Below, one piece after another: positions 1 to 64,000 of a DNA stretch of 64,000 nt (within the stretch, counting starts at the first letter, position 1; every line of letters starts with the position of its first letter). A program made the position numbers and the translations under genes. The DNA comes from Cocleimonas flava. GTDB lineage: Bacteria; Pseudomonadota; Gammaproteobacteria; Thiotrichales; Thiotrichaceae. The notes beneath the pieces were generated by a model. That model did no database searches and had not been told where the DNA came from. It saw nothing but the letters and a program-made list of their open reading frames with translations. The stretch is taken from positions 62,001 to 126,000 of the forward strand of contig NZ_SMFQ01000004.1 in NCBI RefSeq assembly GCF_004339015.1. The letters run 5' to 3'.

Positions 1-30
1 GATTAGAGGAGTGGCTTTTCTTTAAAATAA

Positions 31-63
31 AAAAGCCACCCCCCTACTTTGAGGCATATTTTT
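31..63 (+). repeat. C6 interspersed repeat, copy 1
   Basis: The core CACCCCCCTACTT sits between AAAAGCC and GAGGC, followed by an AT-rich tail. GTGGCTTTT at 11-19 is complementary to AAAAGCCAC at 31-39, so the left arm can also pair upstream. Read on the minus strand, the arm ends in GGCTTTTTTATTTT, so this copy could also terminate lysS transcripts. Confidence 0.85.
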
Positions 64-124
64 GTAATTTATAAAAGTAGCAACTGCAATAGCCACTTAA
101 AGTAATTAAAAATATTTAAAAGCG

Positions 125-159
125 TTTCAACTCAACGCGCTGAGCACGCAGAGTTGAAA
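125..159. other. Inverted repeat downstream of lysS
   Basis: TTTCAACTC at 125-133 pairs with GAGTTGAAA at 151-159 around a GC-rich loop. On the minus strand it lies just after the lysS stop and is followed by a loosely T-rich stretch, so it may be a weak terminator or an mRNA 3' end structure. No function is proven by the sequence. Confidence 0.45.
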
Positions 160-177
160 GCATAATGCTCTATGTTC

Positions 178-1686
178 TTATTCCGGACGCATGTGCGGGA
201 ACAAGATAACATCACGAATCGATGGCGAGTCAGTCAATAACATTACCAAACGATCTATACCAATTCCTTCACCAGCTGTTGGCGGCATGCCGTATTCCAA
301 AGCGCGAATATAGTCAGCATCGTAATGCATCGCTTCATTATCACCCGCATCTTTCTCAGCGACTTGCTTCTGGAATCTCTCTGCCTGATCTTCAGCATCA
401 TTAAGCTCTGAAAAGCCGTTACCAATTTCACGTCCACCAATAAATAATTCAAAACGATCCGTAATAAAATCGTTGTCATCATTACGACGCGCCAAAGGTG
501 ACACTTCAGCAGGGTATTCAGTAATGAAGGTAGGATTGAGAAGCTTTTTCTCTACGGTCTCGTCAAAGATTTCCATTTGAATCTTTCCCAGCCCCCAATA
601 GTCTTCAACATGAAGGCCTAAGTCTTTAGCGATTTTTTGCGCGCCAGATTCTGTACTAATATCAGCTTCGGTTAAATCAGGGTTGTATTTGAGGATTGAA
701 TCTTTTACCGAGATGCGATCAAAGGTCTTGCCAAAGTCGAACGTTTCACCTTGATAGGTTACTTCAGTTTTGCCCAGAATATGCTCGGCTAAACCACGTA
801 ATAATTCTTCAGTAATATCCATCAAATCATGGAACGTCGCATAAGCCTGATAGAATTCGATCATAGTGAATTCAGGATTATGACGCGTTGATAACCCTTC
901 GTTACGGAAGTTACGGTTAATCTCAAATACACGTTCAAAACCACCTACAACCAAACGCTTCAGATACAGCTCTGGCGCAATACGCATGTACATATCAATA
1001 TCTAAGGCATTATGGTGAGTCTCAAAAGGTCTTGCCGTAGCACCACCCGGAATCACTTGTAACATCGGTGTTTCTACTTCCATGAAATCATTTGATTCGA
1101 AGTAGTTACGGATATAGCTAATTACTTTAGAACGAATTTTAAAGGTATCACGCGTTTCTTCGCTCATGATTAAATCAAGATAGCGTTGACGGTAACGTTG
1201 TTCCTGATCGCTTAAACCATGGAATTTTTCTGGCAGTGGACGTAAAGATTTAGTCAGTAATTGTAGCTTATCCGCCTTAACCGTTAACTCACCTTTTTGG
1301 GTCATAAATAATAGACCTTCAACGCCGACGATATCTCCGCTATCCCAACCTTTGAAAGATTCGTATAAGTCATCACCCAATAATTTAATTTGCGCATACA
1401 CCTGAATACGACCAGACATATCTGAAATCGTGATAAAGCTCGCCTTACCCATCACACGCTTTAGCATGATACGACCAGCTACAGATACGCGCACTTCGTT
1501 CTCATCGAACCACGGTTTCTCTTTATCCCCATATTCTTTCTGAAGATTCTGCGCGTAATGATCACGTTGGAATGCATTCGGAAATGCTACTCCAGCTTCA
1601 CGCATCTGGCCCAGTTTTTCACGACGCAATGCGACTAACTGGTTTTCATCTTGTTCTGGGGCTGCTGTTTTTTGCTCTTCGCTCAT
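178..1686 (-). CDS. lysS: Lysyl-tRNA synthetase, class II
   Basis: The 502-residue product charges tRNA-Lys with lysine in the cytoplasm and has the usual length of bacterial class II LysRS. An N-terminal OB-fold anticodon-binding domain covers roughly residues 60-160. The class II core follows, with the motif 2 region [18 protein letters not shown] and the C-terminal motif 3 [14 protein letters not shown]. The ATG at 1686 opens a typical hydrophilic N-terminal extension. It lies 60 bases downstream of the prfB stop on the same strand, the prfB-lysS order common in gammaproteobacteria, so co-transcription is likely. Nothing unusual is seen. Confidence 0.98.
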
Positions 1687-1746
1687 GTGACTTCTCTGTT
1701 ATTTACTTCTGCAGTTTACTGCTGTTATTTTCGTATAATGGTTAAT

Positions 1747-2842
1747 TTAAAGACCAGATTTTAAGCTGGCAGTGATAAATTGATCGAGTGAACCATCAAG
1801 TACGGCTTGAGTATTACCCGTTTCCACACCGGTTCGTAGATCTTTGATTCGTGAAGCATCTAATACATAAGAACGTATCTGGCTGCCCCAGCCAATATCT
1901 GATTTGTTATCTTCTAATTCCTGATTTTCTGCATTACGTGCTTGCATTTCCTGCTCATACAATTTCGCTTTTAATTGCTTCATTGCTGTTGCTTTATTCT
2001 GATGCTGCGAACGACCATTTTGACATTGCACGACGGTATTTGTCGGTAAATGCGTCAAACGTACAGCAGATTCTGTTTTATTTACGTGTTGTCCACCCGC
2101 GCCTGAGGCACGATAAACATCAACACGAACATCAGATGGATCGATTTCAATTTCGATATCGTCGTCAATTTCAGGAGAAACAAATACCGCACAGAATGAT
2201 GTATGACGACGTCCGCCGGAATCGAATGGCGACTTACGCACCAGGCGATGTACACCAATTTCAGTACGCAACCAACCAAAAGCATATTCGCCTTCAAAGC
2301 GAATAGTGGCAGACTTGATACCCGCAACATCACCCGGAGATGCTTCCATCAATTCGACTTTGAAACCTTTTGCTTCACCCCAACGCAGATACATGCGCAG
2401 TACCATTTCTGCCCAGTCTTGGGCTTCTGTACCACCAGAACCTGATTGAATATCGAGGAAGGCGTTGTTCGGGTCCATTTCACCAGAGAACATCCTGCGG
2501 AATTCCAAACGTTCTACACCCTTAGTTGCAGCATCAAGGTCTTGAGTGACTGCTTCTACGGTTTCTGCGTCGTCTTCCATTTCAGCCATTTCGAGTAAAT
2601 CATTGGCATCCTCCAGTTGCACTGTTAACTCATCAATGACGAGTACAACATTCTCGTAGGTTGATTTATCTTTACCTAACTTGCGTGCTTTTTCCGGATC
2701 ATTCCAGACTTCAGGGTCTTCTAGCTCGCGGGACGTTTCTTCTAATAGTTCTTTCTTGGTTTCGTAGTCAAAGGTACCCCCTCAACGCTTCAATGCGTTG
2801 CTGTAAATCTTTTATCTGCGTATAGAGAGGATTGAGTTCCAT
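1747..2842 (-). CDS. prfB: Peptide chain release factor 2 (programmed +1 frameshift)
   Basis: RF2 recognises UGA and UAA stop codons and triggers peptide release on the ribosome. The gene must be read in two frames. An ATG at 2842 opens 24 codons ending CTT, then an in-frame TGA at 2770-2768. Skipping one base continues the frame (DYETKK) to the stop at 1747, giving 364 residues. The downstream part carries the RF2 signatures [10 protein letters not shown], the GGQ motif in [10 protein letters not shown], and [13 protein letters not shown]. Annotating only from the ATG at 2622 would lose about 73 residues. It probably heads an operon with lysS. The frameshift autoregulates RF2: scarce RF2 favours shifting. 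Confidence 0.97.
2767..2781 (-). promoter_or_regulatory. prfB programmed +1 frameshift site
   Basis: Read on the minus strand the site is AGGGGG, then TAC, then CTTTGAC. It has the three known RF2 elements: an internal Shine-Dalgarno-like G-rich run, a slippery CTT codon and an in-frame TGA followed by C. This matches the autoregulatory site known from E. coli prfB. Confidence 0.95.
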
Positions 2843-3621
2843 AGAAATTCATTTATGCTAAAAAATGGCAATGATACAGTGATTAACTGGAGAAAATAAG
2901 CCCTTAAACGAGTCAAAAGTGTATTTGTTTGTCGTTGATCTCACTCAGATAAGTCGAAAGCCACCCCCCTACTTTGAGGCCTTTTTTTTAACTTGTGGCA
3001 TTCCCTAAAGTAGAACGACAGATTCTAGTAAACCCGTTATTGAATCACACTGTCAGATTAAGCTATAAACATATAGTTTACTGTCCCTTATTAATCTATA
3101 TAAAAATTCATCTGAAGCGCTAAGATGATTTGATTCTTCAATGCCAAATCTTTTAATAGGAATGTGCATCAAAGGATTACTTCCAATAAAAATTTTTCCG
3201 GGAATATGCTGAATCCATTTTTGCGAAAAAGAGTAGATCCATTTTTTACAAATTTGTTCATCTACTTTTTGTAATATCAATAACATTAGTCATTTCAGTA
3301 TCAAATATTACAAAAGAAAAATTGGTAAAAACCTGACCGTTTCAATTCGAAACTTATTAAAGAAAAAGCATAAATAAACACTATTCAGCCAAGAACGCTA
3401 AACGATGTGTTAGTTGCTTATGTCAATGATATAAAATATCCCTACCTTTGCTTGCAACATCAGACAGCGGTTTATATTCACCCAGTGCTGGTCATAACAC
3501 TAACCAGAAAATTAAAGCATCTACCCATATAAACAAACTCGTTCTTGTGTACGGCAACAACAAATTAGAACTGACTAAAATCTAGTTACTATTATTCCAA
3601 CATATTTAAAAAATATGATCA
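2843..3621. other. Long intergenic region between prfB and DUF2189 gene
   Basis: About 780 AT-rich bases lie between prfB and the terminator of the DUF2189 gene. They hold repeat copy 2 and the prfB promoter region. A 77-codon minus-strand open frame at 3053-3286 has no good ribosome-binding site and no recognisable family; it may be a decayed gene fragment. I see nothing else supportable here. Confidence 0.6.
2957..2990 (+). repeat. C6 interspersed repeat, copy 2
   Basis: AAAGCC, core ACCCCCCTACTT, then GAGGCC and a run of eight T. It is the best terminator-like form on the plus strand, yet both flanking genes are on the minus strand, so no plus-strand transcript is obviously being terminated. 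Confidence 0.88.
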
Positions 3622-3649
3622 AAAAAAAGCCCCTAATATCAGGGGCTTT
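3622..3649 (-). terminator. Terminator of the DUF2189 gene
   Basis: On the minus strand AAAGCCCC and GGGGCTTT form an 8-bp stem around a short loop (TGATATTA), followed by further T. It lies about 55 bases beyond the stop of the gene at 3704-4561. Confidence 0.88.
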
Positions 3650-3703
3650 AATTAAAACTTAACTAGTGTTTTGCTTTTCCATAAAGATCAGCAAACCAAG
3701 CAC

Positions 3704-4561
3704 TTATTTTAACTTTCCTCTCATGAAAGGAAATATCGGTAAATCACAGTCTTCAGCAGTCATGACTCTATCATCAACTACTAACTCTCTGTACGCATGC
3801 CAACTTGCATGACCAACAATGGGTAATGTTAATGCGACACCGACAAAGGCAAAAGCAAATCCCAAGCCTATCAAGGCAACGATTGCGAATGCCCAAGTTA
3901 GCATAACTACTGGATTCTTTTTAACAGCTCTTACGCTGGTAACCATTGCAGTCACAACGTCAGCTTTTCTATGCGTCATTAGTGGAATCGATATTGCACT
4001 CAATGAGAAACACACTACGGCAAAAAATAAACCAATAATCGTTAACAAGAAGGTAAATGGCACGATTTGCTTATTAGCCATCATGGTTTCGATGACGTTA
4101 CCGGAAATCGTCATGCTACCGAAGTACACAGCAAACAGTGCGGCAGTGATTACCGACCAAAAGACGATAAGCATACCGATAACAATTGAGAAACCGATGA
4201 CTCCGACAGGGTTGTAACACATCGCGCGACAGCCCTCATTGAAGGTAGGTTTTACCCCTGCTTCAATATGTCGACTCATGCAATACAGGCCAACCGCTAT
4301 AACCGGTCCTGCCAGATAAAAGATGGTAACCATACCAAAGGTATAAATCGGATTGTGGTAAGTAAAGTACATTAAGATCAAACCAATCGCGGCATATAAC
4401 ACACCGTACATTAAACTGAGCATTGGGGATACTTTGAAATCGCTGATGCCTTTACTTAACCAACGCATTGGCGCACCGTTATCCAGTTTTCTAATTTCAA
4501 TTTTTTGAGTGTAATCAAACTCATCTTCTTCGTGAAGTATGTCTTGCTGAACTGCAGTCAT
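3704..4561 (-). CDS. DUF2189 family integral membrane protein
   Basis: The 285-residue polytopic membrane protein matches the DUF2189 pattern: an N-terminal cytoplasmic stretch, then MRWLSKGISDFKVSP followed by about six hydrophobic segments, including LAGPVIAVGLYCMSRHIEAG. The biochemical role of the family is unknown; members often sit close to cytochrome oxidase genes, as here. The ATG at 4561 follows a good AGGAG at about 10 bases. The gene has its own terminator at 3622-3649, and a perfect FNR-type box lies about 160 bases upstream, so oxygen-responsive control is plausible. It is separated by 295 bases from the DUF2970 gene and is probably its own unit. Confidence 0.85.
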   Translation of the reverse strand: MTAVQQDILHEEDEFDYTQKIEIRKLDNGAPMRWLSKGISDFKVSPMLSLMYGVLYAAIGLILMYFTYHNPIYTFGMVTIFYLAGPVIAVGLYCMSRHIEAGVKPTFNEGCRAMCYNPVGVIGFSIVIGMLIVFWSVITAALFAVYFGSMTISGNVIETMMANKQIVPFTFLLTIIGLFFAVVCFSLSAISIPLMTHRKADVVTAMVTSVRAVKKNPVVMLTWAFAIVALIGLGFAFAFVGVALTLPIVGHASWHAYRELVVDDRVMTAEDCDLPIFPFMRGKLK

Positions 4562-4721
4562 ATAGTGATCTCCTAGAGCTTTATGAAATTATTGTTTTTG
4601 TTGTCGCTTTCCTTGTACTTGTAGCCTTGAAAAAACGGCTAGATATATTGGCTAATATAAAAATACGTAAAGAATATATTAGTATCAATTGCCCGAATGT
4701 GAATTCGTTTATGCGTAAAAT

Positions 4722-4735
4722 TTGATAAATATCAA
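4722..4735. promoter_or_regulatory. FNR/ANR-type box upstream of DUF2189 gene
   Basis: TTGATAAATATCAA is a perfect TTGAT-N4-ATCAA palindrome, the consensus of FNR-family oxygen regulators. It lies 161 bases upstream of the DUF2189 start in an AT-rich 295-base intergenic region. The host regulator is not in the window. Confidence 0.7.
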
Positions 4736-4856
4736 ATTTGGTACACTGTTAGTTATATCAAAAGCATTTATTTCGGTCTACAAATATATATAAACTATTA
4801 AAATAACAAGGGGATACTCACTAGCAATATTATTAGTTACATGTTTGTAACGCTAT

Positions 4857-5039
4857 TTATGCATTTAAAGCCAGATTAACCACAGCCCAAACAGCGAGAA
4901 TGAATACGATTGTCATCAGGATTCCTGCAACAATAAAAGGCATTGCAGTTGTTTTGGAGAAATCTTCTTCCAGATTCTTTTTCTTTTGCACGCCTATCAT
5001 GGCTGACATTACGCTTTTAATTGCTCGTAAAAATTCCAT
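4857..5039 (-). CDS. DUF2970 family small membrane protein
   Basis: This 60-residue protein has an N-terminal amphipathic stretch (FLRAIKSVMSAMIGVQKKK) and one C-terminal transmembrane helix (residues about 34-57). That is the layout of DUF2970 proteins, which are regularly found in heme-copper oxidase assembly clusters. Its role is not established. The ATG at 5039 is preceded by AAGG at a good distance, and the gene starts 9 bases after the cyoE stop, so it is the last gene of the ctaA-assembly-cyoE operon. Confidence 0.85.
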   Translation of the reverse strand: MEFLRAIKSVMSAMIGVQKKKNLEEDFSKTTAMPFIVAGILMTIVFILAVWAVVNLALNA

Positions 5040-5048
5040 CGCTAAACC

Positions 5049-5960
5049 TTACAATATATGAAAGAGACTTATGGTGTAATAATGATCGATCAATAAGACC
5101 ACGAATAAAATCATCAAATAATTGATGGAGTAGCCGAACGTCTTCATGGGCAGCGCCTTGTTTTCAGGCTGCCGTAATAACTGAATTGCGTAGTAAAGAA
5201 ATCCTCCACCGAGTAACAACGCTCCTACTAGATAAATCAAACCACTCATACCTACCAGATACGGCATAACAGTCACTATTACCAGCAAGATGGTGTAGAG
5301 CAAAATCTGAATTCTTGTGAAATGATGACCATGCGTTACCGGCAACATCGGAATATTCACTTTTGCATATTCTTTTTGACGGTGAATAGCCAGGGCCCAA
5401 AAGTGGGGGGGTGTCCAAATAAAGATTATGGCAAACAACAGCAATGCACCAAGCTCTATTGAATTTGTGATTGCCGCCCAACCTAGCAATGGAGGTGCAG
5501 CACCTGCAGCACCACCAATAACGATATTTTGTGGTGTGGCTCGTTTGAGATACATGGTGTAAAAAACCGCATAACCAATCAGGGCAAGCAAGGTTAAAAC
5601 TGCCGTTAGCACATTCACCCCAATCAATAAAATACCTATACCAACAACGCCTAAGATAATCCCAAACGCCAAGGCTGTTTGTTGTGAAATTTTCCCTTCA
5701 GGCAACGGTCTATTTTCTGTTCGACTCATTTCATTATCAATTTTCTGATCAATAATATGATTGAACACAGCCGCCGATGAAGAAGCAAAAGCAATACCTA
5801 TCGACGCCATTATCACGAGGTGCAATGGTGGTAACCCCGGAACAGCTAAAAACATCCCAACTACAGCGGTCAGCATTATCAAAGCCACTACCTTGATTTT
5901 ACATAAGGTTAAAAAATCAGAGATAGTTGGATCACAAGTTAACGATGTAGCATTAGGCAT
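5049..5960 (-). CDS. cyoE: Protoheme IX farnesyltransferase (heme O synthase)
   Basis: This UbiA-family prenyltransferase of the inner membrane adds a farnesyl group to heme B to make heme O, the precursor of heme A. The 303-residue length is typical. The prenyl-diphosphate/Mg site NHIIDQKIDNEMSRTENRP is present, as are the second conserved loop WTPPHFWALAIHRQKEYAK and about eight or nine membrane helices. It lies in an operon with ctaA, which completes heme A synthesis, and opposite the oxidase structural genes. The codons for TPPHF contain the 14-base core AAGTGGGGGGGTGT (complementary strand, 5401-5414) of the interspersed repeat family. Confidence 0.97.
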   Translation of the reverse strand: MPNATSLTCDPTISDFLTLCKIKVVALIMLTAVVGMFLAVPGLPPLHLVIMASIGIAFASSSAAVFNHIIDQKIDNEMSRTENRPLPEGKISQQTALAFGIILGVVGIGILLIGVNVLTAVLTLLALIGYAVFYTMYLKRATPQNIVIGGAAGAAPPLLGWAAITNSIELGALLLFAIIFIWTPPHFWALAIHRQKEYAKVNIPMLPVTHGHHFTRIQILLYTILLVIVTVMPYLVGMSGLIYLVGALLLGGGFLYYAIQLLRQPENKALPMKTFGYSINYLMILFVVLLIDHYYTISLFHIL

Positions 5961-5965
5961 ATAAA

Positions 5966-6538
5966 TTATCCCAGGTGTGAGTATTTAAGTAATCGACGTA
6001 TATCTTTGATCATTTTCTTTAAATCAGGATTTTCTTGCGGGTAATACATCATTAAATTACCAAATGGATCAATTAGATAAATAGGTTCTTGTTGTTGTTC
6101 TGGAAACTGTTTTAAGAATTCTGAATCAGGCATCGCTTCAGTTAACACTAAATCTGGATTGTCTTTTGACGAAATAGATTTTAAAACGTCATCGCTACTG
6201 ACTAATACAGTTCGCACTCGACGCATTTGTTCATTCATCAACAAGCGTACTCTTTTAATCGTTCTCAAGCGAGCTTGGCAAAATTCTTCACACTTCCCAT
6301 TTTCGATATAAAGCATAGTCCATTTTTTGGTTATTACATCTTCTAAAACGGCAGGTGCACCCGCTTGCTTCAAATCTTCAACCTTAGTTGGTTGAGCAGG
6401 CTGTACTAAATTGCCGTAATTAACGCTGCCCTTCTCAAAGCCAAGTCGCTCAAGATTAAAAAACAAAAGTGTTCCAAGTAGAATTGGCGCTACAAATATA
6501 GTGACTAACCAGAGGAATGATTTTTTTCCTGAATCCAT
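5966..6538 (-). CDS. Membrane-anchored thioredoxin-like oxidase assembly protein
   Basis: This 190-residue protein has one N-terminal transmembrane helix (about residues 9-28) and a periplasmic domain of SCO/thioredoxin-like pattern: WTMLYIENGKCEEFCQARL, later YLIDPFGNLMMYY. The two cysteines are spaced CX3C (CEEFC), as in SCO copper chaperones, but a clear distal histidine ligand was not identified. It lies between ctaA and cyoE, 5 bases from cyoE, so a role in cytochrome oxidase maturation (copper or thiol handling) is inferred from context. The ATG at 6538 follows CAGGAAA at a good distance. Similar genes are usually annotated as cytochrome oxidase-associated hypothetical proteins. Confidence 0.75.
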   Translation of the reverse strand: MDSGKKSFLWLVTIFVAPILLGTLLFFNLERLGFEKGSVNYGNLVQPAQPTKVEDLKQAGAPAVLEDVITKKWTMLYIENGKCEEFCQARLRTIKRVRLLMNEQMRRVRTVLVSSDDVLKSISSKDNPDLVLTEAMPDSEFLKQFPEQQQEPIYLIDPFGNLMMYYPQENPDLKKMIKDIRRLLKYSHLG

Positions 6539-6570
6539 TTTATTTCCTGAGCAACATCTTAGTAAATATT

Positions 6571-7575
6571 CTAAGATTTAATAATTCGGTGAGTTATTGC
6601 CAACGTGGCGAGTAGAAGTAACGCGGCAAAAAGCGTATGTAACGTGGCTACAGCTATAGGAAGACCTAACATCACATTCATGATTCCTAAACTGACTTGA
6701 GAGAACAAAACAACCAATAATAATTTCGCTAGTTTTGAAAATGTTCCGCCAACACTAAGAAGACGAATTCCTAATAACATCATATAACTAAAAACAACCA
6801 AGGCACCCATACGATGCGTGTAATGTATGGCTGTTCTTGCCGGGCTTTCTAATACCCCAAACTCATAATCAACACCTGACTCATGCGTGAGTTCAAAACC
6901 CTTAACAAAATCCATATCAGGCCACCACGAATTAAAGCAAGAAGGAAATTGGGTACCACAAGCAAGAGCGGCATAGTTGGTACTTGTCCAGCCACCTAAA
7001 AATATCTGGATAATCACTAACAACAACCCAAACAAGGCTGCAATCTTAAGTAATGATGATTTGTGGATAACTGGAGACGAATCTGAGTTATTCGAATGAA
7101 GAGTAGTTGACCTGTTATTCAACCATAACCACCATAAAAGTGACAGGGTTGTAAAACCACCTAACAGATGAGCTGTAACAATTAAAGGACTTAGCAATAA
7201 AGTAACTGTCCACATGCCTAACAATGCTTGAAAGATCACCGTTGCTAATAACAATAACGGTAGCCCCACGGACTGTTTTAAAACATTTTTTCCTCTGATC
7301 GTCATAAAAAGAATAAATAACACGACAAAACCCAAAGTACCCGCAACGTATCGATGAATCATTTCATTCCAGGCTTTATGTTTTTCTAGCGGCCTTTGAT
7401 ATTCATGAGTAGATATATTTTCTGGAACGCTCAATTGCCCATAACATCCGGGCCAATCTGGGCAACCCAATCCGGAATCTGTTAAACGCGTATAAGCGCC
7501 AAGAACTATTACAATGAGTGTTAGCAAAACCGCAAAGCCTAAAACTTTTGAATAACTCTTTGGATTAATCATCAA
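6571..7575 (-). CDS. ctaA: Heme A synthase
   Basis: This COX15/CtaA-type enzyme oxidises the C8 methyl of heme O to the formyl group of heme A in the inner membrane. The 334-residue protein has about eight helices and the family signatures LGAYTRLTDSGLGCPDWPGC near the N-terminus, EMIHRYVAGTLG, and IHYTHRMGALV for the heme histidines. It is the first gene of the minus-strand operon ctaA, assembly protein, cyoE, DUF2970, divergent from coxB with 433 bases between. An ATG pair at 7575/7572 makes the exact start uncertain by one codon. Confidence 0.97.
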   Translation of the reverse strand: MMINPKSYSKVLGFAVLLTLIVIVLGAYTRLTDSGLGCPDWPGCYGQLSVPENISTHEYQRPLEKHKAWNEMIHRYVAGTLGFVVLFILFMTIRGKNVLKQSVGLPLLLLATVIFQALLGMWTVTLLLSPLIVTAHLLGGFTTLSLLWWLWLNNRSTTLHSNNSDSSPVIHKSSLLKIAALFGLLLVIIQIFLGGWTSTNYAALACGTQFPSCFNSWWPDMDFVKGFELTHESGVDYEFGVLESPARTAIHYTHRMGALVVFSYMMLLGIRLLSVGGTFSKLAKLLLVVLFSQVSLGIMNVMLGLPIAVATLHTLFAALLLLATLAITHRIIKS

Positions 7576-8008
7576 ATATCTACTGTCTCAATCTTGAAAT
7601 ATGTCTGATAGTAACACTCTAAAAAAATTTGGATAATAAATTCTAAAAATTCATCATCGATATATTTGATGCGCATATCAATTTATTTATGGCTCGCTTT
7701 GATAGATTAAATATTCAGCATCTAACTATTTAATCATACAAATAATGAATATTAGCATACCTATAAAACACTAAATTACAATCACTTACAGAGTAGTGTG
7801 TACCTATAAATATAAATATACGATCCTGACTAGCAATAATTTTTACTTAACTGTAGACTTGGCGAAAAATATTTAGTGTTTTTTGATATTTATCAATGAA
7901 CTTTTAAGAATATTAGTAACTTCTTATATTTTCACCACATCTAAATAGAAGAAGTTAAGCATTTTCATTACCTTGCAATGAAAATACTTACTTATCAGAG
8001 GAGGCTGT
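7576..8008. promoter_or_regulatory. Divergent ctaA / coxB promoter region
   Basis: These 433 very AT-rich bases separate the heme A assembly operon (minus) from the oxidase structural operon (plus). The only clear element is the FNR-type box at 7883-7896; coxB has a strong ribosome-binding site (GAGGAGG) just before its ATG. Unlike most divergent gaps in the window, it has no C6 repeat. Confidence 0.6.
7883..7896. promoter_or_regulatory. FNR/ANR-type box between ctaA and coxB
   Basis: TTGATATTTATCAA is a perfect TTGAT-N4-ATCAA palindrome, 113 bases upstream of the coxB start. Repression of an aerobic heme-copper oxidase under low oxygen by an FNR/ANR protein would be expected, but this is inferred from the site alone. 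Confidence 0.72.
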
Positions 8009-9205
8009 ATGCCAAGTAAGAGTTCTGTCAGCGATTTTTCGTACCTAAATCAACTTTCGACAATCGTTACTTCATATATAAGAAAAATAAAAAATCTATC
8101 TAACTTTTATCTATTACCCCTATTTTTTGCTCCTCAGCTTGCCTTCGCTGAATTCGGTATGAATCTTCCGGAGGGAGTGACTTCGGTTAGTAGGAATATC
8201 TACGGCCTTCACATGACGATATTCTGGGTATGTGTTGGCATCGCAATCCTGGTATTTGGTGTCATGATCTACTCAATGATCTTTCATCGTAAATCTAAAG
8301 GCGCGGTTGCCGCCAACTTCCATGAAAGTACCTCGGTTGAATTAGCCTGGACTTTAATACCTCTCGCTATTCTTATTGCTGTAGCAGTTCCTGCCACCCG
8401 GGTATTGATCGATCTGGAAAACACCGATGCTGCAGACATGACCGTAAAAATAACCGGCTATCAATGGAAATGGCAATACGAATACATTGATCAGGGTGTT
8501 AGCTTTTTCAGTAATTTGACCGAAGAACAAAAGAAAGCAACAAGTGACAAAGCATCAAGAGAAGGCATGGAGAATTATTTGCTTGAAGTTGATAATCATC
8601 TCGTATTACCCGTTGGCAAACGTATTCGTTTTCTTATGACATCGAATGATGTTATTCACTCATGGTGGGTAAGAGACCTTGGTGTAAAACAGGATGCTAA
8701 TCCAGGCTTCATCAATGATGCATGGGCAAAAATTGATGTGCCAGGAATTTATAGAGGCCAGTGTGCTGAGCTTTGTGGCAAAGACCATGGTTTCATGCCT
8801 ATCGTAGTAGAAGCCAAATCAGAAGCAGATTATCAAACATGGTTAGGTGAACAGAAAGAAAAGCAAAAAGCTCTTGCTGCCGCTTCTGGCAAAGTATGGT
8901 CAAAAGAAGACTTAATGACGCAAGGCCAGAAAGTGTACAGCTCGACTTGTGCTAGCTGTCACGGTGTAACAGGTGGCGGTATTCCAGGAGTATTCCCTGC
9001 AATGACAGGAAGCCCAATAACAACGGGCGATATTAATGCTCACATTGATATTGTGTTAAACGGCAAAGCAGGCACAGCAATGCAAGCCTTTGGAAAACAA
9101 TTGAGTGATAGCGACCTGGCAGCTGTAATCACCTATGAAAGAAATGCCTTAGGCAATAGTGTGGGTGACCTAGTGCAACCTTCAACAATTAAAGCTGCAA
9201 GATAG
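8009..9205 (+). CDS. coxB: Cytochrome c oxidase subunit II with fused cytochrome c (caa3-type)
   Basis: Subunit II takes electrons from cytochrome c to the CuA centre. The 398-residue protein has an unusually long N-region before a signal-like segment (about 31-47), helices at about 66-92 and 113-135, and a periplasmic cupredoxin domain. The CuA ligands are complete: H217, C252, E254, C256, H260 and M263 (QCAELCGKDHGFM). A C-terminal class I cytochrome c domain follows, with CASCH at 314-318 and a likely axial Met near 358, which makes this a caa3-type subunit. GAGGAGG precedes the ATG. It is the first gene of the oxidase operon. Confidence 0.97.
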   Translation: MPSKSSVSDFSYLNQLSTIVTSYIRKIKNLSNFYLLPLFFAPQLAFAEFGMNLPEGVTSVSRNIYGLHMTIFWVCVGIAILVFGVMIYSMIFHRKSKGAVAANFHESTSVELAWTLIPLAILIAVAVPATRVLIDLENTDAADMTVKITGYQWKWQYEYIDQGVSFFSNLTEEQKKATSDKASREGMENYLLEVDNHLVLPVGKRIRFLMTSNDVIHSWWVRDLGVKQDANPGFINDAWAKIDVPGIYRGQCAELCGKDHGFMPIVVEAKSEADYQTWLGEQKEKQKALAAASGKVWSKEDLMTQGQKVYSSTCASCHGVTGGGIPGVFPAMTGSPITTGDINAHIDIVLNGKAGTAMQAFGKQLSDSDLAAVITYERNALGNSVGDLVQPSTIKAAR

Positions 9206-9216
9206 GAGATTCTATA

Positions 9217-10869
9217 ATGTCTACAACAACGACCGACTTACAAGACGAGATCGATACATTAGAAGGATCTCATGACGACCATCACCATGGACCTGAAAAG
9301 GGTTTAATGCGCTGGGTTAAAACGACCAACCATAAAGATATAGGTACACTTTATATATGGTTTGCCTTCTCTATGCTGCTAATCGGCGGCGCTATGGCAA
9401 TGGTGATCAGGGCTGAATTATTCATGCCCGGGATCCAACTGGTTGACCCGCAATTCTTTAATCAAATGACCACCTTACACGGTTTGATTATGGTATTCGG
9501 TGCGATTATGCCGGCTTTCGTAGGCTTGGCAAACTGGCAGATTCCACTGATGATTGGCGCCAAGGATATGGCACTCCCAAGAATGAATAACTGGAGTTTC
9601 TGGATTCTACCTTTCGCAGGCATGATGCTTATTAGTACATTATTCATGGAAGGTGGCGGACCAGCATTTGGCTGGACATTCTACGCCCCTCTTTCTACTA
9701 CATTTGCTCCAGACAGTACTGACTTCTTTATCTTTGCTGTTCACATGCTTGGTTTCTCATCAATCATGGGTGCAATCAATGTAATCGCAACCATCATGAA
9801 TATGCGTGCTCCAGACATGAAATACATGGACATGCCTTTATTCGTATGGACATGGTTGATTACAGCATTCCTACTGATCGCGGCGATGCCAGTACTTGCA
9901 GGCGCGGTCACCATGATGCTGACAGACCGCAACTTCGGTACCAGCTTCTTTGATGCAGCAGGTGGTGGTGACCCGGTGATGTTCCAGCACATATTCTGGT
10001 TCTTTGGTCATCCTGAAGTTTATATCATGATCCTTCCAGCATTTGGTGTTGTCTCCCAAATCATACCGACCTTTGCACGAAAACCGTTGTTTGGTTATAG
10101 CTCGATGGTTTATGCAACCGCTTCAATCGCTTTACTTTCGTTTGTAGTTTGGGCGCATCACATGTTCTTAACGGGCATGCCTATCGCAGGTCAGCTTTAC
10201 TTTATGTATGCAACGATCATGATTTCTGTTCCCACAGGTGTAAAAGTCTTTAACTGGGTTACTACCATGTGGCGTGGCTCAATGACATTTGAAACACCGA
10301 TGTTATGGGCTGTAGCTTTTGTAATACTATTCACTATTGGTGGCTTCTCAGGATTGATGTTGGGCATCGCGCCAGCTGACATTCAATACCATGACACTTA
10401 TTTCGTTGTAGCGCATTTCCACTATGTACTGGTTACTGGCGCCCTATTCTCCATCATTGCAGCAGTATTCTACTGGTTGCCAAAATGGTGTGGAAATATG
10501 TACAACGAGAAACTCGCCAAGATACACTTCTGGTGGGCTGTTATTTCAGTTAACGTTTTGTTCTTCCCACAACACTTCCTAGGTCTTGCAGGTATGCCAC
10601 GTCGTATTCCTGATTATTCTCTACAGTTTGCTGATTTCAATATGATTTCAAGTATTGGTGGTTTTGCCTTCGGAGCTTCTTTCATTCTTCTTACTTACAT
10701 CATTGTTGACTGTATTCGCAACGGCAAGCCTGTAAAAGAAGATAGAGTCTGGGATAGCGCTAAAGGCCTTGAGTGGACGGTTGCTACACCAGCTCCTTAC
10801 CACACCTTCGATAACCCACCTTCAAAGAAAGTTATTCTTGAAGAATCAAGCCACATTGGTGAGCACTAA
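9217..10869 (+). CDS. coxA: Cytochrome c oxidase subunit I
   Basis: This is the catalytic heme-copper subunit, with 12 or more membrane helices over 550 residues; it reduces oxygen to water and pumps protons. The ligands are visible: H88 and H402 for the low-spin heme, H400 for heme a3, and H265, H314 and H315 for CuB. H265 and Y269 (WFFGHPEVYI) form the A-type His-Tyr pair, and E267 in the same motif is the usual proton-pathway glutamate. A histidine-rich N-terminal tail (DDHHHG) precedes the first helix. It lies 11 bases after coxB, in the same operon. Confidence 0.98.
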   Translation: MSTTTTDLQDEIDTLEGSHDDHHHGPEKGLMRWVKTTNHKDIGTLYIWFAFSMLLIGGAMAMVIRAELFMPGIQLVDPQFFNQMTTLHGLIMVFGAIMPAFVGLANWQIPLMIGAKDMALPRMNNWSFWILPFAGMMLISTLFMEGGGPAFGWTFYAPLSTTFAPDSTDFFIFAVHMLGFSSIMGAINVIATIMNMRAPDMKYMDMPLFVWTWLITAFLLIAAMPVLAGAVTMMLTDRNFGTSFFDAAGGGDPVMFQHIFWFFGHPEVYIMILPAFGVVSQIIPTFARKPLFGYSSMVYATASIALLSFVVWAHHMFLTGMPIAGQLYFMYATIMISVPTGVKVFNWVTTMWRGSMTFETPMLWAVAFVILFTIGGFSGLMLGIAPADIQYHDTYFVVAHFHYVLVTGALFSIIAAVFYWLPKWCGNMYNEKLAKIHFWWAVISVNVLFFPQHFLGLAGMPRRIPDYSLQFADFNMISSIGGFAFGASFILLTYIIVDCIRNGKPVKEDRVWDSAKGLEWTVATPAPYHTFDNPPSKKVILEESSHIGEH

Positions 10870-10871
10870 TC

Positions 10872-11015
10872 ATGACATCTTCAAATAAATACAGTGGTCT
10901 AACGGAAGAGCAACTCCTCGCAAAACAACGCGCAGGGGCAAGAATCACCGCGACAATAGTGGGTGTCATAGCTCTTGCCATATTTATCTTCACTCTTTAT
11001 ATGCAAGGCAGATAG
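10872..11015 (+). CDS. Small single-helix oxidase-cluster protein (47 residues)
   Basis: A short ORF runs from an ATG two bases after the coxA stop to a TAG at 11013-11015. Its 47 residues have a polar N-terminus (LTEEQLLAKQR) and one transmembrane helix (about residues 25-43, ending TLYMQGR). Tiny membrane proteins at this place between coxA and ctaG are common in proteobacterial oxidase operons and are usually called cytochrome oxidase small assembly proteins. The tight spacing and the hydrophobic helix support it as a real gene, and it is easy to miss because of its size. Function is inferred only from context. Confidence 0.75.
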   Translation: MTSSNKYSGLTEEQLLAKQRAGARITATIVGVIALAIFIFTLYMQGR

Positions 11016-11032
11016 GACTTTATAGAAATAAT

Positions 11033-11590
11033 ATGGGCCAACAAAAACAAACAATCAGTAAAGCTTTTTGGGTCAAACTTTTCTTTGTCCCATTAGGCAT
11101 GTTTGGTTTTGCTTTTGCCTTGGTGCCTTTATACGACACATTTTGCGACATTACGGGCTTGAATGGTCGGACTAGTAGTTCCAGCTATGAAGGGCAACCT
11201 ATATCAGTGGATGAAAGCAGAACAATTACGGTTGATTTTCTAGCCGCTACAGCTCCAGGTTTCCCGGTTAAATTTTACCCAATGACGACCACCATGAAGG
11301 TAGTTCCCGGAAAACTTTATACCATTAATTATTACGCAGAAAATAGATCTAATGACGTCATTATTGGGCAGGCAGTTCCTAGTGTAGCACCCGGTGAAGC
11401 AGCATCCCATCTTAAAAAACTAGAATGTTTTTGTTTCAACAATCAAAAATTTGAACCCAAACAACCTATTGAAATGCCCGTCAGATTTTTTGTTGATAGT
11501 GAGATCGGAAAGGATATTTATAACATCACTTTATCTTATAATTTTATAAAAGTTAAAGATGCGGCCACCGAAGGTGTGGCTGGACTCTAA
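11033..11590 (+). CDS. ctaG: Cytochrome c oxidase assembly protein CtaG/Cox11
   Basis: This copper chaperone delivers Cu to the CuB site of subunit I. The 185-residue protein has one N-terminal membrane anchor (about 12-32) and a periplasmic immunoglobulin-like domain with the copper-binding CFCF motif in KKLECFCFNNQKF. The conserved PLYDTFCDITGLNG after the anchor is also present. It lies between coxA and coxC, the normal gammaproteobacterial order, and co-transcription is evident from the short gaps. Confidence 0.96.
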   Translation: MGQQKQTISKAFWVKLFFVPLGMFGFAFALVPLYDTFCDITGLNGRTSSSSYEGQPISVDESRTITVDFLAATAPGFPVKFYPMTTTMKVVPGKLYTINYYAENRSNDVIIGQAVPSVAPGEAASHLKKLECFCFNNQKFEPKQPIEMPVRFFVDSEIGKDIYNITLSYNFIKVKDAATEGVAGL

Positions 11591-11608
11591 CAGGAGGAGA
11601 TTAATAGC

Positions 11609-12481
11609 ATGCAATCTAGAGAAGAGTATTACGTTCCGAGTGGAAGCTACTGGCCGATTGTAGGGTCAATAGGTATGTTCGCGTTATTAGGAGGATTTGC
11701 TGGCTCTTTGCATGGCAGCATGGCAGGCACAGTAGGCATGATACTGGGCTTTGGCATCATTATTTTCATGGTATTTGGCTGGATGGGCCAAGTGGTTCAT
11801 GAAAGTGAAACAGGTGATTACAACTTACAAGTTGATAAGTCTTTTAGAATGGGAATGGCCTGGTTTATTTTCTCAGAAGTCATGTTCTTCGCCGCATTTT
11901 TTGGCGCCCTATTTTATGCTCGCCAACTATCCGTACCATGGCTGGGTGGTGAAGGGAATAATGCCTTTACCAATCAATTTCTCTGGCCTGAATTCAAATC
12001 TGTATGGCCTTTAATTCAAATGCCAGATGCATCAAACTTTTCTGTGCCCAAAGGCATCATTGATGCATGGCATCTTCCTGCATTAAATACCATAACCTTA
12101 TTAACCAGTGGCGCTACCTTAACCTGGGCGCATTGGGCACTGATGAATAAAAACCGTAATCAGTTAATTGGCGGTTTAATAGCAACCATCGTACTGGGTG
12201 TTATTTTCCTGGGATTACAAGTTTCTGAGTACATGGAAGCTTATCAGCACTTAGACTTAAAATTAACTTCTGGTATTTATGGAAGTACTTTCTTCATGTT
12301 GACAGGATTCCATGGGTTCCATGTAACATTGGGTGTACTGATGCTGATTGTCATATTGATGCGATGCATCCGTGGACATTTCAATAATGAACGTCATTTC
12401 GGGTTTGAAGCAGTCGCCTGGTACTGGCATTTCGTTGACGTTGTATGGCTTGGTTTGTTCGTTGTTGTTTACTGGTTATAA
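11609..12481 (+). CDS. coxC: Cytochrome c oxidase subunit III
   Basis: Subunit III stabilises the oxidase core in the membrane and has no metal centre. The 290-residue polytopic protein carries family patterns such as YYVPSGSYWPIVGS at the start, FSEVMFFAAFFGALFYAR, TGFHGFHVTLGVLML and AVAWYWHFVDVVWLGLF at the end. A strong AGGAGGAG precedes the ATG. It follows ctaG by 18 bases in the same operon. Confidence 0.97.
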   Translation: MQSREEYYVPSGSYWPIVGSIGMFALLGGFAGSLHGSMAGTVGMILGFGIIIFMVFGWMGQVVHESETGDYNLQVDKSFRMGMAWFIFSEVMFFAAFFGALFYARQLSVPWLGGEGNNAFTNQFLWPEFKSVWPLIQMPDASNFSVPKGIIDAWHLPALNTITLLTSGATLTWAHWALMNKNRNQLIGGLIATIVLGVIFLGLQVSEYMEAYQHLDLKLTSGIYGSTFFMLTGFHGFHVTLGVLMLIVILMRCIRGHFNNERHFGFEAVAWYWHFVDVVWLGLFVVVYWL

Positions 12482-12552
12482 GTTGTAAGCAAAAAAAACA
12501 ACATAATCAATTTAAGATTTTTTAAGAATATAGTGAGAGCTGAACCAAACTA

Positions 12553-12753
12553 ATGAAGTACCTAATTCTTGTTTTCTTTATCTTCATTTTTTACAGCCTC
12601 GGCTCTGCATTGTATTACATGATGAAAGATGGCGATGGTTCAAAGCGTATGGTTAAAGCATTGACCATGCGTGTTGGAATATCCATTGCCCTCTTCATAT
12701 TTTTACTTTTTGCTTTTTGGATGGGATGGATAAAACCAACAGGTGTTGCATAG
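12553..12753 (+). CDS. DUF2909 family twin-helix membrane protein
   Basis: The 66-residue protein has two hydrophobic helices (about 3-22 and 40-60) joined by a polar loop with DGDGSKRMVKALTMRV, typical of DUF2909 small proteins found next to SURF1 in oxidase clusters. Function is unknown; a part in oxidase assembly is inferred from position. It starts 71 bases after coxC and ends 3 bases before the SURF1 ATG. Confidence 0.88.
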   Translation: MKYLILVFFIFIFYSLGSALYYMMKDGDGSKRMVKALTMRVGISIALFIFLLFAFWMGWIKPTGVA

Positions 12754-12756
12754 AAG

Positions 12757-13545
12757 ATGGCTGGTTTGCAAGTTCGAGTATCACACTATGTTTTTACTCC
12801 AAAATTAGTACCAACACTTGTCACACTCGTTCTTTTTCCAGTTCTAATTTCACTGGGTCTTTGGCAGTTAGATAGAGCTGATGAAAAAAGAGAGATTGAT
12901 AACGGCATTCAATTAGCCATAGCTAAAACACCACTTAAATTAAATGAGACAACATTAGCAACCAAAGAGTCTGAACAAATACTCCTTAAAGAAGTGTATA
13001 GACCGGCAACCGTAAAAGGCAAATACGACAATAACAATCAGTTTTTATTAGATAACAGAACACATCTGGGTAAACCTGGATACCACGTTTTAACGCCTTT
13101 TTTGTTTGAGAACACATCAGATTCAAACAACAAAAGTCCAGCTTACGCAGTTTTAATAAATCGCGGATGGATAACGTATAACGGCACAAGAGACAACATA
13201 CCAAGTATTGTGATAGAGAATAACACTCGCGAAATACTAGGACAGATTAAACAAGTATCAGAAGCAATAGTATTAAACGATGATGATAAAAATGCAGTAC
13301 AGAAGAGTAATAACCCTAAACTGATTCAGTCGATTCAGATCTCTGAGCTAAACAAGGAGTTAGATTACCCATTACTGCCCATTATTATCGAGTTAAACAA
13401 ACAAGAAAAAGATGGTTTTATTAGAGAATGGCAACCCTACTACGGCAGTATCGATAAGCATAATGCCTATGCCTTACAATGGTTTGCGATGGCAGCAATA
13501 CTATTGTTTTTATTTATTAGATTAAATACTAAAAAAACTGAATGA
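12757..13545 (+). CDS. SURF1 family cytochrome oxidase biogenesis protein
   Basis: This is a SURF1/Shy1-type inner-membrane protein that assists heme a insertion into subunit I. Its 262 residues are framed by two helices: PTLVTLVLFPVLISLGLWQL near the N-terminus with the family WQLDRADEK, and a C-terminal helix after the conserved HNAYALQWFAMA. Between them lies the periplasmic domain with FLLDNRTHLGKPGYHVLTP and LINRGWI. It lies directly after DUF2909 in the oxidase operon. Confidence 0.95.
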   Translation: MAGLQVRVSHYVFTPKLVPTLVTLVLFPVLISLGLWQLDRADEKREIDNGIQLAIAKTPLKLNETTLATKESEQILLKEVYRPATVKGKYDNNNQFLLDNRTHLGKPGYHVLTPFLFENTSDSNNKSPAYAVLINRGWITYNGTRDNIPSIVIENNTREILGQIKQVSEAIVLNDDDKNAVQKSNNPKLIQSIQISELNKELDYPLLPIIIELNKQEKDGFIREWQPYYGSIDKHNAYALQWFAMAAILLFLFIRLNTKKTE

Positions 13546-13569
13546 CATATTTTTTAAAGGAGAAGACCT

Positions 13570-14586
13570 ATGTCGGGTTCACACGAAAAATTACCTAAGT
13601 TATTTTGGGTGCAGATTGTTCTGGTAGTCATAGTAGGTGTCTTATATCTACTTGCACCAGAAGCAACTAAACATGTTGCTGAAGCAAGTTCAGAAGTAAA
13701 GCCTGTCGTTAAAAAGGCTCAACAAACACTTGCCCCCATTGGTAATGTAGAAGCTAAAGCTGATGAAGTTGCTGGCTCCGCTGTGGCTCGTTCAGGAGAA
13801 TCGATCTACAAAGAAACTTGTGGCACCTGTCACAATACAGGTATTGCCAATGCACCCAAGATTGACGATAAAGCGGCATGGGAAACACGCATGACTAATG
13901 GCGTCGATGGCTTGGTTAAAACAGCTATTGCAGGTAAAGGTGCTATGCCGGCTAAAGGTGGCAACCCTGCAATTACTGATGAAGAAATAAAAGAAACAAT
14001 TATTTACATGCTCAAATCTGCAGGTATAGAAGCTGATACCGAAGCAAAAGAAGAAACCGCAGCAACGTCAGCAGAAGATACAGATACGGAGGCAACAACT
14101 GCACCTGTTGCGGCAGCCGCAACTACAATGGCTAAAGAACCTGAAACTCCGACTGCACCAACAGCGCCGGCTGCACCAGAACCTACAACAGCACCGGTGG
14201 TAACCACGGAAGCGCCTGAAGCGCCAACAGTGGCAGAAACTGAAGCGCCCACAGCACCTGAGCAAGAAGTCACTAAAAAGGAAACACCTAAAGCCCCAGA
14301 GCCTATGGCAGTTGCGCAAACTGAAGAAGCGCCAAAAGCTGATTTAGCCAAAGGTGAAAAAGTCTACAATAGTTCCTGTTTTGCCTGTCACGCATCTGGC
14401 GTTGCGGGTTCACCTAAACTTGGGGATGTCGCTGCATGGGAACCACGCTTGGCGTCTGGCAGTGAGGCAATGTACGCATCGGCAATTAACGGAAAAGGTG
14501 TAATGCCACCCAAAGGTGGAAACCTGGGACTTTCTGATGAAGATGTAAAAGCAGCTGTTGATTATATGTCAGCTAACTCTCAGTAA
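13570..14586 (+). CDS. Membrane-anchored diheme cytochrome c (c5-type domains)
   Basis: The 338-residue protein has an N-terminal membrane anchor (about 12-29), a first cytochrome c domain with CGTCH at 84-88, a long linker of about 110 residues rich in Ala, Pro, Thr and Glu, and a second domain with CFACH at 270-274. Both domains share the c5-like pattern (A/G)xPK(I/L)xDxAAWExR and KGxMPxKGGN, which shows duplication. It is the last gene of the oxidase operon, with AAAGGAGAAG before its ATG, and could deliver electrons from the bc1 complex to the caa3 oxidase. The linker is low complexity and may differ in length between strains. Confidence 0.93.
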   Translation: MSGSHEKLPKLFWVQIVLVVIVGVLYLLAPEATKHVAEASSEVKPVVKKAQQTLAPIGNVEAKADEVAGSAVARSGESIYKETCGTCHNTGIANAPKIDDKAAWETRMTNGVDGLVKTAIAGKGAMPAKGGNPAITDEEIKETIIYMLKSAGIEADTEAKEETAATSAEDTDTEATTAPVAAAATTMAKEPETPTAPTAPAAPEPTTAPVVTTEAPEAPTVAETEAPTAPEQEVTKKETPKAPEPMAVAQTEEAPKADLAKGEKVYNSSCFACHASGVAGSPKLGDVAAWEPRLASGSEAMYASAINGKGVMPPKGGNLGLSDEDVKAAVDYMSANSQ

Positions 14587-14600
14587 TCTTTCTCTAAAAT

Positions 14601-14641
14601 AAAAAAATCCCCAGACAAACATGTGTTGTCTAGGGATTTTT
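14601..14641. terminator. Bidirectional terminator after the oxidase operon
   Basis: AAAATCCC and AGACAA pair with TTGTCT and GGGATTTT around a short loop, with T-runs on both strands. It ends the oxidase operon and also lies just beyond the stop of the convergent DUF1820 gene. No C6 repeat is present here. Confidence 0.92.
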
Positions 14642-14679
14642 TATGGATAACGTTTCTGTAGTAGTAATTGAGTCTCTGC

Positions 14680-15012
14680 TTAAACTCTATCTCTTCCGCC
14701 TTTGTTACCACCCGGAAACGAAGAAACATTCCCCGTATTACCCGGATCTTTAATTTTACACATGCCCTGCTCTTTAACTTCGTCTATACGAATAACGGCA
14801 TGCATTGGAATAAAACTTCTCTTTACTGAATTAAACTCAGCTTTTAACTTTTCTTCAGAAGGATCAATAACCAACTCACTCTGACTACCAAAGACAATTT
14901 CTTCAATCGTAAGAAACCCATAAAGATCTGATTCATAGACTTGTTTCGCAAACAACTCGTAAACCTTATCTTGGTTATAGTAGGATATTTTAAATAATCT
15001 TGATTCTTCCAT
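14680..15012 (-). CDS. DUF1820 family protein
   Basis: This 110-residue soluble protein matches the DUF1820 pattern: an N-terminal KISYYNQDKVYELFAKQVY, LYGFLTIEEIVFG, VIDPSEEKLKAEF and the conserved SFIPMHAVIRIDEV, ending in a Gly/Pro-rich tail. The family is widespread in gammaproteobacteria with no established function. It is a single gene convergent with the oxidase operon. The start at 15012 lacks a clear Shine-Dalgarno but fits the family N-terminus. Confidence 0.88.
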   Translation of the reverse strand: MEESRLFKISYYNQDKVYELFAKQVYESDLYGFLTIEEIVFGSQSELVIDPSEEKLKAEFNSVKRSFIPMHAVIRIDEVKEQGMCKIKDPGNTGNVSSFPGGNKGGRDRV

Positions 15013-15081
15013 GGTGCAGTACTTTATAGCAAATCGTTAAGGATCGCCTTTGTATCAGAAAACACCCTGCAATGCACTCTT

Positions 15082-15112
15082 AAAAAAGCCCTGTAAGTGG
15101 GGGGGTGTATTT
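15082..15112 (-). repeat. C7 interspersed repeat, copy 3
   Basis: On the minus strand ACACCCCCCCACTTACAGG is followed by GCTTTTTT. Its plus-strand core AAGTGGGGGGGTGT is identical to the 14-mers found inside cyoE and the indolepyruvate oxidoreductase gene. The left arm no longer pairs well. It lies in a divergent gap. Confidence 0.85.
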
Positions 15113-15245
15113 TAGTGTTTGTACTAAGGTAGGTATACTCGGTGTATTGATTCTTAAGTTAACAATATTCTGCTGAATTCTGTATTTCTTAATTGAATAA
15201 TTAGGGGACTTAATATCGTTCTTTAAGAATACCGTTCAGAAGAAA

Positions 15246-15366
15246 TTCCATGATTTTTGAGTAAACATGGAACTAATGATTAGCATTCGAATCATATTAA
15301 TAATCAACTGAGGCGACTAAAACGAAAGTCGTATCTTGTGACTTGATTACATAGCTGGGGAGCTAT
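15246..15366. ncRNA. Chain of hairpins, candidate structured RNA or leader
   Basis: Consecutive perfect inverted repeats are seen. TTCCATG (15246-15252) pairs with CATGGAA (15266-15272), and ATGATT (15276) with AATCAT (15290). TAATCAA (15301-15307) pairs with TTGATTA (15343-15349) and encloses CGACT (15314)/AGTCG (15327). ATAGCT (15351) pairs with AGCTAT (15361) around a GGGG loop. Density and nesting suggest a folded RNA, about 265 bases before the DUF1800 start. It matches no riboswitch class I can name; the strand is assumed, not shown. Confidence 0.35.
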
Positions 15367-15631
15367 CCTTCTATTGGGCATCTAGAACTATAAAAACAGA
15401 TAAAATCACGATAAAGAAACAACGAATACAACATGTTATATCAATCAATAATCTAACTATAGATAAAACCTTATCGTTAGATTTATCAGCATAGTTGCTA
15501 TTACAGCGTTTATTAAACTATTTGTTTCATGTTATTAGCTATATTTTTATGACATTGCCCTTAAAGAGTAATCAGACAAAGACTTTAAATCAGTCCTCAG
15601 AAAGAATATTTAGAAAAGAGTATAAAAATAA

Positions 15632-16933
15632 ATGGGCAAACTAAATTTCGACGAAGCACGTCATCTCGCTGCACGCACCGGGATAGGAGCAGAGTGGGAA
15701 ACTATTCAGCGTTTTCAAAACCTGACACGACAACAAGCCATAGAATTTCTTTTAAATAATCGCAATATGCGAACACCGCCGCCGCCTGGTATGAGCCCAT
15801 GGCCCAAGATGGTAAGTTTACGCGGCAATATGCGCCGCAGAAAAATGATCAAGCGTATTTCGCGTGTAGAAGGCAAATCACTGCAAGATTGGTGGGTTAA
15901 GCATTTAACAGAGACACCGTCGCCCTTTTTAGAGCGCATGACTTTGTTCTGGCACAACCACTTTCCATCTTCCATCAAAAAAACCACTCAACCAAGTATG
16001 CTCTACCAGCAAAATTTAATGCTACGCAAACATGCTTTTGGAAACTTTGGTCAAATGCTCCACAATATCGCTAAAGATCCCGCGATGTTGCTATACCTTG
16101 ATGGTTACGAAAACATCAAAGAGGAGCCGAATGAGAACTTTGCACGAGAGTTGCTAGAATTATTTACCATCGGCATCGGTCATTATTCAGAAAATGATAT
16201 GCGCGAAGCTGCGCGAGCTTTTACAGGTTGGAGTATCGATGACAGAAATGGGCGTTTTATCAATAATGCTGCAGATCATGATACCGGGGTAAAAACCTTT
16301 CTGGGCAAGCGCGGTAATTTTAAGGGCGATGACATAGTCAATATCCTACTGCAACACCCAAGAACCGCAGAAACTATCGCAGAAAAAATGTGGAAAGAGT
16401 TTATCAACATCTCGCGTCCCGATGCACGATTCACTAGACAGTGGGCACAGACATTTCGTGCCTCTAATTACGACATCGCCACCCTGCTTCGCGCTGTATT
16501 AACAAGCGAGCCATTCTGGGATAGAAGAAACCGTGGTGGCTTAATTAAGTCTCCCATTGAACTAACTATCGGCACCTTACGCACACTCCCGTATTCACTA
16601 GGTCGCGGCCGAATGGATCTCGCACACAACTTGAGTATTATGGGACAAGCGGTCTTCGAACACCCTAGTGTCAAAGGCTGGGAAGGCGGTACAGACTGGA
16701 TTAGTACACAATCGATTTTGCGTAGAAATTCAATGATGACCAATCTCGCTCGTGGCAACTTAAACGAAAAGAAAAACCGCGGAGGGATTGCACAAAAAAT
16801 GCCAGATATTCCACCGCAAGTATTACGTGAATGGTTGCTCGCTATCGAGCCTTTACAAGCCATGCCGACACAACCCGGCAAACAACGTTTAGCACGTGCA
16901 TTTGTACTCGACCCTGCTTATCAGGTTACCTAG
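15632..16933 (+). CDS. DUF1800 family protein
   Basis: The 433-residue protein matches DUF1800: EARHLAARTGIGAEWETIQ at the start, then MTLFWHNHFPSS, a stretch with YLDGYENIKEEPNENFARELLELF, and AARAFTGWSID. DUF1800 genes almost always pair with a downstream DUF1501 gene, as here. The pair is thought to act in the periplasm or at the surface, but the biochemical role is unsettled. This copy starts directly with the domain and shows no signal peptide, whereas its partner has a Tat signal; either the two are exported together or a further upstream start was missed. No clear Shine-Dalgarno precedes the ATG. Confidence 0.9.
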   Translation: MGKLNFDEARHLAARTGIGAEWETIQRFQNLTRQQAIEFLLNNRNMRTPPPPGMSPWPKMVSLRGNMRRRKMIKRISRVEGKSLQDWWVKHLTETPSPFLERMTLFWHNHFPSSIKKTTQPSMLYQQNLMLRKHAFGNFGQMLHNIAKDPAMLLYLDGYENIKEEPNENFARELLELFTIGIGHYSENDMREAARAFTGWSIDDRNGRFINNAADHDTGVKTFLGKRGNFKGDDIVNILLQHPRTAETIAEKMWKEFINISRPDARFTRQWAQTFRASNYDIATLLRAVLTSEPFWDRRNRGGLIKSPIELTIGTLRTLPYSLGRGRMDLAHNLSIMGQAVFEHPSVKGWEGGTDWISTQSILRRNSMMTNLARGNLNEKKNRGGIAQKMPDIPPQVLREWLLAIEPLQAMPTQPGKQRLARAFVLDPAYQVT

Positions 16934-16982
16934 GCAACATAGATTAAGTAGATTTAAAAAATGATGTACAAACGAAATACAT

Positions 16983-17013
16983 GAGCCACCCCCCTACTTA
17001 CAGGCCTTTTTTC
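16983..17013 (+). repeat. C6 interspersed repeat, copy 4
   Basis: GAGCCACCCCCCTACTTACA followed by GGCC and a T-run lies between the DUF1800 and DUF1501 genes on the same strand. If it terminates, it would separate the two members of what is normally a co-transcribed pair or reduce expression of the second. Confidence 0.87.
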
Positions 17014-17070
17014 TGCGAAGAAATTAAGACTGATAAAAGTAGGTAAAATAATAAATAAACAGAGAATAAT

Positions 17071-18237
17071 ATGGATCGCAGAGATTTTTTAAAATATGCA
17101 GGATTAGTGTCAGCATCTGCATCAGTACCTTTAATAACGCCTGAACTAGCGTTTGGTGCAACCGCTATCGGACAAAACAGAATTGTTGTACTGGTTGAAC
17201 TTGAAGGCGGCAACGACGGTTTCAATACACTGGTGCCTTATACGGATGAACTGTATTACAAATATCGACCAAGAATTGCGATCAAACAACGACAAGTGCT
17301 AACGCTGGATAAAGCCATGGGACTTCACCCACGGATGAAAGCACTGATGCCGACATGGAATGCGGGTGAAATGGCATGGGTACAAGGTGTCGGTTATCCA
17401 AATCCCGTATTATCACATTTTAGATCAATGGATATCTGGGATTCAGCGTCGAATGCCAATCAAGTGATTGAAGCTGGCTGGCTATCTCGCGTCTTACCCA
17501 ATTACAAAAAAGGACTACACGGTGTCGCACTGAATAAGGGACAGGCAAAATTAGGCCCATTGCATGGTAGCCAGTTAACCAGTGTCACCATGCAAAACCC
17601 TAAAACATTTTTAAACCAGATTAAACGCATTCAGGATGTTAGGCCAAGCAATCAAACACCGGCGATTGCACACGTTAGCCAAACACAGCACCAACTCTTT
17701 GGCGTGGGTGAACAGTTGGCAACTAAAATGGGGAATCACCCAAAACGCACTGGCGTGAGCTTTTCCAAAGGTGTCTTCGGCCACAGTCTGGAATCGGTTG
17801 CAGAGATGATTATCAGCGGCGTTGATTCTCCCGTTTACAAAGTCACACAAGATGGATTTGATACACATTCAGGTCAACGCGGCGCACAAGACAACGCTCT
17901 ATACCAAGTAGCGAATGGTCTTGCATCATTTAGACAGGCAATGGTTAAAGCCGGGATCTGGGACAATGTACTGGTCGTCACCTATTCGGAATTTGGCCGA
18001 CGCGCCAAAGAAAACCGCGGCGGTGGCACGGATCATGGCACTGCTTCTGCACAAATGATTTTAGGTGGAAAAGTGCGTGGTGGAATTTATGGCACCCACC
18101 CTAATATGGCGCAGTTAGATGCCAATGGAAATGTCAGACATACCGCAGATTTCAGAGCCATCTACGGCACCTTAGCGCAGCGCTGGTGGAATCAACCCAA
18201 CCCATGGAAAGGAGCTCCGCTGATTCCTTTTGTATAA
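17071..18237 (+). CDS. DUF1501 family Tat-exported protein
   Basis: This 388-residue protein of the DUF1501 family (sulfatase/alkaline-phosphatase-like fold) begins with a twin-arginine signal (MDRRDFLKYAG, cleavage probably near residue 29). Family patterns include VLVELEGGNDGFNTLVP, LHPRMKALMPTWN, DGFDTHSGQ and YSEFGRRAKENRGGGTDHG. Its partner DUF1800 gene lies 137 bases upstream with repeat copy 4 between. Export of a folded, probably metal-containing protein is inferred. The stop is followed by a 47-base convergent gap to the papain-like gene. Confidence 0.93.
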   Translation: MDRRDFLKYAGLVSASASVPLITPELAFGATAIGQNRIVVLVELEGGNDGFNTLVPYTDELYYKYRPRIAIKQRQVLTLDKAMGLHPRMKALMPTWNAGEMAWVQGVGYPNPVLSHFRSMDIWDSASNANQVIEAGWLSRVLPNYKKGLHGVALNKGQAKLGPLHGSQLTSVTMQNPKTFLNQIKRIQDVRPSNQTPAIAHVSQTQHQLFGVGEQLATKMGNHPKRTGVSFSKGVFGHSLESVAEMIISGVDSPVYKVTQDGFDTHSGQRGAQDNALYQVANGLASFRQAMVKAGIWDNVLVVTYSEFGRRAKENRGGGTDHGTASAQMILGGKVRGGIYGTHPNMAQLDANGNVRHTADFRAIYGTLAQRWWNQPNPWKGAPLIPFV

Positions 18238-18284
18238 TGAGCGTACTTAATTAGCGTGTTAAATGAGTGTACTGAATTAAAAAA

Positions 18285-19745
18285 TTAAGCCGTACTCGAC
18301 ACTGTTTTTGAAGAGTAACTCGTTTTTACCAGTTGATGCGCTTGTTCGTTAAGGATTAATTGGTTCACACATCCTGTAAAACCAAATGCAGCAACCACGT
18401 CAAATCCGCGTTGTTGCATCGCCATATCCAGAATATCTTCTGCGGATAGACTAAAGCGACCTGCTCTTTCGATCAATTTGAATGCTATCTTTTTTGAAAT
18501 CTCTGGTTTATCTAAAGGTTCTGTATTTCCTGAAAGTTCTTTATTTCCTGAAGACTCAATTTTTTCTGAGCGCTCACAATCAACCACATCTAATCCATCG
18601 AAAGCACGATAAACCACTTCGGTACAGACGAGCTGATCAGAACGAAAAAAATCAAAGTCAAAGTTATAGCCTTTACCTTCATGACGACTCACTCGTTGTA
18701 ACGCTCTAGCCATTCCCGCTTTATCCAGTCTTGGTCTCAATACAACAAACTCATCAACCTGCAGGGTTTCGGTTAAAGGTCGAAATAACACGCCATCTTT
18801 TTTCGCTTCCAGAGTACGAATTTCACCAACCCAGCGTTCGGCAATATGATCATCCAGTGTTATTCCTAACTGTTGGCGCTCGGCTTCTGTACCTATATAC
18901 AATGCAGCATGTGGCCAGTAACCTGGTAAAAATAAATTACTCGCGACAAAATCATGCCGTGTAATAATCACATCTCCGGGCTTTAATACCGACAGAGCTT
19001 GTTGCAGAATTTCGGCGGTGACGCGTTTGTTTTCACTGTCGCCAATATCAGCGATTACCCGCCCTGCTTTCTCTAAAATGAAAAACGTTGAGAGCTGTTT
19101 GCTTACAGCAAAGCGTCTGGTGATAGCATGGAGTAAATACTTCATCCTCAATTTAATAAACGCACGTTGACTTGGATGTAGATTGGTTTCTAATTCAGAA
19201 AGATTTTTGATCACAGAACCGATCAACTGATCTGATCCAAGACGCACAATATAGTCTCGATTCGAATCCACAAAATTCATCATGTATTGCATTTTTATGG
19301 CATTGTCGGCATCGCTCAATGACTGATAAATATTGGTAAATACTTTACTGCTAATTCTATTTTGCGGTGAGCCTTCATTGATTTTTCGCTGCACCAATTT
19401 ATGCTTAGCCAATACATTGACGAGTAACCGTGCCATCCCTACAACCTGACAGGAAGAGGCATATCCTAATAAGAAATAACGCCAGTCATCCTGCGTTTTA
19501 ACATTGTAGGTATCATCCGAAAAGTGCGATGACATCTCGTTGATAAGCTCCCAAAAGCCATTACGAATGGTGAGATAACGCGAGACTAAAGACCATAAAC
19601 TATCATCCTCTTCAGGCAAAAAATACCCACGAGCGATTGCAGTATCAATAGTGATTTGTTCTGGTTGTTGAGTTTTAAACTCATTTAACGCCTCACTTAA
19701 AGAATCGTAAGCGCGTAAAGAATTGATAAAAGGATGATCTGGCAT
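18285..19745 (-). CDS. YiiX-like permuted papain-fold (C92) amidase domain protein
   Basis: The 486-residue protein has an alpha-helical N-terminal half of no recognised family and a C-terminal YaeF/YiiX-type NlpC/P60-superfamily domain. Visible signatures are LKPGDVIITRHDFVASN and HAALYIGTEAE, which supplies the catalytic-type His, and DQLVCTEVVYRAFDGL, which supplies the Cys. A Ser/Lys/Glu-rich insertion (ESSGNKELSGNTE) contains an in-frame 18-base tandem duplication. No signal peptide is evident. It lies downstream of, and on the same strand as, a periplasmic Rap1a-like gene 85 bases away. Substrate is unknown; papain-like enzymes of this clan cleave peptide, amide or lipid bonds. Confidence 0.8.
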   Translation of the reverse strand: MPDHPFINSLRAYDSLSEALNEFKTQQPEQITIDTAIARGYFLPEEDDSLWSLVSRYLTIRNGFWELINEMSSHFSDDTYNVKTQDDWRYFLLGYASSCQVVGMARLLVNVLAKHKLVQRKINEGSPQNRISSKVFTNIYQSLSDADNAIKMQYMMNFVDSNRDYIVRLGSDQLIGSVIKNLSELETNLHPSQRAFIKLRMKYLLHAITRRFAVSKQLSTFFILEKAGRVIADIGDSENKRVTAEILQQALSVLKPGDVIITRHDFVASNLFLPGYWPHAALYIGTEAERQQLGITLDDHIAERWVGEIRTLEAKKDGVLFRPLTETLQVDEFVVLRPRLDKAGMARALQRVSRHEGKGYNFDFDFFRSDQLVCTEVVYRAFDGLDVVDCERSEKIESSGNKELSGNTEPLDKPEISKKIAFKLIERAGRFSLSAEDILDMAMQQRGFDVVAAFGFTGCVNQLILNEQAHQLVKTSYSSKTVSSTA

Positions 19746-19812
19746 AAGAATAATGCTAAACCTTAAATGCTTTTATGACTATAAATAATAGATAGAACGC
19801 TATTTGATAATT

Positions 19813-19847
19813 CTTTAGCCACCCCCCTACTTATAGGCGTTTTTTTT
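19813..19847 (+). repeat. C6 interspersed repeat, copy 5, overlapping a gene end
   Basis: TTTAGCC, ACCCCCCTACTTATA, GGCG and eight T. Its right arm encodes, on the minus strand, the last codons and stop of the Rap1a-like gene (19831). It is oriented plus between two minus-strand genes, so it cannot be a normal terminator for them in its T-rich direction. Confidence 0.88.
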
Positions 19848-20307
19848 CACAGGGGTAATTTGTCACTAATGTGTGATAAACAAGGTCTCGTGCTAATGGC
19901 GGTTCTTTTAGCTGCTTCCTGGTGGCAAGTTCAGTTACGATTTTTGTTACCACTTGATTCAGTTTAACGGGATCATTCAAACAAAAATCTGCAACATAAG
20001 TGGAACCGTATAATCTCAATTTACCCAGTCTGGTGCGTGCCGCCCTTTCTGAAAAAGTTTCTTTCTCTTTGCCGGTAACGATATTTGAAACAACTAGCTC
20101 GTCGGTGGCAACCGCACCATCAATAAAGCCCTGTATATAACGAATACAAAAAACCGCATCGACACCTTGTGGGTCTTTTTCATAATGCGAACAGTGAGCA
20201 GCAAGTTCCTCAGTCGTTAATGATTCGACAGCCGAAACAGTAGTCGAAGAAAGTAACAAGAAAAGCAGTAAAGACAATAACGAAACACCTAATAAACTTT
20301 GTTTCAT
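19831..20307 (-). CDS. Secreted Rap1a/Tai-like protein
   Basis: The 158-residue product starts at the ATG at 20307, preceded by GGGAG; an in-frame ATG at 20349 lacks support. It has a signal peptide (MKQSLLGVSLLSLLLFLLL, cleaved after VSA) and a helical domain with conserved cysteines: HCSHYEKDP, FCIRYIQGFIDGAV and DFCLNDPVKLNQVV. That pattern is the Rap1a/Tai fold, known for periplasmic immunity proteins against type VI amidase effectors, but the domain also occurs in proteins of other or unknown role. Its C-terminal KKRL is encoded by the arm of a C6 repeat, so the gene end seems to have been reshaped by the repeat. It lies upstream of a papain-fold amidase gene. Confidence 0.75.
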   Translation of the reverse strand: MKQSLLGVSLLSLLLFLLLSSTTVSAVESLTTEELAAHCSHYEKDPQGVDAVFCIRYIQGFIDGAVATDELVVSNIVTGKEKETFSERAARTRLGKLRLYGSTYVADFCLNDPVKLNQVVTKIVTELATRKQLKEPPLARDLVYHTLVTNYPCEKKRL

Positions 20308-20909
20308 TGTAAAACTCCCATATTCGATTTGATCATGTAACACGTGCAATCAATGTAACTGAAAATACGTATTAGATACGACACTTTCTTGATATTTAAT
20401 TCTATTTAAAACAACAATTAATATTTTTTTTCTGTTCCACTATGAATCTATTCATTAGTGGGTGCAATTACGAGTATAACCATATAATCTAGACCTTAAC
20501 TTGATAAATATTCGTTGCTATACAACAAATATCAATCACGTTTGATATTTTGTGGTGATACTAATTTTGCATGAGTGAAAAATTCTTTTTTTCCCTCTGC
20601 CAGTTTTAACACCATGAATAAATTTGCTAGGATTAAGCATCTCTTTTATCTGAATTCTTATAGAAATTTGATAAAAAATCGGTGAAGTTTTATAGAACCC
20701 ATCATTTTTTATTGAAAACTGGTTATAAAATTTATAATTACTTAGAATCAGTAAAGCAAACATGAGAATCCATTGCTATATTTAGATGGATTCTTATGAA
20801 AAAGATGACCAATTAGATAGTTAATAAAAGCTGCGAAAAACATAACAAAACAATAATAAGAAAAAAAAGAAATTAATATATTAGAAATTGCTGGAGACAT
20901 TTAAAGACA
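20308..20909. other. Divergent region between Rap1a-like gene and mrp operon
   Basis: These 602 AT-rich bases contain no convincing gene; a 75-codon open frame at 20536-20763 has no ribosome-binding site or family. Two inverted repeats stand out. CCACTA-TGAAT pairs with ATTCA-T-TAGTGG at 20437-20461. AATATCAA and TTGATATT lie at 20528-20549 with a six-base spacer. Either could be an operator for the antiporter operon, but no regulator is named by the sequence. Confidence 0.5.
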
Positions 20910-21395
20910 ATGCCATACCGTTATCTATTGATTATCGGACTCACTATTTTTTGGTTACTGCTATCCGGGTACTGGACTAACCCACTGATTCTAGCACTTG
21001 GCGCTGCCTCCGTGGCACTCGCTACTTGGATGGCTATGCGTATTGAAAAAAAGTACGCGTTTAAAGATAAAGGTGTTGCCATGCTTCTGCGACAGCACAC
21101 ATTCTGGCCGTGGATATTCACAGAAATCATCAAATCGAACATCTCTGTTTTGAAATGCATCTGGATGCCTAAAACCTATCCAATTTCCCCCATTATTCGT
21201 CAACTTAAAATGCAACCACAATCACGCATTGCCAGAACGCTGTACGCGAATTCAATAACACTTACCCCGGGCACTGTGTCTGTCGAGGTAAGAGATCAGG
21301 AAGTACTGGTCTACGCCTTATTAGAAGAAGCGATGGAAGATTTAGAAGGCGGTGAAATGGGTAAACGCGTACATAAATTAGAAGGTGATAATTAA
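20910..21395 (+). CDS. mrpE: Mrp-type Na+/H+ antiporter subunit E
   Basis: This is subunit E of the multisubunit cation/proton antiporter, 161 residues, with two N-terminal helices and a cytoplasmic domain. Family patterns LSGYWTNPLILALGAASV, KSNISVLKCIWMP and ANSITLTPGTVSVEV are present. It is the first gene of a tightly packed nine-gene operon; its stop overlaps the next ATG by one base (TAATG). GGAG lies 13 bases before the ATG, which is rather distant. Confidence 0.94.
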   Translation: MPYRYLLIIGLTIFWLLLSGYWTNPLILALGAASVALATWMAMRIEKKYAFKDKGVAMLLRQHTFWPWIFTEIIKSNISVLKCIWMPKTYPISPIIRQLKMQPQSRIARTLYANSITLTPGTVSVEVRDQEVLVYALLEEAMEDLEGGEMGKRVHKLEGDN

Positions 21396-21667
21396 TGTTT
21401 GCAGTAACCTGTCTTGCAATTTTAGTAGTCATGGGAATCGCACTTGCACGTGCTTTCATCGGACCTACAATTTACGACCGCATTCTAGCCGTTAATATGT
21501 TTGGTACTAAAACGGTATTGTTTATCGCGGTTTATGGCTTCCTCACCGAACGACCAGAATTCCTGGATATTGCTCTTATTTATGCGTTGATCAACTTTGT
21601 CGGCGTCATTGTCGTACTCAAGTTTGTTGAACGTTACCCACCATCATCTGCCCACAGCGACGAGTAA
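21395..21667 (+). CDS. mrpF: Mrp-type antiporter subunit F
   Basis: This 90-residue subunit F has three helices. The conserved RAFIGPTIYDRILAVNMFGTK and FLDIALIYALINFVGVIV identify the family. It overlaps mrpE by one base and ends 6 bases before mrpG, which indicates translational coupling. Confidence 0.94.
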   Translation: MFAVTCLAILVVMGIALARAFIGPTIYDRILAVNMFGTKTVLFIAVYGFLTERPEFLDIALIYALINFVGVIVVLKFVERYPPSSAHSDE

Positions 21668-21673
21668 ACTACT

Positions 21674-22012
21674 ATGGCTTTTATCATTGATGCCCTGAGT
21701 TGGGCTTGTCTTATTTTGGGTAGCTTTCTAGGAATTAGTGGCGCTATCGGTATTTTCAGCTTTAAAGAATTCTACAGTCGAGTTCAGGCTGCCAGTGTTA
21801 CAGACACTTTATGCGTTTTCTTTATTATGCTGGGCTTGATCTTACAAGCAGGCTTTACGCTTATTTCTGTAAAACTTATTTTAGCTGTATTTTTACTCTG
21901 GTTAACAGGGCCATTAGCAACACATGCGCTGGTTCGTTCGGCTTATCTCACTGGTTTAAAACCCAAGCTATCAATCACTCGTAAGGAAGCAGCAAAACGA
22001 GGTCAGTCATGA
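21674..22012 (+). CDS. mrpG: Mrp-type antiporter subunit G
   Basis: The 112-residue subunit G has three helices and the family motif FKEFYSRVQAASVTDTLC followed by LTGPLATHALVRSAY. It ends in an ATGA overlap with the next gene at 22009. Confidence 0.93.
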   Translation: MAFIIDALSWACLILGSFLGISGAIGIFSFKEFYSRVQAASVTDTLCVFFIMLGLILQAGFTLISVKLILAVFLLWLTGPLATHALVRSAYLTGLKPKLSITRKEAAKRGQS

Positions 22013-22992
22013 GCAATATTAATCTTCTGATTGATGTCGTTTTACTGGCGATGCTGGTCTTAACCACAATTGCCATCGTTCGAATAGAAAGCTTATTTGC
22101 TATCGTCATGCTCACGGGCGTGTTCTCTTTACTAGCAGCGAATATCTTTATCATTTTAGATGCTGTTGATGTGGCTTTTACCGAAGCCGCTGTAGGTGCT
22201 GGTATTTCAACCGTATTAATGCTGGCAACTATCGGTATCACAGGATACGAACAAAAACGAAGGCGGAAAATTAGCTGGGTCGCACCACTGATAGTGGTGA
22301 CAATTACCGGTGCTGTACTGGTTTACGGCACATTGGATATGCCTGCTTTTACTGACCCGGAAGCACCGATACATACTCATGTTGCACCACGTTATATAAA
22401 CGAATCACCCACTGAAGTTGGCATACCTAATATGGTTACTTCAGTACTCGCAAGCTATCGTGGCTATGACACCATGGGCGAGGTGATTGTTGTCTTTGCT
22501 GCCTTGATTGGGGTGTTATCACTGATCGGTATTCGCGAGCATAAAGGTGATCCGAAGCATCTCGAACCGCCTGCACGTCCTGTTTTACAGGTCATGTCCA
22601 AATTTATGATTCCTTTTATTATCTTGTTTGCCCTGTATGTGCAATTCCATGGAGATTTTGGTCCTGGAGGTGGCTTCCAGGCAGGCGTCATCTTTGCCGT
22701 TGCAATCATTCTTTATGCATTGACGTTTAGCCAACAAGACGCCATGGATCTGGCCCCTCCTCGCATACTCAAACGCTTAGCCTCACTCGGTGTACTCATA
22801 TATGGCGGAACCGGTGTGGTCTCGATGCTAAAAGGTGGCAATTTCCTTGATTACAATGTACTTGCACACGACCCTGTACACGGTCAGCACTACGGTATTC
22901 TTGTGATCGAATTTGGCGTCGGACTGACAGTGGCTTGTGTAATGATGCTAATATTTTTTGCCTTTATTAGTCGAGGAGACAGAAACCCATGA
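22009..22992 (+). CDS. Fused DUF4040-MnhB antiporter subunit (MrpA tail plus MrpB)
   Basis: This 327-residue protein joins parts that elsewhere are separate or belong to the MrpA C-terminus. An N-terminal DUF4040-like region (residues about 1-80, with AFTEAAVGAGISTVLML) is followed by an MbhE-like stretch (NMVTSVLASYRGYDTMGEV) and an MnhB domain (from about 195, with FHGDFGPGGGFQAGVIFA and HYGILVIEFGVGLTV). MrpA is therefore split here: its large antiporter part is one of the later genes and its tail is fused to MrpB. It has four-base overlaps with both neighbours. Confidence 0.9.
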   Translation: MSNINLLIDVVLLAMLVLTTIAIVRIESLFAIVMLTGVFSLLAANIFIILDAVDVAFTEAAVGAGISTVLMLATIGITGYEQKRRRKISWVAPLIVVTITGAVLVYGTLDMPAFTDPEAPIHTHVAPRYINESPTEVGIPNMVTSVLASYRGYDTMGEVIVVFAALIGVLSLIGIREHKGDPKHLEPPARPVLQVMSKFMIPFIILFALYVQFHGDFGPGGGFQAGVIFAVAIILYALTFSQQDAMDLAPPRILKRLASLGVLIYGGTGVVSMLKGGNFLDYNVLAHDPVHGQHYGILVIEFGVGLTVACVMMLIFFAFISRGDRNP

Positions 22993-23357
22993 TGAGTTTA
23001 GATCTTTATAACTACTGGGTGGTTATTTTCCTCATGATGGCTGGCTTTTATATGTTAATCGCCAGCAATCATTTAATCAGAAAAATTATTGGTTTAAATA
23101 TCTTTCAGACATCTGTCTTCATGCTTTATATATCACTCGGCAAAGTTGCTGGTGGCACCGCACCAATTGCGGCAGAAGGTATTGATACTTATTCCAATCC
23201 ACTTCCGCACGTTTTGATTCTGACAGCCATTGTTGTTGGTATTTCTACAACATCTCTGGCATTAGCCTTAGTTATTCGGATAAAAGAATCCTATGACACT
23301 GTTCAGGAAGATGAAATACTCGAACTCGATAGTATTGCAGATGAGGAAGGATCGTAA
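22989..23357 (+). CDS. mrpC: Mrp-type antiporter subunit C
   Basis: This 122-residue NuoK-like subunit has three helices (residues about 8-110). GFYMLIASNHLIRKIIGLNIFQTSVF and DPLPHVLILTAIVVG-like sequence (here SNPLPHVLILTAIVVG) are diagnostic. Two adjacent ATG codons leave the start ambiguous by one or two codons. It is coupled to the upstream gene through an ATGA overlap. Confidence 0.92.
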   Translation: MMSLDLYNYWVVIFLMMAGFYMLIASNHLIRKIIGLNIFQTSVFMLYISLGKVAGGTAPIAAEGIDTYSNPLPHVLILTAIVVGISTTSLALALVIRIKESYDTVQEDEILELDSIADEEGS

Positions 23358-23359
23358 GT

Positions 23360-24844
23360 ATGATCAATGAACACTTGCCTGCCCTTCAGGTCGTCGTTCC
23401 GCTACTCGCTGCGCCAATTTGTTTTCTTATACCGAATAAACGATTATCGTGGTTATTTGCGACGCTCGTTAGTTGGTTAAGTTTTGCCATGGCTATTCTA
23501 TTAGTCATCGCGGTCAACGACGGAACCATCCTTCACTACGAATTTGGTGGCTGGGCGCCACCTTGGGGAATCGAATATAAAGTCGATATTTTCAATAGCT
23601 ATGTGTTACTCATTGTAACGGCTATAGGTGCCGCTGTTTTTCCGTACAGCTGGAAAAGTATTCAGAAAGAAATACCTGAGACGCACCATCGGATTTACTT
23701 TACCGCAATGCTGTTATGTCTCGCAGGCTTGTTAGGCATGACCATAACCGGTGATGCCTTTAACCTGTTTGTACTGTTAGAGATTTCTTCACTATCCAGT
23801 TACACCTTGATCAGTCTGGGGCGTGATCGCCGCGCACTTACGGCATCGTTCCAATACCTAATCATGGGAACAATTGGTGCCACCTTCATTTTGATCGGTG
23901 TAGGTTTATTGTATGCCTTAACCGGCACTTTAAATATGGCAGATCTGGCATCGCGAATTCCTGCATTAGAAGGCTCTCGTACTTTGGAAGCGGCATTTGC
24001 TTTCCTGATTCTCGGCTTTGGTTTAAAGCTCGCCATGTTCCCACTGCATTTGTGGCTGCCTAATGCTTACTCTTATGCGCCATCATCTGTGTCTGCATTT
24101 ATCGGTGCAACAGCAACTAAGGTTGCCATTTATGCCTTGCTGCGTTTCTTGTACACCGTATTTGGTTCCAGCTTTAGTTTCGATTATATGCAGGTTCACT
24201 GGTTATTAATGCCTTTGGCAATTGCCTCATTCATGTTTGCGTCGATAGTCGCCATTTTTCAGGATGGTATCAAACGTCTGCTGGCTTACTCATCAGTGGC
24301 ACAGATCGGTTATATCTTATTAGGCATTTCTTTAGTAAATGTCACAGGTTTAACCGCGGCCTTGTTACACATGTTCAATCACGCCCTAATGAAAGGTGGA
24401 TTGTTCCTGGCGCTGGGTGCGATCGCTTATCGAATAGGCAGTACCCGAGTACAGAGTATCGCCGGCATAGGACAAGCAATGCCCTATACCATGGCCGCAT
24501 TTGTCATTGGATCGTTAAGCCTTATTGGCGTACCGCTGACAGTTGGTTTTATCTCCAAGTGGTATTTGATACTCGCCACATTAGAAAAAGGTTACTGGCC
24601 ACTCACTGTGCTGATTATTATTTCTTCCTTATTGGCAGTTGTATATACATGGCGCGTCATAGAAACGGCTTACTTTCAAGAAAGGCCTGCGGGAGCGCCT
24701 GCAGTTAAAGAAGCCCCTCTCAGTCTTTTAATTCCGACGTGGGTAGTTATTCTGGCAAACTTATATTTTGGTATTAATTCTTCATTAAGTACTGACCTTG
24801 CATCACATGCCGCATTACTACTATTTGGAGGAAGTCTCTTATGA
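23360..24844 (+). CDS. mrpD: Mrp-type antiporter subunit D (NuoL/M/N-like), first copy
   Basis: This 494-residue, about 14-helix proton-translocating subunit belongs to the NuoL/M/N family. Key charged residues lie in FVLLEISSLSSYTL (Glu), KLAMFPLHLWLPNAY (Lys) and MFNHALMKGGLFLALG (His and Lys). It follows mrpC by 2 bases. Together with the next large gene it forms a tandem pair of related antiporter-like subunits. Confidence 0.93.
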   Translation: MINEHLPALQVVVPLLAAPICFLIPNKRLSWLFATLVSWLSFAMAILLVIAVNDGTILHYEFGGWAPPWGIEYKVDIFNSYVLLIVTAIGAAVFPYSWKSIQKEIPETHHRIYFTAMLLCLAGLLGMTITGDAFNLFVLLEISSLSSYTLISLGRDRRALTASFQYLIMGTIGATFILIGVGLLYALTGTLNMADLASRIPALEGSRTLEAAFAFLILGFGLKLAMFPLHLWLPNAYSYAPSSVSAFIGATATKVAIYALLRFLYTVFGSSFSFDYMQVHWLLMPLAIASFMFASIVAIFQDGIKRLLAYSSVAQIGYILLGISLVNVTGLTAALLHMFNHALMKGGLFLALGAIAYRIGSTRVQSIAGIGQAMPYTMAAFVIGSLSLIGVPLTVGFISKWYLILATLEKGYWPLTVLIIISSLLAVVYTWRVIETAYFQERPAGAPAVKEAPLSLLIPTWVVILANLYFGINSSLSTDLASHAALLLFGGSLL

Positions 24845-26313
24845 TGGGATTGACACCAAATGACTTAATTGTACTTGCTTTATGCATTCCACTTTTTACG
24901 GCTGCGGGGATTTTTCTTGCAGATAAAAATCCGAATGTGCGTGAAGGAATCACACTGGTTGGTTCTGTATTACTATTCATTACGATAGTCGCTTTAACAC
25001 CGCATATACTCGATGGCGAACGACCTAACTTAAAGTTGATCGAAATATTACCCGGTCTTGAAATCAGTTTTACGGTTGAACCACTCGGGATGATATTTGC
25101 ACTGGTCGCAGCTACTCTTTGGCCGATTAATTCCTTGTATTCAATTGGCTATATGCGCACCAATAATGAACGCAAACAAACGCGATTCTATATCTTTTTT
25201 GCCATAGCATTATCATCTGTCATGGCAATCGCATTCGCGGGCAATTTGCTGACCTTATTTATATTTTATGAAGTACTAACGCTTTCAACCTACCCGCTGG
25301 TGACACATGCAGGAACGGAAAAAGCACGAAATGCTGGTCGCGTATACCTGGGCATATTAATCAGTACATCCATAGGTCTATTACTCCCTGCTATTATCTG
25401 GGTATGGTATGCCGCTGGTACGACTGATTTTAAAGCGGGTGGTATTTTAACCGGTCAAATTAGTGGTCCTTTACTGACACTTCTTGCCGCATTATTTATA
25501 TTTGGTATCGGTAAAGCCGCTGTCATGCCTACGCATCGCTGGTTACCTGCTGCCATGGTTGCACCGACGCCTGTCAGTGCCTTACTGCATGCTGTGGCGG
25601 TTGTGAAAGCCGGTGTATTTAGTGTTGTAAAAGTTGTGGCCTATATTTTTGGTTTAGACCTGCTAGCAACTGCACCAGGCATTGAATGGTTACTTTATAT
25701 CGCCTGCTTCACCGTAGTTGCGGCATCAATCGTTGCTTTGCAACAAGACAACCTGAAAAAACGTCTCGCTTACTCAACGATTAGCCAATTATCCTATGTG
25801 GTGATGGGAGCAATGATACTTGCACCGCTTTCACTCATCGGTGCTGCGCTTCATATTGCCGTTCATGCCTTTGGGAAAATCACGCTGTTCTTTGCCGCTG
25901 GTTCTATCTATACCGCCAGCAAAAAAACCAATGTAAGTCAGCTAAACGGCATTGGTCGGAGAATGCCGTGGACTATGACAGCATTCAGCATCGGTGCTTT
26001 GTCAATGATTGCATTGCCTCCTGCGGCAGGCTTCTTGTCTAAGTGGTATTTACTATTGGGCGCAAGTCAGCAACAGCAGTACATTGCGATGGCAGTTATC
26101 GTCATGTCTACACTTTTGAATGCTGCCTATTTCGTTCCTGTCATATATGCAGCCTTCCTTAAAACCGAAGACCCTGTTCAAGAACGCGACCACAAAGAAG
26201 CACCGCTACCGATGGTAGTCGCATTAACAATGACTGCTGCAGCAACTCTATTATTATTCTTATTCCCTGGCCTTGCTTTAGAGCTTGCCAAAGCCGTTGG
26301 AGTACCTGTTTGA
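24841..26313 (+). CDS. NuoL/M/N-like antiporter subunit, second copy
   Basis: This 490-residue polytopic subunit is of the same family as its upstream neighbour but clearly diverged. Signatures are TLFIFYEVLTLSTYPLVTHAG, GIGKAAVMPTHRWLPAAM and HIAVHAFGKITLFFAAG. An ATGA overlap couples it to mrpD. Standard Mrp complexes have two subunits of this family (A and D); this operon has three, as in some Mbh/Mrp-like clusters of deep-branching or sulfur-oxidising bacteria. Confidence 0.9.
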   Translation: MMGLTPNDLIVLALCIPLFTAAGIFLADKNPNVREGITLVGSVLLFITIVALTPHILDGERPNLKLIEILPGLEISFTVEPLGMIFALVAATLWPINSLYSIGYMRTNNERKQTRFYIFFAIALSSVMAIAFAGNLLTLFIFYEVLTLSTYPLVTHAGTEKARNAGRVYLGILISTSIGLLLPAIIWVWYAAGTTDFKAGGILTGQISGPLLTLLAALFIFGIGKAAVMPTHRWLPAAMVAPTPVSALLHAVAVVKAGVFSVVKVVAYIFGLDLLATAPGIEWLLYIACFTVVAASIVALQQDNLKKRLAYSTISQLSYVVMGAMILAPLSLIGAALHIAVHAFGKITLFFAAGSIYTASKKTNVSQLNGIGRRMPWTMTAFSIGALSMIALPPAAGFLSKWYLLLGASQQQQYIAMAVIVMSTLLNAAYFVPVIYAAFLKTEDPVQERDHKEAPLPMVVALTMTAAATLLLFLFPGLALELAKAVGVPV

Positions 26314-26591
26314 TGAGTAAAAATACATCCCCAGAAAAACAAAAACACTGGTTATACCGTGAAGAAAACCGTCGAACCCTATGGATTATTCAATTCGCTA
26401 TTCTATTCATAGCGATTTTGCCTGAGTTCTTTATGCACCATCACGCCAGTTTTGAAGCACAAGGAATACATCTGGATGCCTCGTCTACTTTTTATGCATG
26501 GTATGGCTTTGCTACCTGTGCGGCAATGGTATTAGGGGCCAAGCTACTGGGTTACGTACTTAAACGTAAGGATGATTACTATGATGACTAA
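26313..26591 (+). CDS. Small two-helix membrane protein of the antiporter operon
   Basis: This 92-residue protein has a charged N-terminus (PEKQKHWLYREENRR), a helix (about 27-42), a histidine-bearing stretch (PEFFMHHHASFEAQG) and a second helix (about 60-82). I do not recognise a family. Its position inside the antiporter operon, with a TGATG overlap with the upstream gene, makes an accessory subunit likely. The ATG at 26313 is preferred over the TTG at 26310. Confidence 0.7.
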   Translation: MSKNTSPEKQKHWLYREENRRTLWIIQFAILFIAILPEFFMHHHASFEAQGIHLDASSTFYAWYGFATCAAMVLGAKLLGYVLKRKDDYYDD

Positions 26592-26620
26592 TGTGATAAT
26601 TAACATGGTAAGTAGTTGCG

Positions 26621-28321
26621 ATGAATAGTTTAGTCATACCACCTGGCCTGATACTGATTCTCGGTGGTTTATTACTGCCTTGGTTAACCCCACGTTTGCG
26701 AAGTTTTGCAGCAATTGGCTTCCCATTACTTACGTTAATGATGGTCTGGCTGGTCACACCTGAGCACAGCATGAAGCTGGCTTTTCTGGATTATGAATTA
26801 GATATACTTCACCTCACATCTGAAGGTCGTGTATTTGCGACCGTTTTCGCCATGATGGCTGGCATCGGTGCGCTTTATGCATTGAAACATGCCCGCATTT
26901 TGGAACTGAGCGCAGCCTTTGTGTACGCCGGTTCAGCGATTGGTGTAACCTTCTGTGGCGACCTAATCAGCTTTTTCGTGTTCTGGGAAATCATGGCGAT
27001 AGGCTCAACCTTGGTCATTTGGGCGAACTGTCATCAAAACAAACGCGCCTATGGTGCGAGTATGCGTTACTTGCTGGTGCATTTGCTTGGCGGTGTCATT
27101 TTGATGATTGGGATCGCAGCCCATGTCGCAAATACTGGCAGTGTTGAATTTACCGCAATGAAGGCGGACAACTTCGCAACCATCATGATTATGATTGGCT
27201 TCCTCATCAATGCAGGCGCTCCACCGTTCTCGGCCTGGATTGCTGATGCCTATCCGGAAGCAAGTCCTAGCGGAACCGTTTTCCTTTCTGCATTTACCAC
27301 TAAAACGGCTGTGTTTGCCTTATTAATGGGTTTTCCCGGCGAAAGCATACTTATCTATGTCGGCATGTACATGGTGTTCTACGGAATCATCTACGCGCTG
27401 TTAGAAAATGATATGCGTCGTATTCTAGCTTACAGTATCGTCAATCAGGTTGGTTTCATGGTGGTCGCGATTGGCATCGGAAGCGAATTGGCTTTAAACG
27501 GAGCAACCGCACATGCCTTCGCACACATTATTTATAAAGGCTTATTGTTAATGTCTGCTGGCAGCGTACTGCTCATGACAGGCAAGCGTAAATGTACCGA
27601 TCTTGGTGGTTTGTTCCAGTCCATGCCTGTCACCGCAATCAACGGAATTATCGGCGCATTAGCTATTTCTGCTGTCCCACTGACCTCGGGTTTTGTCACC
27701 AAATCCTTAGAAACCAGCGCTGCTGCAGAAGCAGGACTTCCCTGGGTATGGTTCATGTTAGTAGCAGCCTCTGCCGGAGTATTCCTGCATGCGGGCATTA
27801 AATTCCCCTGGTTTGTATTCTTCCAGAAAGATTCCGGATTACGACCACCCGATCCACCGTGGAATATGCGTTTAGCCATGTGGATTATGTCATTCCTGTG
27901 TATTTTGATTGGCATTGTACCGGGCATCATCTACGGCATTTTACCTTACACATTGGATTACAAACCTTATACCGTGGACCATGTCGTAACACAGATGCAG
28001 TTATTGTTGTTTGCTGGCTTTGCATTCTTCGCTTTATTGGCGCTGATGAAACGAACCCTGACGATCAGTCTCGACCTTGACTGGTTCTACCGTAAACTCA
28101 TGTTTGGTTTAATTATCTGGATCAAAGAGAACATCCCTCAGTTAATAGCGCCTGTAATTACTGGCTTCAAAAACTTTGGCCAACGAAAATTCGATCGCTT
28201 AGTCAGAGTGCATGGCCCTCAAGGTATATTAGCGCGTACCTGGCCAAGTGCCAGCATGGTGTTATGGGTTGCGGTATTACTCGCGGTGATGATGATTCTT
28301 CACTATATGAGACCAGACTAA
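26621..28321 (+). CDS. NuoL/MrpA-like antiporter subunit, third copy
   Basis: This 566-residue membrane protein is of the NuoL/MrpA class, longer than the two preceding subunits, with an extended C-terminal amphipathic part (LDWFYRKLMFGLIIWIKENI onward). Conserved elements are FFVFWEIMAIGSTLVIWAN, NAGAPPFSAWIADAYPEASP and AHAFAHIIYKGLLLMSAG. It is the last gene of the operon, followed 10 bases later by repeat copy 6, which here looks like a good terminator. Confidence 0.9.
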   Translation: MNSLVIPPGLILILGGLLLPWLTPRLRSFAAIGFPLLTLMMVWLVTPEHSMKLAFLDYELDILHLTSEGRVFATVFAMMAGIGALYALKHARILELSAAFVYAGSAIGVTFCGDLISFFVFWEIMAIGSTLVIWANCHQNKRAYGASMRYLLVHLLGGVILMIGIAAHVANTGSVEFTAMKADNFATIMIMIGFLINAGAPPFSAWIADAYPEASPSGTVFLSAFTTKTAVFALLMGFPGESILIYVGMYMVFYGIIYALLENDMRRILAYSIVNQVGFMVVAIGIGSELALNGATAHAFAHIIYKGLLLMSAGSVLLMTGKRKCTDLGGLFQSMPVTAINGIIGALAISAVPLTSGFVTKSLETSAAAEAGLPWVWFMLVAASAGVFLHAGIKFPWFVFFQKDSGLRPPDPPWNMRLAMWIMSFLCILIGIVPGIIYGILPYTLDYKPYTVDHVVTQMQLLLFAGFAFFALLALMKRTLTISLDLDWFYRKLMFGLIIWIKENIPQLIAPVITGFKNFGQRKFDRLVRVHGPQGILARTWPSASMVLWVAVLLAVMMILHYMRPD

Positions 28322-28331
28322 CTCTATACAT

Positions 28332-28363
28332 AAAGTCACCCCCCTACTTTGGGGGACTTTTTT
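28332..28363 (+). repeat. C6 interspersed repeat, copy 6 (good terminator form)
   Basis: AAAGTC, ACCCCCCTACTTT, GGGGGAC, then a T-run. The stem has changed on both sides (GTC/GAC instead of GCC/GGC) and the C-run can pair with a G5 run, which supports a real RNA hairpin. It lies between the convergent mrp operon and the uracil-DNA glycosylase gene. Confidence 0.9.
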
Positions 28364-28387
28364 CATGTCTGTTAAAGTAACAAACAA

Positions 28388-29035
28388 CTATTGTGCTTGT
28401 TTGTCTTGTTGCTGATCCTTAATCAAGCTCCACGCTTTATGCGAATCAATCAAACCCAGCGCATCCTGCAATAAGGTTTTGCCTGGTTCCATATTGAACC
28501 ATGTGGAAAGCCCCGATGGGTGTGGCAAAGGAATACAGTCTGCCTGCAATAAAGGCGTATCAATCACAAATTGCTGACCAACCACATCGCTGAGTTTTTT
28601 ATGCGGCAAATATTGTGAGATAGCCAGTTTGCCAATGGGAATAATCAGTTTAGGTTGTAAGATTTTATACTCTTCTTCTATCCAGCTTTTGCAGGTCGCA
28701 ATCTCCTGTTTGTCTGGCACACGATCACCACTTCCTTTTGGATTCTTTCCGGGGAAGCACCGACAGACTGCTGCCATATACACCTGTTGTCGAAACTCAT
28801 CTTCCTCAACACCAATCGAAGCAAACCATTTAAACAGTGTTTTTCCTGCCGTCCAGCCAAACGGCTTGCCGATTCTGCCTTCATGAATTCCCGGGGCCTG
28901 ACCCACGGTCATAATAGAGGCATCCACTGTATTTCCGGTTATCACAGGCTGAATCATGTTTTCACAGCGCGAACAATTAGAAAGCTCTTGCTGGTGAATT
29001 TTAAGTTCTAATAGTTTATTGGGGATAGTTGTCAC
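28388..29035 (-). CDS. Uracil-DNA glycosylase family protein
   Basis: This 215-residue DNA repair enzyme of the iron-sulfur UDG type (family 4/5-like) removes uracil from DNA. It has an N-terminal CSRC (C21, C24), motif A GQAPGIHEGRIGKPFGWTAG, further cysteines in AAVCRCFPG and ATCKSW for a 4Fe-4S cluster, and motif B HPSGLSTWF. The start is GTG at 29035 with no strong Shine-Dalgarno; it is needed to include the first cysteine pair. It is a single gene, convergent with the antiporter operon. Confidence 0.9.
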   Translation of the reverse strand: MTTIPNKLLELKIHQQELSNCSRCENMIQPVITGNTVDASIMTVGQAPGIHEGRIGKPFGWTAGKTLFKWFASIGVEEDEFRQQVYMAAVCRCFPGKNPKGSGDRVPDKQEIATCKSWIEEEYKILQPKLIIPIGKLAISQYLPHKKLSDVVGQQFVIDTPLLQADCIPLPHPSGLSTWFNMEPGKTLLQDALGLIDSHKAWSLIKDQQQDKQAQ

Positions 29036-29053
29036 TGGATTGAATTTAACTTT

Positions 29054-29086
29054 AAAAAAAGCCTCTATAAGTGGGGGGGGGTATTT
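29054..29086 (-). repeat. C9 interspersed repeat, copy 7
   Basis: On the minus strand, a run of nine C, then ACTTATAGAGGC and seven T. The left arm is lost (TAC instead of GCCA), so the stem is poor, but the core and the T-tract are kept. It lies in the divergent gap between the glycosylase and the thioredoxin gene. Confidence 0.82.
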
Positions 29087-29188
29087 GTATTTATCAATAA
29101 AATGCGTTTAACTCAGACTTTATCAGATAAAACAATTAATCGATTTCGATAGACCCTTCATTATCAGTTAAGCAGAGTAAAAAACATC

Positions 29189-29734
29189 ATGCTAAAACAC
29201 TACAAAATTAGTTTCGCTTTATTACTTCTTCTATTAAGCACCTTAGGATTTGCGCAACCTGATATTGATCTTATCGAATTGAAACATAAACCACCAGCAC
29301 CAGAATTTGTGTTACCCGACATGCAAAATAAAGCGCATAGCCTTTCAGATTACATCGGCCAGCCTGTAATTGTGACTTTTTGGGCGACCTGGTGCCCACC
29401 CTGCATTAAAGAACTTCCCTCTTTTAATCGTGCCTCGGCCAAACTTAAAGATGAAAATATATCAATACTAGGTATTAATGTTGGTGAAGATAGGGATACG
29501 ATTACTTCGTTTCAACTAGAACATGATGTCGACTTTACAATCTTGCTGGATGAAGAAGCTGAAGAGTTAGAAAACTGGAATACCCGGGGTTTACCTACAA
29601 CCTATATTGTTAACGCCGAAGGCAAAATTGTCTACAAAGCTACCGGCGAACGCGAATGGGATAACGATAGTATTATCAATAAGGTAAGAGCGTTAAAAAA
29701 CAGTAACAAAAAGACAACTTTAACAAAAAAATAG
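29189..29734 (+). CDS. TlpA-like periplasmic thioredoxin
   Basis: The 181-residue thiol-disulfide oxidoreductase has a signal peptide (cleavage near FAQ, residue 23) and a TlpA/ResA-type domain with the active site WATWCPPC (C69, C72) and the cis-Pro loop in TRGLPTTYIV. It probably reduces disulfides in periplasmic partners such as apocytochromes or copper proteins; the partner is not shown by the context. It is monocistronic, with repeat copy 8 downstream. Confidence 0.92.
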   Translation: MLKHYKISFALLLLLLSTLGFAQPDIDLIELKHKPPAPEFVLPDMQNKAHSLSDYIGQPVIVTFWATWCPPCIKELPSFNRASAKLKDENISILGINVGEDRDTITSFQLEHDVDFTILLDEEAEELENWNTRGLPTTYIVNAEGKIVYKATGEREWDNDSIINKVRALKNSNKKTTLTKK

Positions 29735-29790
29735 TCTCGAGCCTCTATACAAAAACGTTATACCACGGCTCATTTCACAGCCATTTAAAC

Positions 29791-29834
29791 AAAGTCACCC
29801 CCCTACTTTAAGGCACTTTTTTTAGTGCCTTTTT
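29791..29834 (+). repeat. C6 interspersed repeat, copy 8, with a second hairpin
   Basis: AAAGTC, ACCCCCCTACTTTA and AGGCACT with T7. The right arm AGGCACT also pairs with AGTGCCT at 29824-29830, followed by T5, giving a second perfect terminator hairpin. The first 32 bases are identical to copy 9, 7.8 kb away. It ends the thioredoxin gene. Confidence 0.92.
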
Positions 29835-29850
29835 TAAGCCTTTCTGTGCT

Positions 29851-29862
29851 AAATATCGATAA
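29851..29862. promoter_or_regulatory. Possible operator half-site upstream of the GntR gene
   Basis: AAATATCGATAA occurs here and again, identical, at 30755-30766 in front of prpB. Sharing between the regulator and the first enzyme gene suggests a binding site for the GntR regulator, but this is inference. Confidence 0.4.
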
Positions 29863-29912
29863 CAAAACACTTCATTATAAATATCCTAATAGTTAAAATT
29901 AAAATTAGTTTG

Positions 29913-29940
29913 TTGACAATTTCTATCAAAACACTAAATT
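29913..29940 (+). promoter_or_regulatory. Sigma-70-like promoter of the GntR gene
   Basis: TTGACA at 29913-29918 and TAAATT at 29935-29940 are separated by 16 bases, about 30 bases upstream of the start codon. Confidence 0.55.
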
Positions 29941-29971
29941 ACAGGCACGAAAAACAATATATAGAGAAACA

Positions 29972-30703
29972 TTGTTAACAATGCCAACGCAACCTATCGC
30001 AACATTATCTGAACGTCAGACGCTTTCTGAGCAAGTCTATAACGATATTAAGGAAGCGATTATTGCGGGCGAACTGATTCAAGGTGCAAAAATCACCGAG
30101 GATGAATTAGCTAAAAAATACGGTATTAGCCGTGGCCCACTTCGTGAAGCATTGCGTCGCCTAGAAAGCATTCGTCTGCTTATCAAAATTCCACACGCAG
30201 GTATGCGAGTCGTGACTCTCACACCTGAAATGATCGAAGAAATCTACATCGTACGTGAAGCGCTTGAAGGCATGTCGGCCAGACTTGCAGCAGAACGCAT
30301 GACAGACGAAGAAATAGAAGATTTAAGAAATCTACTGGTTCGTCACTCTAGCAATATTGATAAGTCAGATGGCAAGCAGTATTTCCAGCGCGAAGGTGAT
30401 CTAGATTTTCATTTCCGTATCGCGCAAGCCAGTAATAACCAATGGTTGATGGATTTATTAAGTAGCGAACTTTACCAGCTATTAAGAATGTGTCGCCACC
30501 GTACCAGTCAGGCACCCGCTAGACCCACCAAAGCCTTGACAGAACATAAACAAATTGTCGAGGCGATTGCCTCCAGAGATGCCGAACTCGCAGAAATGCT
30601 GATGCGCCGTCATATCAGCGGAGCGTGGAAAACCGTAGAAATTTTATTAAAGGAAGAACTCTCCGAAGGAGCACTTCAAAACGATACCGTTACTAAGCAA
30701 TAA
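29972..30703 (+). CDS. GntR-family (FCD) regulator of the methylcitrate operon
   Basis: The 243-residue regulator has an N-terminal winged helix (about 15-80: EQVYNDIKEAIIAGEL, KKYGISRGPLREALRRLE) and a C-terminal FCD ligand domain (EEIYIVREALEGMSARLAAE, histidines in LDFHFRIAQASNN and the RRHI near the end). FCD regulators of this type commonly precede prpBC and sense a cycle metabolite. A TTG at 29972 has AGAG five bases upstream; the ATG at 29981 is an alternative with poor spacing. It is 89 bases upstream of prpB on the same strand and probably controls the operon and itself. Confidence 0.88.
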   Translation: MLTMPTQPIATLSERQTLSEQVYNDIKEAIIAGELIQGAKITEDELAKKYGISRGPLREALRRLESIRLLIKIPHAGMRVVTLTPEMIEEIYIVREALEGMSARLAAERMTDEEIEDLRNLLVRHSSNIDKSDGKQYFQREGDLDFHFRIAQASNNQWLMDLLSSELYQLLRMCRHRTSQAPARPTKALTEHKQIVEAIASRDAELAEMLMRRHISGAWKTVEILLKEELSEGALQNDTVTKQ

Positions 30704-30740
30704 CATTTGGTAACAAAGAAAATCAGTAAACAAATTAAGG

Positions 30741-30766
30741 TCGATATCTACAGTAAATATCGATAA
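30741..30766. promoter_or_regulatory. Inverted repeat upstream of prpB
   Basis: TCGATAT at 30741-30747 and ATATCGA at 30757-30763 form a perfect 7-bp inverted repeat with a nine-base spacer, 30 bases before the prpB start. The right half AAATATCGATAA also occurs upstream of the GntR gene. A good candidate operator. Confidence 0.5.
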
Positions 30767-30792
30767 ACAAATTAACAGAAAGGTAAATTATT

Positions 30793-31668
30793 ATGAGTAT
30801 GGGTAAAAAATTCCGTCAAGCTGTCGATGACAACAATCCACTTCAAGTCGTTGGTGCAGTTAATGCCTATATGGCGATAATGGCTGAAAAAGTTGGTCAC
30901 AAAGCAATCTACTTATCTGGTGGCGGAGTAGCTGCATGTTCAATGGGTATTCCTGATCTAGGAATCACTACCATGAAAGACGTGCTTGAAGATACTTACC
31001 GTATTACTGATGCTTCTGAATTACCTTTATTGGTTGATATCGATACAGGCTGGGGTGGTGCTTTCAACATCGCACGTTGTGTTCGTGAATTTACCCGTGC
31101 TGGCGCTGGTGCTGTACACCTTGAAGACCAGGTAATGCAGAAGCGCTGTGGACATCGTCCTAACAAAGCCATCATCTCTCAAGGTGAAATGGTTGACCGT
31201 GTAAAGTCTGCGGTAGATGCTAAAACAGATTCTGACTTCGTTATCATGGCGCGTACAGATGCATTAGCGGTTGAAGGCATGCAATCTGCAATTGATCGTG
31301 CAATCGCCTGTGTTGAAGCGGGTGCAGACATGATCTTCCCTGAAGCAATTAATACACTAGAACAATACGAAGAATTTGTAAAAGCGGTAGATGTACCCGT
31401 TCTAGCAAACATCACAGAATTTGGTGCGACCCCACTATTCACATCAGAAGAATTAGCCTCTGTTGGCGTTAAATTACAACTTTATCCTTTAAGTGCATTC
31501 CGCGCGATGAGTAAAGCAGCACTTAATGTTTACGAGCACATCAAAGAAGATGGTCATCAGAAAGAAGTTATAGATTCAATGCAAACTCGCATGGAGCTCT
31601 ACGATTTTCTTGGATACCACGAATACGAACAAAAACTCGATCAATTATTCGCAAGTGAGGAGAAGTAA
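30793..31668 (+). CDS. prpB: 2-methylisocitrate lyase
   Basis: PrpB cleaves 2-methylisocitrate to pyruvate and succinate, the last step of the methylcitrate cycle for propionate. The 291-residue product has the isocitrate-lyase superfamily TIM-barrel, with [16 protein letters not shown] (metal site) and the active-site loop KRCGH at 117-121 (Cys119). A long conserved C-terminal segment, [16 protein letters not shown], is present. It is the first structural gene of the operon prpB-prpC-acnD-prpF-nitroreductase, with GAAAGG before its ATG. Confidence 0.97.
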
Positions 31669-31670
31669 GA

Positions 31671-32840
31671 ATGAGCGAAACGAATACTGGCCAAGCAGCT
31701 AAAACCGGATTCAAACCTAAAAAATCAGTAGCGCTTTCGGGTACTGCTGCAGGGAACACAGCGGTATGTACCGTAGGTGTTACAGGTAATGATTTACACT
31801 ACCGTGGATACGATATTCTTGAGTTCGCTGAACAAGCTGAATTTGAAGAAATTGCTCATTTGATTATACACGGCACTTTACCGACAGCATCTCAACTTAA
31901 GTCTTACAAAGCTAAGCTTAAAGGTTTGCGTGGTTTACCGGCTGCAGTTAAAACGATTTTAGAAAACATCCCACCATCAGCGCACCCAATGGATGTAATG
32001 CGTACTGCATGTTCTGCAATGGGAACCTGCATGACAGAGAAAGAGAGTCATCCAGAAGCTGAAACGCGTGAAGCCTTAGATCGTTTAATGGCGAGCTTTG
32101 GCTCGATGCTACTGTACTGGTACCACTACAGTCATAACGGCAAAAAGATCGATACTGAAACGGATGATGACTCAATCGGCGGGCACTTTTTACACATGCT
32201 TCATGGTGAAAAGCCACCTGAAGAATGGGTTAAGGCGATGCACATTTCGTTAACGCTCTATGCAGAACATGAATTCAATGCATCAACCTTCACTTCTCGC
32301 GTCATTGCAGGAACAGAATCTGATGTACATTCATGTATAACTGGTGCAATCGGTGCATTACGTGGCCCTAAGCACGGTGGTGCAAACGAAGTAGCCTCTG
32401 ATATTCAGAAACGTTACAACAGCGCAGATGAGGCTGAAGCTGATATCCGCGAACGTATGGCGCGTAAAGAAATCATTATTGGTTTCGGACACCCTGTTTA
32501 TACCGTTGCTGATCCGCGTAACGAGGTTATCAAACGCGTTGCCAAACAACTGTCTGAATCAAACGGAAATTCTACGATGTTTGATGTTGCAGAACGCATT
32601 GAAACGGTTATGTGGGACGAAAAGAAAATGTTCCCGAATCTGGATTGGTTCTCGGCGGTTTCTTATGAGCAGATGGGTGTACCAACAGCGATGTTCACTC
32701 CTTTGTTTGTAATCGCACGAACCACAGGCTGGGGCGCACATATTATCGAACAACGCCAGGATGGAAAGATCATTCGTCCATCAGCTAACTATGTCGGACC
32801 AGAAAACATGCAGTTTGTACCATTATCTGATCGCGGCTAA
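31671..32840 (+). CDS. prpC: 2-methylcitrate synthase
   Basis: PrpC condenses propionyl-CoA with oxaloacetate to 2-methylcitrate. The 389-residue protein belongs to the citrate synthase family; [20 protein letters not shown] near the N-terminus is typical of PrpC. Catalytic elements are [28 protein letters not shown] and [13 protein letters not shown]. It starts 2 bases after prpB with AGGAG upstream. Confidence 0.97.
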
Positions 32841-32935
32841 ACCAAGCATATCAAGTACATTATGTACAGATTGCTTGTTGCTTAGCTCAAGCAATCTAGT
32901 TGTAACACATAGAAAATTATCACGGGACATATTTA

Positions 32936-35542
32936 ATGAACACAGAATACCGTAAACACCTTGAAGGCACAGATCTGGATTACTTTGATACGCGCGCAGC
33001 GGTTGAAGCAATAAAACCAGGATCATACGCAACACTTCCCTACACTTCTCGTGTATTGGCAGAACAGTTAGTGCGTCGTTGTAATCCAGAAACACTCACA
33101 GACTCACTAAAACAACTTATCGAAAACAAACAAGATCTGGATTTCCCGTGGTATCCGGCACGTGTTGTATGTCACGATATTTTAGGTCAGACGGCGCTGG
33201 TTGACCTTGCAGGTTTGCGCGATGCAATTGCTGACCAAGGTGGCGACCCATCAAAGGTTAACCCTGTTGTTCCAACACAGCTAATCGTTGACCATTCACT
33301 AGCTGTTGAAGCACCGGGTTTTGACCCTGAAGCATTTGAGAAAAATCGTGCGATTGAAGATCGTCGTAATAAAGACCGTTTTGATTTTATCGAATGGTGT
33401 AAAACCTCTTTCCAAGATGTCGATGTGATACCAGCGGGTAACGGCATCATGCATCAGATCAATCTGGAGAAAATGTCTCCGGTGATTCAGGCCCGCGGCG
33501 GCGTTGCATTCCCTGATACCTGTGTTGGTACTGATTCACATACACCACACGTTGATGCGCTAGGTGTAATGGCAATCGGTGTAGGTGGCTTGGAAGCAGA
33601 AACAGTTATGTTAGGTCTTCCTTCAATGATGCGTCTTCCGAATATTATTGGTGTAGAGCTAACAGGTAAACGTCAGGAAGGCATCACTGCTACTGACATA
33701 GTTCTAGCAATCACTGAATTCCTGCGTAATGAGAAAGTGGTTTCATCTTATCTTGAGTTCTTCGGTGAAGGCACTAAGAGTTTAACCATTGGAGATCGTG
33801 CAACGATCTCAAATATGACACCAGAATACGGTGCATCAGCAGGTTTATTCTACATCGACGAGCAAACCATTGATTACTTGAAACTAACAGGTCGTGAGCC
33901 TGAACAAGTTGCTTTAGTTGAACAATACGCAAAAGAAACAGGTCTATGGGCTGATGATCTTAAAGACGTTAAATATGGACGTGTACTTACCTTTGATTTA
34001 TCTTCTGTAGAACGTAACTTGGTGGGACCATCAAACCCACATCGTCGTTTAGCCACTGCTGATCTAGCATCTAGCGGTATCGCTAAAGATATGGACAAAG
34101 TACTGGAAGAAGAAGCCGAAGGTAAAATGCCAGATGGTGCGGTAATCATAGCTGCAATCACTTCATGTACCAATACTTCTAATCCACGAAATGTGGTTGC
34201 TGCTGGACTTATTGCACGTAAAGCCAACGAGCTTGGTTTGATTCGCAAGCCTTGGGTAAAAACCTCATTTGCACCGGGTTCTAAAGTTGCAGAACTGTAT
34301 TTAAAAGAAGCTGGTCTATTAACAGAACTTGAAAAACTAGGTTTTGGTATTGTTGGATTTGCCTGTACTACCTGTAATGGTATGTCTGGTGCACTTGATC
34401 CAGTTATCCAGAAAGAAATTATTGATCGTGACCTTTACGCCACTGCTGTTTTATCGGGCAATCGTAACTTCGATGGTCGTATTCATCCTTATGCAAAACA
34501 GGCATTCCTTGCGTCACCGCCATTAGTTGTAGCTTATGCAATTGCCGGCACCATCCGTTTTGATATCGAAAAAGATGTATTAGGAAAAGACCAGAACGGT
34601 AACCCAATTACATTAAAAGATATCTGGCCTTCAGATGAAGAGATCGATGCGATTGTAGAATCCAGCGTAAAACCTGAAATGTTCCAGCAAATCTATAACC
34701 CGATGTTCAATTTAGGTGTGATAGAAGAAGCTCAAAGCCCATTATATGACTGGGATGAAAAGAGCACCTACATCCGTCGACCTCCTTATTGGGAAGGTGC
34801 ATTAGCAGGCGAGCGTACGATGAAAGGTATGCGCCCTCTTGCGGTTCTTGGTGACAATATCACTACCGATCACTTATCACCGTCAAACGCGATTATGCTT
34901 GAAAGTGCTGCAGGTGCTTATCTGCACAAAATGGGATTACCTGAAGAAGACTTTAACTCTTACGCAACGCATCGTGGTGATCACTTAACCGCACAACGCG
35001 CGACCTTTGCGAATCCTAAGTTGTTGAATGAAATGTGTTTAGACGATAATGGTGAAATCAAACAAGGATCACTCGCACGTGTTGAGCCAGAAGGCGAAGA
35101 AATGCGTATGTGGGAAGCGATTGAAACCTATATGGATCGTGCACAACCATTAATCATTATAGCGGGTGCTGATTACGGTCAGGGCTCATCTCGTGACTGG
35201 GCAGCAAAAGGAGTTCGTCTTGCTGGTGTTGAAACAATTGTTGCAGAAGGATTCGAACGTATTCACCGTACCAATCTAGTTGGCATGGGTGTATTACCTC
35301 TTGAGTTTATCAATGGTGAAACCCGCAAAACTTACAATATCGATGGTACGGAAACGTTCGATGTAGAAGGTGAAATTGCACCTGGTTCTCAACTCACCGT
35401 AAAAATGACGCGAAAGAATGGCGAAGAAGTGAATATCCCAGTGAAATGTCGTCTTGATACTGCTGAAGAAGTACATGTCTATGAAGCAGGTGGTGTATTA
35501 CAACGTTTTGCACAAGATTTCCTTGAATCAACAGCGGCTTAA
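32936..35542 (+). CDS. acnD: Fe/S-dependent 2-methylcitrate dehydratase
   Basis: AcnD dehydrates 2-methylcitrate to 2-methyl-trans-aconitate, which PrpF then isomerises; this is the variant without PrpD. The 868-residue aconitase-family protein carries the 4Fe-4S cysteines in ITSCTNTSNPRN and GFACTTCNGMSG, and the swivel-domain motif ADYGQGSSRDWAAKG. The substrate-loop region DTCVGTDSHTPHVDALG is intact. It lies 95 bases after prpC and 11 before prpF; the pairing with prpF is the strongest support for AcnD rather than a housekeeping aconitase. Confidence 0.97.
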   Translation: MNTEYRKHLEGTDLDYFDTRAAVEAIKPGSYATLPYTSRVLAEQLVRRCNPETLTDSLKQLIENKQDLDFPWYPARVVCHDILGQTALVDLAGLRDAIADQGGDPSKVNPVVPTQLIVDHSLAVEAPGFDPEAFEKNRAIEDRRNKDRFDFIEWCKTSFQDVDVIPAGNGIMHQINLEKMSPVIQARGGVAFPDTCVGTDSHTPHVDALGVMAIGVGGLEAETVMLGLPSMMRLPNIIGVELTGKRQEGITATDIVLAITEFLRNEKVVSSYLEFFGEGTKSLTIGDRATISNMTPEYGASAGLFYIDEQTIDYLKLTGREPEQVALVEQYAKETGLWADDLKDVKYGRVLTFDLSSVERNLVGPSNPHRRLATADLASSGIAKDMDKVLEEEAEGKMPDGAVIIAAITSCTNTSNPRNVVAAGLIARKANELGLIRKPWVKTSFAPGSKVAELYLKEAGLLTELEKLGFGIVGFACTTCNGMSGALDPVIQKEIIDRDLYATAVLSGNRNFDGRIHPYAKQAFLASPPLVVAYAIAGTIRFDIEKDVLGKDQNGNPITLKDIWPSDEEIDAIVESSVKPEMFQQIYNPMFNLGVIEEAQSPLYDWDEKSTYIRRPPYWEGALAGERTMKGMRPLAVLGDNITTDHLSPSNAIMLESAAGAYLHKMGLPEEDFNSYATHRGDHLTAQRATFANPKLLNEMCLDDNGEIKQGSLARVEPEGEEMRMWEAIETYMDRAQPLIIIAGADYGQGSSRDWAAKGVRLAGVETIVAEGFERIHRTNLVGMGVLPLEFINGETRKTYNIDGTETFDVEGEIAPGSQLTVKMTRKNGEEVNIPVKCRLDTAEEVHVYEAGGVLQRFAQDFLESTAA

Positions 35543-35553
35543 GGAGCAATAGA

Positions 35554-36780
35554 ATGGCATTTGCACCACAGATAAAAATCCCCGCTACCTATATGCGCGG
35601 CGGCACCAGTAAAGGCACCTTCTTTAATCTGGAAGACCTACCAGAAAAGTGCAAAGTCGCGGGAGCCGCACGTGATGCGATGCTGCTTCGTGTTATCGGC
35701 AGTCCAGATCCATACGGCAAACAAACCGATGGCATGGGTGGTGCAACGTCTAGTACCAGTAAAACGGTAATTCTGGCGAAAAGTACAAAAGCTGATCACG
35801 ACGTTGATTACCTCTTCGGACAAGTTTCAATCGACAAACCATTTGTCGATTGGAGTGGTAACTGTGGAAACCTGACTGCTGCTGTTGGCTCTTTCGCCAT
35901 CAGTAATGGCATGGTTGATGCTGATCGTATTCCTGAAAATGGTATCGCTACCGTAAGAGTTTGGCAGGCAAATATCGAAAAAACGATTATTGCACAAGTT
36001 CCTATCACTAACGGTGAAGTACAGGAAACCGGTGATTTTGAACTGGATGGGGTGACCTTTCCTGCCGCTGAAGTTCAAGTTGAATTCATGAACCCTGTGG
36101 ATGCATCAGAAGCGATGTTCCCCACAGGTAATCTTGTGGATGATCTGGAAGTCCCGGGTATTGGAACATTCAAGGCAACCATGATCAATGCCGGTATTCC
36201 GACCATTTTCCTAAATGCGGAAGATATCAATTTCACTGGCGTGAGTTACAACGGCACTGAATTACAATCCGATATCAACAGTGACGAAAACGCACTGGCA
36301 ATGTTCGAAACCATTCGTGCTTATGGTGCGATCAAAATGGGTTTGATTGAATCCATTGAAGAAGCAGCAACGCGTCAACATACACCTAAAGTCGCTTTCG
36401 TGGGTAAACCACAAGGCTATACCTCATCAAGCGGTAAAGAAATTAACGCTGATGATATCGACTTGAATGTGCGCGCCTTATCGATGGGTTTATTACACCA
36501 CGCGATGATGGGCACCGCTGCTGTAGCCATCGGAACGGCTGCAACGATTCCTGGCACTCTGGTTAATTTGGCAGCGGGTGGCGGAGATCGAGATTCCGTT
36601 ACTTTCGGACATCCATCAGGCACCTTGAAAGTAGGCGCAGAAGCTATCGAAAATGAAGGTGAGTGGACAGTGAATAAAGTCGTAATGAGTCGCAGTGCAC
36701 GCGTATTAATGGAAGGTGCTGTAAGAATTCCCGGTGATGTGCTTGATAATATTCCAGTTGATGATATGGAGAACAAATAA
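35554..36780 (+). CDS. prpF: 2-methyl-aconitate isomerase
   Basis: PrpF isomerises the AcnD product to 2-methyl-cis-aconitate. The 408-residue protein has the family N-terminus IPATYMRGGTSKGTFF and VDWSGNCGNLTAAVG around the conserved cysteine, and the second half-domain with FGHPSGTLKVGAE. AAGGAG precedes its ATG. Its stop overlaps the nitroreductase ATG by one base (TAATG). Confidence 0.97.
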   Translation: MAFAPQIKIPATYMRGGTSKGTFFNLEDLPEKCKVAGAARDAMLLRVIGSPDPYGKQTDGMGGATSSTSKTVILAKSTKADHDVDYLFGQVSIDKPFVDWSGNCGNLTAAVGSFAISNGMVDADRIPENGIATVRVWQANIEKTIIAQVPITNGEVQETGDFELDGVTFPAAEVQVEFMNPVDASEAMFPTGNLVDDLEVPGIGTFKATMINAGIPTIFLNAEDINFTGVSYNGTELQSDINSDENALAMFETIRAYGAIKMGLIESIEEAATRQHTPKVAFVGKPQGYTSSSGKEINADDIDLNVRALSMGLLHHAMMGTAAVAIGTAATIPGTLVNLAAGGGDRDSVTFGHPSGTLKVGAEAIENEGEWTVNKVVMSRSARVLMEGAVRIPGDVLDNIPVDDMENK

Positions 36781-37445
36781 TGAAGGTTAGTGATGCATTA
36801 AAGCAAAGAAAATCTGTTCGCGCTTATATGGATAAGCCCGTCGAAGATGAAAAAATTCAGGCAGTTCTAGAAGTAGCTAGACATGCACCATCAGGTACTA
36901 ACACCCAACCATGGCAAGTAGCAGTGGTTACTGGCAATTCTAAATTAGCCCTTCAAGATAAAATCGAAACTGCATTCAGAGGCGGTGATCGTGGTAAAGC
37001 GGATTATGACTATTACCCCAATGAATGGGTATCACCGTTTAAAGATCGACGTAAAGAATGCGGTCTGCTGATGTATTCAACACTAGGAATTACCCGCGAA
37101 GATACAGATCGCCAACTGGATCAGTGGGCGGCTAACTATCGTTCATTTGATGCACCCGTGATGCTGTTGTTCTTTATGGATAAGATCATGGAACGCGGTT
37201 CCTTTATGGATTATGGCATGTTCCTGCAATCCATCATGTTAGCTGCAGAAGAACAAGGTTTAGCCACTTGTCCTCAAGCCTCTCTGGCAGATTACCCACA
37301 CATCATCAAACCAGAACTTGGTTACGATGATAACACTGTATTGCTTTGTGGCATTGCACTGGGTTACGAGGAAAAAGGCGCATTAGTAAATAGCTATCGT
37401 ACATCACGATTAGAGGTAGAAGAATTTACACAATTTTTTAAATAA
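36780..37445 (+). CDS. Nitroreductase family flavoprotein
   Basis: This 221-residue FMN-dependent oxidoreductase of the nitroreductase superfamily starts with a typical KQRKSVRAYMDKPVE and has RHAPSGTNTQPWQV as phosphate/flavin contact, and EQGLATCPQASLADY near the C-terminus. Members reduce nitro compounds, quinones or enones; the natural substrate here is not shown. Translational coupling to prpF makes it part of the methylcitrate operon, which is not usual, so a protective role against a reactive intermediate of propionate metabolism is one possible reading. Confidence 0.9.
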   Translation: MKVSDALKQRKSVRAYMDKPVEDEKIQAVLEVARHAPSGTNTQPWQVAVVTGNSKLALQDKIETAFRGGDRGKADYDYYPNEWVSPFKDRRKECGLLMYSTLGITREDTDRQLDQWAANYRSFDAPVMLLFFMDKIMERGSFMDYGMFLQSIMLAAEEQGLATCPQASLADYPHIIKPELGYDDNTVLLCGIALGYEEKGALVNSYRTSRLEVEEFTQFFK

Positions 37446-37570
37446 CGTTTTTACACATGTTTTTTCAATAACACTTTCTACGATCAAATCCGCTAGAAAC
37501 AAATGATTGATCCAGAGTAAGACATTTGAAGAAAGTAAGACAGAAAGGTGAAATACGTTATTCAGTAAAT

Positions 37571-37602
37571 AAAGTCACCCCCCTACTTTAAGGCACTTTT
37601 TT
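37571..37602 (+). repeat. C6 interspersed repeat, copy 9
   Basis: Identical over 32 bases to copy 8: AAAGTC, ACCCCCCTACTTTA, AGGCAC and T6. An outer arm TAAATAAAG before it pairs with CTTTATTTA after it, so the hairpin is longer than in other copies. It separates the methylcitrate operon from prpE. Confidence 0.92.
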
Positions 37603-37646
37603 GCTTTATTTAGGGTGGTATACCAGTTCAATCATAGGAGATTAAA

Positions 37647-39518
37647 GTGAGTTACCAACAAGAGTTTAATGCTGCAAAAAATGACCCGGAAGGTTTCTGG
37701 AAAGACAAATCAGAAGCTTTGGAATGGTTTAAGCCACCGCAAAATATTTTAACCCAGGATGAAAATGGTATTCATCACTGGTTTGCCGATGGTGAAATGA
37801 ACACGGCATATATGGCTCTTGATTATCATGTCAATAATGGTCGTGCAGATCAGGCGGCATTGATATATGACTCACCCGTTACAAACACCAAGAAAACATA
37901 CACCTATCGCGAACTACGCGATGAAGTAGCACTCGCTGCCGGTATGTTGAAGGACCTTGGTGTAGAAAAAGGTGACCGCGTAATCGTCTATATGCCGATG
38001 ATCGCGGAAGCTGCTATTGCCATGTTGGCATGTGCTCGAATCGGTGCCATTCATTCGGTGGTTTTTGGTGGATTTGCTGCACCAGAATTAGCCGTACGTA
38101 TCGACGATGCTAAACCAAAAGTTATTTTAAGTGCTTCATGTGGTATCGAAATCAAACGCGTTATCGAATACAAACCGCTGATCGACAATGCTATCGAAAT
38201 CGCTGAACACACACCACAAAACGTCGTTGTATTCCAACGTCCAGAAGCGACTGCTGAGTTATCTCATGATCGCGATGTCGATTGGTCCGAAGCGATCAGT
38301 AAAGCACAACCCGCTGAATGTACTCCGGTAAAGGGTACAGACTTGCTTTACATACTTTACACTTCAGGCACAACAGGAAAACCAAAAGGCGTAGTTCGTG
38401 AAAACGGTGGTCATGCCGTAGCAATGAAATACAGCATGAAAGCGGTTTACGATATCGACCCGGGTGATGTGTTCTGGGCGGCTTCGGATGTTGGCTGGGT
38501 TGTTGGTCATTCATATATCGTTTACGCACCACTACTACACGGTTGCACAACCATCCTTTACGAAGGCAAGCCAATCATGACGCCAGACGCAGGTGCATTC
38601 TGGCGTGTAATCAGTGAATATGGCGTTAAAGGTCTTTTCACTGCGCCTACGGCTTATAGAGCGATTAAGAAAGAAGATCCAAATGCAGATTTAGCCAAGC
38701 AGTACGACCTGTCTTGTTTAGAAGCACTTTACTCTGCCGGCGAACGTCTTGACCCTGCAACCTTTGACTGGCTGGATGAGAAATTCGGCTTACCTATCGT
38801 TGATAACTGGTGGCAGACAGAAACTGGTTGGGCGATCGCGTCTAATATGACTGGCATCGAAAAGATGAAAGTGAAACCAGGATCTGCAACTGTTCCTTGT
38901 ACGGGTTTCAATGTGCAAATTCTTGATGAAAACGGTAAAGAATTAGGTCCAAACGAGCAAGGTAATATCGCGATTAAACTTCCGATGCCGCCAAGCTGTT
39001 TAACTTCAGTCTGGGGTGATCTGGATCGCTTTAAAGCAAGCTATCTTGAAACCTACCCGGGTTACTACGTAAGTGGTGATGGTGGCTATATTGATGATGA
39101 AGGTTATTTATTCGTCATGGGCCGAGTTGATGATGTAATCAACGTCGCTGGTCATCGTCTCTCAACCGGTGAAATGGAAGAGATTATCGGCAAGCATCCA
39201 GCTATTGCAGAATGTGCAGTTATTGGTCGCGATGACGCATTAAAAGGACAAATGCCCACTGGCTTCGTGGTGCTTAAAAATGGCATTACCATGACTGACG
39301 AAGAAATCACCAAAGAATTAATTACTTTAGTTCGCCAGGAGATAGGTGCTGTGGCATCATTCAAAGAAGTACATGTTGTGCCACGTTTACCGAAAACTCG
39401 CTCTGGTAAAATTCTTAGAAAAACCATGCGTCAAATCTTTAATGGTGAAGAATATATTATTCCTTCAACCATCGATGACCCTGATTCATTGAGCGAAATT
39501 CAAGAACTAAAAGGATAA
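37647..39518 (+). CDS. prpE: Propionyl-CoA synthetase
   Basis: PrpE activates propionate with ATP and CoA, feeding the methylcitrate cycle. The 623-residue acyl-CoA synthetase has the AMP-binding motif YTSGTTGKPKG at about 237-247, FWAASDVGWVVGHSY, WWQTETGW, and the catalytic Lys588 in PKTRSGKILRK. Similarity is closest to PrpE rather than acetyl-CoA synthetase (DRVIVYMPMIAEAAIAMLAC, short length). The start is GTG, chosen because AGGAG lies six bases upstream. It lies downstream of the prp operon across repeat copy 9, and nine bases before a metallo-beta-lactamase-fold gene. Confidence 0.92.
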   Translation: MSYQQEFNAAKNDPEGFWKDKSEALEWFKPPQNILTQDENGIHHWFADGEMNTAYMALDYHVNNGRADQAALIYDSPVTNTKKTYTYRELRDEVALAAGMLKDLGVEKGDRVIVYMPMIAEAAIAMLACARIGAIHSVVFGGFAAPELAVRIDDAKPKVILSASCGIEIKRVIEYKPLIDNAIEIAEHTPQNVVVFQRPEATAELSHDRDVDWSEAISKAQPAECTPVKGTDLLYILYTSGTTGKPKGVVRENGGHAVAMKYSMKAVYDIDPGDVFWAASDVGWVVGHSYIVYAPLLHGCTTILYEGKPIMTPDAGAFWRVISEYGVKGLFTAPTAYRAIKKEDPNADLAKQYDLSCLEALYSAGERLDPATFDWLDEKFGLPIVDNWWQTETGWAIASNMTGIEKMKVKPGSATVPCTGFNVQILDENGKELGPNEQGNIAIKLPMPPSCLTSVWGDLDRFKASYLETYPGYYVSGDGGYIDDEGYLFVMGRVDDVINVAGHRLSTGEMEEIIGKHPAIAECAVIGRDDALKGQMPTGFVVLKNGITMTDEEITKELITLVRQEIGAVASFKEVHVVPRLPKTRSGKILRKTMRQIFNGEEYIIPSTIDDPDSLSEIQELKG

Positions 39519-39527
39519 TTAACAAGA

Positions 39528-40487
39528 ATGAAAGCTACGTTTCAAGATCTAGGGAATGGTGTCACCGTTGTTGACGCCGAATACACACAACCGGGTATCG
39601 CTGCTCTTTATTTAATCGAAGAAGATGGTGATGTGGCGATTGTCGAAACCGGTACTAATGACAGTATCCCCTATATTCTTGAAGTTCTTGAATCGAAGCA
39701 ACTCAGTTTTGATGATGTGAAATACATCATTCCTACGCATGTTCATCTGGACCACGCAGGTGGTGCAGGTGAACTCATGTTGAAATGTCCTAATGCAAAA
39801 TTGGTGATTCATCCTTATGGCGCGGCCCACATGATTGACCCAAGCCGTTTAATTGCGGGTGCATCAACGGTATACGGTGAAGAAGCCTTTAAAAAGCTCT
39901 ACGGTACGATTCAACCTGTCGATGAAGATCGTGTCATTGAAGCACCCGATCTATTTACTATCGACATGAATGGTCGTGTTTTAGAATTTTTGGATACACC
40001 GGGCCACGCCAATCATCACTTTAGTATTTACGATAAAAAGAGCGATGGCATTTTCACTGGGGATACCTTTGGCTTATCCTATCCACAACTAACCACCGCA
40101 GAAGGTCGATTCATTTTCTGTACGACTACACCTGTGCAGTTTAATCCTGAAGCGTTACTCGCCAGTATCGATAAGATTTTGGCTAAAAATACGTCAAAGA
40201 TTTATCTCACGCACTTTGGTGAAATCAAACCGACAGAGAAAGTCATCGAGCAACTCAAGGCCAGTGTGAATGCTTTTGTCGAGATTTCAGAAGCTGCCAA
40301 AGACATGACTGAAAATCGTATCGAACATATTGATCAAAAAATCAGAGAGTATTTGCTCAAAGTGTTAGCCGATATGGGTTGTGAACAGGATGTCGATTTC
40401 CAAAACAGTGTAATCAAGTTTGATAGTCTATTGAATGCACAGGGATTGGATTTCTGGTTAAGCAAACTAGCGAGAAAAAAGGCTTAG
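39528..40487 (+). CDS. Metallo-beta-lactamase-fold hydrolase
   Basis: This 319-residue cytoplasmic MBL-fold protein has the metal motif THVHLDHAGG (H71, H73, D75, H76), LDTPGHANHHFSIYD and GDTFGLSYPQ for the remaining ligands. Family members hydrolyse thioesters, lactones or glutathione conjugates. It starts nine bases after prpE and is thus co-transcribed with it; a thioesterase role acting on excess or dead-end acyl-CoA or glutathione adducts is conceivable, but nothing in the sequence decides it. Confidence 0.88.
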   Translation: MKATFQDLGNGVTVVDAEYTQPGIAALYLIEEDGDVAIVETGTNDSIPYILEVLESKQLSFDDVKYIIPTHVHLDHAGGAGELMLKCPNAKLVIHPYGAAHMIDPSRLIAGASTVYGEEAFKKLYGTIQPVDEDRVIEAPDLFTIDMNGRVLEFLDTPGHANHHFSIYDKKSDGIFTGDTFGLSYPQLTTAEGRFIFCTTTPVQFNPEALLASIDKILAKNTSKIYLTHFGEIKPTEKVIEQLKASVNAFVEISEAAKDMTENRIEHIDQKIREYLLKVLADMGCEQDVDFQNSVIKFDSLLNAQGLDFWLSKLARKKA

Positions 40488-40513
40488 AGCTTATTTAAAT
40501 CTCTTATTCACTT

Positions 40514-40554
40514 TAGCCACCCCCCTACTTTGAGGCGTTTTTTCTAACGCCTCA
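40514..40554 (+). repeat. C6 interspersed repeat, copy 10, with extended hairpin
   Basis: TAGCC, ACCCCCCTACTT, then TGAGGCGTT, a short T-rich loop and AACGCCTCA. The right arm of the repeat forms its own perfect 9-bp hairpin with the downstream copy. It ends the prpE-MBL unit. Confidence 0.9.
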
Positions 40555-40611
40555 TTTGTGTCTATTTTTTTATCTCTTTTATACCTGTATTTTTTACCTG
40601 TATTTTTAATC

Positions 40612-40632
40612 GAAGCTTGCTAAGCTTCTTTT
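40612..40632 (+). terminator. Terminator-like hairpin upstream of psiE
   Basis: GAAGCTT and AAGCTTC pair around GCT and are followed by TTTT. It lies 120 bases after the MBL-fold gene. Confidence 0.55.
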
Positions 40633-40793
40633 AACGTTTCGCGGTACGCTTTTACAAATTTATTTATAACGTTAGTTATTTATAACGTTTTTTAACAAGC
40701 ATGAAAGTAACTGCTCAACACACCGTCTAACAAAACCAACAATAACCGATAATAGTTAGATAAACATATAAGACCTTAAAAGGAAAACGTAGG

Positions 40794-41198
40794 ATGCATA
40801 AGATTCAACATTCGGCGCATAAACTATTAGTCTATGTAGAAACATTAGGATTATTCATAATCGCGATTTCCACCGTTATTGCGATAGGCTTTGAAATCGC
40901 GGTTATGGTCAGGGCGCAAACAGTTACACTGGGTGATCTTTTACTATTATTCATCTACCTTGAAGTATTGGCCATGGTTGGCATCTACCTGAAATCAGGT
41001 AAGTTACCTGTTCGAATGCCACTGTATATTGCCATTGTGGCGATGGCGAGATACATGATTCTGGACATGAAGAATCTGGATACCTATAGAATGTTAGGGC
41101 TAGCCGCAGCAATGCTGGTAGTCGCATTAGCGATTTTAGTCATCCGTTACGGTCATACCCAGTTTCCGTATAAAACCAAAGATGAAGAAAATCTTTAG
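40794..41198 (+). CDS. psiE: PsiE-like phosphate-starvation-inducible membrane protein
   Basis: The 134-residue protein has four predicted helices. The PsiE pattern includes HKLLVYVETLGLFIIAIST, LLLFIYLEVLAMVGIYLKSG and MARYMILDMKN. Function is unknown in E. coli, where the gene is induced by phosphate limitation. AAAAGGAAAACGTAGG precedes the ATG. Monocistronic, convergent with an AsnC-type regulator. Confidence 0.88.
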   Translation: MHKIQHSAHKLLVYVETLGLFIIAISTVIAIGFEIAVMVRAQTVTLGDLLLLFIYLEVLAMVGIYLKSGKLPVRMPLYIAIVAMARYMILDMKNLDTYRMLGLAAAMLVVALAILVIRYGHTQFPYKTKDEENL

Positions 41199-41245
41199 CG
41201 GGTATAACACGCTGTGTAACAACTTCGTCATTCATTAACACTACT

Positions 41246-41719
41246 CTAGAGCTGCGTATTTAAAGGCAGCTCGGTAGTATTCTTAATTTCAGTCACTGCC
41301 AGATGCGAATGCACTTCGCCAATCATCGGCAACTCCAATAATTTACTACGAACAAATTTCTCGTATTGGCGTATATCACGCACGACTATTTTCAACATAT
41401 AATCCCATGATCCTGTCATGGTGTAACACTCAACCACTTCTTCGAACTCTTTGACTCTTTCTTCAAACGCTTCCAGATGTCTTCGGCGTGTCTCTCTAAG
41501 ATTGATTGTACTGAAAGCAACCAGATCGATACCTAACTTTTCCCGATTTAAAACAGCTACTTTTTTATTGATAATATCTTTTTGAATAAGCTGATTGATT
41601 CGTCTCCAACAGGGAGATTGACTCATATTCAAAATCTCGGCGATATCCGAAGAACTACGGTCTGCATCAGACTGCAGCAGTTTTAAAATTTTAATGTCCT
41701 GTTCACTTAAGTCGATCAT
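41246..41719 (-). CDS. Lrp/AsnC family transcriptional regulator
   Basis: The start is set at the ATG at 41719, giving 157 residues, because IDLSEQDIKILKLLQSDADR is the normal Lrp N-terminus; an in-frame ATG 30 codons upstream would add a stretch not seen in the family. The helix-turn-helix SSSDIAEILNMSQSPCWRRI is followed by the RAM ligand domain with VECYTMTGSWDYMLKIV. It is divergent from the indolepyruvate oxidoreductase gene, so it probably regulates amino-acid-responsive expression of that gene from the 133-base AT-rich region between them. Confidence 0.92.
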   Translation of the reverse strand: MIDLSEQDIKILKLLQSDADRSSSDIAEILNMSQSPCWRRINQLIQKDIINKKVAVLNREKLGIDLVAFSTINLRETRRRHLEAFEERVKEFEEVVECYTMTGSWDYMLKIVVRDIRQYEKFVRSKLLELPMIGEVHSHLAVTEIKNTTELPLNTQL

Positions 41720-41852
41720 ATTAGATATTTTATACCTTTGTAGATTATATATAGGTAAATATAGACCATTATTGAGTTTCTGTAGTCTATTAAGAATAAA
41801 TAAACCCACACTTTCTTCCTATACTTTTTAGATAAGTTCATGGAGGATGAAT
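41720..41852. promoter_or_regulatory. Divergent AsnC / indolepyruvate oxidoreductase control region
   Basis: These 133 AT-rich bases contain short imperfect A/T-rich inverted elements of the type bound by Lrp proteins. The right end has GGAGG for the plus-strand gene. No C6 repeat is present. Confidence 0.45.
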
Positions 41853-44800
41853 ATGACTACAACTACAGACACTAAAAGCAATAATAAAGACATTAAACGA
41901 AGCACTAAACAAAGCTCTAAACAAGTTACTAAGCAAGAAATTAAATTAGCAGAAGTATCGCTCGACGATAAATACAAATTAAACACAACCAGAGCATACA
42001 TTACAGGTATTGAAGCGTTGGTAAGATTACCCATGCTACAGCACCAGAGAGATCAGGAACGCGGTCTAAATACAGCAGGTTTTGTCTCTGGGTACCGCGG
42101 TTCTCCCTTGGGAGGTGTCGACCAGGCCATGTGGAAAGCCAAAAAGTATTTAGACGAACACAATATTACCTTTGTGCCCGGCATCAATGAAGACCTTGCC
42201 GCAACCGCAGTACGTGGTTCTCAGGAAGTGGGGTTAATGCCAGGCAGTAAATTCGATGGTGTATTCGGTATGTGGTATGGAAAAGGACCCGGACTCGATC
42301 GCAGTATCGATGCCATTCGCCATGCGAATGCAGCAGGCACCTCAAAGTGGGGGGGTGTACTTGCCGTTGTGGGTGATGATCATGGTTGTAAATCATCCAC
42401 CTACCCTTATCAATCTGAACATTTATTCATGAGTCTTTCAATGCCAGTACTTGCGCCAGCTAATGTGCAAGAGGTTCTGGATTTAGGTGTTTATGGTATT
42501 GAATTGTCCCGTTACTGCGGCTGCTGGGTTGGGCTAAAAGCAATCACCGAGAATATGGATTCGGCTGTGTCAGCTAAAATCGACCCCAATCGTATAGAAA
42601 TTAAAATCCCTAAAACTTTCCACATGCCAGACGATGGCGTGAATGTGCGTTGGCCAGACACACCCTTGGCACAGGAAGAAAGGCTCAATAAATACAAAAT
42701 CTATGCAGCACGTGTTTTCGCCAGAGAAAACAACCTTAATAAAATTGTTATGGACACCAAAACACCGAAGCTAGGTATCATTACATCGGGTAAAAGTTAC
42801 CTTGATGTTCTACAAGCCTTTGACGATTTAGGTATCGACAAAAAACTGGCTTCTGAACTTGGCATTCGTGTCTATAAAGTGGGTATGCCCTGGCCACTGG
42901 AACCAGTCACCACGCACGAATTTGCAGAAGGACTGGATGAAATTCTAGTGGTCGAAGAAAAACGCTCGGTAATGGAAGACCAGTTAACCGGTCAACTGTA
43001 TAACTGGCCTGTCGACAAGCGACCAAAAGTAGTCGGCGAGTACGATGAACACGGTCAGGACCTACTGACAAATCTGGCTGAGCTAACCCCAGCAATGATC
43101 GCCCGAGTGATTTTTCAACGCATTACACCGTACATGAACGACGCAGAGCTTATTAACGATAGCGTTATCGAAACCATGCAGAAGCGCGTTGATTTCATTA
43201 ACCGTAAAGAACGCAAACTCGCCAAACCACGTAAAATCTCCAATCGCGAAGCCATGTATTGTTCTGGCTGTCCGCACAATACCTCTACTGCAGTGCCTGA
43301 AGGCTCCATTGCTGGCGGTGGTATTGGTTGTCATTATATGAGCACCTGGAGTAAAAACCGTCCTGCGCATAACTATACGCACATGGGTGGTGAAGGTGTA
43401 ACCTGGACCGGTATTGCGCCGTTTACTGAAACAAAACACATGTTCCAGAACCTCGGTGATGGCACCTATTTCCATTCTGGATTATTGGCAATTCGTCAAT
43501 CCGTTGCATCTGGCGTCAACATCACTTATAAAATTTTATACAACGATGCAGTAGCGATGACCGGCGGCCAACCCGTTGATGGAAACTTAAGTGTGGCTCA
43601 GTTAGTACTGCAATTAAAAGGCGAAGGTATTCAACGCATTGAGATTGTTTCTGATAACCCGAAAGCACATAAATCGTTGAATGATTCTACCGTCAGTATT
43701 AGTCATCGTGATCAACTCAATCTCGTTCAGAAGTCACTTCGCGAAACCACTGGAACGACTATCCTCATTTACGAACAAACCTGTGCTGCAGAAAAACGCA
43801 GACGACGTAAGCGTGGAATCATGCCGGATATTGATCAGCGTGTGGTAATCAACGAAGCTGTCTGTGAAGGTTGCGGCGACTGTAGCGTTAAATCGAATTG
43901 CATGTCCGTTATTCCGAAAGAAACCGAAGTTGGACGTAAACGTCAAATCGATCAGGCTGCCTGTAATAAAGACTTCTCCTGCATCAATGGATTCTGCCCT
44001 AGTTTTGTTTCAGTCGCTGGTGGCGAGCTAAAGAAAAACAAAGAGTCGAATATCTCGGTTGAGAATAACAATTTACCCGAACCGACGCGCCCACTGATTG
44101 ATCAACCCTGGAATATTCTGGTAACAGGTATTGGTGGTACCGGCGTATTGACGGTAACCTCTGTATTGTCTATGGCGGCGCATTTGGAAAACAAAGGAAT
44201 CGCCACCTTAAACCAGACGGGTCTTGCACAAAAGTTTGGCCCTGTAATTAGTCATCTTCGAATTGCTAACGAACAAAAAGACATTCATGCAGTGCGTATT
44301 CCTGCCGGTGATGCAGACGTGATGATTGGTTGTGACCTGATTGTCAGTGCCTCTGATGATGCGTTAGCAAAGCTGAATGTAGAACGCAGCCATGCCGTTA
44401 TCAATGACACGCTCACACCGACTGCTGAATTCGTGCACAACCCAGATGCTGTTTTTCAGGATGAAGCGATGAAACACAGCATCATCGATGAATTAAAAGA
44501 AGGTCGCGTCGATTTTCTACCGGCCACTGAAATCGCTAATGCGCTATTAGGCGATACCATTGCTACCAACCTATTCATGCTCGGTTATGCCTATCAGAAA
44601 GGGTTAATCCCGGTCAGTTCAGAAGCCATCTTTAAAGCGTTGGAACTCAATAAGGTGCGAATTGATTTCAACAAGAAAGCCTTTATGTGGGGCCGTATGG
44701 CATTACTAGACCGTAAAAAGGTTGAAGAAGCCGCGAATGTTGAAAAGAATCGATTTACGCCGTTAGAAGATTTAGAAGATATTATCGAGTATCGCGCGAA

Positions 44801-45494
44801 TGATTTAGTCGGCTATCAGGATGAGGAATACGCTCAACGTTACCGCAATAGTGTCAACGCGGCGAAAGAAGTCGAAACAGCCGTGATGGATAAAAGCGCC
44901 GAACTGGATGGACATGAAAATAGCTTGTTACTGACTAAAGCAGTCGCCAAAGTTCTGTACAAAGTGATGGCTTATAAAGACGAATATGAGGTGGCACGTT
45001 TATACACCGACGGACGTTTTAAAAAGCAAATTGAAGAAACCTTTGAAGGTGATACGGAGATGTCTTTTTACTTTGCCATGCCATTAATATCAAAGCGCGA
45101 TCCTGATACCGGACATCTGGTTAAACGCAAATACGGTGCTTACATGTTACCTGTGTTAAAGAATCTGGCTAAACTGAAACGTTTCCGCGGGACTAAATTT
45201 GACCTGCTAGGAAAAACAGCAGAAAGACAGGTTGAACGTCAAATGATAACAGACGTAAACAATACGATAAGCACGGTGCTGAAAACCCTGAACCCTGGTA
45301 ACTTATTGCATGCGATTGAGATCATTGAGCTGGCAAACGATGTCAGAGGTTATGGACACGTTAAAGAAGCAAACTATGAGCAATACCAGTTACGCTTAGC
45401 TCAACAGTTAAAGAGTTACGAAAACGGAACCACGTTTGACGACAAAACTGGCACAGCCCACGTCGTGCAAATTCATAAAGTGGATGCTGCCTGA
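41853..45494 (+). CDS. Fused indolepyruvate:ferredoxin oxidoreductase
   Basis: This enzyme oxidatively decarboxylates aryl (and possibly branched) 2-oxoacids from amino-acid transamination to acyl-CoA, reducing ferredoxin. The 1213-residue protein fuses the alpha and beta parts. The N-terminal pyruvate-oxidoreductase domain has GFVSGYRGSPLGG, the Cys-rich CSGCPHNTST and GIGCHYM follow, and the ThDP site is GDGTYFHSG with YNDAVAMTGGQP. The iron-sulfur region has CEGCGDC at about residue 670 and CINGFC later. The gamma domain is GIGGTGVLTVTSVL. The ATG at 41853 is chosen because GGAGG lies at 41842-41846, six bases away; the ATG at 41847 directly abuts it. A repeat-family core lies inside at 42345-42358. 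Confidence 0.94.
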   Translation: MTTTTDTKSNNKDIKRSTKQSSKQVTKQEIKLAEVSLDDKYKLNTTRAYITGIEALVRLPMLQHQRDQERGLNTAGFVSGYRGSPLGGVDQAMWKAKKYLDEHNITFVPGINEDLAATAVRGSQEVGLMPGSKFDGVFGMWYGKGPGLDRSIDAIRHANAAGTSKWGGVLAVVGDDHGCKSSTYPYQSEHLFMSLSMPVLAPANVQEVLDLGVYGIELSRYCGCWVGLKAITENMDSAVSAKIDPNRIEIKIPKTFHMPDDGVNVRWPDTPLAQEERLNKYKIYAARVFARENNLNKIVMDTKTPKLGIITSGKSYLDVLQAFDDLGIDKKLASELGIRVYKVGMPWPLEPVTTHEFAEGLDEILVVEEKRSVMEDQLTGQLYNWPVDKRPKVVGEYDEHGQDLLTNLAELTPAMIARVIFQRITPYMNDAELINDSVIETMQKRVDFINRKERKLAKPRKISNREAMYCSGCPHNTSTAVPEGSIAGGGIGCHYMSTWSKNRPAHNYTHMGGEGVTWTGIAPFTETKHMFQNLGDGTYFHSGLLAIRQSVASGVNITYKILYNDAVAMTGGQPVDGNLSVAQLVLQLKGEGIQRIEIVSDNPKAHKSLNDSTVSISHRDQLNLVQKSLRETTGTTILIYEQTCAAEKRRRRKRGIMPDIDQRVVINEAVCEGCGDCSVKSNCMSVIPKETEVGRKRQIDQAACNKDFSCINGFCPSFVSVAGGELKKNKESNISVENNNLPEPTRPLIDQPWNILVTGIGGTGVLTVTSVLSMAAHLENKGIATLNQTGLAQKFGPVISHLRIANEQKDIHAVRIPAGDADVMIGCDLIVSASDDALAKLNVERSHAVINDTLTPTAEFVHNPDAVFQDEAMKHSIIDELKEGRVDFLPATEIANALLGDTIATNLFMLGYAYQKGLIPVSSEAIFKALELNKVRIDFNKKAFMWGRMALLDRKKVEEAANVEKNRFTPLEDLEDIIEYRANDLVGYQDEEYAQRYRNSVNAAKEVETAVMDKSAELDGHENSLLLTKAVAKVLYKVMAYKDEYEVARLYTDGRFKKQIEETFEGDTEMSFYFAMPLISKRDPDTGHLVKRKYGAYMLPVLKNLAKLKRFRGTKFDLLGKTAERQVERQMITDVNNTISTVLKTLNPGNLLHAIEIIELANDVRGYGHVKEANYEQYQLRLAQQLKSYENGTTFDDKTGTAHVVQIHKVDAA

Positions 45495-45544
45495 CTGAGA
45501 CAGAGTGTGTGTTTTTATAGTCTGTAAAAAGTTAAGCAACAATA

Positions 45545-45577
45545 AAAAAGCCCACTGCGGATAAGTGGGCTTTTTTT
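45545..45577. terminator. Bidirectional terminator
   Basis: AAAAGCCCAC and GTGGGCTTTT form a 10-bp stem with T-runs on both strands, between the convergent indolepyruvate oxidoreductase and ompW genes. Confidence 0.94.
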
Positions 45578-45597
45578 CAAAATAGTTTATGAATTAC

Positions 45598-46263
45598 TTA
45601 GAATTTATAACCTACATTTAAACGGTAAACCATTGGGTCCAGATCATAATCTACGTGTAAAGTTGTAGCTCCTGGCCCAGTAAGTGTGGCATCTGTATCA
45701 ATATCAGCATACATCGCAGAAGCATTCAAAAACCATTTATCATTGATTTGATAATCAACACCGATTTGCGCTGCAAGACCAATAGAGTTATCTAGTTTCA
45801 GCTTGGTATAACCCAAACCTGCTGCATCATTCCCCACTTTTTCATGGAAGAATATTGTGTAATTTAAACCTGCACCGACGTATGGTTGAAACTTGCCTTT
45901 ACCACCTAGAAAATAGTACTGCGCACTTATGGTTGGTGGTAAATGTTTGATCTCTCCGATCGACGCACCATCAAGAGTACCGCCATCTGCTTTAATCTGA
46001 TGAGTAAATGGAGTTGCTGCCAGAACTTCAATGCCTAACTTTTCAGAAAGCATGTAAGTACCAGATAGTCCTAATTGAGTTTCGTTATCAGCCGAAACTG
46101 CTTCGCCAGCGATTTCTTGAATATCATCACTTTTATCATCTGGAACAACTGTCGCTGCACCAAACTTCAATAAAATATCACCCTTTTCGTACGCAGAAGC
46201 TGCCATTGGAAGAGCTAAGATTGCAGCACTTACAGCTAGTGCAATAGCATTTACTTTTTTCAT
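45598..46263 (-). CDS. ompW: OmpW family outer-membrane protein
   Basis: This 221-residue eight-stranded outer-membrane beta-barrel has a signal peptide (cleaved after ASA, residue 24). The OmpW patterns are GDILLKFGAATVVPDD, TYMLSEKLGIEVLAATPF, LPPTISAQYYF and a C-terminal aromatic (YRLNVGYKF). It forms a narrow channel for hydrophobic compounds in characterised homologues. AGGAG precedes the ATG. It is divergent from nnrS, with a possible FNR-family box in between. Confidence 0.95.
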   Translation of the reverse strand: MKKVNAIALAVSAAILALPMAASAYEKGDILLKFGAATVVPDDKSDDIQEIAGEAVSADNETQLGLSGTYMLSEKLGIEVLAATPFTHQIKADGGTLDGASIGEIKHLPPTISAQYYFLGGKGKFQPYVGAGLNYTIFFHEKVGNDAAGLGYTKLKLDNSIGLAAQIGVDYQINDKWFLNASAMYADIDTDATLTGPGATTLHVDYDLDPMVYRLNVGYKF

Positions 46264-46319
46264 TTTGTATCTCCTAATTAATCATGGCTGTATTCTGAAC
46301 GTATAGAAAAATGTAAATA

Positions 46320-46333
46320 TTGACGCAGATCAT
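46320..46333. promoter_or_regulatory. FNR/DNR-like box between ompW and nnrS
   Basis: TTGACGCAGATCAT matches 8 of the 10 fixed bases of TTGAT-N4-ATCAA. Both neighbours are known targets of FNR-family regulators in other bacteria (OmpW with FNR, NnrS with NO-responsive NnrR/DNR), which strengthens the reading. Confidence 0.45.
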
Positions 46334-46401
46334 ATATTGATGATTAAGCTCAATCTTAAATGGATAAGAGTAGAGTAAGATAGCTTCAAACATAAACAAG
46401 C

Positions 46402-46434
46402 AAAGGTCACCCCCCTACTTTGGGGCACTTTTTT
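46402..46434 (+). repeat. C6 interspersed repeat, copy 11, in nnrS leader
   Basis: AAAGGTC, ACCCCCCTACTTT, GGGGCAC and T6. It ends 32 bases before the nnrS start in a divergent gap, so in its terminator direction it lies in the probable nnrS leader rather than behind a gene. Confidence 0.9.
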
Positions 46435-46466
46435 ATCCCTATTTATTACATAGCTGTGAGCATAAG

Positions 46467-47645
46467 ATGCAAGTCCTGAATTTAAGCACTCCGAGTAATC
46501 CACCTAGATTCTCTTTTTTTGATTTAGGCTTTAGAGCCTTTTTTCTCGGCGCTGCTGCCTATGCAGTGTTATCCATTTTGATTTGGTTTTTTGTCTATTC
46601 GATGGGTTATCAAATGCCACAATCATCGATAACGACGATGCAGTGGCATGCGCATGAAATGATTTATGGTTACAGCATTGCTGTAATAGCAGGCTTTTTA
46701 TTAACCGCAACCAAAAACTGGACCGGTATCCAGACCCTTAATGGTAAACCTTTATTAGCGCTGGCATGCGTCTGGGTTGCGGCACGTATTACGCTATTCT
46801 TTGGGCAAATCGTGGCAGCTGCGGTATTAGATCTATTGTTTACCTTGTGGCTATCACAATCCATCGTCGCACCTATCATCAAAGCCAAACAATGGTCGCA
46901 ACTCGCCATTGTGATAAAACTTCTGCTGTTATTCGTGACAAACGCCCTGTTCTATTTAGGCGCTATGGGAATACTTGCTCAAGGTGTTAACTGGGGAATA
47001 TATGGTGGACTGTATCTCGTCATTGGTTTGATCCTGATGATGGCTCGAAGAGTGGTTCCATTCTTTATAGAACGCGGTGTAGATGAAACCGTTACCTTGA
47101 AAAATGTGAAATTTCTGGATCTCTCCAGTCTTGCTTTATTCCTGATTTTTATGGTATTGGAATTGGGCAATCTCAGCCCGCAGTTTTCCGCTTACAGCGC
47201 AATCCTGTTATTCATCGTCAATGCCATTCGCCTCGTAAACTGGCATACACCCGGGATTTGGAAAAAGCCTCTGTTGTGGAGCTTATACCTTGCGATCTGG
47301 TTTATCTGTGTCGGCTTTTTATTATTCGGTTTAAGTTACTTTCTGGGCATATCCAAATTTATCGCCATACATGCATTGTCTTACGCAGGTATCGGCGCAA
47401 TAACACTGGGTATGATGTCACGGGTAGGATTGGGTCATTCAGGCAGAGATGTGAGTAATCCACCGAAAGCTGTTGGAATTGCTTTAGGCATTTTGATTTT
47501 GGGTGCGATAGTTCGCGTCTTCTTCCCGTTGATTGATGCCAGCCATTATCTATTGTGGATCAGTATTTCTCAGGGTTTATGGATACTCGCATTTGTTACT
47601 TTTTTCATCACGTATTTGCCCCTGTTGACGAAAGCAAAAACCTAA
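46467..47645 (+). CDS. nnrS: NnrS family heme-copper membrane protein
   Basis: The 392-residue protein has about 12 membrane helices and the NnrS patterns FFDLGFRAFFLGAA, MQWHAHEMIYGYSIAVIAGFLLTA, MARRVVPFFIERG and MSRVGLGHSGR. NnrS proteins protect against nitrosative stress. The conserved His in QWHAHEM and HALSYAGIGA may bind heme. Monocistronic; divergent from ompW, with repeat copy 11 close upstream. Confidence 0.94.
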   Translation: MQVLNLSTPSNPPRFSFFDLGFRAFFLGAAAYAVLSILIWFFVYSMGYQMPQSSITTMQWHAHEMIYGYSIAVIAGFLLTATKNWTGIQTLNGKPLLALACVWVAARITLFFGQIVAAAVLDLLFTLWLSQSIVAPIIKAKQWSQLAIVIKLLLLFVTNALFYLGAMGILAQGVNWGIYGGLYLVIGLILMMARRVVPFFIERGVDETVTLKNVKFLDLSSLALFLIFMVLELGNLSPQFSAYSAILLFIVNAIRLVNWHTPGIWKKPLLWSLYLAIWFICVGFLLFGLSYFLGISKFIAIHALSYAGIGAITLGMMSRVGLGHSGRDVSNPPKAVGIALGILILGAIVRVFFPLIDASHYLLWISISQGLWILAFVTFFITYLPLLTKAKT

Positions 47646-47714
47646 ATCTAAGATGTGAATGATAAGGAGTTACTCATGAAGTGTAACTCTTGAAGAGTGA
47701 TTTTCTTGTATGTA

Positions 47715-47744
47715 CAAAAAACCTCATATAAGTAGGGGGGTGCC
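47715..47744 (-). repeat. C6 interspersed repeat, copy 12
   Basis: On the minus strand GGCACCCCCCTACTTATATG is followed by AGGTTTTTT. It lies between the convergent nnrS and secreted-protein genes, pointing so that it could end transcripts of the minus-strand gene. Confidence 0.87.
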
Positions 47745-47796
47745 TAACCGCCCTACTGTTTATATATCAATTGATAATCGTATAAAAAAGACAAGA

Positions 47797-48648
47797 CTAA
47801 CGTCGGATGATTTCTCTTACATTATCAGTCAGAAAACGCTGCTCACCTTTAAACACTTCCAGTAAACCCGGAGTTTGATGACCCTGTGCATTCACTTTCA
47901 GATGATAACTAAAGTTACCGTTGTTAAAGACATAGCGGTGGTTTCTACCCGTTCTGTCGACTTCTAAACGCCCGTCAGATAAAACGATATCTGGCTTTAC
48001 CGATGTAGGAGCATGTACCGGCCACGATGCGTAGCGTAAACGTCCATTACCAATATCATCCACACGAACGTGGTAGCGACTGGTTTTCCACTCAAGTACT
48101 GGCTGTGCGTAATTACTCACACTTCTATGCAATGAACTTCGGCCTCTTGGCGTTGAAGATCGAGATGGCTGCATCGATGAAGTCGCCTGAGCCACTAATT
48201 GTGGCTTACTTTGACCAAGACGGTTATTAGCAGGAGCACGGTTATACGTAGAGGCACCTTTATTCACAAACGTAGACGGTTGCTTTACTGACAGGATATT
48301 GCCATCGTGGTCCAGCCACACTAGTCCATCAAATAACATAATGCCGCGCCAGCCGACTGTATTCCAGTCTGTACGCGCGTCTGATGAAACGATAGATCGC
48401 AGCAGATTCTGGTCGAAGACTTCATCAAAACGATTTACAAATTCATACTCATTGTTAATCGCAGGTCGGTTTGATTTACTAATCAGTGGGTATGAAACCA
48501 TTTTTGCAATGCTGCCAGTGTTTCGACTTTTGAATGCTTCAATCACGGTTTGTACTTTGGCGACGTCTTTCTCTTCTACCGCAAATGCCTGCGGCGTTAA
48601 TATCGCCCACGAAAGTAATAGATAAGGTAAAGCCTTGGTGAATTTCAT
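47797..48648 (-). CDS. Secreted protein of unknown function
   Basis: The 283-residue protein has a signal peptide (cleaved after AFA, about residue 23). A first region of about 100 residues resembles small periplasmic domains with a variable repeat of Ile/Val and Asp (KVQTVIEAFKSRN, VNRFDEVFDQNLLRSIV, GLVWLDHDGNILSV). A low-complexity Ser/Arg/Gln linker (about 135-175) follows, then a C-terminal beta-rich region (VLEWKTSRYHVRVDDIGN, HRYVFNNGNFSYHLKVN). I do not recognise the family. Single gene. Confidence 0.75.
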   Translation of the reverse strand: MKFTKALPYLLLSWAILTPQAFAVEEKDVAKVQTVIEAFKSRNTGSIAKMVSYPLISKSNRPAINNEYEFVNRFDEVFDQNLLRSIVSSDARTDWNTVGWRGIMLFDGLVWLDHDGNILSVKQPSTFVNKGASTYNRAPANNRLGQSKPQLVAQATSSMQPSRSSTPRGRSSLHRSVSNYAQPVLEWKTSRYHVRVDDIGNGRLRYASWPVHAPTSVKPDIVLSDGRLEVDRTGRNHRYVFNNGNFSYHLKVNAQGHQTPGLLEVFKGEQRFLTDNVREIIRR

Positions 48649-48983
48649 AAGTTAATGTGCCCCATACATTTATGATTTTTTTATTCTTATTGTTATGTAG
48701 TTTACTACAAATGATATAATTTATCTCATAGAATCAAACTGTTAGATTGCTATGCAAACATTTTATATGTGTCATTCTTTGATATTTCATAGCAAGCCCT
48801 GCTATTACAAGTAAGTAAATCTGACGTTAAATTTCGTTCAATTTATTCGACTGTTATAGATAGACGGTCACACTCATAAACGATGGCATTGATAAACAGG
48901 ATGCAATAAAAAAAATACGGCTTATCAGCGGGTTTATAAATAACCGAAAGACAAATTAAATACACATTGATAAAACATTCAGT

Positions 48984-49014
48984 AAAAAAACGCCTATAAG
49001 TAGGGGGGTGGCTT
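48984..49014 (-). repeat. C6 interspersed repeat, copy 13
   Basis: On the minus strand AAAGCC, ACCCCCCTACTTATA, GGCGTTTTTTT: a full consensus copy, with the same arms as copy 5. It lies in a divergent gap. Confidence 0.9.
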
Positions 49015-49080
49015 TGAATCAAGACTTGTTTAATCAAGACCAGCTCGACAACGGACCAAACAAGCTAGCCCAATGATCCA

Positions 49081-49140
49081 ACATAGCATTTACAAACATA
49101 GCATTTATAAACATAGAATTTACAGACAAAGAATTAACCA
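49081..49140 (+). repeat. Four 15-base tandem repeats
   Basis: Units beginning ACATAGCATTTACAA at 49081, 49096, 49111 and 49126, with the fourth more diverged. They lie just upstream of the TSUP gene start at 49173. The number could vary between strains and change promoter spacing. Confidence 0.8.
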
Positions 49141-49172
49141 GTAATCACCCCAAGACTAAGACACCATATCGA

Positions 49173-49919
49173 ATGCCAATCAGCCCTGAATTTCTCATCA
49201 TAGCCGCCTCAATCTTTTTCTGTGCGGCTTTGTTTCATGGCAGCATTGGCACGGGCTTTCCTATGATCGCCACACCTTTGCTCGCGCTGATTACCGATCT
49301 GCATACCGCAATAATTCTTACCCTGATCCCGACTGTATTGGTGAATCTGGTCAGTATTATCAGTGAAGGCAATATTTTTACCGCGATTAAACACCATCTA
49401 CCCCTGGCCTTATATGCATTGATTGGCAGTTCGTTGGGCACCTTATTACTGATTTCAGTAGATTCTGAAATATTCAAAGCACTACTGGGTATAGCCATTC
49501 TGATCTATTTATTTATCGATAAGATCAAATTCAATTTATCGTGGATACAACAAAAACCGCAACTCTCAAAACTCATTTTTGGTCTATCAGCAGGCACACT
49601 GGGTGGCTTAACCAATGTCATGGCACCGGTACTCATCATCTTTACTTTGGAATCCCGATATACAAAACAACAGATTATTCAGGCAAATAATTTATGTTTT
49701 CTGTTTGGCAAGCTGATTCAAATTGTTCTTTTCACTAGCCACGGCCAATTCAGCAGCAGTGATTTAAAGACCTCATTAGTCATGTTAGCAGCCACAGCGA
49801 TTGCACTCTTTATTGGCGTTAAAATCAAAAAACGCATTCAAGCCGAAATCTACAATAAAGTGTTAAAAGGTCTGTTACTAATTCTGGCAATCACTATTTT
49901 ATTGCAGGTGTTTTTCTAA
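49173..49919 (+). CDS. TSUP family (TauE/SafE) membrane transporter
   Basis: This 248-residue protein has about eight helices and the TSUP twofold pattern HGSIGTGFPMIATPLLALI and, in the second half, GLSAGTLGGLTNVMAPVLII. The family exports or imports sulfonates, sulfite or other sulfur compounds; the substrate here is not shown. The start lacks a good Shine-Dalgarno and lies just after a tandem repeat array. Repeat copy 14 begins within two bases of the stop. Confidence 0.88.
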   Translation: MPISPEFLIIAASIFFCAALFHGSIGTGFPMIATPLLALITDLHTAIILTLIPTVLVNLVSIISEGNIFTAIKHHLPLALYALIGSSLGTLLLISVDSEIFKALLGIAILIYLFIDKIKFNLSWIQQKPQLSKLIFGLSAGTLGGLTNVMAPVLIIFTLESRYTKQQIIQANNLCFLFGKLIQIVLFTSHGQFSSSDLKTSLVMLAATAIALFIGVKIKKRIQAEIYNKVLKGLLLILAITILLQVFF

Positions 49920-49950
49920 TTTACACCCCCCTACTTTGAGGCCTTTTTTT
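49920..49950 (+). repeat. C6 interspersed repeat, copy 14
   Basis: TTTACACCCCCCTACTT, then GAGGCC and T7, starting directly after the stop of the TSUP gene. The left arm is ACA instead of GCCA, so the stem is weak, but the core and T-run are intact. Confidence 0.87.
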
Positions 49951-50330
49951 GTTTCTATCGGTAAAAAATCCGGGTTTAGTGATTAACTTTTTGATGCAAT
50001 GAATTTAATTTTCACTTTATTTTAAAATATTTATTCAAATAATTTCAGGCTCTCTGCCATCTCATTTAGCAAGCTGTATAAATCAACTTAAAAATTATAT
50101 TTTATACAATAATTACAGCATCTTACGCTTAATAAACACAGACCAAAAATCACCATAAATTCTGAATTTACAAGATACATTCTGGAGGTATTTTAACGTT
50201 GCCAAAACAATTATTTTTAAAATAAATGAATCCAAAAAAAATAAAGCTGCGTTTCTACAACCAAGACACAGACTAAAAAGTCTTTTACGAAATAACAGTA
50301 AACATTAACTAAATTTTAAAGGTAAATATT
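49951..50330. promoter_or_regulatory. Leader region of small-peptide genes 1 and 2
   Basis: These 380 very AT-rich bases upstream of the first small-peptide gene contain no ORF. The conserved hairpin at 50262-50284 is shared with the third gene, together with a preceding TCCAAAAAAA tract. A long regulated leader is suggested. Confidence 0.55.
50262..50284 (+). promoter_or_regulatory. Conserved leader hairpin of small-peptide gene 1
   Basis: CAAGACACAGAC is followed by AAGTCTT, so that AAGAC pairs with GTCTT. The same element occurs at 51260-51283 upstream of the third peptide gene, at a similar distance (46 versus 57 bases from the ATG). Confidence 0.6.
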
Positions 50331-50531
50331 ATGAACATTAAAACAAAAGCAATCATAGCAAGCACTCTTCTAACAGCACTTTTTGCAGGTCAATCTGCAA
50401 TCGCCGGTCAAGCTAGTGACCTGGGTGTTTTCGCAACTCAAGCTGAAATAGCTGCAGCAAACGTAACTGAAAAAGTTAACTACGATGCACCAGCATTCAC
50501 TAACGAAGTGACAGTAAGCGGCAGAAAATAA
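50331..50531 (+). CDS. Small secreted peptide 1 of a paralogous trio
   Basis: The 66-residue precursor has a Sec signal peptide (charged MNIKTK, then IIASTLLTALFAGQSAIA), with cleavage predicted just before GQ. The mature part is about 40 residues and contains EKVNYDAP, shared with its two paralogues; the C-terminus (NEVTVSGRK) differs. No cysteines and no known family. AAAGG precedes the ATG. It shares a transcription unit with peptide 2, 84 bases downstream, and has the conserved leader hairpin. Confidence 0.8.
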   Translation: MNIKTKAIIASTLLTALFAGQSAIAGQASDLGVFATQAEIAAANVTEKVNYDAPAFTNEVTVSGRK

Positions 50532-50615
50532 ACGCTACTTACAACAAGTACTTTTATAAAAAATTATCCATTAATTCAAACGAATTAAATAACTACAAAA
50601 TACAGGAAACTAAAC

Positions 50616-50822
50616 ATGAACACTAAAGCAATCATCGCAAGCACATTACTTACTACTGCTCTAATCGCAGGTCAATCTGCAATCGCTGGTCAAAACGCAG
50701 ACGGCTTCTTCAACACTGAAGCATCAGCACAGACTACTGATAAAGTGAATTACTCAGCACCAAACGCTAAGATCAGTGCAGAATTAGACGCAGAACTTTT
50801 CCCACAGGGTGAAGGTCAATAG
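50616..50822 (+). CDS. Small secreted peptide 2
   Basis: The 68-residue precursor has a nearly identical signal peptide (IIASTLLTTALIAGQSAIA) and a short acidic mature peptide with DKVNYSAP and the C-terminal ISAELDAELFPQGEGQ, which is shared almost exactly with peptide 3. It has no Cys and a net negative charge. AGGAAA precedes the ATG. A strong terminator follows at 50867-50903. Function unknown. Confidence 0.82.
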   Translation: MNTKAIIASTLLTTALIAGQSAIAGQNADGFFNTEASAQTTDKVNYSAPNAKISAELDAELFPQGEGQ

Positions 50823-50866
50823 TCGCGAAATAAAGACTTAGTAAAACGAAAAAAACTCCCTCCTTT

Positions 50867-50903
50867 AAAAGCCCGGTATTTGAAAAAATACTGGGCTTTT
50901 TTT
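50867..50903 (+). terminator. Terminator after small-peptide genes 1 and 2
   Basis: AAAAGCCC and GTATT pair with AATAC and GGGCTTTTTTT around a short A-rich loop. No C6 core is present. Confidence 0.92.
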
Positions 50904-51340
50904 ATGCATGTTTAACATTTTTTCGCAAATATAGTGATTCACTATCCGGTTTTTCTGCACTTTTTTCTACGCTATTTTCTGCACTTCTATAACACTACAT
51001 TTAGGCAGTACTTAAATGCTGTGTTGCCTAAATAACCCTGTCTGGATTAATTGCTACATTAATCTAGAAAATAGTTTAAACATTACTTTTTAAACTATTT
51101 ACATGAAATACAAAAACCCCACTAATTAAAGTATAAGCCATTGTTTCATAATAGTTAAAACACTAATACAAACACTCAAACACCAAGATTGTTTTCTCGA
51201 TTTTTGAATATATTTCATTTTATTTTGATCCAAAAAAACAATTCATTCGTTATTACATACAAGACACAGACAATGTAAGTCTTCATCAAAAACACATGAC
51301 TTACATTACATTTACGAGACAAATACGGGATATAAATATT
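50904..51340. promoter_or_regulatory. Leader region of small-peptide gene 3
   Basis: These 437 AT-rich bases have no credible ORF. Near its end it has a CCAAAAAAA tract and the conserved hairpin at 51260-51283, as upstream of peptide 1. Confidence 0.55.
51260..51283 (+). promoter_or_regulatory. Conserved leader hairpin of small-peptide gene 3
   Basis: CAAGACACAGAC, a short spacer and AAGTCTT, the same element as at 50262-50284. Loop sequences differ while the arms are kept. Confidence 0.6.
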
Positions 51341-51553
51341 ATGAACACGAAAGCAAAAGTACTTTTAGCAAGCACACTTCTAACAGCTCTATTCGCAGGA
51401 CAATCTGCCATTGCAGGACAAGATGTAGACGGTGGATATTTCGAAGCTGAAGCAGCGACAAACGTCGCAGATAAAGTTAACTACTCAGCACCAAACGCAA
51501 CAATCAGTGCAGAACTTGATGCAGAGCTTTTCCCTTCATTTGAAGGTCAGTAA
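51341..51553 (+). CDS. Small secreted peptide 3
   Basis: The start is placed at the ATG at 51341 because the signal peptide begins there (MNTKAKVLLASTLLTALFAG) as in the paralogues; an upstream ATG adds 15 unrelated residues. The 70-residue precursor gives a mature peptide of about 44 residues with DKVNYSAP and the C-terminal ISAELDAELFPSFEGQ. It has its own leader with the conserved hairpin and its own terminator at 51586-51621. Function unknown; the duplication and high signal conservation suggest strong secretion. Confidence 0.82.
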   Translation: MNTKAKVLLASTLLTALFAGQSAIAGQDVDGGYFEAEAATNVADKVNYSAPNATISAELDAELFPSFEGQ

Positions 51554-51585
51554 AACGAAGCACAGCAAACACAGACTCTCCCTTG

Positions 51586-51621
51586 AGGCCCTTTACTTGA
51601 AAAAGTAAGGGGCTTTTTTTT
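51586..51621 (+). terminator. Terminator after small-peptide gene 3
   Basis: GGCCC-TTTACTT pairs with AAGTAA-GGGGC around GAAA and is followed by eight T. Confidence 0.9.
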
Positions 51622-51706
51622 ATCCAGAACAAATAGATAAAAATTAAAGTAATCTGCGAAAGCTATTAGAAGGCTTGTAGAAAGTTGTTCGTAAATAATG
51701 AATGAA

Positions 51707-52084
51707 TCAGGAGAAATTAAAGCTAGATGCTTTTTGTCTATCCTGTTTTTTATCAACAAGATCTCCGACACGATAAGCATCGAGAATGCTCAGAATCCAC
51801 ACACCCAAATAAATCAGAAATGCGGTATTCATCACACCTGTATTCACTTCAACCATGCTGTTTGAAAGTATCCCAATTAAACCACCACCTTGATCCAAAG
51901 CGCCATTATTGATCTTTGCTACTATCAGTGAAGAAAACTTGATGATCTTCGCCACAATCACAGACAAGGCAATAATTGAAACCAGAGCAAACAGAACGCC
52001 AGACAAATAACGCTTTAACACAATTTGACCCGCACCTGGTAAAACCAGAGCCGAGAGCAAAGCAGCTTTAAGAGAGTTTTTCAT
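51707..52084 (-). CDS. Small membrane protein with LPGAGQ motif
   Basis: The start at 52084 (MKNSLKAALLSALVLPGAGQ) gives 125 residues; an ATG 12 codons upstream is possible, and neither has a clear Shine-Dalgarno. Three helices are predicted (about 5-24, 29-52 and 92-108). The opening LSALVLPGAGQIVLKRYLSG resembles small TM2/DUF5683-like membrane proteins in which a Gly-rich turn follows the first helix. No further function can be given. Confidence 0.65.
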   Translation of the reverse strand: MKNSLKAALLSALVLPGAGQIVLKRYLSGVLFALVSIIALSVIVAKIIKFSSLIVAKINNGALDQGGGLIGILSNSMVEVNTGVMNTAFLIYLGVWILSILDAYRVGDLVDKKQDRQKASSFNFS

Positions 52085-52174
52085 AACGGTTATTGTATCT
52101 ATTGAATATCCAGAGTCCATAGTGTCATAACAGCCATGAATAACTGCTGAATCTAGATTTTACTCATGTTTTTC

Positions 52175-52218
52175 GGAATTAGGGTTTCCAGAATTAGGGT
52201 TTCCAGAATCATTTTTCC
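52175..52218 (+). repeat. 15-base tandem repeat, two and a half units
   Basis: GGAATTAGGGTTTCC at 52175 and AGAATTAGGGTTTCC at 52190, then a diverged third unit (AGAATC...TTTCC). It lies in the short gap upstream of the membrane protein and just beyond the methyltransferase stop. Confidence 0.75.
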
Positions 52219-52229
52219 GGAATAAAAAA

Positions 52230-53309
52230 TCACGCGATGGTTAATGACACTATTTTCAAGGGATGATTACCATCAAACGATGGAAAATCGTGGTGACAAT
52301 GTAACCAGCTTGACTCACTGACTGAACGTCCCTGTTTTTCAACGCAACGTACTAAGCTGTTAAACCAGCTTTCTCTATCGACCTTCGCCACATTGTTACA
52401 GGCAATGATCTTACCGCCTGGCTTCGTTGCTAATACCGCAGGTTTAAATAAGCTTTGATAGTCATTGATTAAATCAACGGTTCCAAACGCACTTTTAGCA
52501 AAACGTGGGGGATCTAAAAATACCAGATCAAACTGCGATGCTGACATTTTAGGATAATGTGGCAGTTTTTTAGGATTACGGCCAGTCACTTTAAGCCCTG
52601 CTAATTGGCGTAGTGCTGGAAAGGCATCGCTCTGTATAAACTGACACACTGAATCGGCTCCAGTTTCAAACCCATTGAGTTCAGCATTTTTGCGGCCAGC
52701 TTCTAAAGCAAATGATGAGAAATCCACATTTACGACACGCTTGGCACCACCGACAGCAGCTGCCGTACCAATACCACAGGTATAAGCAAATAAATTCAGC
52801 ACACTCTTCTTATGGCTGTTTGCTTTAAAAAACTCTCGGCCAATGCGCATGTCCAAAAACAATAATGGATCTTGTCCTGTATGACGTAATTTGCTGGTGT
52901 ATAAAACACCATTCTCACAAATTACTTGTTCTGATCGGGCATAAGCCTCAGTTTCAGCATCGAGCTCATTAAGAATGCGCGAGTTTTTATTAGAGCGGTC
53001 GTTATAAACGATTGGTAAATCAGAAACCGCTAATAACGCTTTGCGAATCACATCAATTTCATCTTCGTTAAGCGTTTGATGAAAGCTTTGAATTAACCAG
53101 GCATCACCATAACGATCAATATTCAGCCCATTTACACCTTCTACCGTGCCATGAAAAACACGAAAGCAATTAGTTTTTGATGAATCTGTTTTTGATGAAT
53201 CCGTTTTCAATGAATCCGTTTTCAATGAGTCAGAGGATGGCGCACTAAGTTGATCAATAAGGTCAGCACGTTTAGCTAAAGCAGTATTCAGCAAAGAAGC
53301 GATTGGCAT
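52230..53309 (-). CDS. RlmI/RlmK-like SAM-dependent RNA methyltransferase
   Basis: This 359-residue class I methyltransferase starts from the ATG at 53309. The catalytic half has NLFAYTCGIGTAAAVGGAKRVVNVDFS (SAM motif I region) and the substrate motif FLDPPRFAKSAFG, as in 23S rRNA m5C methyltransferases of the RlmI type, although the N-terminal PUA domain of RlmI is not obvious. Residues about 20-45 carry a fivefold-residue tandem repeat (DSLKT, DSLKT, DSSKT, DSSKT) from a 15-base repeat, probably a disordered loop. Target nucleotide not determined. Confidence 0.83.
   Translation of the reverse strand: MPIASLLNTALAKRADLIDQLSAPSSDSLKTDSLKTDSSKTDSSKTNCFRVFHGTVEGVNGLNIDRYGDAWLIQSFHQTLNEDEIDVIRKALLAVSDLPIVYNDRSNKNSRILNELDAETEAYARSEQVICENGVLYTSKLRHTGQDPLLFLDMRIGREFFKANSHKKSVLNLFAYTCGIGTAAAVGGAKRVVNVDFSSFALEAGRKNAELNGFETGADSVCQFIQSDAFPALRQLAGLKVTGRNPKKLPHYPKMSASQFDLVFLDPPRFAKSAFGTVDLINDYQSLFKPAVLATKPGGKIIACNNVAKVDRESWFNSLVRCVEKQGRSVSESSWLHCHHDFPSFDGNHPLKIVSLTIA
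53173..53232 (-). repeat. Four in-frame 15-base tandem repeats in the methyltransferase gene
   Basis: Units at 53173, 53188, 53203 and 53218 of the form GTTTTTGATGAATCC encode repeated D-S-(L/S)-K-T. Unit number can change without shifting the frame. Confidence 0.85.
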
Positions 53310-53793
53310 AATCAAGAAACTCGTTTTATGTGTGAGTGTGAAGGCGGATGCAGTCGAAATGTAATTCGACGACATAATGCCAGATAACAAAGTGACATTC
53401 TAACAAACTAAAGCATAAGCCAGAATAATTGAACACCCCGCAACTTGTACAGGATTTTAGCCACCCCCCCCCCCCTACTTACCATGAGCTTGCCATTTCG
53501 TTTGTTGAAATGGACAACTCAGCCGAGGCATTGCCGAGACAACGTAGGAACACAGTGACGACGACCCACAGGGTGGGCTTCAGCCGAATATTTATGCGAA
53601 AGCTTAAAGCTAGCTCGCCGATAAGCGATACTAGGTTTTAGCGTGTATTGGAGCCATTTTTAGCCGCTGGCAACAACTAAACGCTGGATGATCGTTGTTA
53701 TTTACCCTCCAATTTATTTAGTATGAAGACAAGAATTCACGATGAAATACTATGTTAGACTCCTGCCACTTCTAGCTATTATCTACCACTAAA
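53310..53793. other. Divergent region with repeat copy 15 and a GC-richer stretch
   Basis: After repeat copy 15, bases 53481-53660 are clearly more GC-rich than the surroundings and contain short hairpins (CCATTTC/GAAATGG, CCCAC/GTGGG). The 70-codon open frame at 53429-53641 starts before the repeat and is not credible. The stretch may be a gene or element remnant; I cannot identify it. Confidence 0.5.
53456..53480 (+). repeat. C12 interspersed repeat, copy 15 (expanded and truncated)
   Basis: TTTAGCCA is followed by twelve C and TACTTA, but the GGC arm and T-run are missing. The homopolymer has doubled compared with the C6 consensus, which suggests slippage. Confidence 0.8.
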
Positions 53794-55932
53794 ATGCCCG
53801 AACAAAAATACCAGCGCTTGCGCCAATTAAACCAAGCAGCACCTATCGCAACGCAAATTCCTCATACAGAAAAGCATCATTCTCGTACCCTGGATGATCC
53901 TTATCACTGGTTAAAAGACCAGAACTATCCAACCGTTGATGATAAAAACATTATCGGATATCTAGAAGAAGAGAACACTTACTACCAATCGTTTTTGAAA
54001 CCTAATAAACCTTTAGTCGAGACTATCTTTGAGGAATTTAAAGGACGTACGGATGAGCAAGAAACCTCTGTGCCATACGTGTCGAACGGTTATGAATATC
54101 AGTGGTATTTTCGTGCGGGAGAAGAGTACCGCACTCGAACCCGCAAGAATTTAGCAACGGGTGAAGAAGCTATATTTTTGGACGAAACTGCCTTAGCGAA
54201 AGACCATGATTATTTTGTGATTGGGGACTGGGATATCAGCCCCGATAATCGCTTTTTAGCGTACACATTCGATACTGATGGTGACGAGCGCTATCAGCTT
54301 CGTATCAAAGATCTTGAGACTGATGAGTATTTAGATGACGTATTGAATGACGTTCAAGGCGAACTTGAGTTCAATGCTGATGGCACAAAACTCATGTATG
54401 CGTTGCTTGAACAAGGTCGTTGGCATTCTAAAAACATAAAAATACACACAATTGGTGAACAGCAGAAAAACGACATAAGCGTCTATACAGAAGAAGACGA
54501 TGGCTTTTACATCGGTTTCGATAAAACCAGCAGTGAAGAATTTATGGTGATTGTATCTTCACAAGGCGAAGTAGAAGAATCGCATGTTCTAGCTGGTGAT
54601 TTTTCTGGAGATCTTGTCACCTTGGTAGACAGAAGTGAAGGTTTTACCCAGTCGGTTGACCATGCGCATGGTGAATTTTATATTCTTGCTAACGATACAC
54701 ACTCAAACTTTCGTTTAGTCACAGTCAGTGATAAAAACCCCGTTAAAGAAAATTGGAAAACGATTATTGACGGTTCTGACGCATCTTATTTATTGGGACT
54801 ACAAACCTTTAAAGATTTCTTTGTGCTTAAAACCCGTGATCTGGGTTTAGAAAAAATTCATGTTCTGCCCTATGTCTCGCCTGATGTTTCGCCTGATGTC
54901 TCGCCCAATACAAGCTCAAAAAATCTAGAAGCACATATTATCGAGTTTCCTGAACCTTTATTTACCGCTGGTTTAGGCGTTAACCCTGAATTTGAACAAA
55001 GCTTTATCCGCCTCTCTTATGAGTCGATGATCACACCGCATACCGTGTTCGATTACGATTTAACCAAGCGCCAATTGAGCACCCGTAAGGTACAAAAAAT
55101 TCCATCGGGTTACGATAAATCCCAATATGAAACCAAGCGCATTATGGCTCCAGCACGAGATGGCGTGATGGTTCCCGTGTCATTGGTGTATAAAAAAGGC
55201 TTCAAACAAGACGGTAGCCATCCAATGTGGCTTTATGGCTATGGTGCATACGCAGCAACTATCGAACCTTCGTTTTCATCTGGGTTACTCAGTGCGCTTG
55301 ATCGTGGTTTTGTCTATGCAATCGCGCATGTTCGCGGTGGCTCAATGATGAGTTACCAATGGTATTTAGACGGTAAACTTAAAAAACGCACGAATACATT
55401 TAATGATTTTGTTGATGTCGCACGTCATTTGGTGGATGAAAAATACGTAAGTGCTGGCAATATCTCAATTTCAGGACGCAGTGCGGGTGGCGAATTAATG
55501 GGTGCTGCGGTCATTCAGGCACCAGAGTTATGGCGCTCAGTTAACCTCGGTGTGCCGTTTGTTGATGTATTAAATACCATGCTCGATGCCAGCCTGCCAT
55601 TAACGCCTCCAGAATGGAAAGAATGGGGAAATCCAATTGAAAGTCCTGAAGATTATGACTTGATCGCCAGCTATTCCCCTTACGACAATATCGAGAAACG
55701 TGAATATCCACCCATGTTTGTAAGTGGTGGGATTAACGACCCTCGAGTGACTTACTGGGAGCCTGCTAAATGGACTGCCAGAATGCGCGAACTAAAAACG
55801 GATGAGAACCTATTAGTGATGCGAATTAATATGGGTGCTGGGCATTTTTCAAATAGTGGTCGCTATGGCCGTTTAAAAGATTACGCAGAGGAATACGCGT
55901 TTATGTTCTTAGCGCATGGCATTGAAGAATAA
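53794..55932 (+). CDS. Prolyl oligopeptidase family protein (oligopeptidase B)
   Basis: This 712-residue S9A serine peptidase has an N-terminal seven-bladed propeller (with YHWLKDQNYPTVDD, DWDISPDNRFLAYTFDTDGD) and a C-terminal alpha/beta-hydrolase domain. The nucleophile is in ISGRSAGGELMGA, the aspartate region is VSGGINDPRVTYWEPAKW and the His is in MGAGHFSNSGRYGR. This is the oligopeptidase B pattern (cleaves short peptides after Arg/Lys). A 12-base tandem repeat at 54871-54906 encodes VSPD repeats in a propeller loop. No signal peptide; cytoplasmic. No clear Shine-Dalgarno. Confidence 0.93.
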   Translation: MPEQKYQRLRQLNQAAPIATQIPHTEKHHSRTLDDPYHWLKDQNYPTVDDKNIIGYLEEENTYYQSFLKPNKPLVETIFEEFKGRTDEQETSVPYVSNGYEYQWYFRAGEEYRTRTRKNLATGEEAIFLDETALAKDHDYFVIGDWDISPDNRFLAYTFDTDGDERYQLRIKDLETDEYLDDVLNDVQGELEFNADGTKLMYALLEQGRWHSKNIKIHTIGEQQKNDISVYTEEDDGFYIGFDKTSSEEFMVIVSSQGEVEESHVLAGDFSGDLVTLVDRSEGFTQSVDHAHGEFYILANDTHSNFRLVTVSDKNPVKENWKTIIDGSDASYLLGLQTFKDFFVLKTRDLGLEKIHVLPYVSPDVSPDVSPNTSSKNLEAHIIEFPEPLFTAGLGVNPEFEQSFIRLSYESMITPHTVFDYDLTKRQLSTRKVQKIPSGYDKSQYETKRIMAPARDGVMVPVSLVYKKGFKQDGSHPMWLYGYGAYAATIEPSFSSGLLSALDRGFVYAIAHVRGGSMMSYQWYLDGKLKKRTNTFNDFVDVARHLVDEKYVSAGNISISGRSAGGELMGAAVIQAPELWRSVNLGVPFVDVLNTMLDASLPLTPPEWKEWGNPIESPEDYDLIASYSPYDNIEKREYPPMFVSGGINDPRVTYWEPAKWTARMRELKTDENLLVMRINMGAGHFSNSGRYGRLKDYAEEYAFMFLAHGIEE
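54871..54906 (+). repeat. Three in-frame 12-base tandem repeats in the oligopeptidase gene
   Basis: GATGT(C/T)TCGCC(T/C)-type units encode SPDVSPDVSPN. The frame is kept. Confidence 0.75.
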
Positions 55933-55949
55933 ACCAGCGAATCAAAAAG

Positions 55950-57764
55950 CTATGACGAGCAACTATAATGAGACGTCCCACCGGCATTAAAGAATTGCGA
56001 TGGTTTCAGCTTATTGAATTTCTCTTCAACTTCTTCCGGCTGTTCTGCGTAAGGCTGCGTCATGATGTCCTGTAGCTCACGAATTAAATCGTAGTTCCCG
56101 ACCGCAGCATTTTTGTAAGCAGGCACTACAAACCACTCTCGCAAAATGTATTTGGGATTAACACGTTTCATCTGCCTCGAAAGCTCTTCATTTGACTGAG
56201 AAGATGAGTCACCGTTTATTAACGTTTTCCACTTTGTAAGCCACGCTGACCAACGCTCATCCAACTCTTTTGAGTTCGAGTTCGAATTCGAGTAGAAACT
56301 CCTTTTGAGTGGGTCAATATTGTCAGGTATCTCTGAAAGTTCGCGGAAGAAAATCGTGTAATCAACAGAGGTTTGAATCATCAGCGTAAATAGCTCTCTG
56401 AATAACACGGGGTCAAATGTTGAAAGCCCAAGTTTGGCAGCCCACATCTTTTCCATTTCGGTTTGCATCTCAAGTGCAAAACCATCGTCAATGTCGTTGA
56501 GTTGTTGCAAAGCTTCTGGATTCGAAGCCAGTAAAGGCTTTAAAGCAGTACAAAAACTCCCAAAGTTCTTTTCCGCTGCTACTGGTTGATTGAGGAAGGA
56601 GTAGTGCTCTCCTCCGCCCGTCCAGGGCTGGAAACGTGGATCAAACAGTTCGCAAAATCCATAAGGCCCGTAATCAAGTGTGAAACCACCGGCTGCACAA
56701 TTATCACTGTTGAAGTTGCCTTGACAGTAGCCGACGCGAATCCAGTTTGCGATAAGTGACGTCAGCCGACTGCGAAACGCGCGCGCGAGCAACACGACTT
56801 TGTCATCACGAGTTAATTGCTGATCGATCACGTAAGCGTACTCGCGCTCAATCAAGTGCAACACAATCTTCTCTAACTCCGCCATGGCCTTTGGATGCTC
56901 ATTACCACGCGCTCGACGACCGAAGAGTTCGAGTTGACCCACGCGAATAAACGATGGGGCAACGCGAGTCGAAATAGCCACTGCATCGGAAACCATAATA
57001 TCCGGATCTTTCTGTCGAGATCCTTCCGAATACCACGGTCGCTTAACCGTTTCTGTTTTCGATGCGTACAAACTTAAAGATCGTGACGTGGGAACGCCCA
57101 GCGCATGCATATGCTCCTGTGCCAAAAACTCACGCACGCTTGAACGCAACACCGCACGCCCATCTGCGCCACGAGAATAAGGTGTTCGTCCGCTTCCTTT
57201 GAGTTGCATTTCCCAGCGTTGGCCTTTAATAACAGCCTCAAGCACTGACGCTGCGCGTCCATCGCCATAGCCGTTACCGGTTTTAAAAGGGCATTGCTGG
57301 GTGTATTCGTTACCGTAAATAGAAAGCGCATACCCCGTTGACCACCCTATCTTGCGCATCGGGTGTGGAAGATTTGAAAGATCACCAGAGAATAGTCTTT
57401 TGAAGTCAGCTGATTGCGCCAGGTTGTCAGCGAAGCCCAATTCACGAAAAAAGGTTTTGCTATGCGTGACGTATTCAGGGTTTTCAATTTGCATCGGAGT
57501 AACCAGTACATAGTGCCCTGAGAGCACCTGACGAGGTGAATGGTTCGCTCCGTCTGTTTTCGCATCAGGATCTGCATCGAGCGTATTCAACAGCGAATAA
57601 TCTGCCAGACTTGCAAGATCGTTAAGCGTTTCTATATTTAAACTCTCATCACTCTCAGCACTGGCAGCCGAACTGAACGCTACTTCTGTTGCGGGATCTT
57701 GATTGTTGCTAAGTTGCTGATTGTGGCCTGGGTGTTGAGTGTGGCTAGGATCCGATGTTTGCAT
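55950..57764 (-). CDS. selO: SelO family protein adenylyltransferase
   Basis: SelO is a pseudokinase-fold enzyme that AMPylates protein Ser/Thr/Tyr and responds to oxidative stress. The 604-residue protein has about 80 extra N-terminal residues (low complexity, Gln/Asn/Ser/Glu). The core has [55 protein letters not shown], the catalytic-loop region [25 protein letters not shown], and the C-terminal Y-S-C-S-S with Cys602 in the third-last place, where eukaryotic SelO has selenocysteine. A short Asn-Ser repeat (SNSNSNS) from a six-base repeat lies near residue 495. Convergent with the oligopeptidase gene, 17 bases apart. Confidence 0.93.
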
Positions 57765-57932
57765 GAAATGCTCTTATTGTCTTAAGGAGTTTTAATCGAA
57801 ACGATTATAATAAAAGGGGTCAGCCTCAATAGATATAACGAGTCAATATTATAAGGTTTTTGTCTTTCTCATTTCTTACGACTTTTCTTTCAAGTTTCTT
57901 TCAAATTTCTTCCAACTTATGAGTACCTAATT

Positions 57933-57981
57933 GATAACAGATAACAGATAACAGATAACAGATAACAGATAACAGATAACA
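57933..57981 (+). repeat. Seven perfect heptanucleotide repeats (GATAACA)
   Basis: Seven units of GATAACA, ending directly at the stop codon of the thioesterase gene (57982). Perfect heptamers are prone to slippage. Placed after a stop on the minus strand, they would alter only the 3' untranslated region. Confidence 0.92.
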
Positions 57982-58437
57982 TTAAGACTTTGATGCAATG
58001 GTAAAATAACGCGCTTTTAAGATCGCATTTTCTGACTCGCCAATCTTAATCGTTAAATGCAGGGTACTTTTCCCTTTATCTTTAAAATTCTGATGAAAAG
58101 CTTCACGTTCTTCATTGTTAACTGATGCGCTACAGACTATATCGTCAGTGACGGGAGACTTATACATAATCTCGGCTTTACCAACTACCAGGTCACCCGA
58201 CATCTCAAATAATTCCATATTGTAGTAACACAATGCCCAGCCAGCCAGAATTCCTGTTGAATAAATGCTACCGGCAAAGCCTGTTCCATGGAGATTAAAA
58301 TTTTCAGATAATGGCGCTCTCACAACAATTGAATCAGCTTCTAAGGACGCTATAGAAAATTGCATCGCGTTGCTTAGTGGAATGGTCTCTCTTATTTTAT
58401 TGAGTATTCTTAATCGTGCTTCAGATGTGTCTGACAT
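57982..58437 (-). CDS. YiiD-C-like hotdog thioesterase domain protein
   Basis: The 151-residue hotdog-fold protein has an N-terminal helix (RLRILNKIRETIPLSNAMQ) and the signature NFNLHGTGFAGSIYSTGILAGWALCYY, typical of the YiiD C-terminal putative thioesterase family; IMYKSPVTDDIVCSASV follows. Substrate unknown. Its stop is bounded by heptamer repeats. Single gene, between selO and a divergent radical SAM gene. Confidence 0.86.
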   Translation of the reverse strand: MSDTSEARLRILNKIRETIPLSNAMQFSIASLEADSIVVRAPLSENFNLHGTGFAGSIYSTGILAGWALCYYNMELFEMSGDLVVGKAEIMYKSPVTDDIVCSASVNNEEREAFHQNFKDKGKSTLHLTIKIGESENAILKARYFTIASKS

Positions 58438-58743
58438 AATAATTATGTTATCTCTTTTTTAGCTTGGTTCGATGACTGGAATTAATAAAGTGTCGAATAT
58501 ACAAATATCATTCGACAACATAGTGCAAAGAACATATTAACATTCTAAGCTGAGTGAACCGATATCGATAAACTAAACTAAAAGCCACCCCCCTACTTAT
58601 GGGCTGTTTTTTTCTGATTGATTAAGCGTTAAAACAAGAAGTGAAATTATCACGACAAACCAGCTACACCCTATTCGCAAAAATAACTATTCAGAGCCCA
58701 GTACCACTGTAGCACTTCTAGCCTTTCACGTTATAATCGAAAA
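58438..58743. other. Divergent region with repeat copy 16
   Basis: 306 bases between the thioesterase and the radical SAM gene. It holds repeat copy 16 at 58581-58613. No ORF or other clear element was seen. Confidence 0.6.
58581..58613 (+). repeat. C6 interspersed repeat, copy 16
   Basis: AAAGCC, ACCCCCCTACTTAT, GGGCTG and T7. It lies in a divergent gap, oriented toward the radical SAM gene. Confidence 0.9.
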
Positions 58744-60666
58744 ATGAAATCCCTCTTCCTTACTCCTCCTATGACGCAGTTGAATACTGCCTATCCTGCC
58801 ACCGCTTACATCACTGGCTTCTTGCGTAAAGAAGGCTATGACGTAGTCCAGCGTGACATGGCTATCGAGGTGTTGTTGTCGATGCTTACAACCGAAAGCA
58901 TTGATACGATACTGGATAGAGTTGAAGATAATTACGCCGATTTTGAAGACGATGAGTTACCCGACTCGATCTATCACTTCCTCGTTCATGTAGATGCATA
59001 CCGTCGCTGTACAGCACCTGTGCTGCGTTTCTTACAAGGTAAAGATCCTAGTTTGGCGCTTCGTATAGTGTCCCGACAATTTTTACCGGAAGGGCCCACA
59101 TTCGAAAACCTCAATGAGATGCAGGAGATTTCTGAGAATGTTCTGCATCAGGCCTTCGGTGATTTAGGCACGCAAGATAAAGCCAAGTATTTGGCAAGCT
59201 TGTACATTGATGACTTGGTCGCAGTTATTCATGACGGCGTAGATCCTAACTTTGAAGTATCGCGTTACGGCGAACGCCTCGCCGCATCAAATCCAAGTTT
59301 TGATGACTTGTATGAAACCTTGCACGGCGAGATAAGCTTTACAGAAGAACATATCCGCAGTTTGCTCGATGATTATCTGGCGCAGGAATCTCCCGATGTC
59401 ATCGGCATTACCGTGCCATTTCCGGGGAATATGCTGGGTGCTTTGCAGATCGCTAAATACTGCAAAGAAATCAAACCTGATATGCCCGTGCTGATGGGCG
59501 GCGGTTACGTCAATACAGAGTTACGCACATTAAAAGACATTCGTTTGTTTGAATATGTCGACTACATTTTATTAGACGATGGCGAACAGCCCTTATTGAG
59601 TTTGCTTGATTATTTGCAAGGCAAAGCGACGGAAGCTGACTTGGTACGTACATACCACCTGAAAAACAAACATTTAGAAAAAGCCGAACTCGTTTATAGC
59701 AATAATAAGCAATTACCCGATGTGCCCCACAAAGATATTGGTACCCCCTGTTATGACGGCCTGCCGTTAGATAAGTACTTATCACTGTGTGAAATGCTCA
59801 ACCCCATGCATCGAATCTGGAGTGATGGTCGCTGGAATAAACTGACCGTTGCGCATGGTTGTTACTGGTCCAAATGTACGTTTTGCGATATCAGTCTGGA
59901 TTATATTGGTCGCTATGACGAGGCCGGTGCCGACATCATTGTTGAGCGAATAGAACAGTTAATAGCAGAAACAGGTCAAACAGGCTTTCACTTTGTCGAT
60001 GAAGCCGCGCCCCCCAAAGTGCTGTTTGCAATGGCAGAAAAGTTGATTGAAAAGAACCTCATCATTACCTGGTGGGGCAATATCCGATTTGAAAAAACCT
60101 TTACCCCCGAAAAGTGCCAGCTACTGGCAGACTCAGGCTGCATCGCCATTAGTGGTGGTTTAGAAGTCGCATCAGACAGGCTATTAACGCTAATGAAAAA
60201 AGGCGTAAGCATCGAAAAAGTCGCACGCGTCACCCGTGGTTTTGCCGATGCGGGAATTCTCGTGCATGCCTATCTAATGTATGGCTTCCCCACACAAACA
60301 GCTGAAGAAACCGTAGACTCATTAGAAGTCGTCAGGCAGTTAATGTTTCATGGCTGTTTCCAATCGGCATACTGGCATCGATTCTCAGCCACTATTCATA
60401 GCCCTGTAGGCTTAAAGCCTGATGAATATAAGATAACATTGCACCCGAATAAAAATATCACCTTTGCCAATAACGATGTTGCCTTTAGTGACCCTGAGAA
60501 TGTCGATCATGATCTATTAGGAGAAGGACTAAAAAAGGCGCTGTATAACTATATGCACGGATTAGGTTATGAACAGCCGATGCAATTCTGGTTTGATGAG
60601 AAAACGAATCTACAGGTTGGTGGTACTCGGGTTAAACCGGACTTTATTGCGCAGGCCTTGGCGTAA
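58744..60666 (+). CDS. B12-binding domain radical SAM protein
   Basis: This 640-residue protein starts directly with a cobalamin-binding-like N-terminal domain (SLFLTPPMTQLNTAYPATAY, and later IGITVPFPGNMLGALQIAKYCKE and MGGGYVNTELR). A radical SAM domain follows with HGCYWSKCTFCDIS: C373, C378 and C381, a CX4CX2C spacing instead of CX3CX2C. The GGLEVASDRLLTLMKKG and AYLMYGFPTQTAEETVD segments are standard for the domain. The substrate is unknown. It stands alone, with no Shine-Dalgarno at the ATG. The CX4CX2C arrangement is seen in some B12-type radical SAM enzymes, so it is not a defect. Confidence 0.9.
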   Translation: MKSLFLTPPMTQLNTAYPATAYITGFLRKEGYDVVQRDMAIEVLLSMLTTESIDTILDRVEDNYADFEDDELPDSIYHFLVHVDAYRRCTAPVLRFLQGKDPSLALRIVSRQFLPEGPTFENLNEMQEISENVLHQAFGDLGTQDKAKYLASLYIDDLVAVIHDGVDPNFEVSRYGERLAASNPSFDDLYETLHGEISFTEEHIRSLLDDYLAQESPDVIGITVPFPGNMLGALQIAKYCKEIKPDMPVLMGGGYVNTELRTLKDIRLFEYVDYILLDDGEQPLLSLLDYLQGKATEADLVRTYHLKNKHLEKAELVYSNNKQLPDVPHKDIGTPCYDGLPLDKYLSLCEMLNPMHRIWSDGRWNKLTVAHGCYWSKCTFCDISLDYIGRYDEAGADIIVERIEQLIAETGQTGFHFVDEAAPPKVLFAMAEKLIEKNLIITWWGNIRFEKTFTPEKCQLLADSGCIAISGGLEVASDRLLTLMKKGVSIEKVARVTRGFADAGILVHAYLMYGFPTQTAEETVDSLEVVRQLMFHGCFQSAYWHRFSATIHSPVGLKPDEYKITLHPNKNITFANNDVAFSDPENVDHDLLGEGLKKALYNYMHGLGYEQPMQFWFDEKTNLQVGGTRVKPDFIAQALA

Positions 60667-60693
60667 GGATTTAATAAATACTAGGTCTTTTAA

Positions 60694-60724
60694 TGACACC
60701 CCCCACCTTTGGGGCACTTTTTTT
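60694..60724 (+). repeat. C6 interspersed repeat, copy 17 (variant)
   Basis: GACACCCCCCACCTTT, GGGGCAC and T7. The core has ACC for TACTT, and C4/G4 can pair. It ends the radical SAM gene and is convergent with the lipoprotein gene. Confidence 0.82.
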
Positions 60725-60751
60725 GCTTTTTAAAATGACTATAAACAGCTA

Positions 60752-61561
60752 CTACTTCCAACTAGCAATCTGCTTATTGATAAAGCGTTGAATACGTTGC
60801 GTGGTTTCTGCGTATCGACAATCCTTTCTAAAGGTTTGATGCGCATTTCGTAAACCACAATCATAAGAGACTAAATCAACACCACTCGAACCCACCAAGG
60901 GATAATTATTTGCCAGAAATTGCAATTCTTGAGGACGATTGTAGGGATCATTTTCATAAGCAAACACCAAAGCATCCATGTCAGGCGACGTTAACATCTC
61001 TTTAATCTGTTTAGGCCTAACCGTTTTTCTCCACCAGGGAGCAAACTTAACCTCACTGCGTTTACCTGCAAAAGCAGGCGCAAAAGCAATCGCCCCATTA
61101 AAGCGTTTATTGACATCACGCATCATCATTAATGACGTCCAGGCACCGTTTGAATGCCCTGCCAAAAACAAATTTTTGGGTAAAACACCCCGCGCTAAAA
61201 AAGCATCTATCGCGTAATTGATTTCTATTTTACGCAGATAAACCTGCCTACCCGCCGATGTTATTGCGGGTGCTTCGGTTGCCGTCGAACACAGTTTATA
61301 TACCAGAGTTCGTTTATCGCTTAACGCAGCCAAAGATGCAGGAGGATTGTTATAAGACATAAAACAAGGCTCAAGTTGCTGTGGCCTGGTAATACCGTGG
61401 TTATAAATAATAACGCGTTGTTTAGAAGCAGGACTGGAAAACGGTATTTTTTGAATAGACTCTGCTATCGAAGTCTTGGTATTGGTTCCCAAACTTGAAC
61501 ACGCTGAGAGGAATATCGCTAAAAACGTAAATGAGATGGCAGATGAAAATGATCTATACAT
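60752..61561 (-). CDS. Lipoprotein alpha/beta-hydrolase
   Basis: This 269-residue protein has a lipoprotein signal (FLAIFLSAC, Cys21 as the lipidated residue). The hydrolase fold shows VIIYNHGITRP at the first strand and LAGHSNGAWTSLMMM, with the GxSxG nucleophile. A later AFAPAFAGKRSEVKF and a VFAYENDPYNRP region could provide the acid. It resembles dienelactone-hydrolase-like lipases. Attached to a membrane; substrate unknown. Confidence 0.85.
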   Translation of the reverse strand: MYRSFSSAISFTFLAIFLSACSSLGTNTKTSIAESIQKIPFSSPASKQRVIIYNHGITRPQQLEPCFMSYNNPPASLAALSDKRTLVYKLCSTATEAPAITSAGRQVYLRKIEINYAIDAFLARGVLPKNLFLAGHSNGAWTSLMMMRDVNKRFNGAIAFAPAFAGKRSEVKFAPWWRKTVRPKQIKEMLTSPDMDALVFAYENDPYNRPQELQFLANNYPLVGSSGVDLVSYDCGLRNAHQTFRKDCRYAETTQRIQRFINKQIASWK

Positions 61562-61590
61562 TGTTAAAGCATATCAATAGGGTTGGATAA

Positions 61591-61611
61591 ATACACCCCC
61601 CCACTATTGGA
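61591..61611 (+). repeat. C7 interspersed repeat, copy 18 (degenerate)
   Basis: ATACACCCCCCCACTATTGG: the C7 form of the core with flanks degraded and no T-run. It lies in a divergent gap. Confidence 0.7.
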
Positions 61612-61729
61612 TGATATTTATGCAGATGACCCTTTAGGTTGAGTCGCAGCAGAAAAATTTATGTTTTGCGAAGTAACTTTTTCAATTCTAGCGATGTTTC
61701 TATCCCATTTAACAAGCCGAGCCACGCAG

Positions 61730-61797
61730 AAAATTGACGATGAAGGTTTTGCTTGTTTGAACAAGGTACGAGTGAGTTACAAAACCGCGTCAATTTT
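61730..61797. other. Nested inverted-repeat structure, 68 bases
   Basis: AAAATTGACG (61730) pairs with CGTCAATTTT (61788). Inside it GGTTTTG (61745) pairs with CAAAACC (61780), and CTTGTT (61752) with AACAAG (61760). It is flanked by GAGCCAC on both sides. This looks like a small mobile or palindromic element, or a structured RNA; no known class is claimed. Confidence 0.5.
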
Positions 61798-62085
61798 TGA
61801 GTTGTGATGGAGCCACTCGCATCTTGTTAATAGAAGATTACTCCTACCTTTAAGAGACTTTCTAAATTTATACACTAATTTAAACAACACCAAGGTTTTA
61901 ATAACCAAACACAATCTTAGGTCATATATGTGCAGCGCCAAGCATCGCAAAAACGTTATACATTTCATAGTGAAGTACCAAATTGGTAATATGTCACATT
62001 TTCTAAACATAATTTTCCGCTATGATTAATATTGAACGACTTTTTAGAGCATAACTAACCGTTAATACGTTCAGGGAGAGAACAT

Positions 62086-63360
62086 ATGCATCATGCATAT
62101 CAAAAAATATTTCATTTATTCTTTGCTTTTTTATTGTTATTAACAAGCCCTCAGGTTTTTGCCGGGACTACAGGAACAGTTAGCTATGCCCCTTTTGCTG
62201 CTGCTAATATTCCTACACTTAGTGGAATGATGTTAATCATTTTGAGTTTGTTACTAATGCTAGTGGCATTTCGCAGTGCTAAAAATAAAAATTCAGGTGT
62301 CAACAAATTATTCATAAGCTTACTGGGTGTTTCTATTTTGGCACTGGGTTCTGGTAGCGTTCAACTGGCAAACACTCTGGTTGCTGCCCCTGCTCCAGAA
62401 TTATCAAATCCTAATGGCGGCGATGCAGACATCTTCGAGAATCGACTGAATACCTATGTAAATACTAGTGGATTAACCCAACAAATTACAGGAGTAGACG
62501 TGTCGGGTATCCAATGTGATAACTATGTGGGAGATGGTTCTAACTCTGGTGAATGCGCCACCGGTTTGGTGGTGAATTCAGGCGTATCTTGTACTGTTGA
62601 TTGTACTGCACCAGAAGCTGATTTATCAATTACCAAGATAGATAGTGCTGATCCAATACAAACTGGTGATTCAGTCACCTATACCCTCACCGTAAATAAT
62701 ATAGGGCCCGGTATTGCAGAAAACGTTGTTGTAACAGATGAACTACGCTTCACTTTAGCGTCCACGAATGGTGTGGGTAATTCCGTTTTCGTAAATAACT
62801 GCACAATAGTCCCAGTTTCGGGTGGTGAAGACATCAGTTGCGATCTTGGTAACCTAACAGAAGGCCAAGAAGTTATCATTGAAATGCAAGTCATCTCTGG
62901 TAACGCTGGTACTATTACAAACACAGTTGAAGTGAGCTCAGACACTGTTGATCCGGACCAAAGCAATAACACAGCTACACAAACCACTGTAGTTAATGCG
63001 CCCGCTCCGACAACTAGCACAGTTACAGTTATTAAGAACGTAATTGGTGACGATGCTGACCCTAACCTCGCCTTTAATTTCGTCACGAACAGCACAAGTA
63101 GTGCAGCATTACCCGTTGAATTTTATACAATGTCTGCAAATGACTCTCCAAGAGTCTACACCGGACTTCCGGAAGGCTTAGGCGTGAGGCTTAGAGAGCA
63201 GAATGTACCAGAGAATTATGCGTTAACAGATATTAATTGTGTTAGCAGTTTTCCAGATTCTACGCTGACGCCTGATCTTGCACAGGGCGAAATTACATTT
63301 TTTCTTGTAGCTGGTGAGAATATCACCTGCACCTTTACCAATACGTACACTGCCCCATGA
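62086..63360 (+). CDS. Midcut-by-XrtH-like surface protein with DUF11 domain
   Basis: The 424-residue protein has a signal peptide (cleaved near residue 27), then NIPTLSGMML at 41-50 followed by a hydrophobic helix and basic RSAKNK. This IPTL-type sorting motif is used by exosortase H, here in the N-terminal part (midcut type) instead of the C-terminus. A second helix follows at about 74-100. The mature region has a DUF11 beta-sandwich (about 180-300: DLSITKIDSADPIQTGDSVT) and a prealbumin-like domain ending CTFTNTYTAP. It probably ends up on the outer surface. Downstream, an open frame without a start at 63371-63718 continues with a similar domain, suggesting this gene was once longer. Confidence 0.82.
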   Translation: MHHAYQKIFHLFFAFLLLLTSPQVFAGTTGTVSYAPFAAANIPTLSGMMLIILSLLLMLVAFRSAKNKNSGVNKLFISLLGVSILALGSGSVQLANTLVAAPAPELSNPNGGDADIFENRLNTYVNTSGLTQQITGVDVSGIQCDNYVGDGSNSGECATGLVVNSGVSCTVDCTAPEADLSITKIDSADPIQTGDSVTYTLTVNNIGPGIAENVVVTDELRFTLASTNGVGNSVFVNNCTIVPVSGGEDISCDLGNLTEGQEVIIEMQVISGNAGTITNTVEVSSDTVDPDQSNNTATQTTVVNAPAPTTSTVTVIKNVIGDDADPNLAFNFVTNSTSSAALPVEFYTMSANDSPRVYTGLPEGLGVRLREQNVPENYALTDINCVSSFPDSTLTPDLAQGEITFFLVAGENITCTFTNTYTAP

Positions 63361-63370
63361 TTTAATTTAA

Positions 63371-63718
63371 GGCAGCAAACTGAGAGACGACAAAGTTGGT
63401 CCTGTCAGTTTTGCGAATGACGATCGACGTTCAGGTTGGGAGTTTACGCTTTATGATTCTTCAAACGCTCAAATTGCTCAGGGTGCAAATGGCGAGGCTG
63501 ATTTAGGAAGCCACCCAGCAGGTACATACACATGGTGTGAGACCCCTCAATCTGGTTGGGAAAATACGTTACCAACTAATAACTTAGTCGCTGACCCTAC
63601 TGGATCAGGAAGACCTTGTGCTACAAGTAATGTTCCAGACACCGTCACTATTTTTTCTAAAAATTTCTGGAATTATGAACTCAGTGACCCAAATAATTGC
63701 GGTAAGTATTCCATATAG
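63371..63718 (+). pseudogene. Remnant tail domain of the midcut surface protein
   Basis: A 116-codon open frame with no start codon begins just after a TAA at 63368-63370. It encodes a collagen-binding/prealbumin-like module: GWEFTLYDSSNAQIAQGANG, PAGTYTWCETPQSGWENT and a Cys-containing end (CATSNVPDTVT). It is in a different frame from the 62086-63360 gene, whose TGA lies ten bases upstream. It most likely is the original last domain, disconnected by a frameshift and a stop, or a sequencing error. Confidence 0.75.
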
Positions 63719-63756
63719 TTCATGTTAGACAAATTAATCCTGAAAATCCAAGGCAC

Positions 63757-63784
63757 AAAAAAGCCTCATACAATGATGAGGCTT
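63757..63784 (-). terminator. Terminator of the HCCA-isomerase-like gene
   Basis: On the minus strand AAGCCTCAT and ATGAGGCTT pair around CATTGT and are followed by T-rich DNA. It lies just beyond the stop of the partial gene at 63806, and may also end the plus-strand remnant. Confidence 0.85.
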
Positions 63785-63805
63785 CCTAAAACTAAACGTA
63801 AACCT

Positions 63806-64000
63806 TTAACCAATGGCACGCTCTAAGAAATCTAATCTATCTTGACCCCAATACAATTCATCATCTAATTGGTAAGTAGGTGATCCTACAACGCCACCTT
63901 CTAAGGCTTCTTTTGTGGTGTTTGCATAGGCATTTGCCCATTGCTCGTCTCTCGCACTCTCTAACAAGTTCGAACCATCAAGCCCTACACTATCTGCGAT
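63806..64000 (-). CDS. HCCA isomerase/DsbA-family protein, C-terminal part
   Basis: The partial gene runs off the right edge of the window; 64 codons and a TAA are visible. The sequence ...ANTTKEALEGGVVGSPTYQL then DDELYWGQDRLDFLERAIG is the C-terminus of 2-hydroxychromene-2-carboxylate isomerases and related DsbA/kappa-class GST-like enzymes (GSPT cis-Pro loop, WGQDRLDFLE). It is not listed among long ORFs because it is truncated. Glutathione-dependent isomerisation of an aromatic intermediate is the family role; the substrate here is unknown. Confidence 0.9.
   Translation of the reverse strand: MADSVGLDGSNLLESARDEQWANAYANTTKEALEGGVVGSPTYQLDDELYWGQDRLDFLERAIG

Follow-up and report, generated by a model that had tools for sequence, protein, structure and literature searches.

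Candidate stress-type units of small exported proteins in Cocleimonas flava: tandem arrays, promoter-like leaders, and 3'UTR tracts

Described systems closest to the window trio

Bacterial stress responses include small exported proteins, about which little is known. YbiJ and other DUF1471 proteins are small periplasmic proteins, and the product names of Escherichia coli yqjF and ybiJ are DoxX family and DUF1471, respectively. E. coli YhaJ, a quinol-responsive regulator, controls yqjF, ybiJ, yhaK, yhhW, ygiD, and yceP according to the excerpted text of PMC5031710. E. coli cpxP, a stress-induced protein transcript, has a 3'UTR that yields the sRNA CpxQ (excerpted text of PMC4817254). RpoE2-type sigma factors are represented by the Shewanella and Pseudomonas RpoE2/ChrR regulons, for which excerpts of PMC4336711 and PMC5507510 give the promoter TGATCC-N16-CGTA.

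These systems were compared with a trio of small genes in the window (the whole 64,000-nt stretch of Cocleimonas flava DNA analyzed here, positions 62,001 to 126,000 of contig NZ_SMFQ01000004.1) and with the paralogues of the trio, which had either of two kinds of control DNA (type I, including the window, and type II): (i) the Cocleimonas and YhaJ/YbiJ systems shared a small exported protein with paralogues and a LysR-controlled set with DoxX-family, 4,5-DOPA dioxygenase, and pirin-type proteins, as far as the excerpts of PMC5031710 describe the latter system, but the trio proteins did not match the DUF1471/YhcN-BhsA-McbA profile (Pfam, E ≤ 10), their mature part had about 43 aa, the Cocleimonas regulator was YafC-like, and the type I copies of the window had another promoter; (ii) cpxP–CpxQ, as excerpted in PMC4817254, resembled the locus in a stress-type transcript pairing an exported small protein with a candidate 3'UTR sRNA before a terminator, but the Cocleimonas tract was of anti-Shine-Dalgarno type, its promoter was ECF-like instead of Cpx, and no homology is claimed; and (iii) the ATCC-N16-CGT architecture of the RpoE2/ChrR promoters in the excerpts of PMC4336711 and PMC5507510 was also found here, the copy of unit 2 reading TGATCC-N16-CGTTAT, but TGATCC occurred in one of nine type I leaders and CGTA in one of nine, never in the same leader, so that none had the exact excerpted consensus. 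By analogy, YbiJ would hold in the YhaJ regulon the place of the Cocleimonas peptides, and this parallel suggests that small envelope proteins recur in quinone defence, with unrelated families in different bacteria.

The trio, its paralogues, and their neighbors

In the source genome (10 contigs, 4.49 Mb), the trio was located on the forward strand and was composed of small secreted protein 1 (50331..50531; 66 aa; tail NEVTVSGRK), small secreted protein 2 (50616..50822; 68 aa; tail ISAELDAELFPQGEGQ), and small secreted protein 3 (51341..51553; 70 aa; tail ISAELDAELFPSFEGQ), each supported by ORF, profile, and dN/dS. The ORF lister put the start of gene 3 at an earlier ATG (51296; 85 aa), and the start was set at 51341 because this position yields the family N-terminus. 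The first-pass annotation had described three proteins of these lengths with near-identical secretion signals, which the ORFs bear out, and its motif (D/E)KVNY(D/S)AP (EKVNYDAP in protein 1, DKVNYSAP in proteins 2 and 3) and the tail ISAELDAELFPxxEGQ in two proteins were correct. Mature products of about 40–45 residues, acidic and Cys-free, had also been claimed, in agreement with the 41, 44, and 45 aa, pI values of 4.51, 4.05, and 4.05, and zero Cys found here, with the cut placed by eye after AxA and the secretion signals likewise judged by eye. A reading of the C-terminal GRK as an animal-type amidation signal was dropped; relatives end in GRL, GRI, GNR, or VNR. Genes 1 and 2, with an 84-nt gap in which no terminator was found, were probably one co-transcribed unit (unit 1), while gene 3 was a unit of its own (unit 2), and a terminator closed each of the two.

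Genome-wide, a degenerate motif pattern matched seven times, each time in a small-protein gene of this kind (reversed control: 0), and a profile of seven sequences identified 11 paralogues (E 7.8e-37 to 4.6e-25); three further profile matches in this genome (E 0.23 to 1.2) were not members. The paralogues were arranged in four tandem arrays: (i) array W of the window with three genes, neighbored by TauE/SafE and a methyltransferase; (ii) array A (C4, 88.7 kb) with two genes, neighbored by a LysR gene, a DUF6508 gene, and an ABC-type ATPase; (iii) array B (C4, 114.4 kb) with three genes, neighbored by a fumarase-like lyase, DoxX, and 4,5-DOPA dioxygenase; and (iv) array C (C1, 16.0 kb) with three genes, neighbored by a lytic transglycosylase and LptE/leucyl-tRNA synthetase. 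Genome G007 harbored seven members in three arrays (W, B, and C) whose neighbors matched those of the source genome; the first gene of its W-type array (C21, L050 9004-9177) was cut by a TAG shortly after a KVRYDA motif, and the family tail ran on in frame past this TAG. Diverged forms were found in three draft genus assemblies: G011 (two), G008 (two), and G003 (four). In G011 and G008, the array was flanked by an msrA-like gene (assigned by eye) on one side and a NUDIX gene on the other, and the G008 locus also had a DUF599 gene; no array was found at the msrA-like locus of G000 and G007. The 26 members in Cocleimonas were thus spread over 5 of 12 genus genomes, and the homologues whose absence from related genomes, together with absent transcription, had been named in the first-pass annotation as refuting its proposal are present; a convincing member was absent in the other seven, several of which are incomplete drafts.

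The search was also extended beyond the genus. A wider profile, applied to 63 family genomes, had matches at E ≤ 0.05 in 17, and those beyond the five member-carrying genomes amounted to 15 places (best E 2.1e-4). Ten of the 15 were inspected, together with three weak matches in G000 and G007: the matches in G002 and G006 included further small exported proteins whose mature parts differed, and the remaining inspected ones had, by reading, at most the signal part in common. The class-wide profile on 369 genomes recovered the source genome and three weak matches (E 1e-4 to 6e-4), none a member on inspection, and no relative was found among plasmids and phages (queried with protein 1 only) or viral contigs (queried with alignment A1). 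Across the 63 family genomes, the 369 class genomes, and these three collections, no convincing member was found outside Cocleimonas. As a side observation, a 95-aa exported His/Met-rich protein (L127 5218-5505, G007:C9) contained KVNY and ended in EELFPSGRR, recalling both family tails, and the genes around it looked copper-related by eye.

The trio proteins had no Pfam match above cut-off in a scan at E ≤ 10 (one sub-cutoff match, CooC_C, E 0.057) and no NCBIfam match at E ≤ 10; six proteins searched against PHROGs gave best E values of 0.041 to 0.16 (noise level), the PDB profile search gave a single match (E 0.84), and Rfam at a permissive threshold gave 10 matches, each under the gathering score. 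No literature on the family was found, KVNYDAP was present in no text searched, and none of the Cocleimonas papers listed, as represented by titles and abstract beginnings, dealt with these genes. The family is undescribed in the libraries and print searched. The proposal of an undescribed secreted family with regulated expression therefore stands on these library nulls, the genus homologues, and the promoter-like leaders (see below), while the roles suggested with it have so far gained no support.

The 11 paralogues of the source genome displayed 80% identity in the signal part versus 55% in the mature part, and all mature parts were acidic and of 41–47 aa, with Cys in 0 of 11. Over 55 own-paralogue pairs, pooled dN/dS was lower in the signal part (0.19; pS/pN 0.43/0.12) than in the mature part (0.33; pS/pN 0.60/0.31); dN/dS is below 1, and therefore the selection is that of coding genes. 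All 18 members of the two large genomes retained the motif KV[NRS]Y. AlphaFold2 gave a low-confidence model with a pLDDT of 54 from 10 sequences, which fits a poor alignment as well as disorder, and the mature proteins are perhaps flexible or disordered.

One of the suggested roles was that of secreted signaling or bacteriocin-like peptides, in which a variable mature part behind a constant leader would act on other cells. Class II bacteriocins and microcins are marked by a double-glycine leader or by a dedicated exporter plus immunity gene. The tandem arrays, the better conserved signal part, and the fast change of the mature part between species would suit this role, but the signal is Sec-type by eye and not a double-glycine leader, the mature part has the pooled dN/dS and the invariant motif given above, and the neighbors differ from array to array. 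A partner gene conserved across arrays was sought in ORF lists by eye and by Pfam on 20 neighbor proteins, and the arrays were not seen to have an immunity, exporter, or receptor gene in common there; the different neighbors, only part of which were library-scanned, argue against toxin-immunity, exporter-dependent, and receptor-ligand systems. Signaling or bacteriocin-like action is accordingly judged quite improbable.

Codon adaptation was fairly high: the CAI of the 11 paralogues was 0.605–0.697, the median being 0.537 for 44 window ORFs and 0.70 for 29 ribosomal-region ORFs. With respect to the regulated, abundant expression proposed earlier, these values are no more than suggestive, since pieces of ordinary genes that are equally short attain them in 1–15% of draws. 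The same codon adaptation, the many copies, and the confinement to one genus within the genomes searched would also fit structural peptides of an outer surface, sheath, or matrix, but the regulatory elements are shared with stress-type genes (see below), seven of 12 genus genomes have no convincing member, and the peptides are devoid of Cys and showed no surface anchor; we consider a structural role improbable, and no test result spoke for the matrix or spacer protein named in the first-pass annotation.

Control DNA of type I and type II units

Type I was composed of nine units: W1-W2, W3, and C in the source genome, two in G007, one each in G011 and G008, and two in G003. Their leaders, which in the window are long as first described and also conserved, had the order TTGAATCC-AAAAAAAATA-N6-CGTTTCTA or a close variant, mostly a hairpin, and the ribosome site. 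ATC[CT]-N16-CGT[TA], with the two boxes at fixed spacing that mark an ECF promoter, was found in all nine. On the forward strand of the window, unit 1 had the ECF-sigma-like putative promoter GAATCC-N16-CGTT (50228..50253; pattern and model matches, function inferred) and the 5' leader hairpin AGACT-aaaa-AGTCT (50270..50283; hairpin script), while unit 2 had the putative promoter GATCC-N16-CGTT (51227..51251; E 3.0e-14 in the R1 leader model, which includes this copy) and the 5' leader hairpin AGAC...GTCT (51268..51282; read from the sequence, the script and the leader fold favoring another pairing for this copy). In array C (L048 8754-9022), the distance from the start of the type I leader to the first gene was about 270 nt versus the usual 105 nt or so, as after an insertion or the loss of a first gene.

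The pattern search with ≤3 mismatches in 63 family genomes gave seven matches in five genomes, all at arrays (control: 0), and missed two of the nine leaders (W3, i.e., the unit-2 copy, and one G003 unit). An earlier 27-base pattern had two exact matches in the source genome, both at arrays; with three mismatches, it had two matches there versus two in the control. The loose pattern ATC[CT]-N16-CGT[AT] occurred 10 times in the window on both strands, and therefore the weight of the promoter element lies in its conservation. The hairpins were evaluated over 11 leaders (the nine of type I plus the CmcJ and G006 leaders, see below): none of 2000 mononucleotide shuffles reached their mean score, and in 8 of 11 leaders the best hairpin was no more than 4 nt from the median start, a positional agreement equaled by 127 of 2000 shuffles; these statistics are support and not proof, because the leader sequences are related.

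The R1 model, applied to 12 genus genomes, had 25 matches listed at E ≤ 1: its own nine members (3e-22 to 8e-11), one fragment of array j, and 15 others, the best at E 2.8e-4, four of which were inspected. Absence from this search weighs little, because at most 150 first-look candidates were scored per genome. The match at G003:C144 (2.8e-4) preceded a CmcJ/NvfI-family gene and had promoter and hairpin; that at G000:C2 (0.04) preceded the gene of an ECF sigma factor whose neighbor was weakly RskA-like, and no G007 counterpart of this match was among the matches listed; that at G000:C3 (0.16) fell within a long ORF and was meaningless. The match at G006:C214 (0.26) was the leader of a tandem pair (L128 2652-3309) encoding small exported proteins with mature parts unrelated to the family (79 and 129 aa, with FEQVNAENGYDxAFxNGWV-like stretches); the promoter and hairpin of this pair were type I-like and the 3' tract described below was absent, which suggests protein cargo swapped under similar control.

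Seven ECF genes were checked for a type I-like motif within 350 nt upstream, and two had one: (i) TTGAATCC-N17-CGTAAT about 80 nt before the start of one ECF gene, whose neighbor weakly matched ChrR, and (ii) TTGCATCT-N15-CGTATA before the ECF gene with the weakly RskA-like neighbor. The other five showed no such motif upstream, and no clear ChrR orthologue was found (best 22.8 bits, cut-off 124.5). These two genes are candidate cognate sigma factors, linked to the type I units through short motifs whose spacings were 17 and 15.

Arrays A and B were of type II. One leader was common to array A and the two promoters of array B, and that of array B was present also in G007. The palindrome GTTC-N9-GAAC or the like, a T-N11-A LysR box, was found in six of six type II promoters scanned, so that arrays A and B, and not the window trio, carried the mark of LysR-controlled units; the pattern used, [GA][AT]TC-N9-GA[AT][CT], is loose and also fits two of three E. 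coli YhaJ-regulated promoters. The LysR protein was YafC-like (38% identity, 172 bits to YafC); with 29 bits to YhaJ, it was rejected as a YhaJ orthologue. The R2 model of the type II leader had 40 matches listed at E ≤ 1 in 12 genomes, five being its own members, and the best nine of the 40 were assigned, the other 31 being at E 0.006 or worse. The best beyond its own five was a LysR promoter in G007 (E 4e-11) with no array there, and further matches were at pirin operons of G007 (8e-9), G008 (1e-7), and the source genome (3e-4). A pirin–cytochrome b561–YceI operon behind this LysR-box leader was found in three genus genomes (L191 1239-3453, L189, and L190), and the G008 pirin operon was divergent from the LysR gene itself. 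In G007, an N-ethylmaleimide-reductase-like gene was located nearby. As a gene set, these genes together with the DoxX and dioxygenase genes of array B (see below) parallel the E. coli YhaJ regulon. The window units are of type I, and therefore the quinone link reaches them only through their paralogues.

The DoxX and 4,5-DOPA dioxygenase genes lay 71 nt behind gene 3 of array B, with no terminator found between. Bufferins are copper-binding RiPPs with a DoxX-like HvfX partner and a Cys-containing core. The array B DoxX matched HvfX below cut-off (32.6 bits, cut-off 80), which would be in line with metal-binding peptides of this kind, but none of the 11 own mature parts contains the Cys of such a core and the trio proteins have no Pfam or NCBIfam match to such a family, making the bufferin reading highly implausible.

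Overall, the control DNA is conserved better than the mature peptides, and it alone places a library-absent family in two candidate regulons.

The 3'UTR tract and the proposed role of the units

Terminators, called strong in the first-pass annotation, are present after genes 2 and 3 (50871 and 51588). On the forward strand, the 3'UTR of unit 1 contained the CU-rich anti-Shine-Dalgarno tract CTCCCTCCTTT (50856..50866; predicted single-stranded) followed by the terminator at 50867..50903, called by the terminator script and not listed by a separate built-in scan, and the 3'UTR of unit 2 contained the CU-rich anti-Shine-Dalgarno tract CTCTCCCTT (51576..51584) followed by the terminator at 51585..51621, called by both; the separate scan also listed a weak site within gene 1.

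The comparison was extended to all type I units. In eight of the nine, a CU-rich tract (such as CTCCCTCC, CTCTCCCT, or CTCTCTCC) lay before the last terminator; it was predicted to be single-stranded and was complementary to Shine-Dalgarno sequences. The tract was missing in type I unit k of G003 and near the G006 pair. It preceded none of 175 other terminators called by the script in the window and 15 further stretches (opposite-strand calls inside array regions are excluded from the 175, and none of those has the tract), and none of the three type II terminators (after A2, B2, and gB2). Because the nine units fall, by eye, into about four descent groups and do not count as independent, no p-value is given for the tract. 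In the type I 3'UTRs, the flanks had diverged and the tract was kept, a pattern to be expected of an sRNA seed; a conserved single-stranded seed before a Rho-independent terminator, the mark of 3'UTR-derived sRNAs, is thus found in eight of nine units. Pairing of the 3' tract with the unit's own ribosome site was dropped, holding by eye for unit 1 only.

Leader and 3' tract are kept even in species whose mature peptides hardly align, as they would be if RNA were the main product and the ORFs were its carriers, but coding selection is clear and the peptide is retained in type II arrays, which lack the tract, and we regard an RNA-only role as very unlikely.

The reading we favor, tentatively and with slightly less than even confidence, is that the trio represents two stand-alone stress-type units of Cocleimonas-specific small exported envelope proteins. 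An ECF-type sigma factor would turn on the type I units under envelope or oxidative stress, and the LysR regulator would turn on the type II units under quinone or electrophile stress; the Sec pathway would export the acidic, Cys-free, and perhaps disordered product of 41–47 aa to the periplasm, where large amounts may protect envelope proteins or take up damage, a role likened to those of YbiJ, BhsA, and CpxP with no relatedness implied. The exported proteins are best read as envelope-protective because they are small, acidic, and Cys-free, have two stress-type controls and many copies, and show fairly high codon adaptation; they may act as holdase, as sacrificial target, or as membrane or porin modulator. 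In type I units, the CU-rich tract plus terminator may be released as an sRNA repressing other mRNAs, a second prediction separable from the peptide role. Their combination into a genus-specific dual-output stress module, in which an ECF-driven mRNA would give two tiny exported shield proteins plus a conserved 3' anti-Shine-Dalgarno sRNA and cargo may swap under a constant control frame, is put forward as a rather doubtful extension.

Further observations were made around the arrays. At 47797-48648, the window encoded a protein of 283 aa whose N-terminus is signal-like and for which Pfam gave no match at E ≤ 0.001, and a relative adjoined the array in G007 (L050 10658-11512). The string PQSRGV was common to small ORFs near gene ends (window 46330-46503, L046 7537-7692, and L048 8216-8464), and SRGV was also found at window 47710 and L051 3471; these small ORFs are probably spurious, hinting at a dispersed short DNA repeat.
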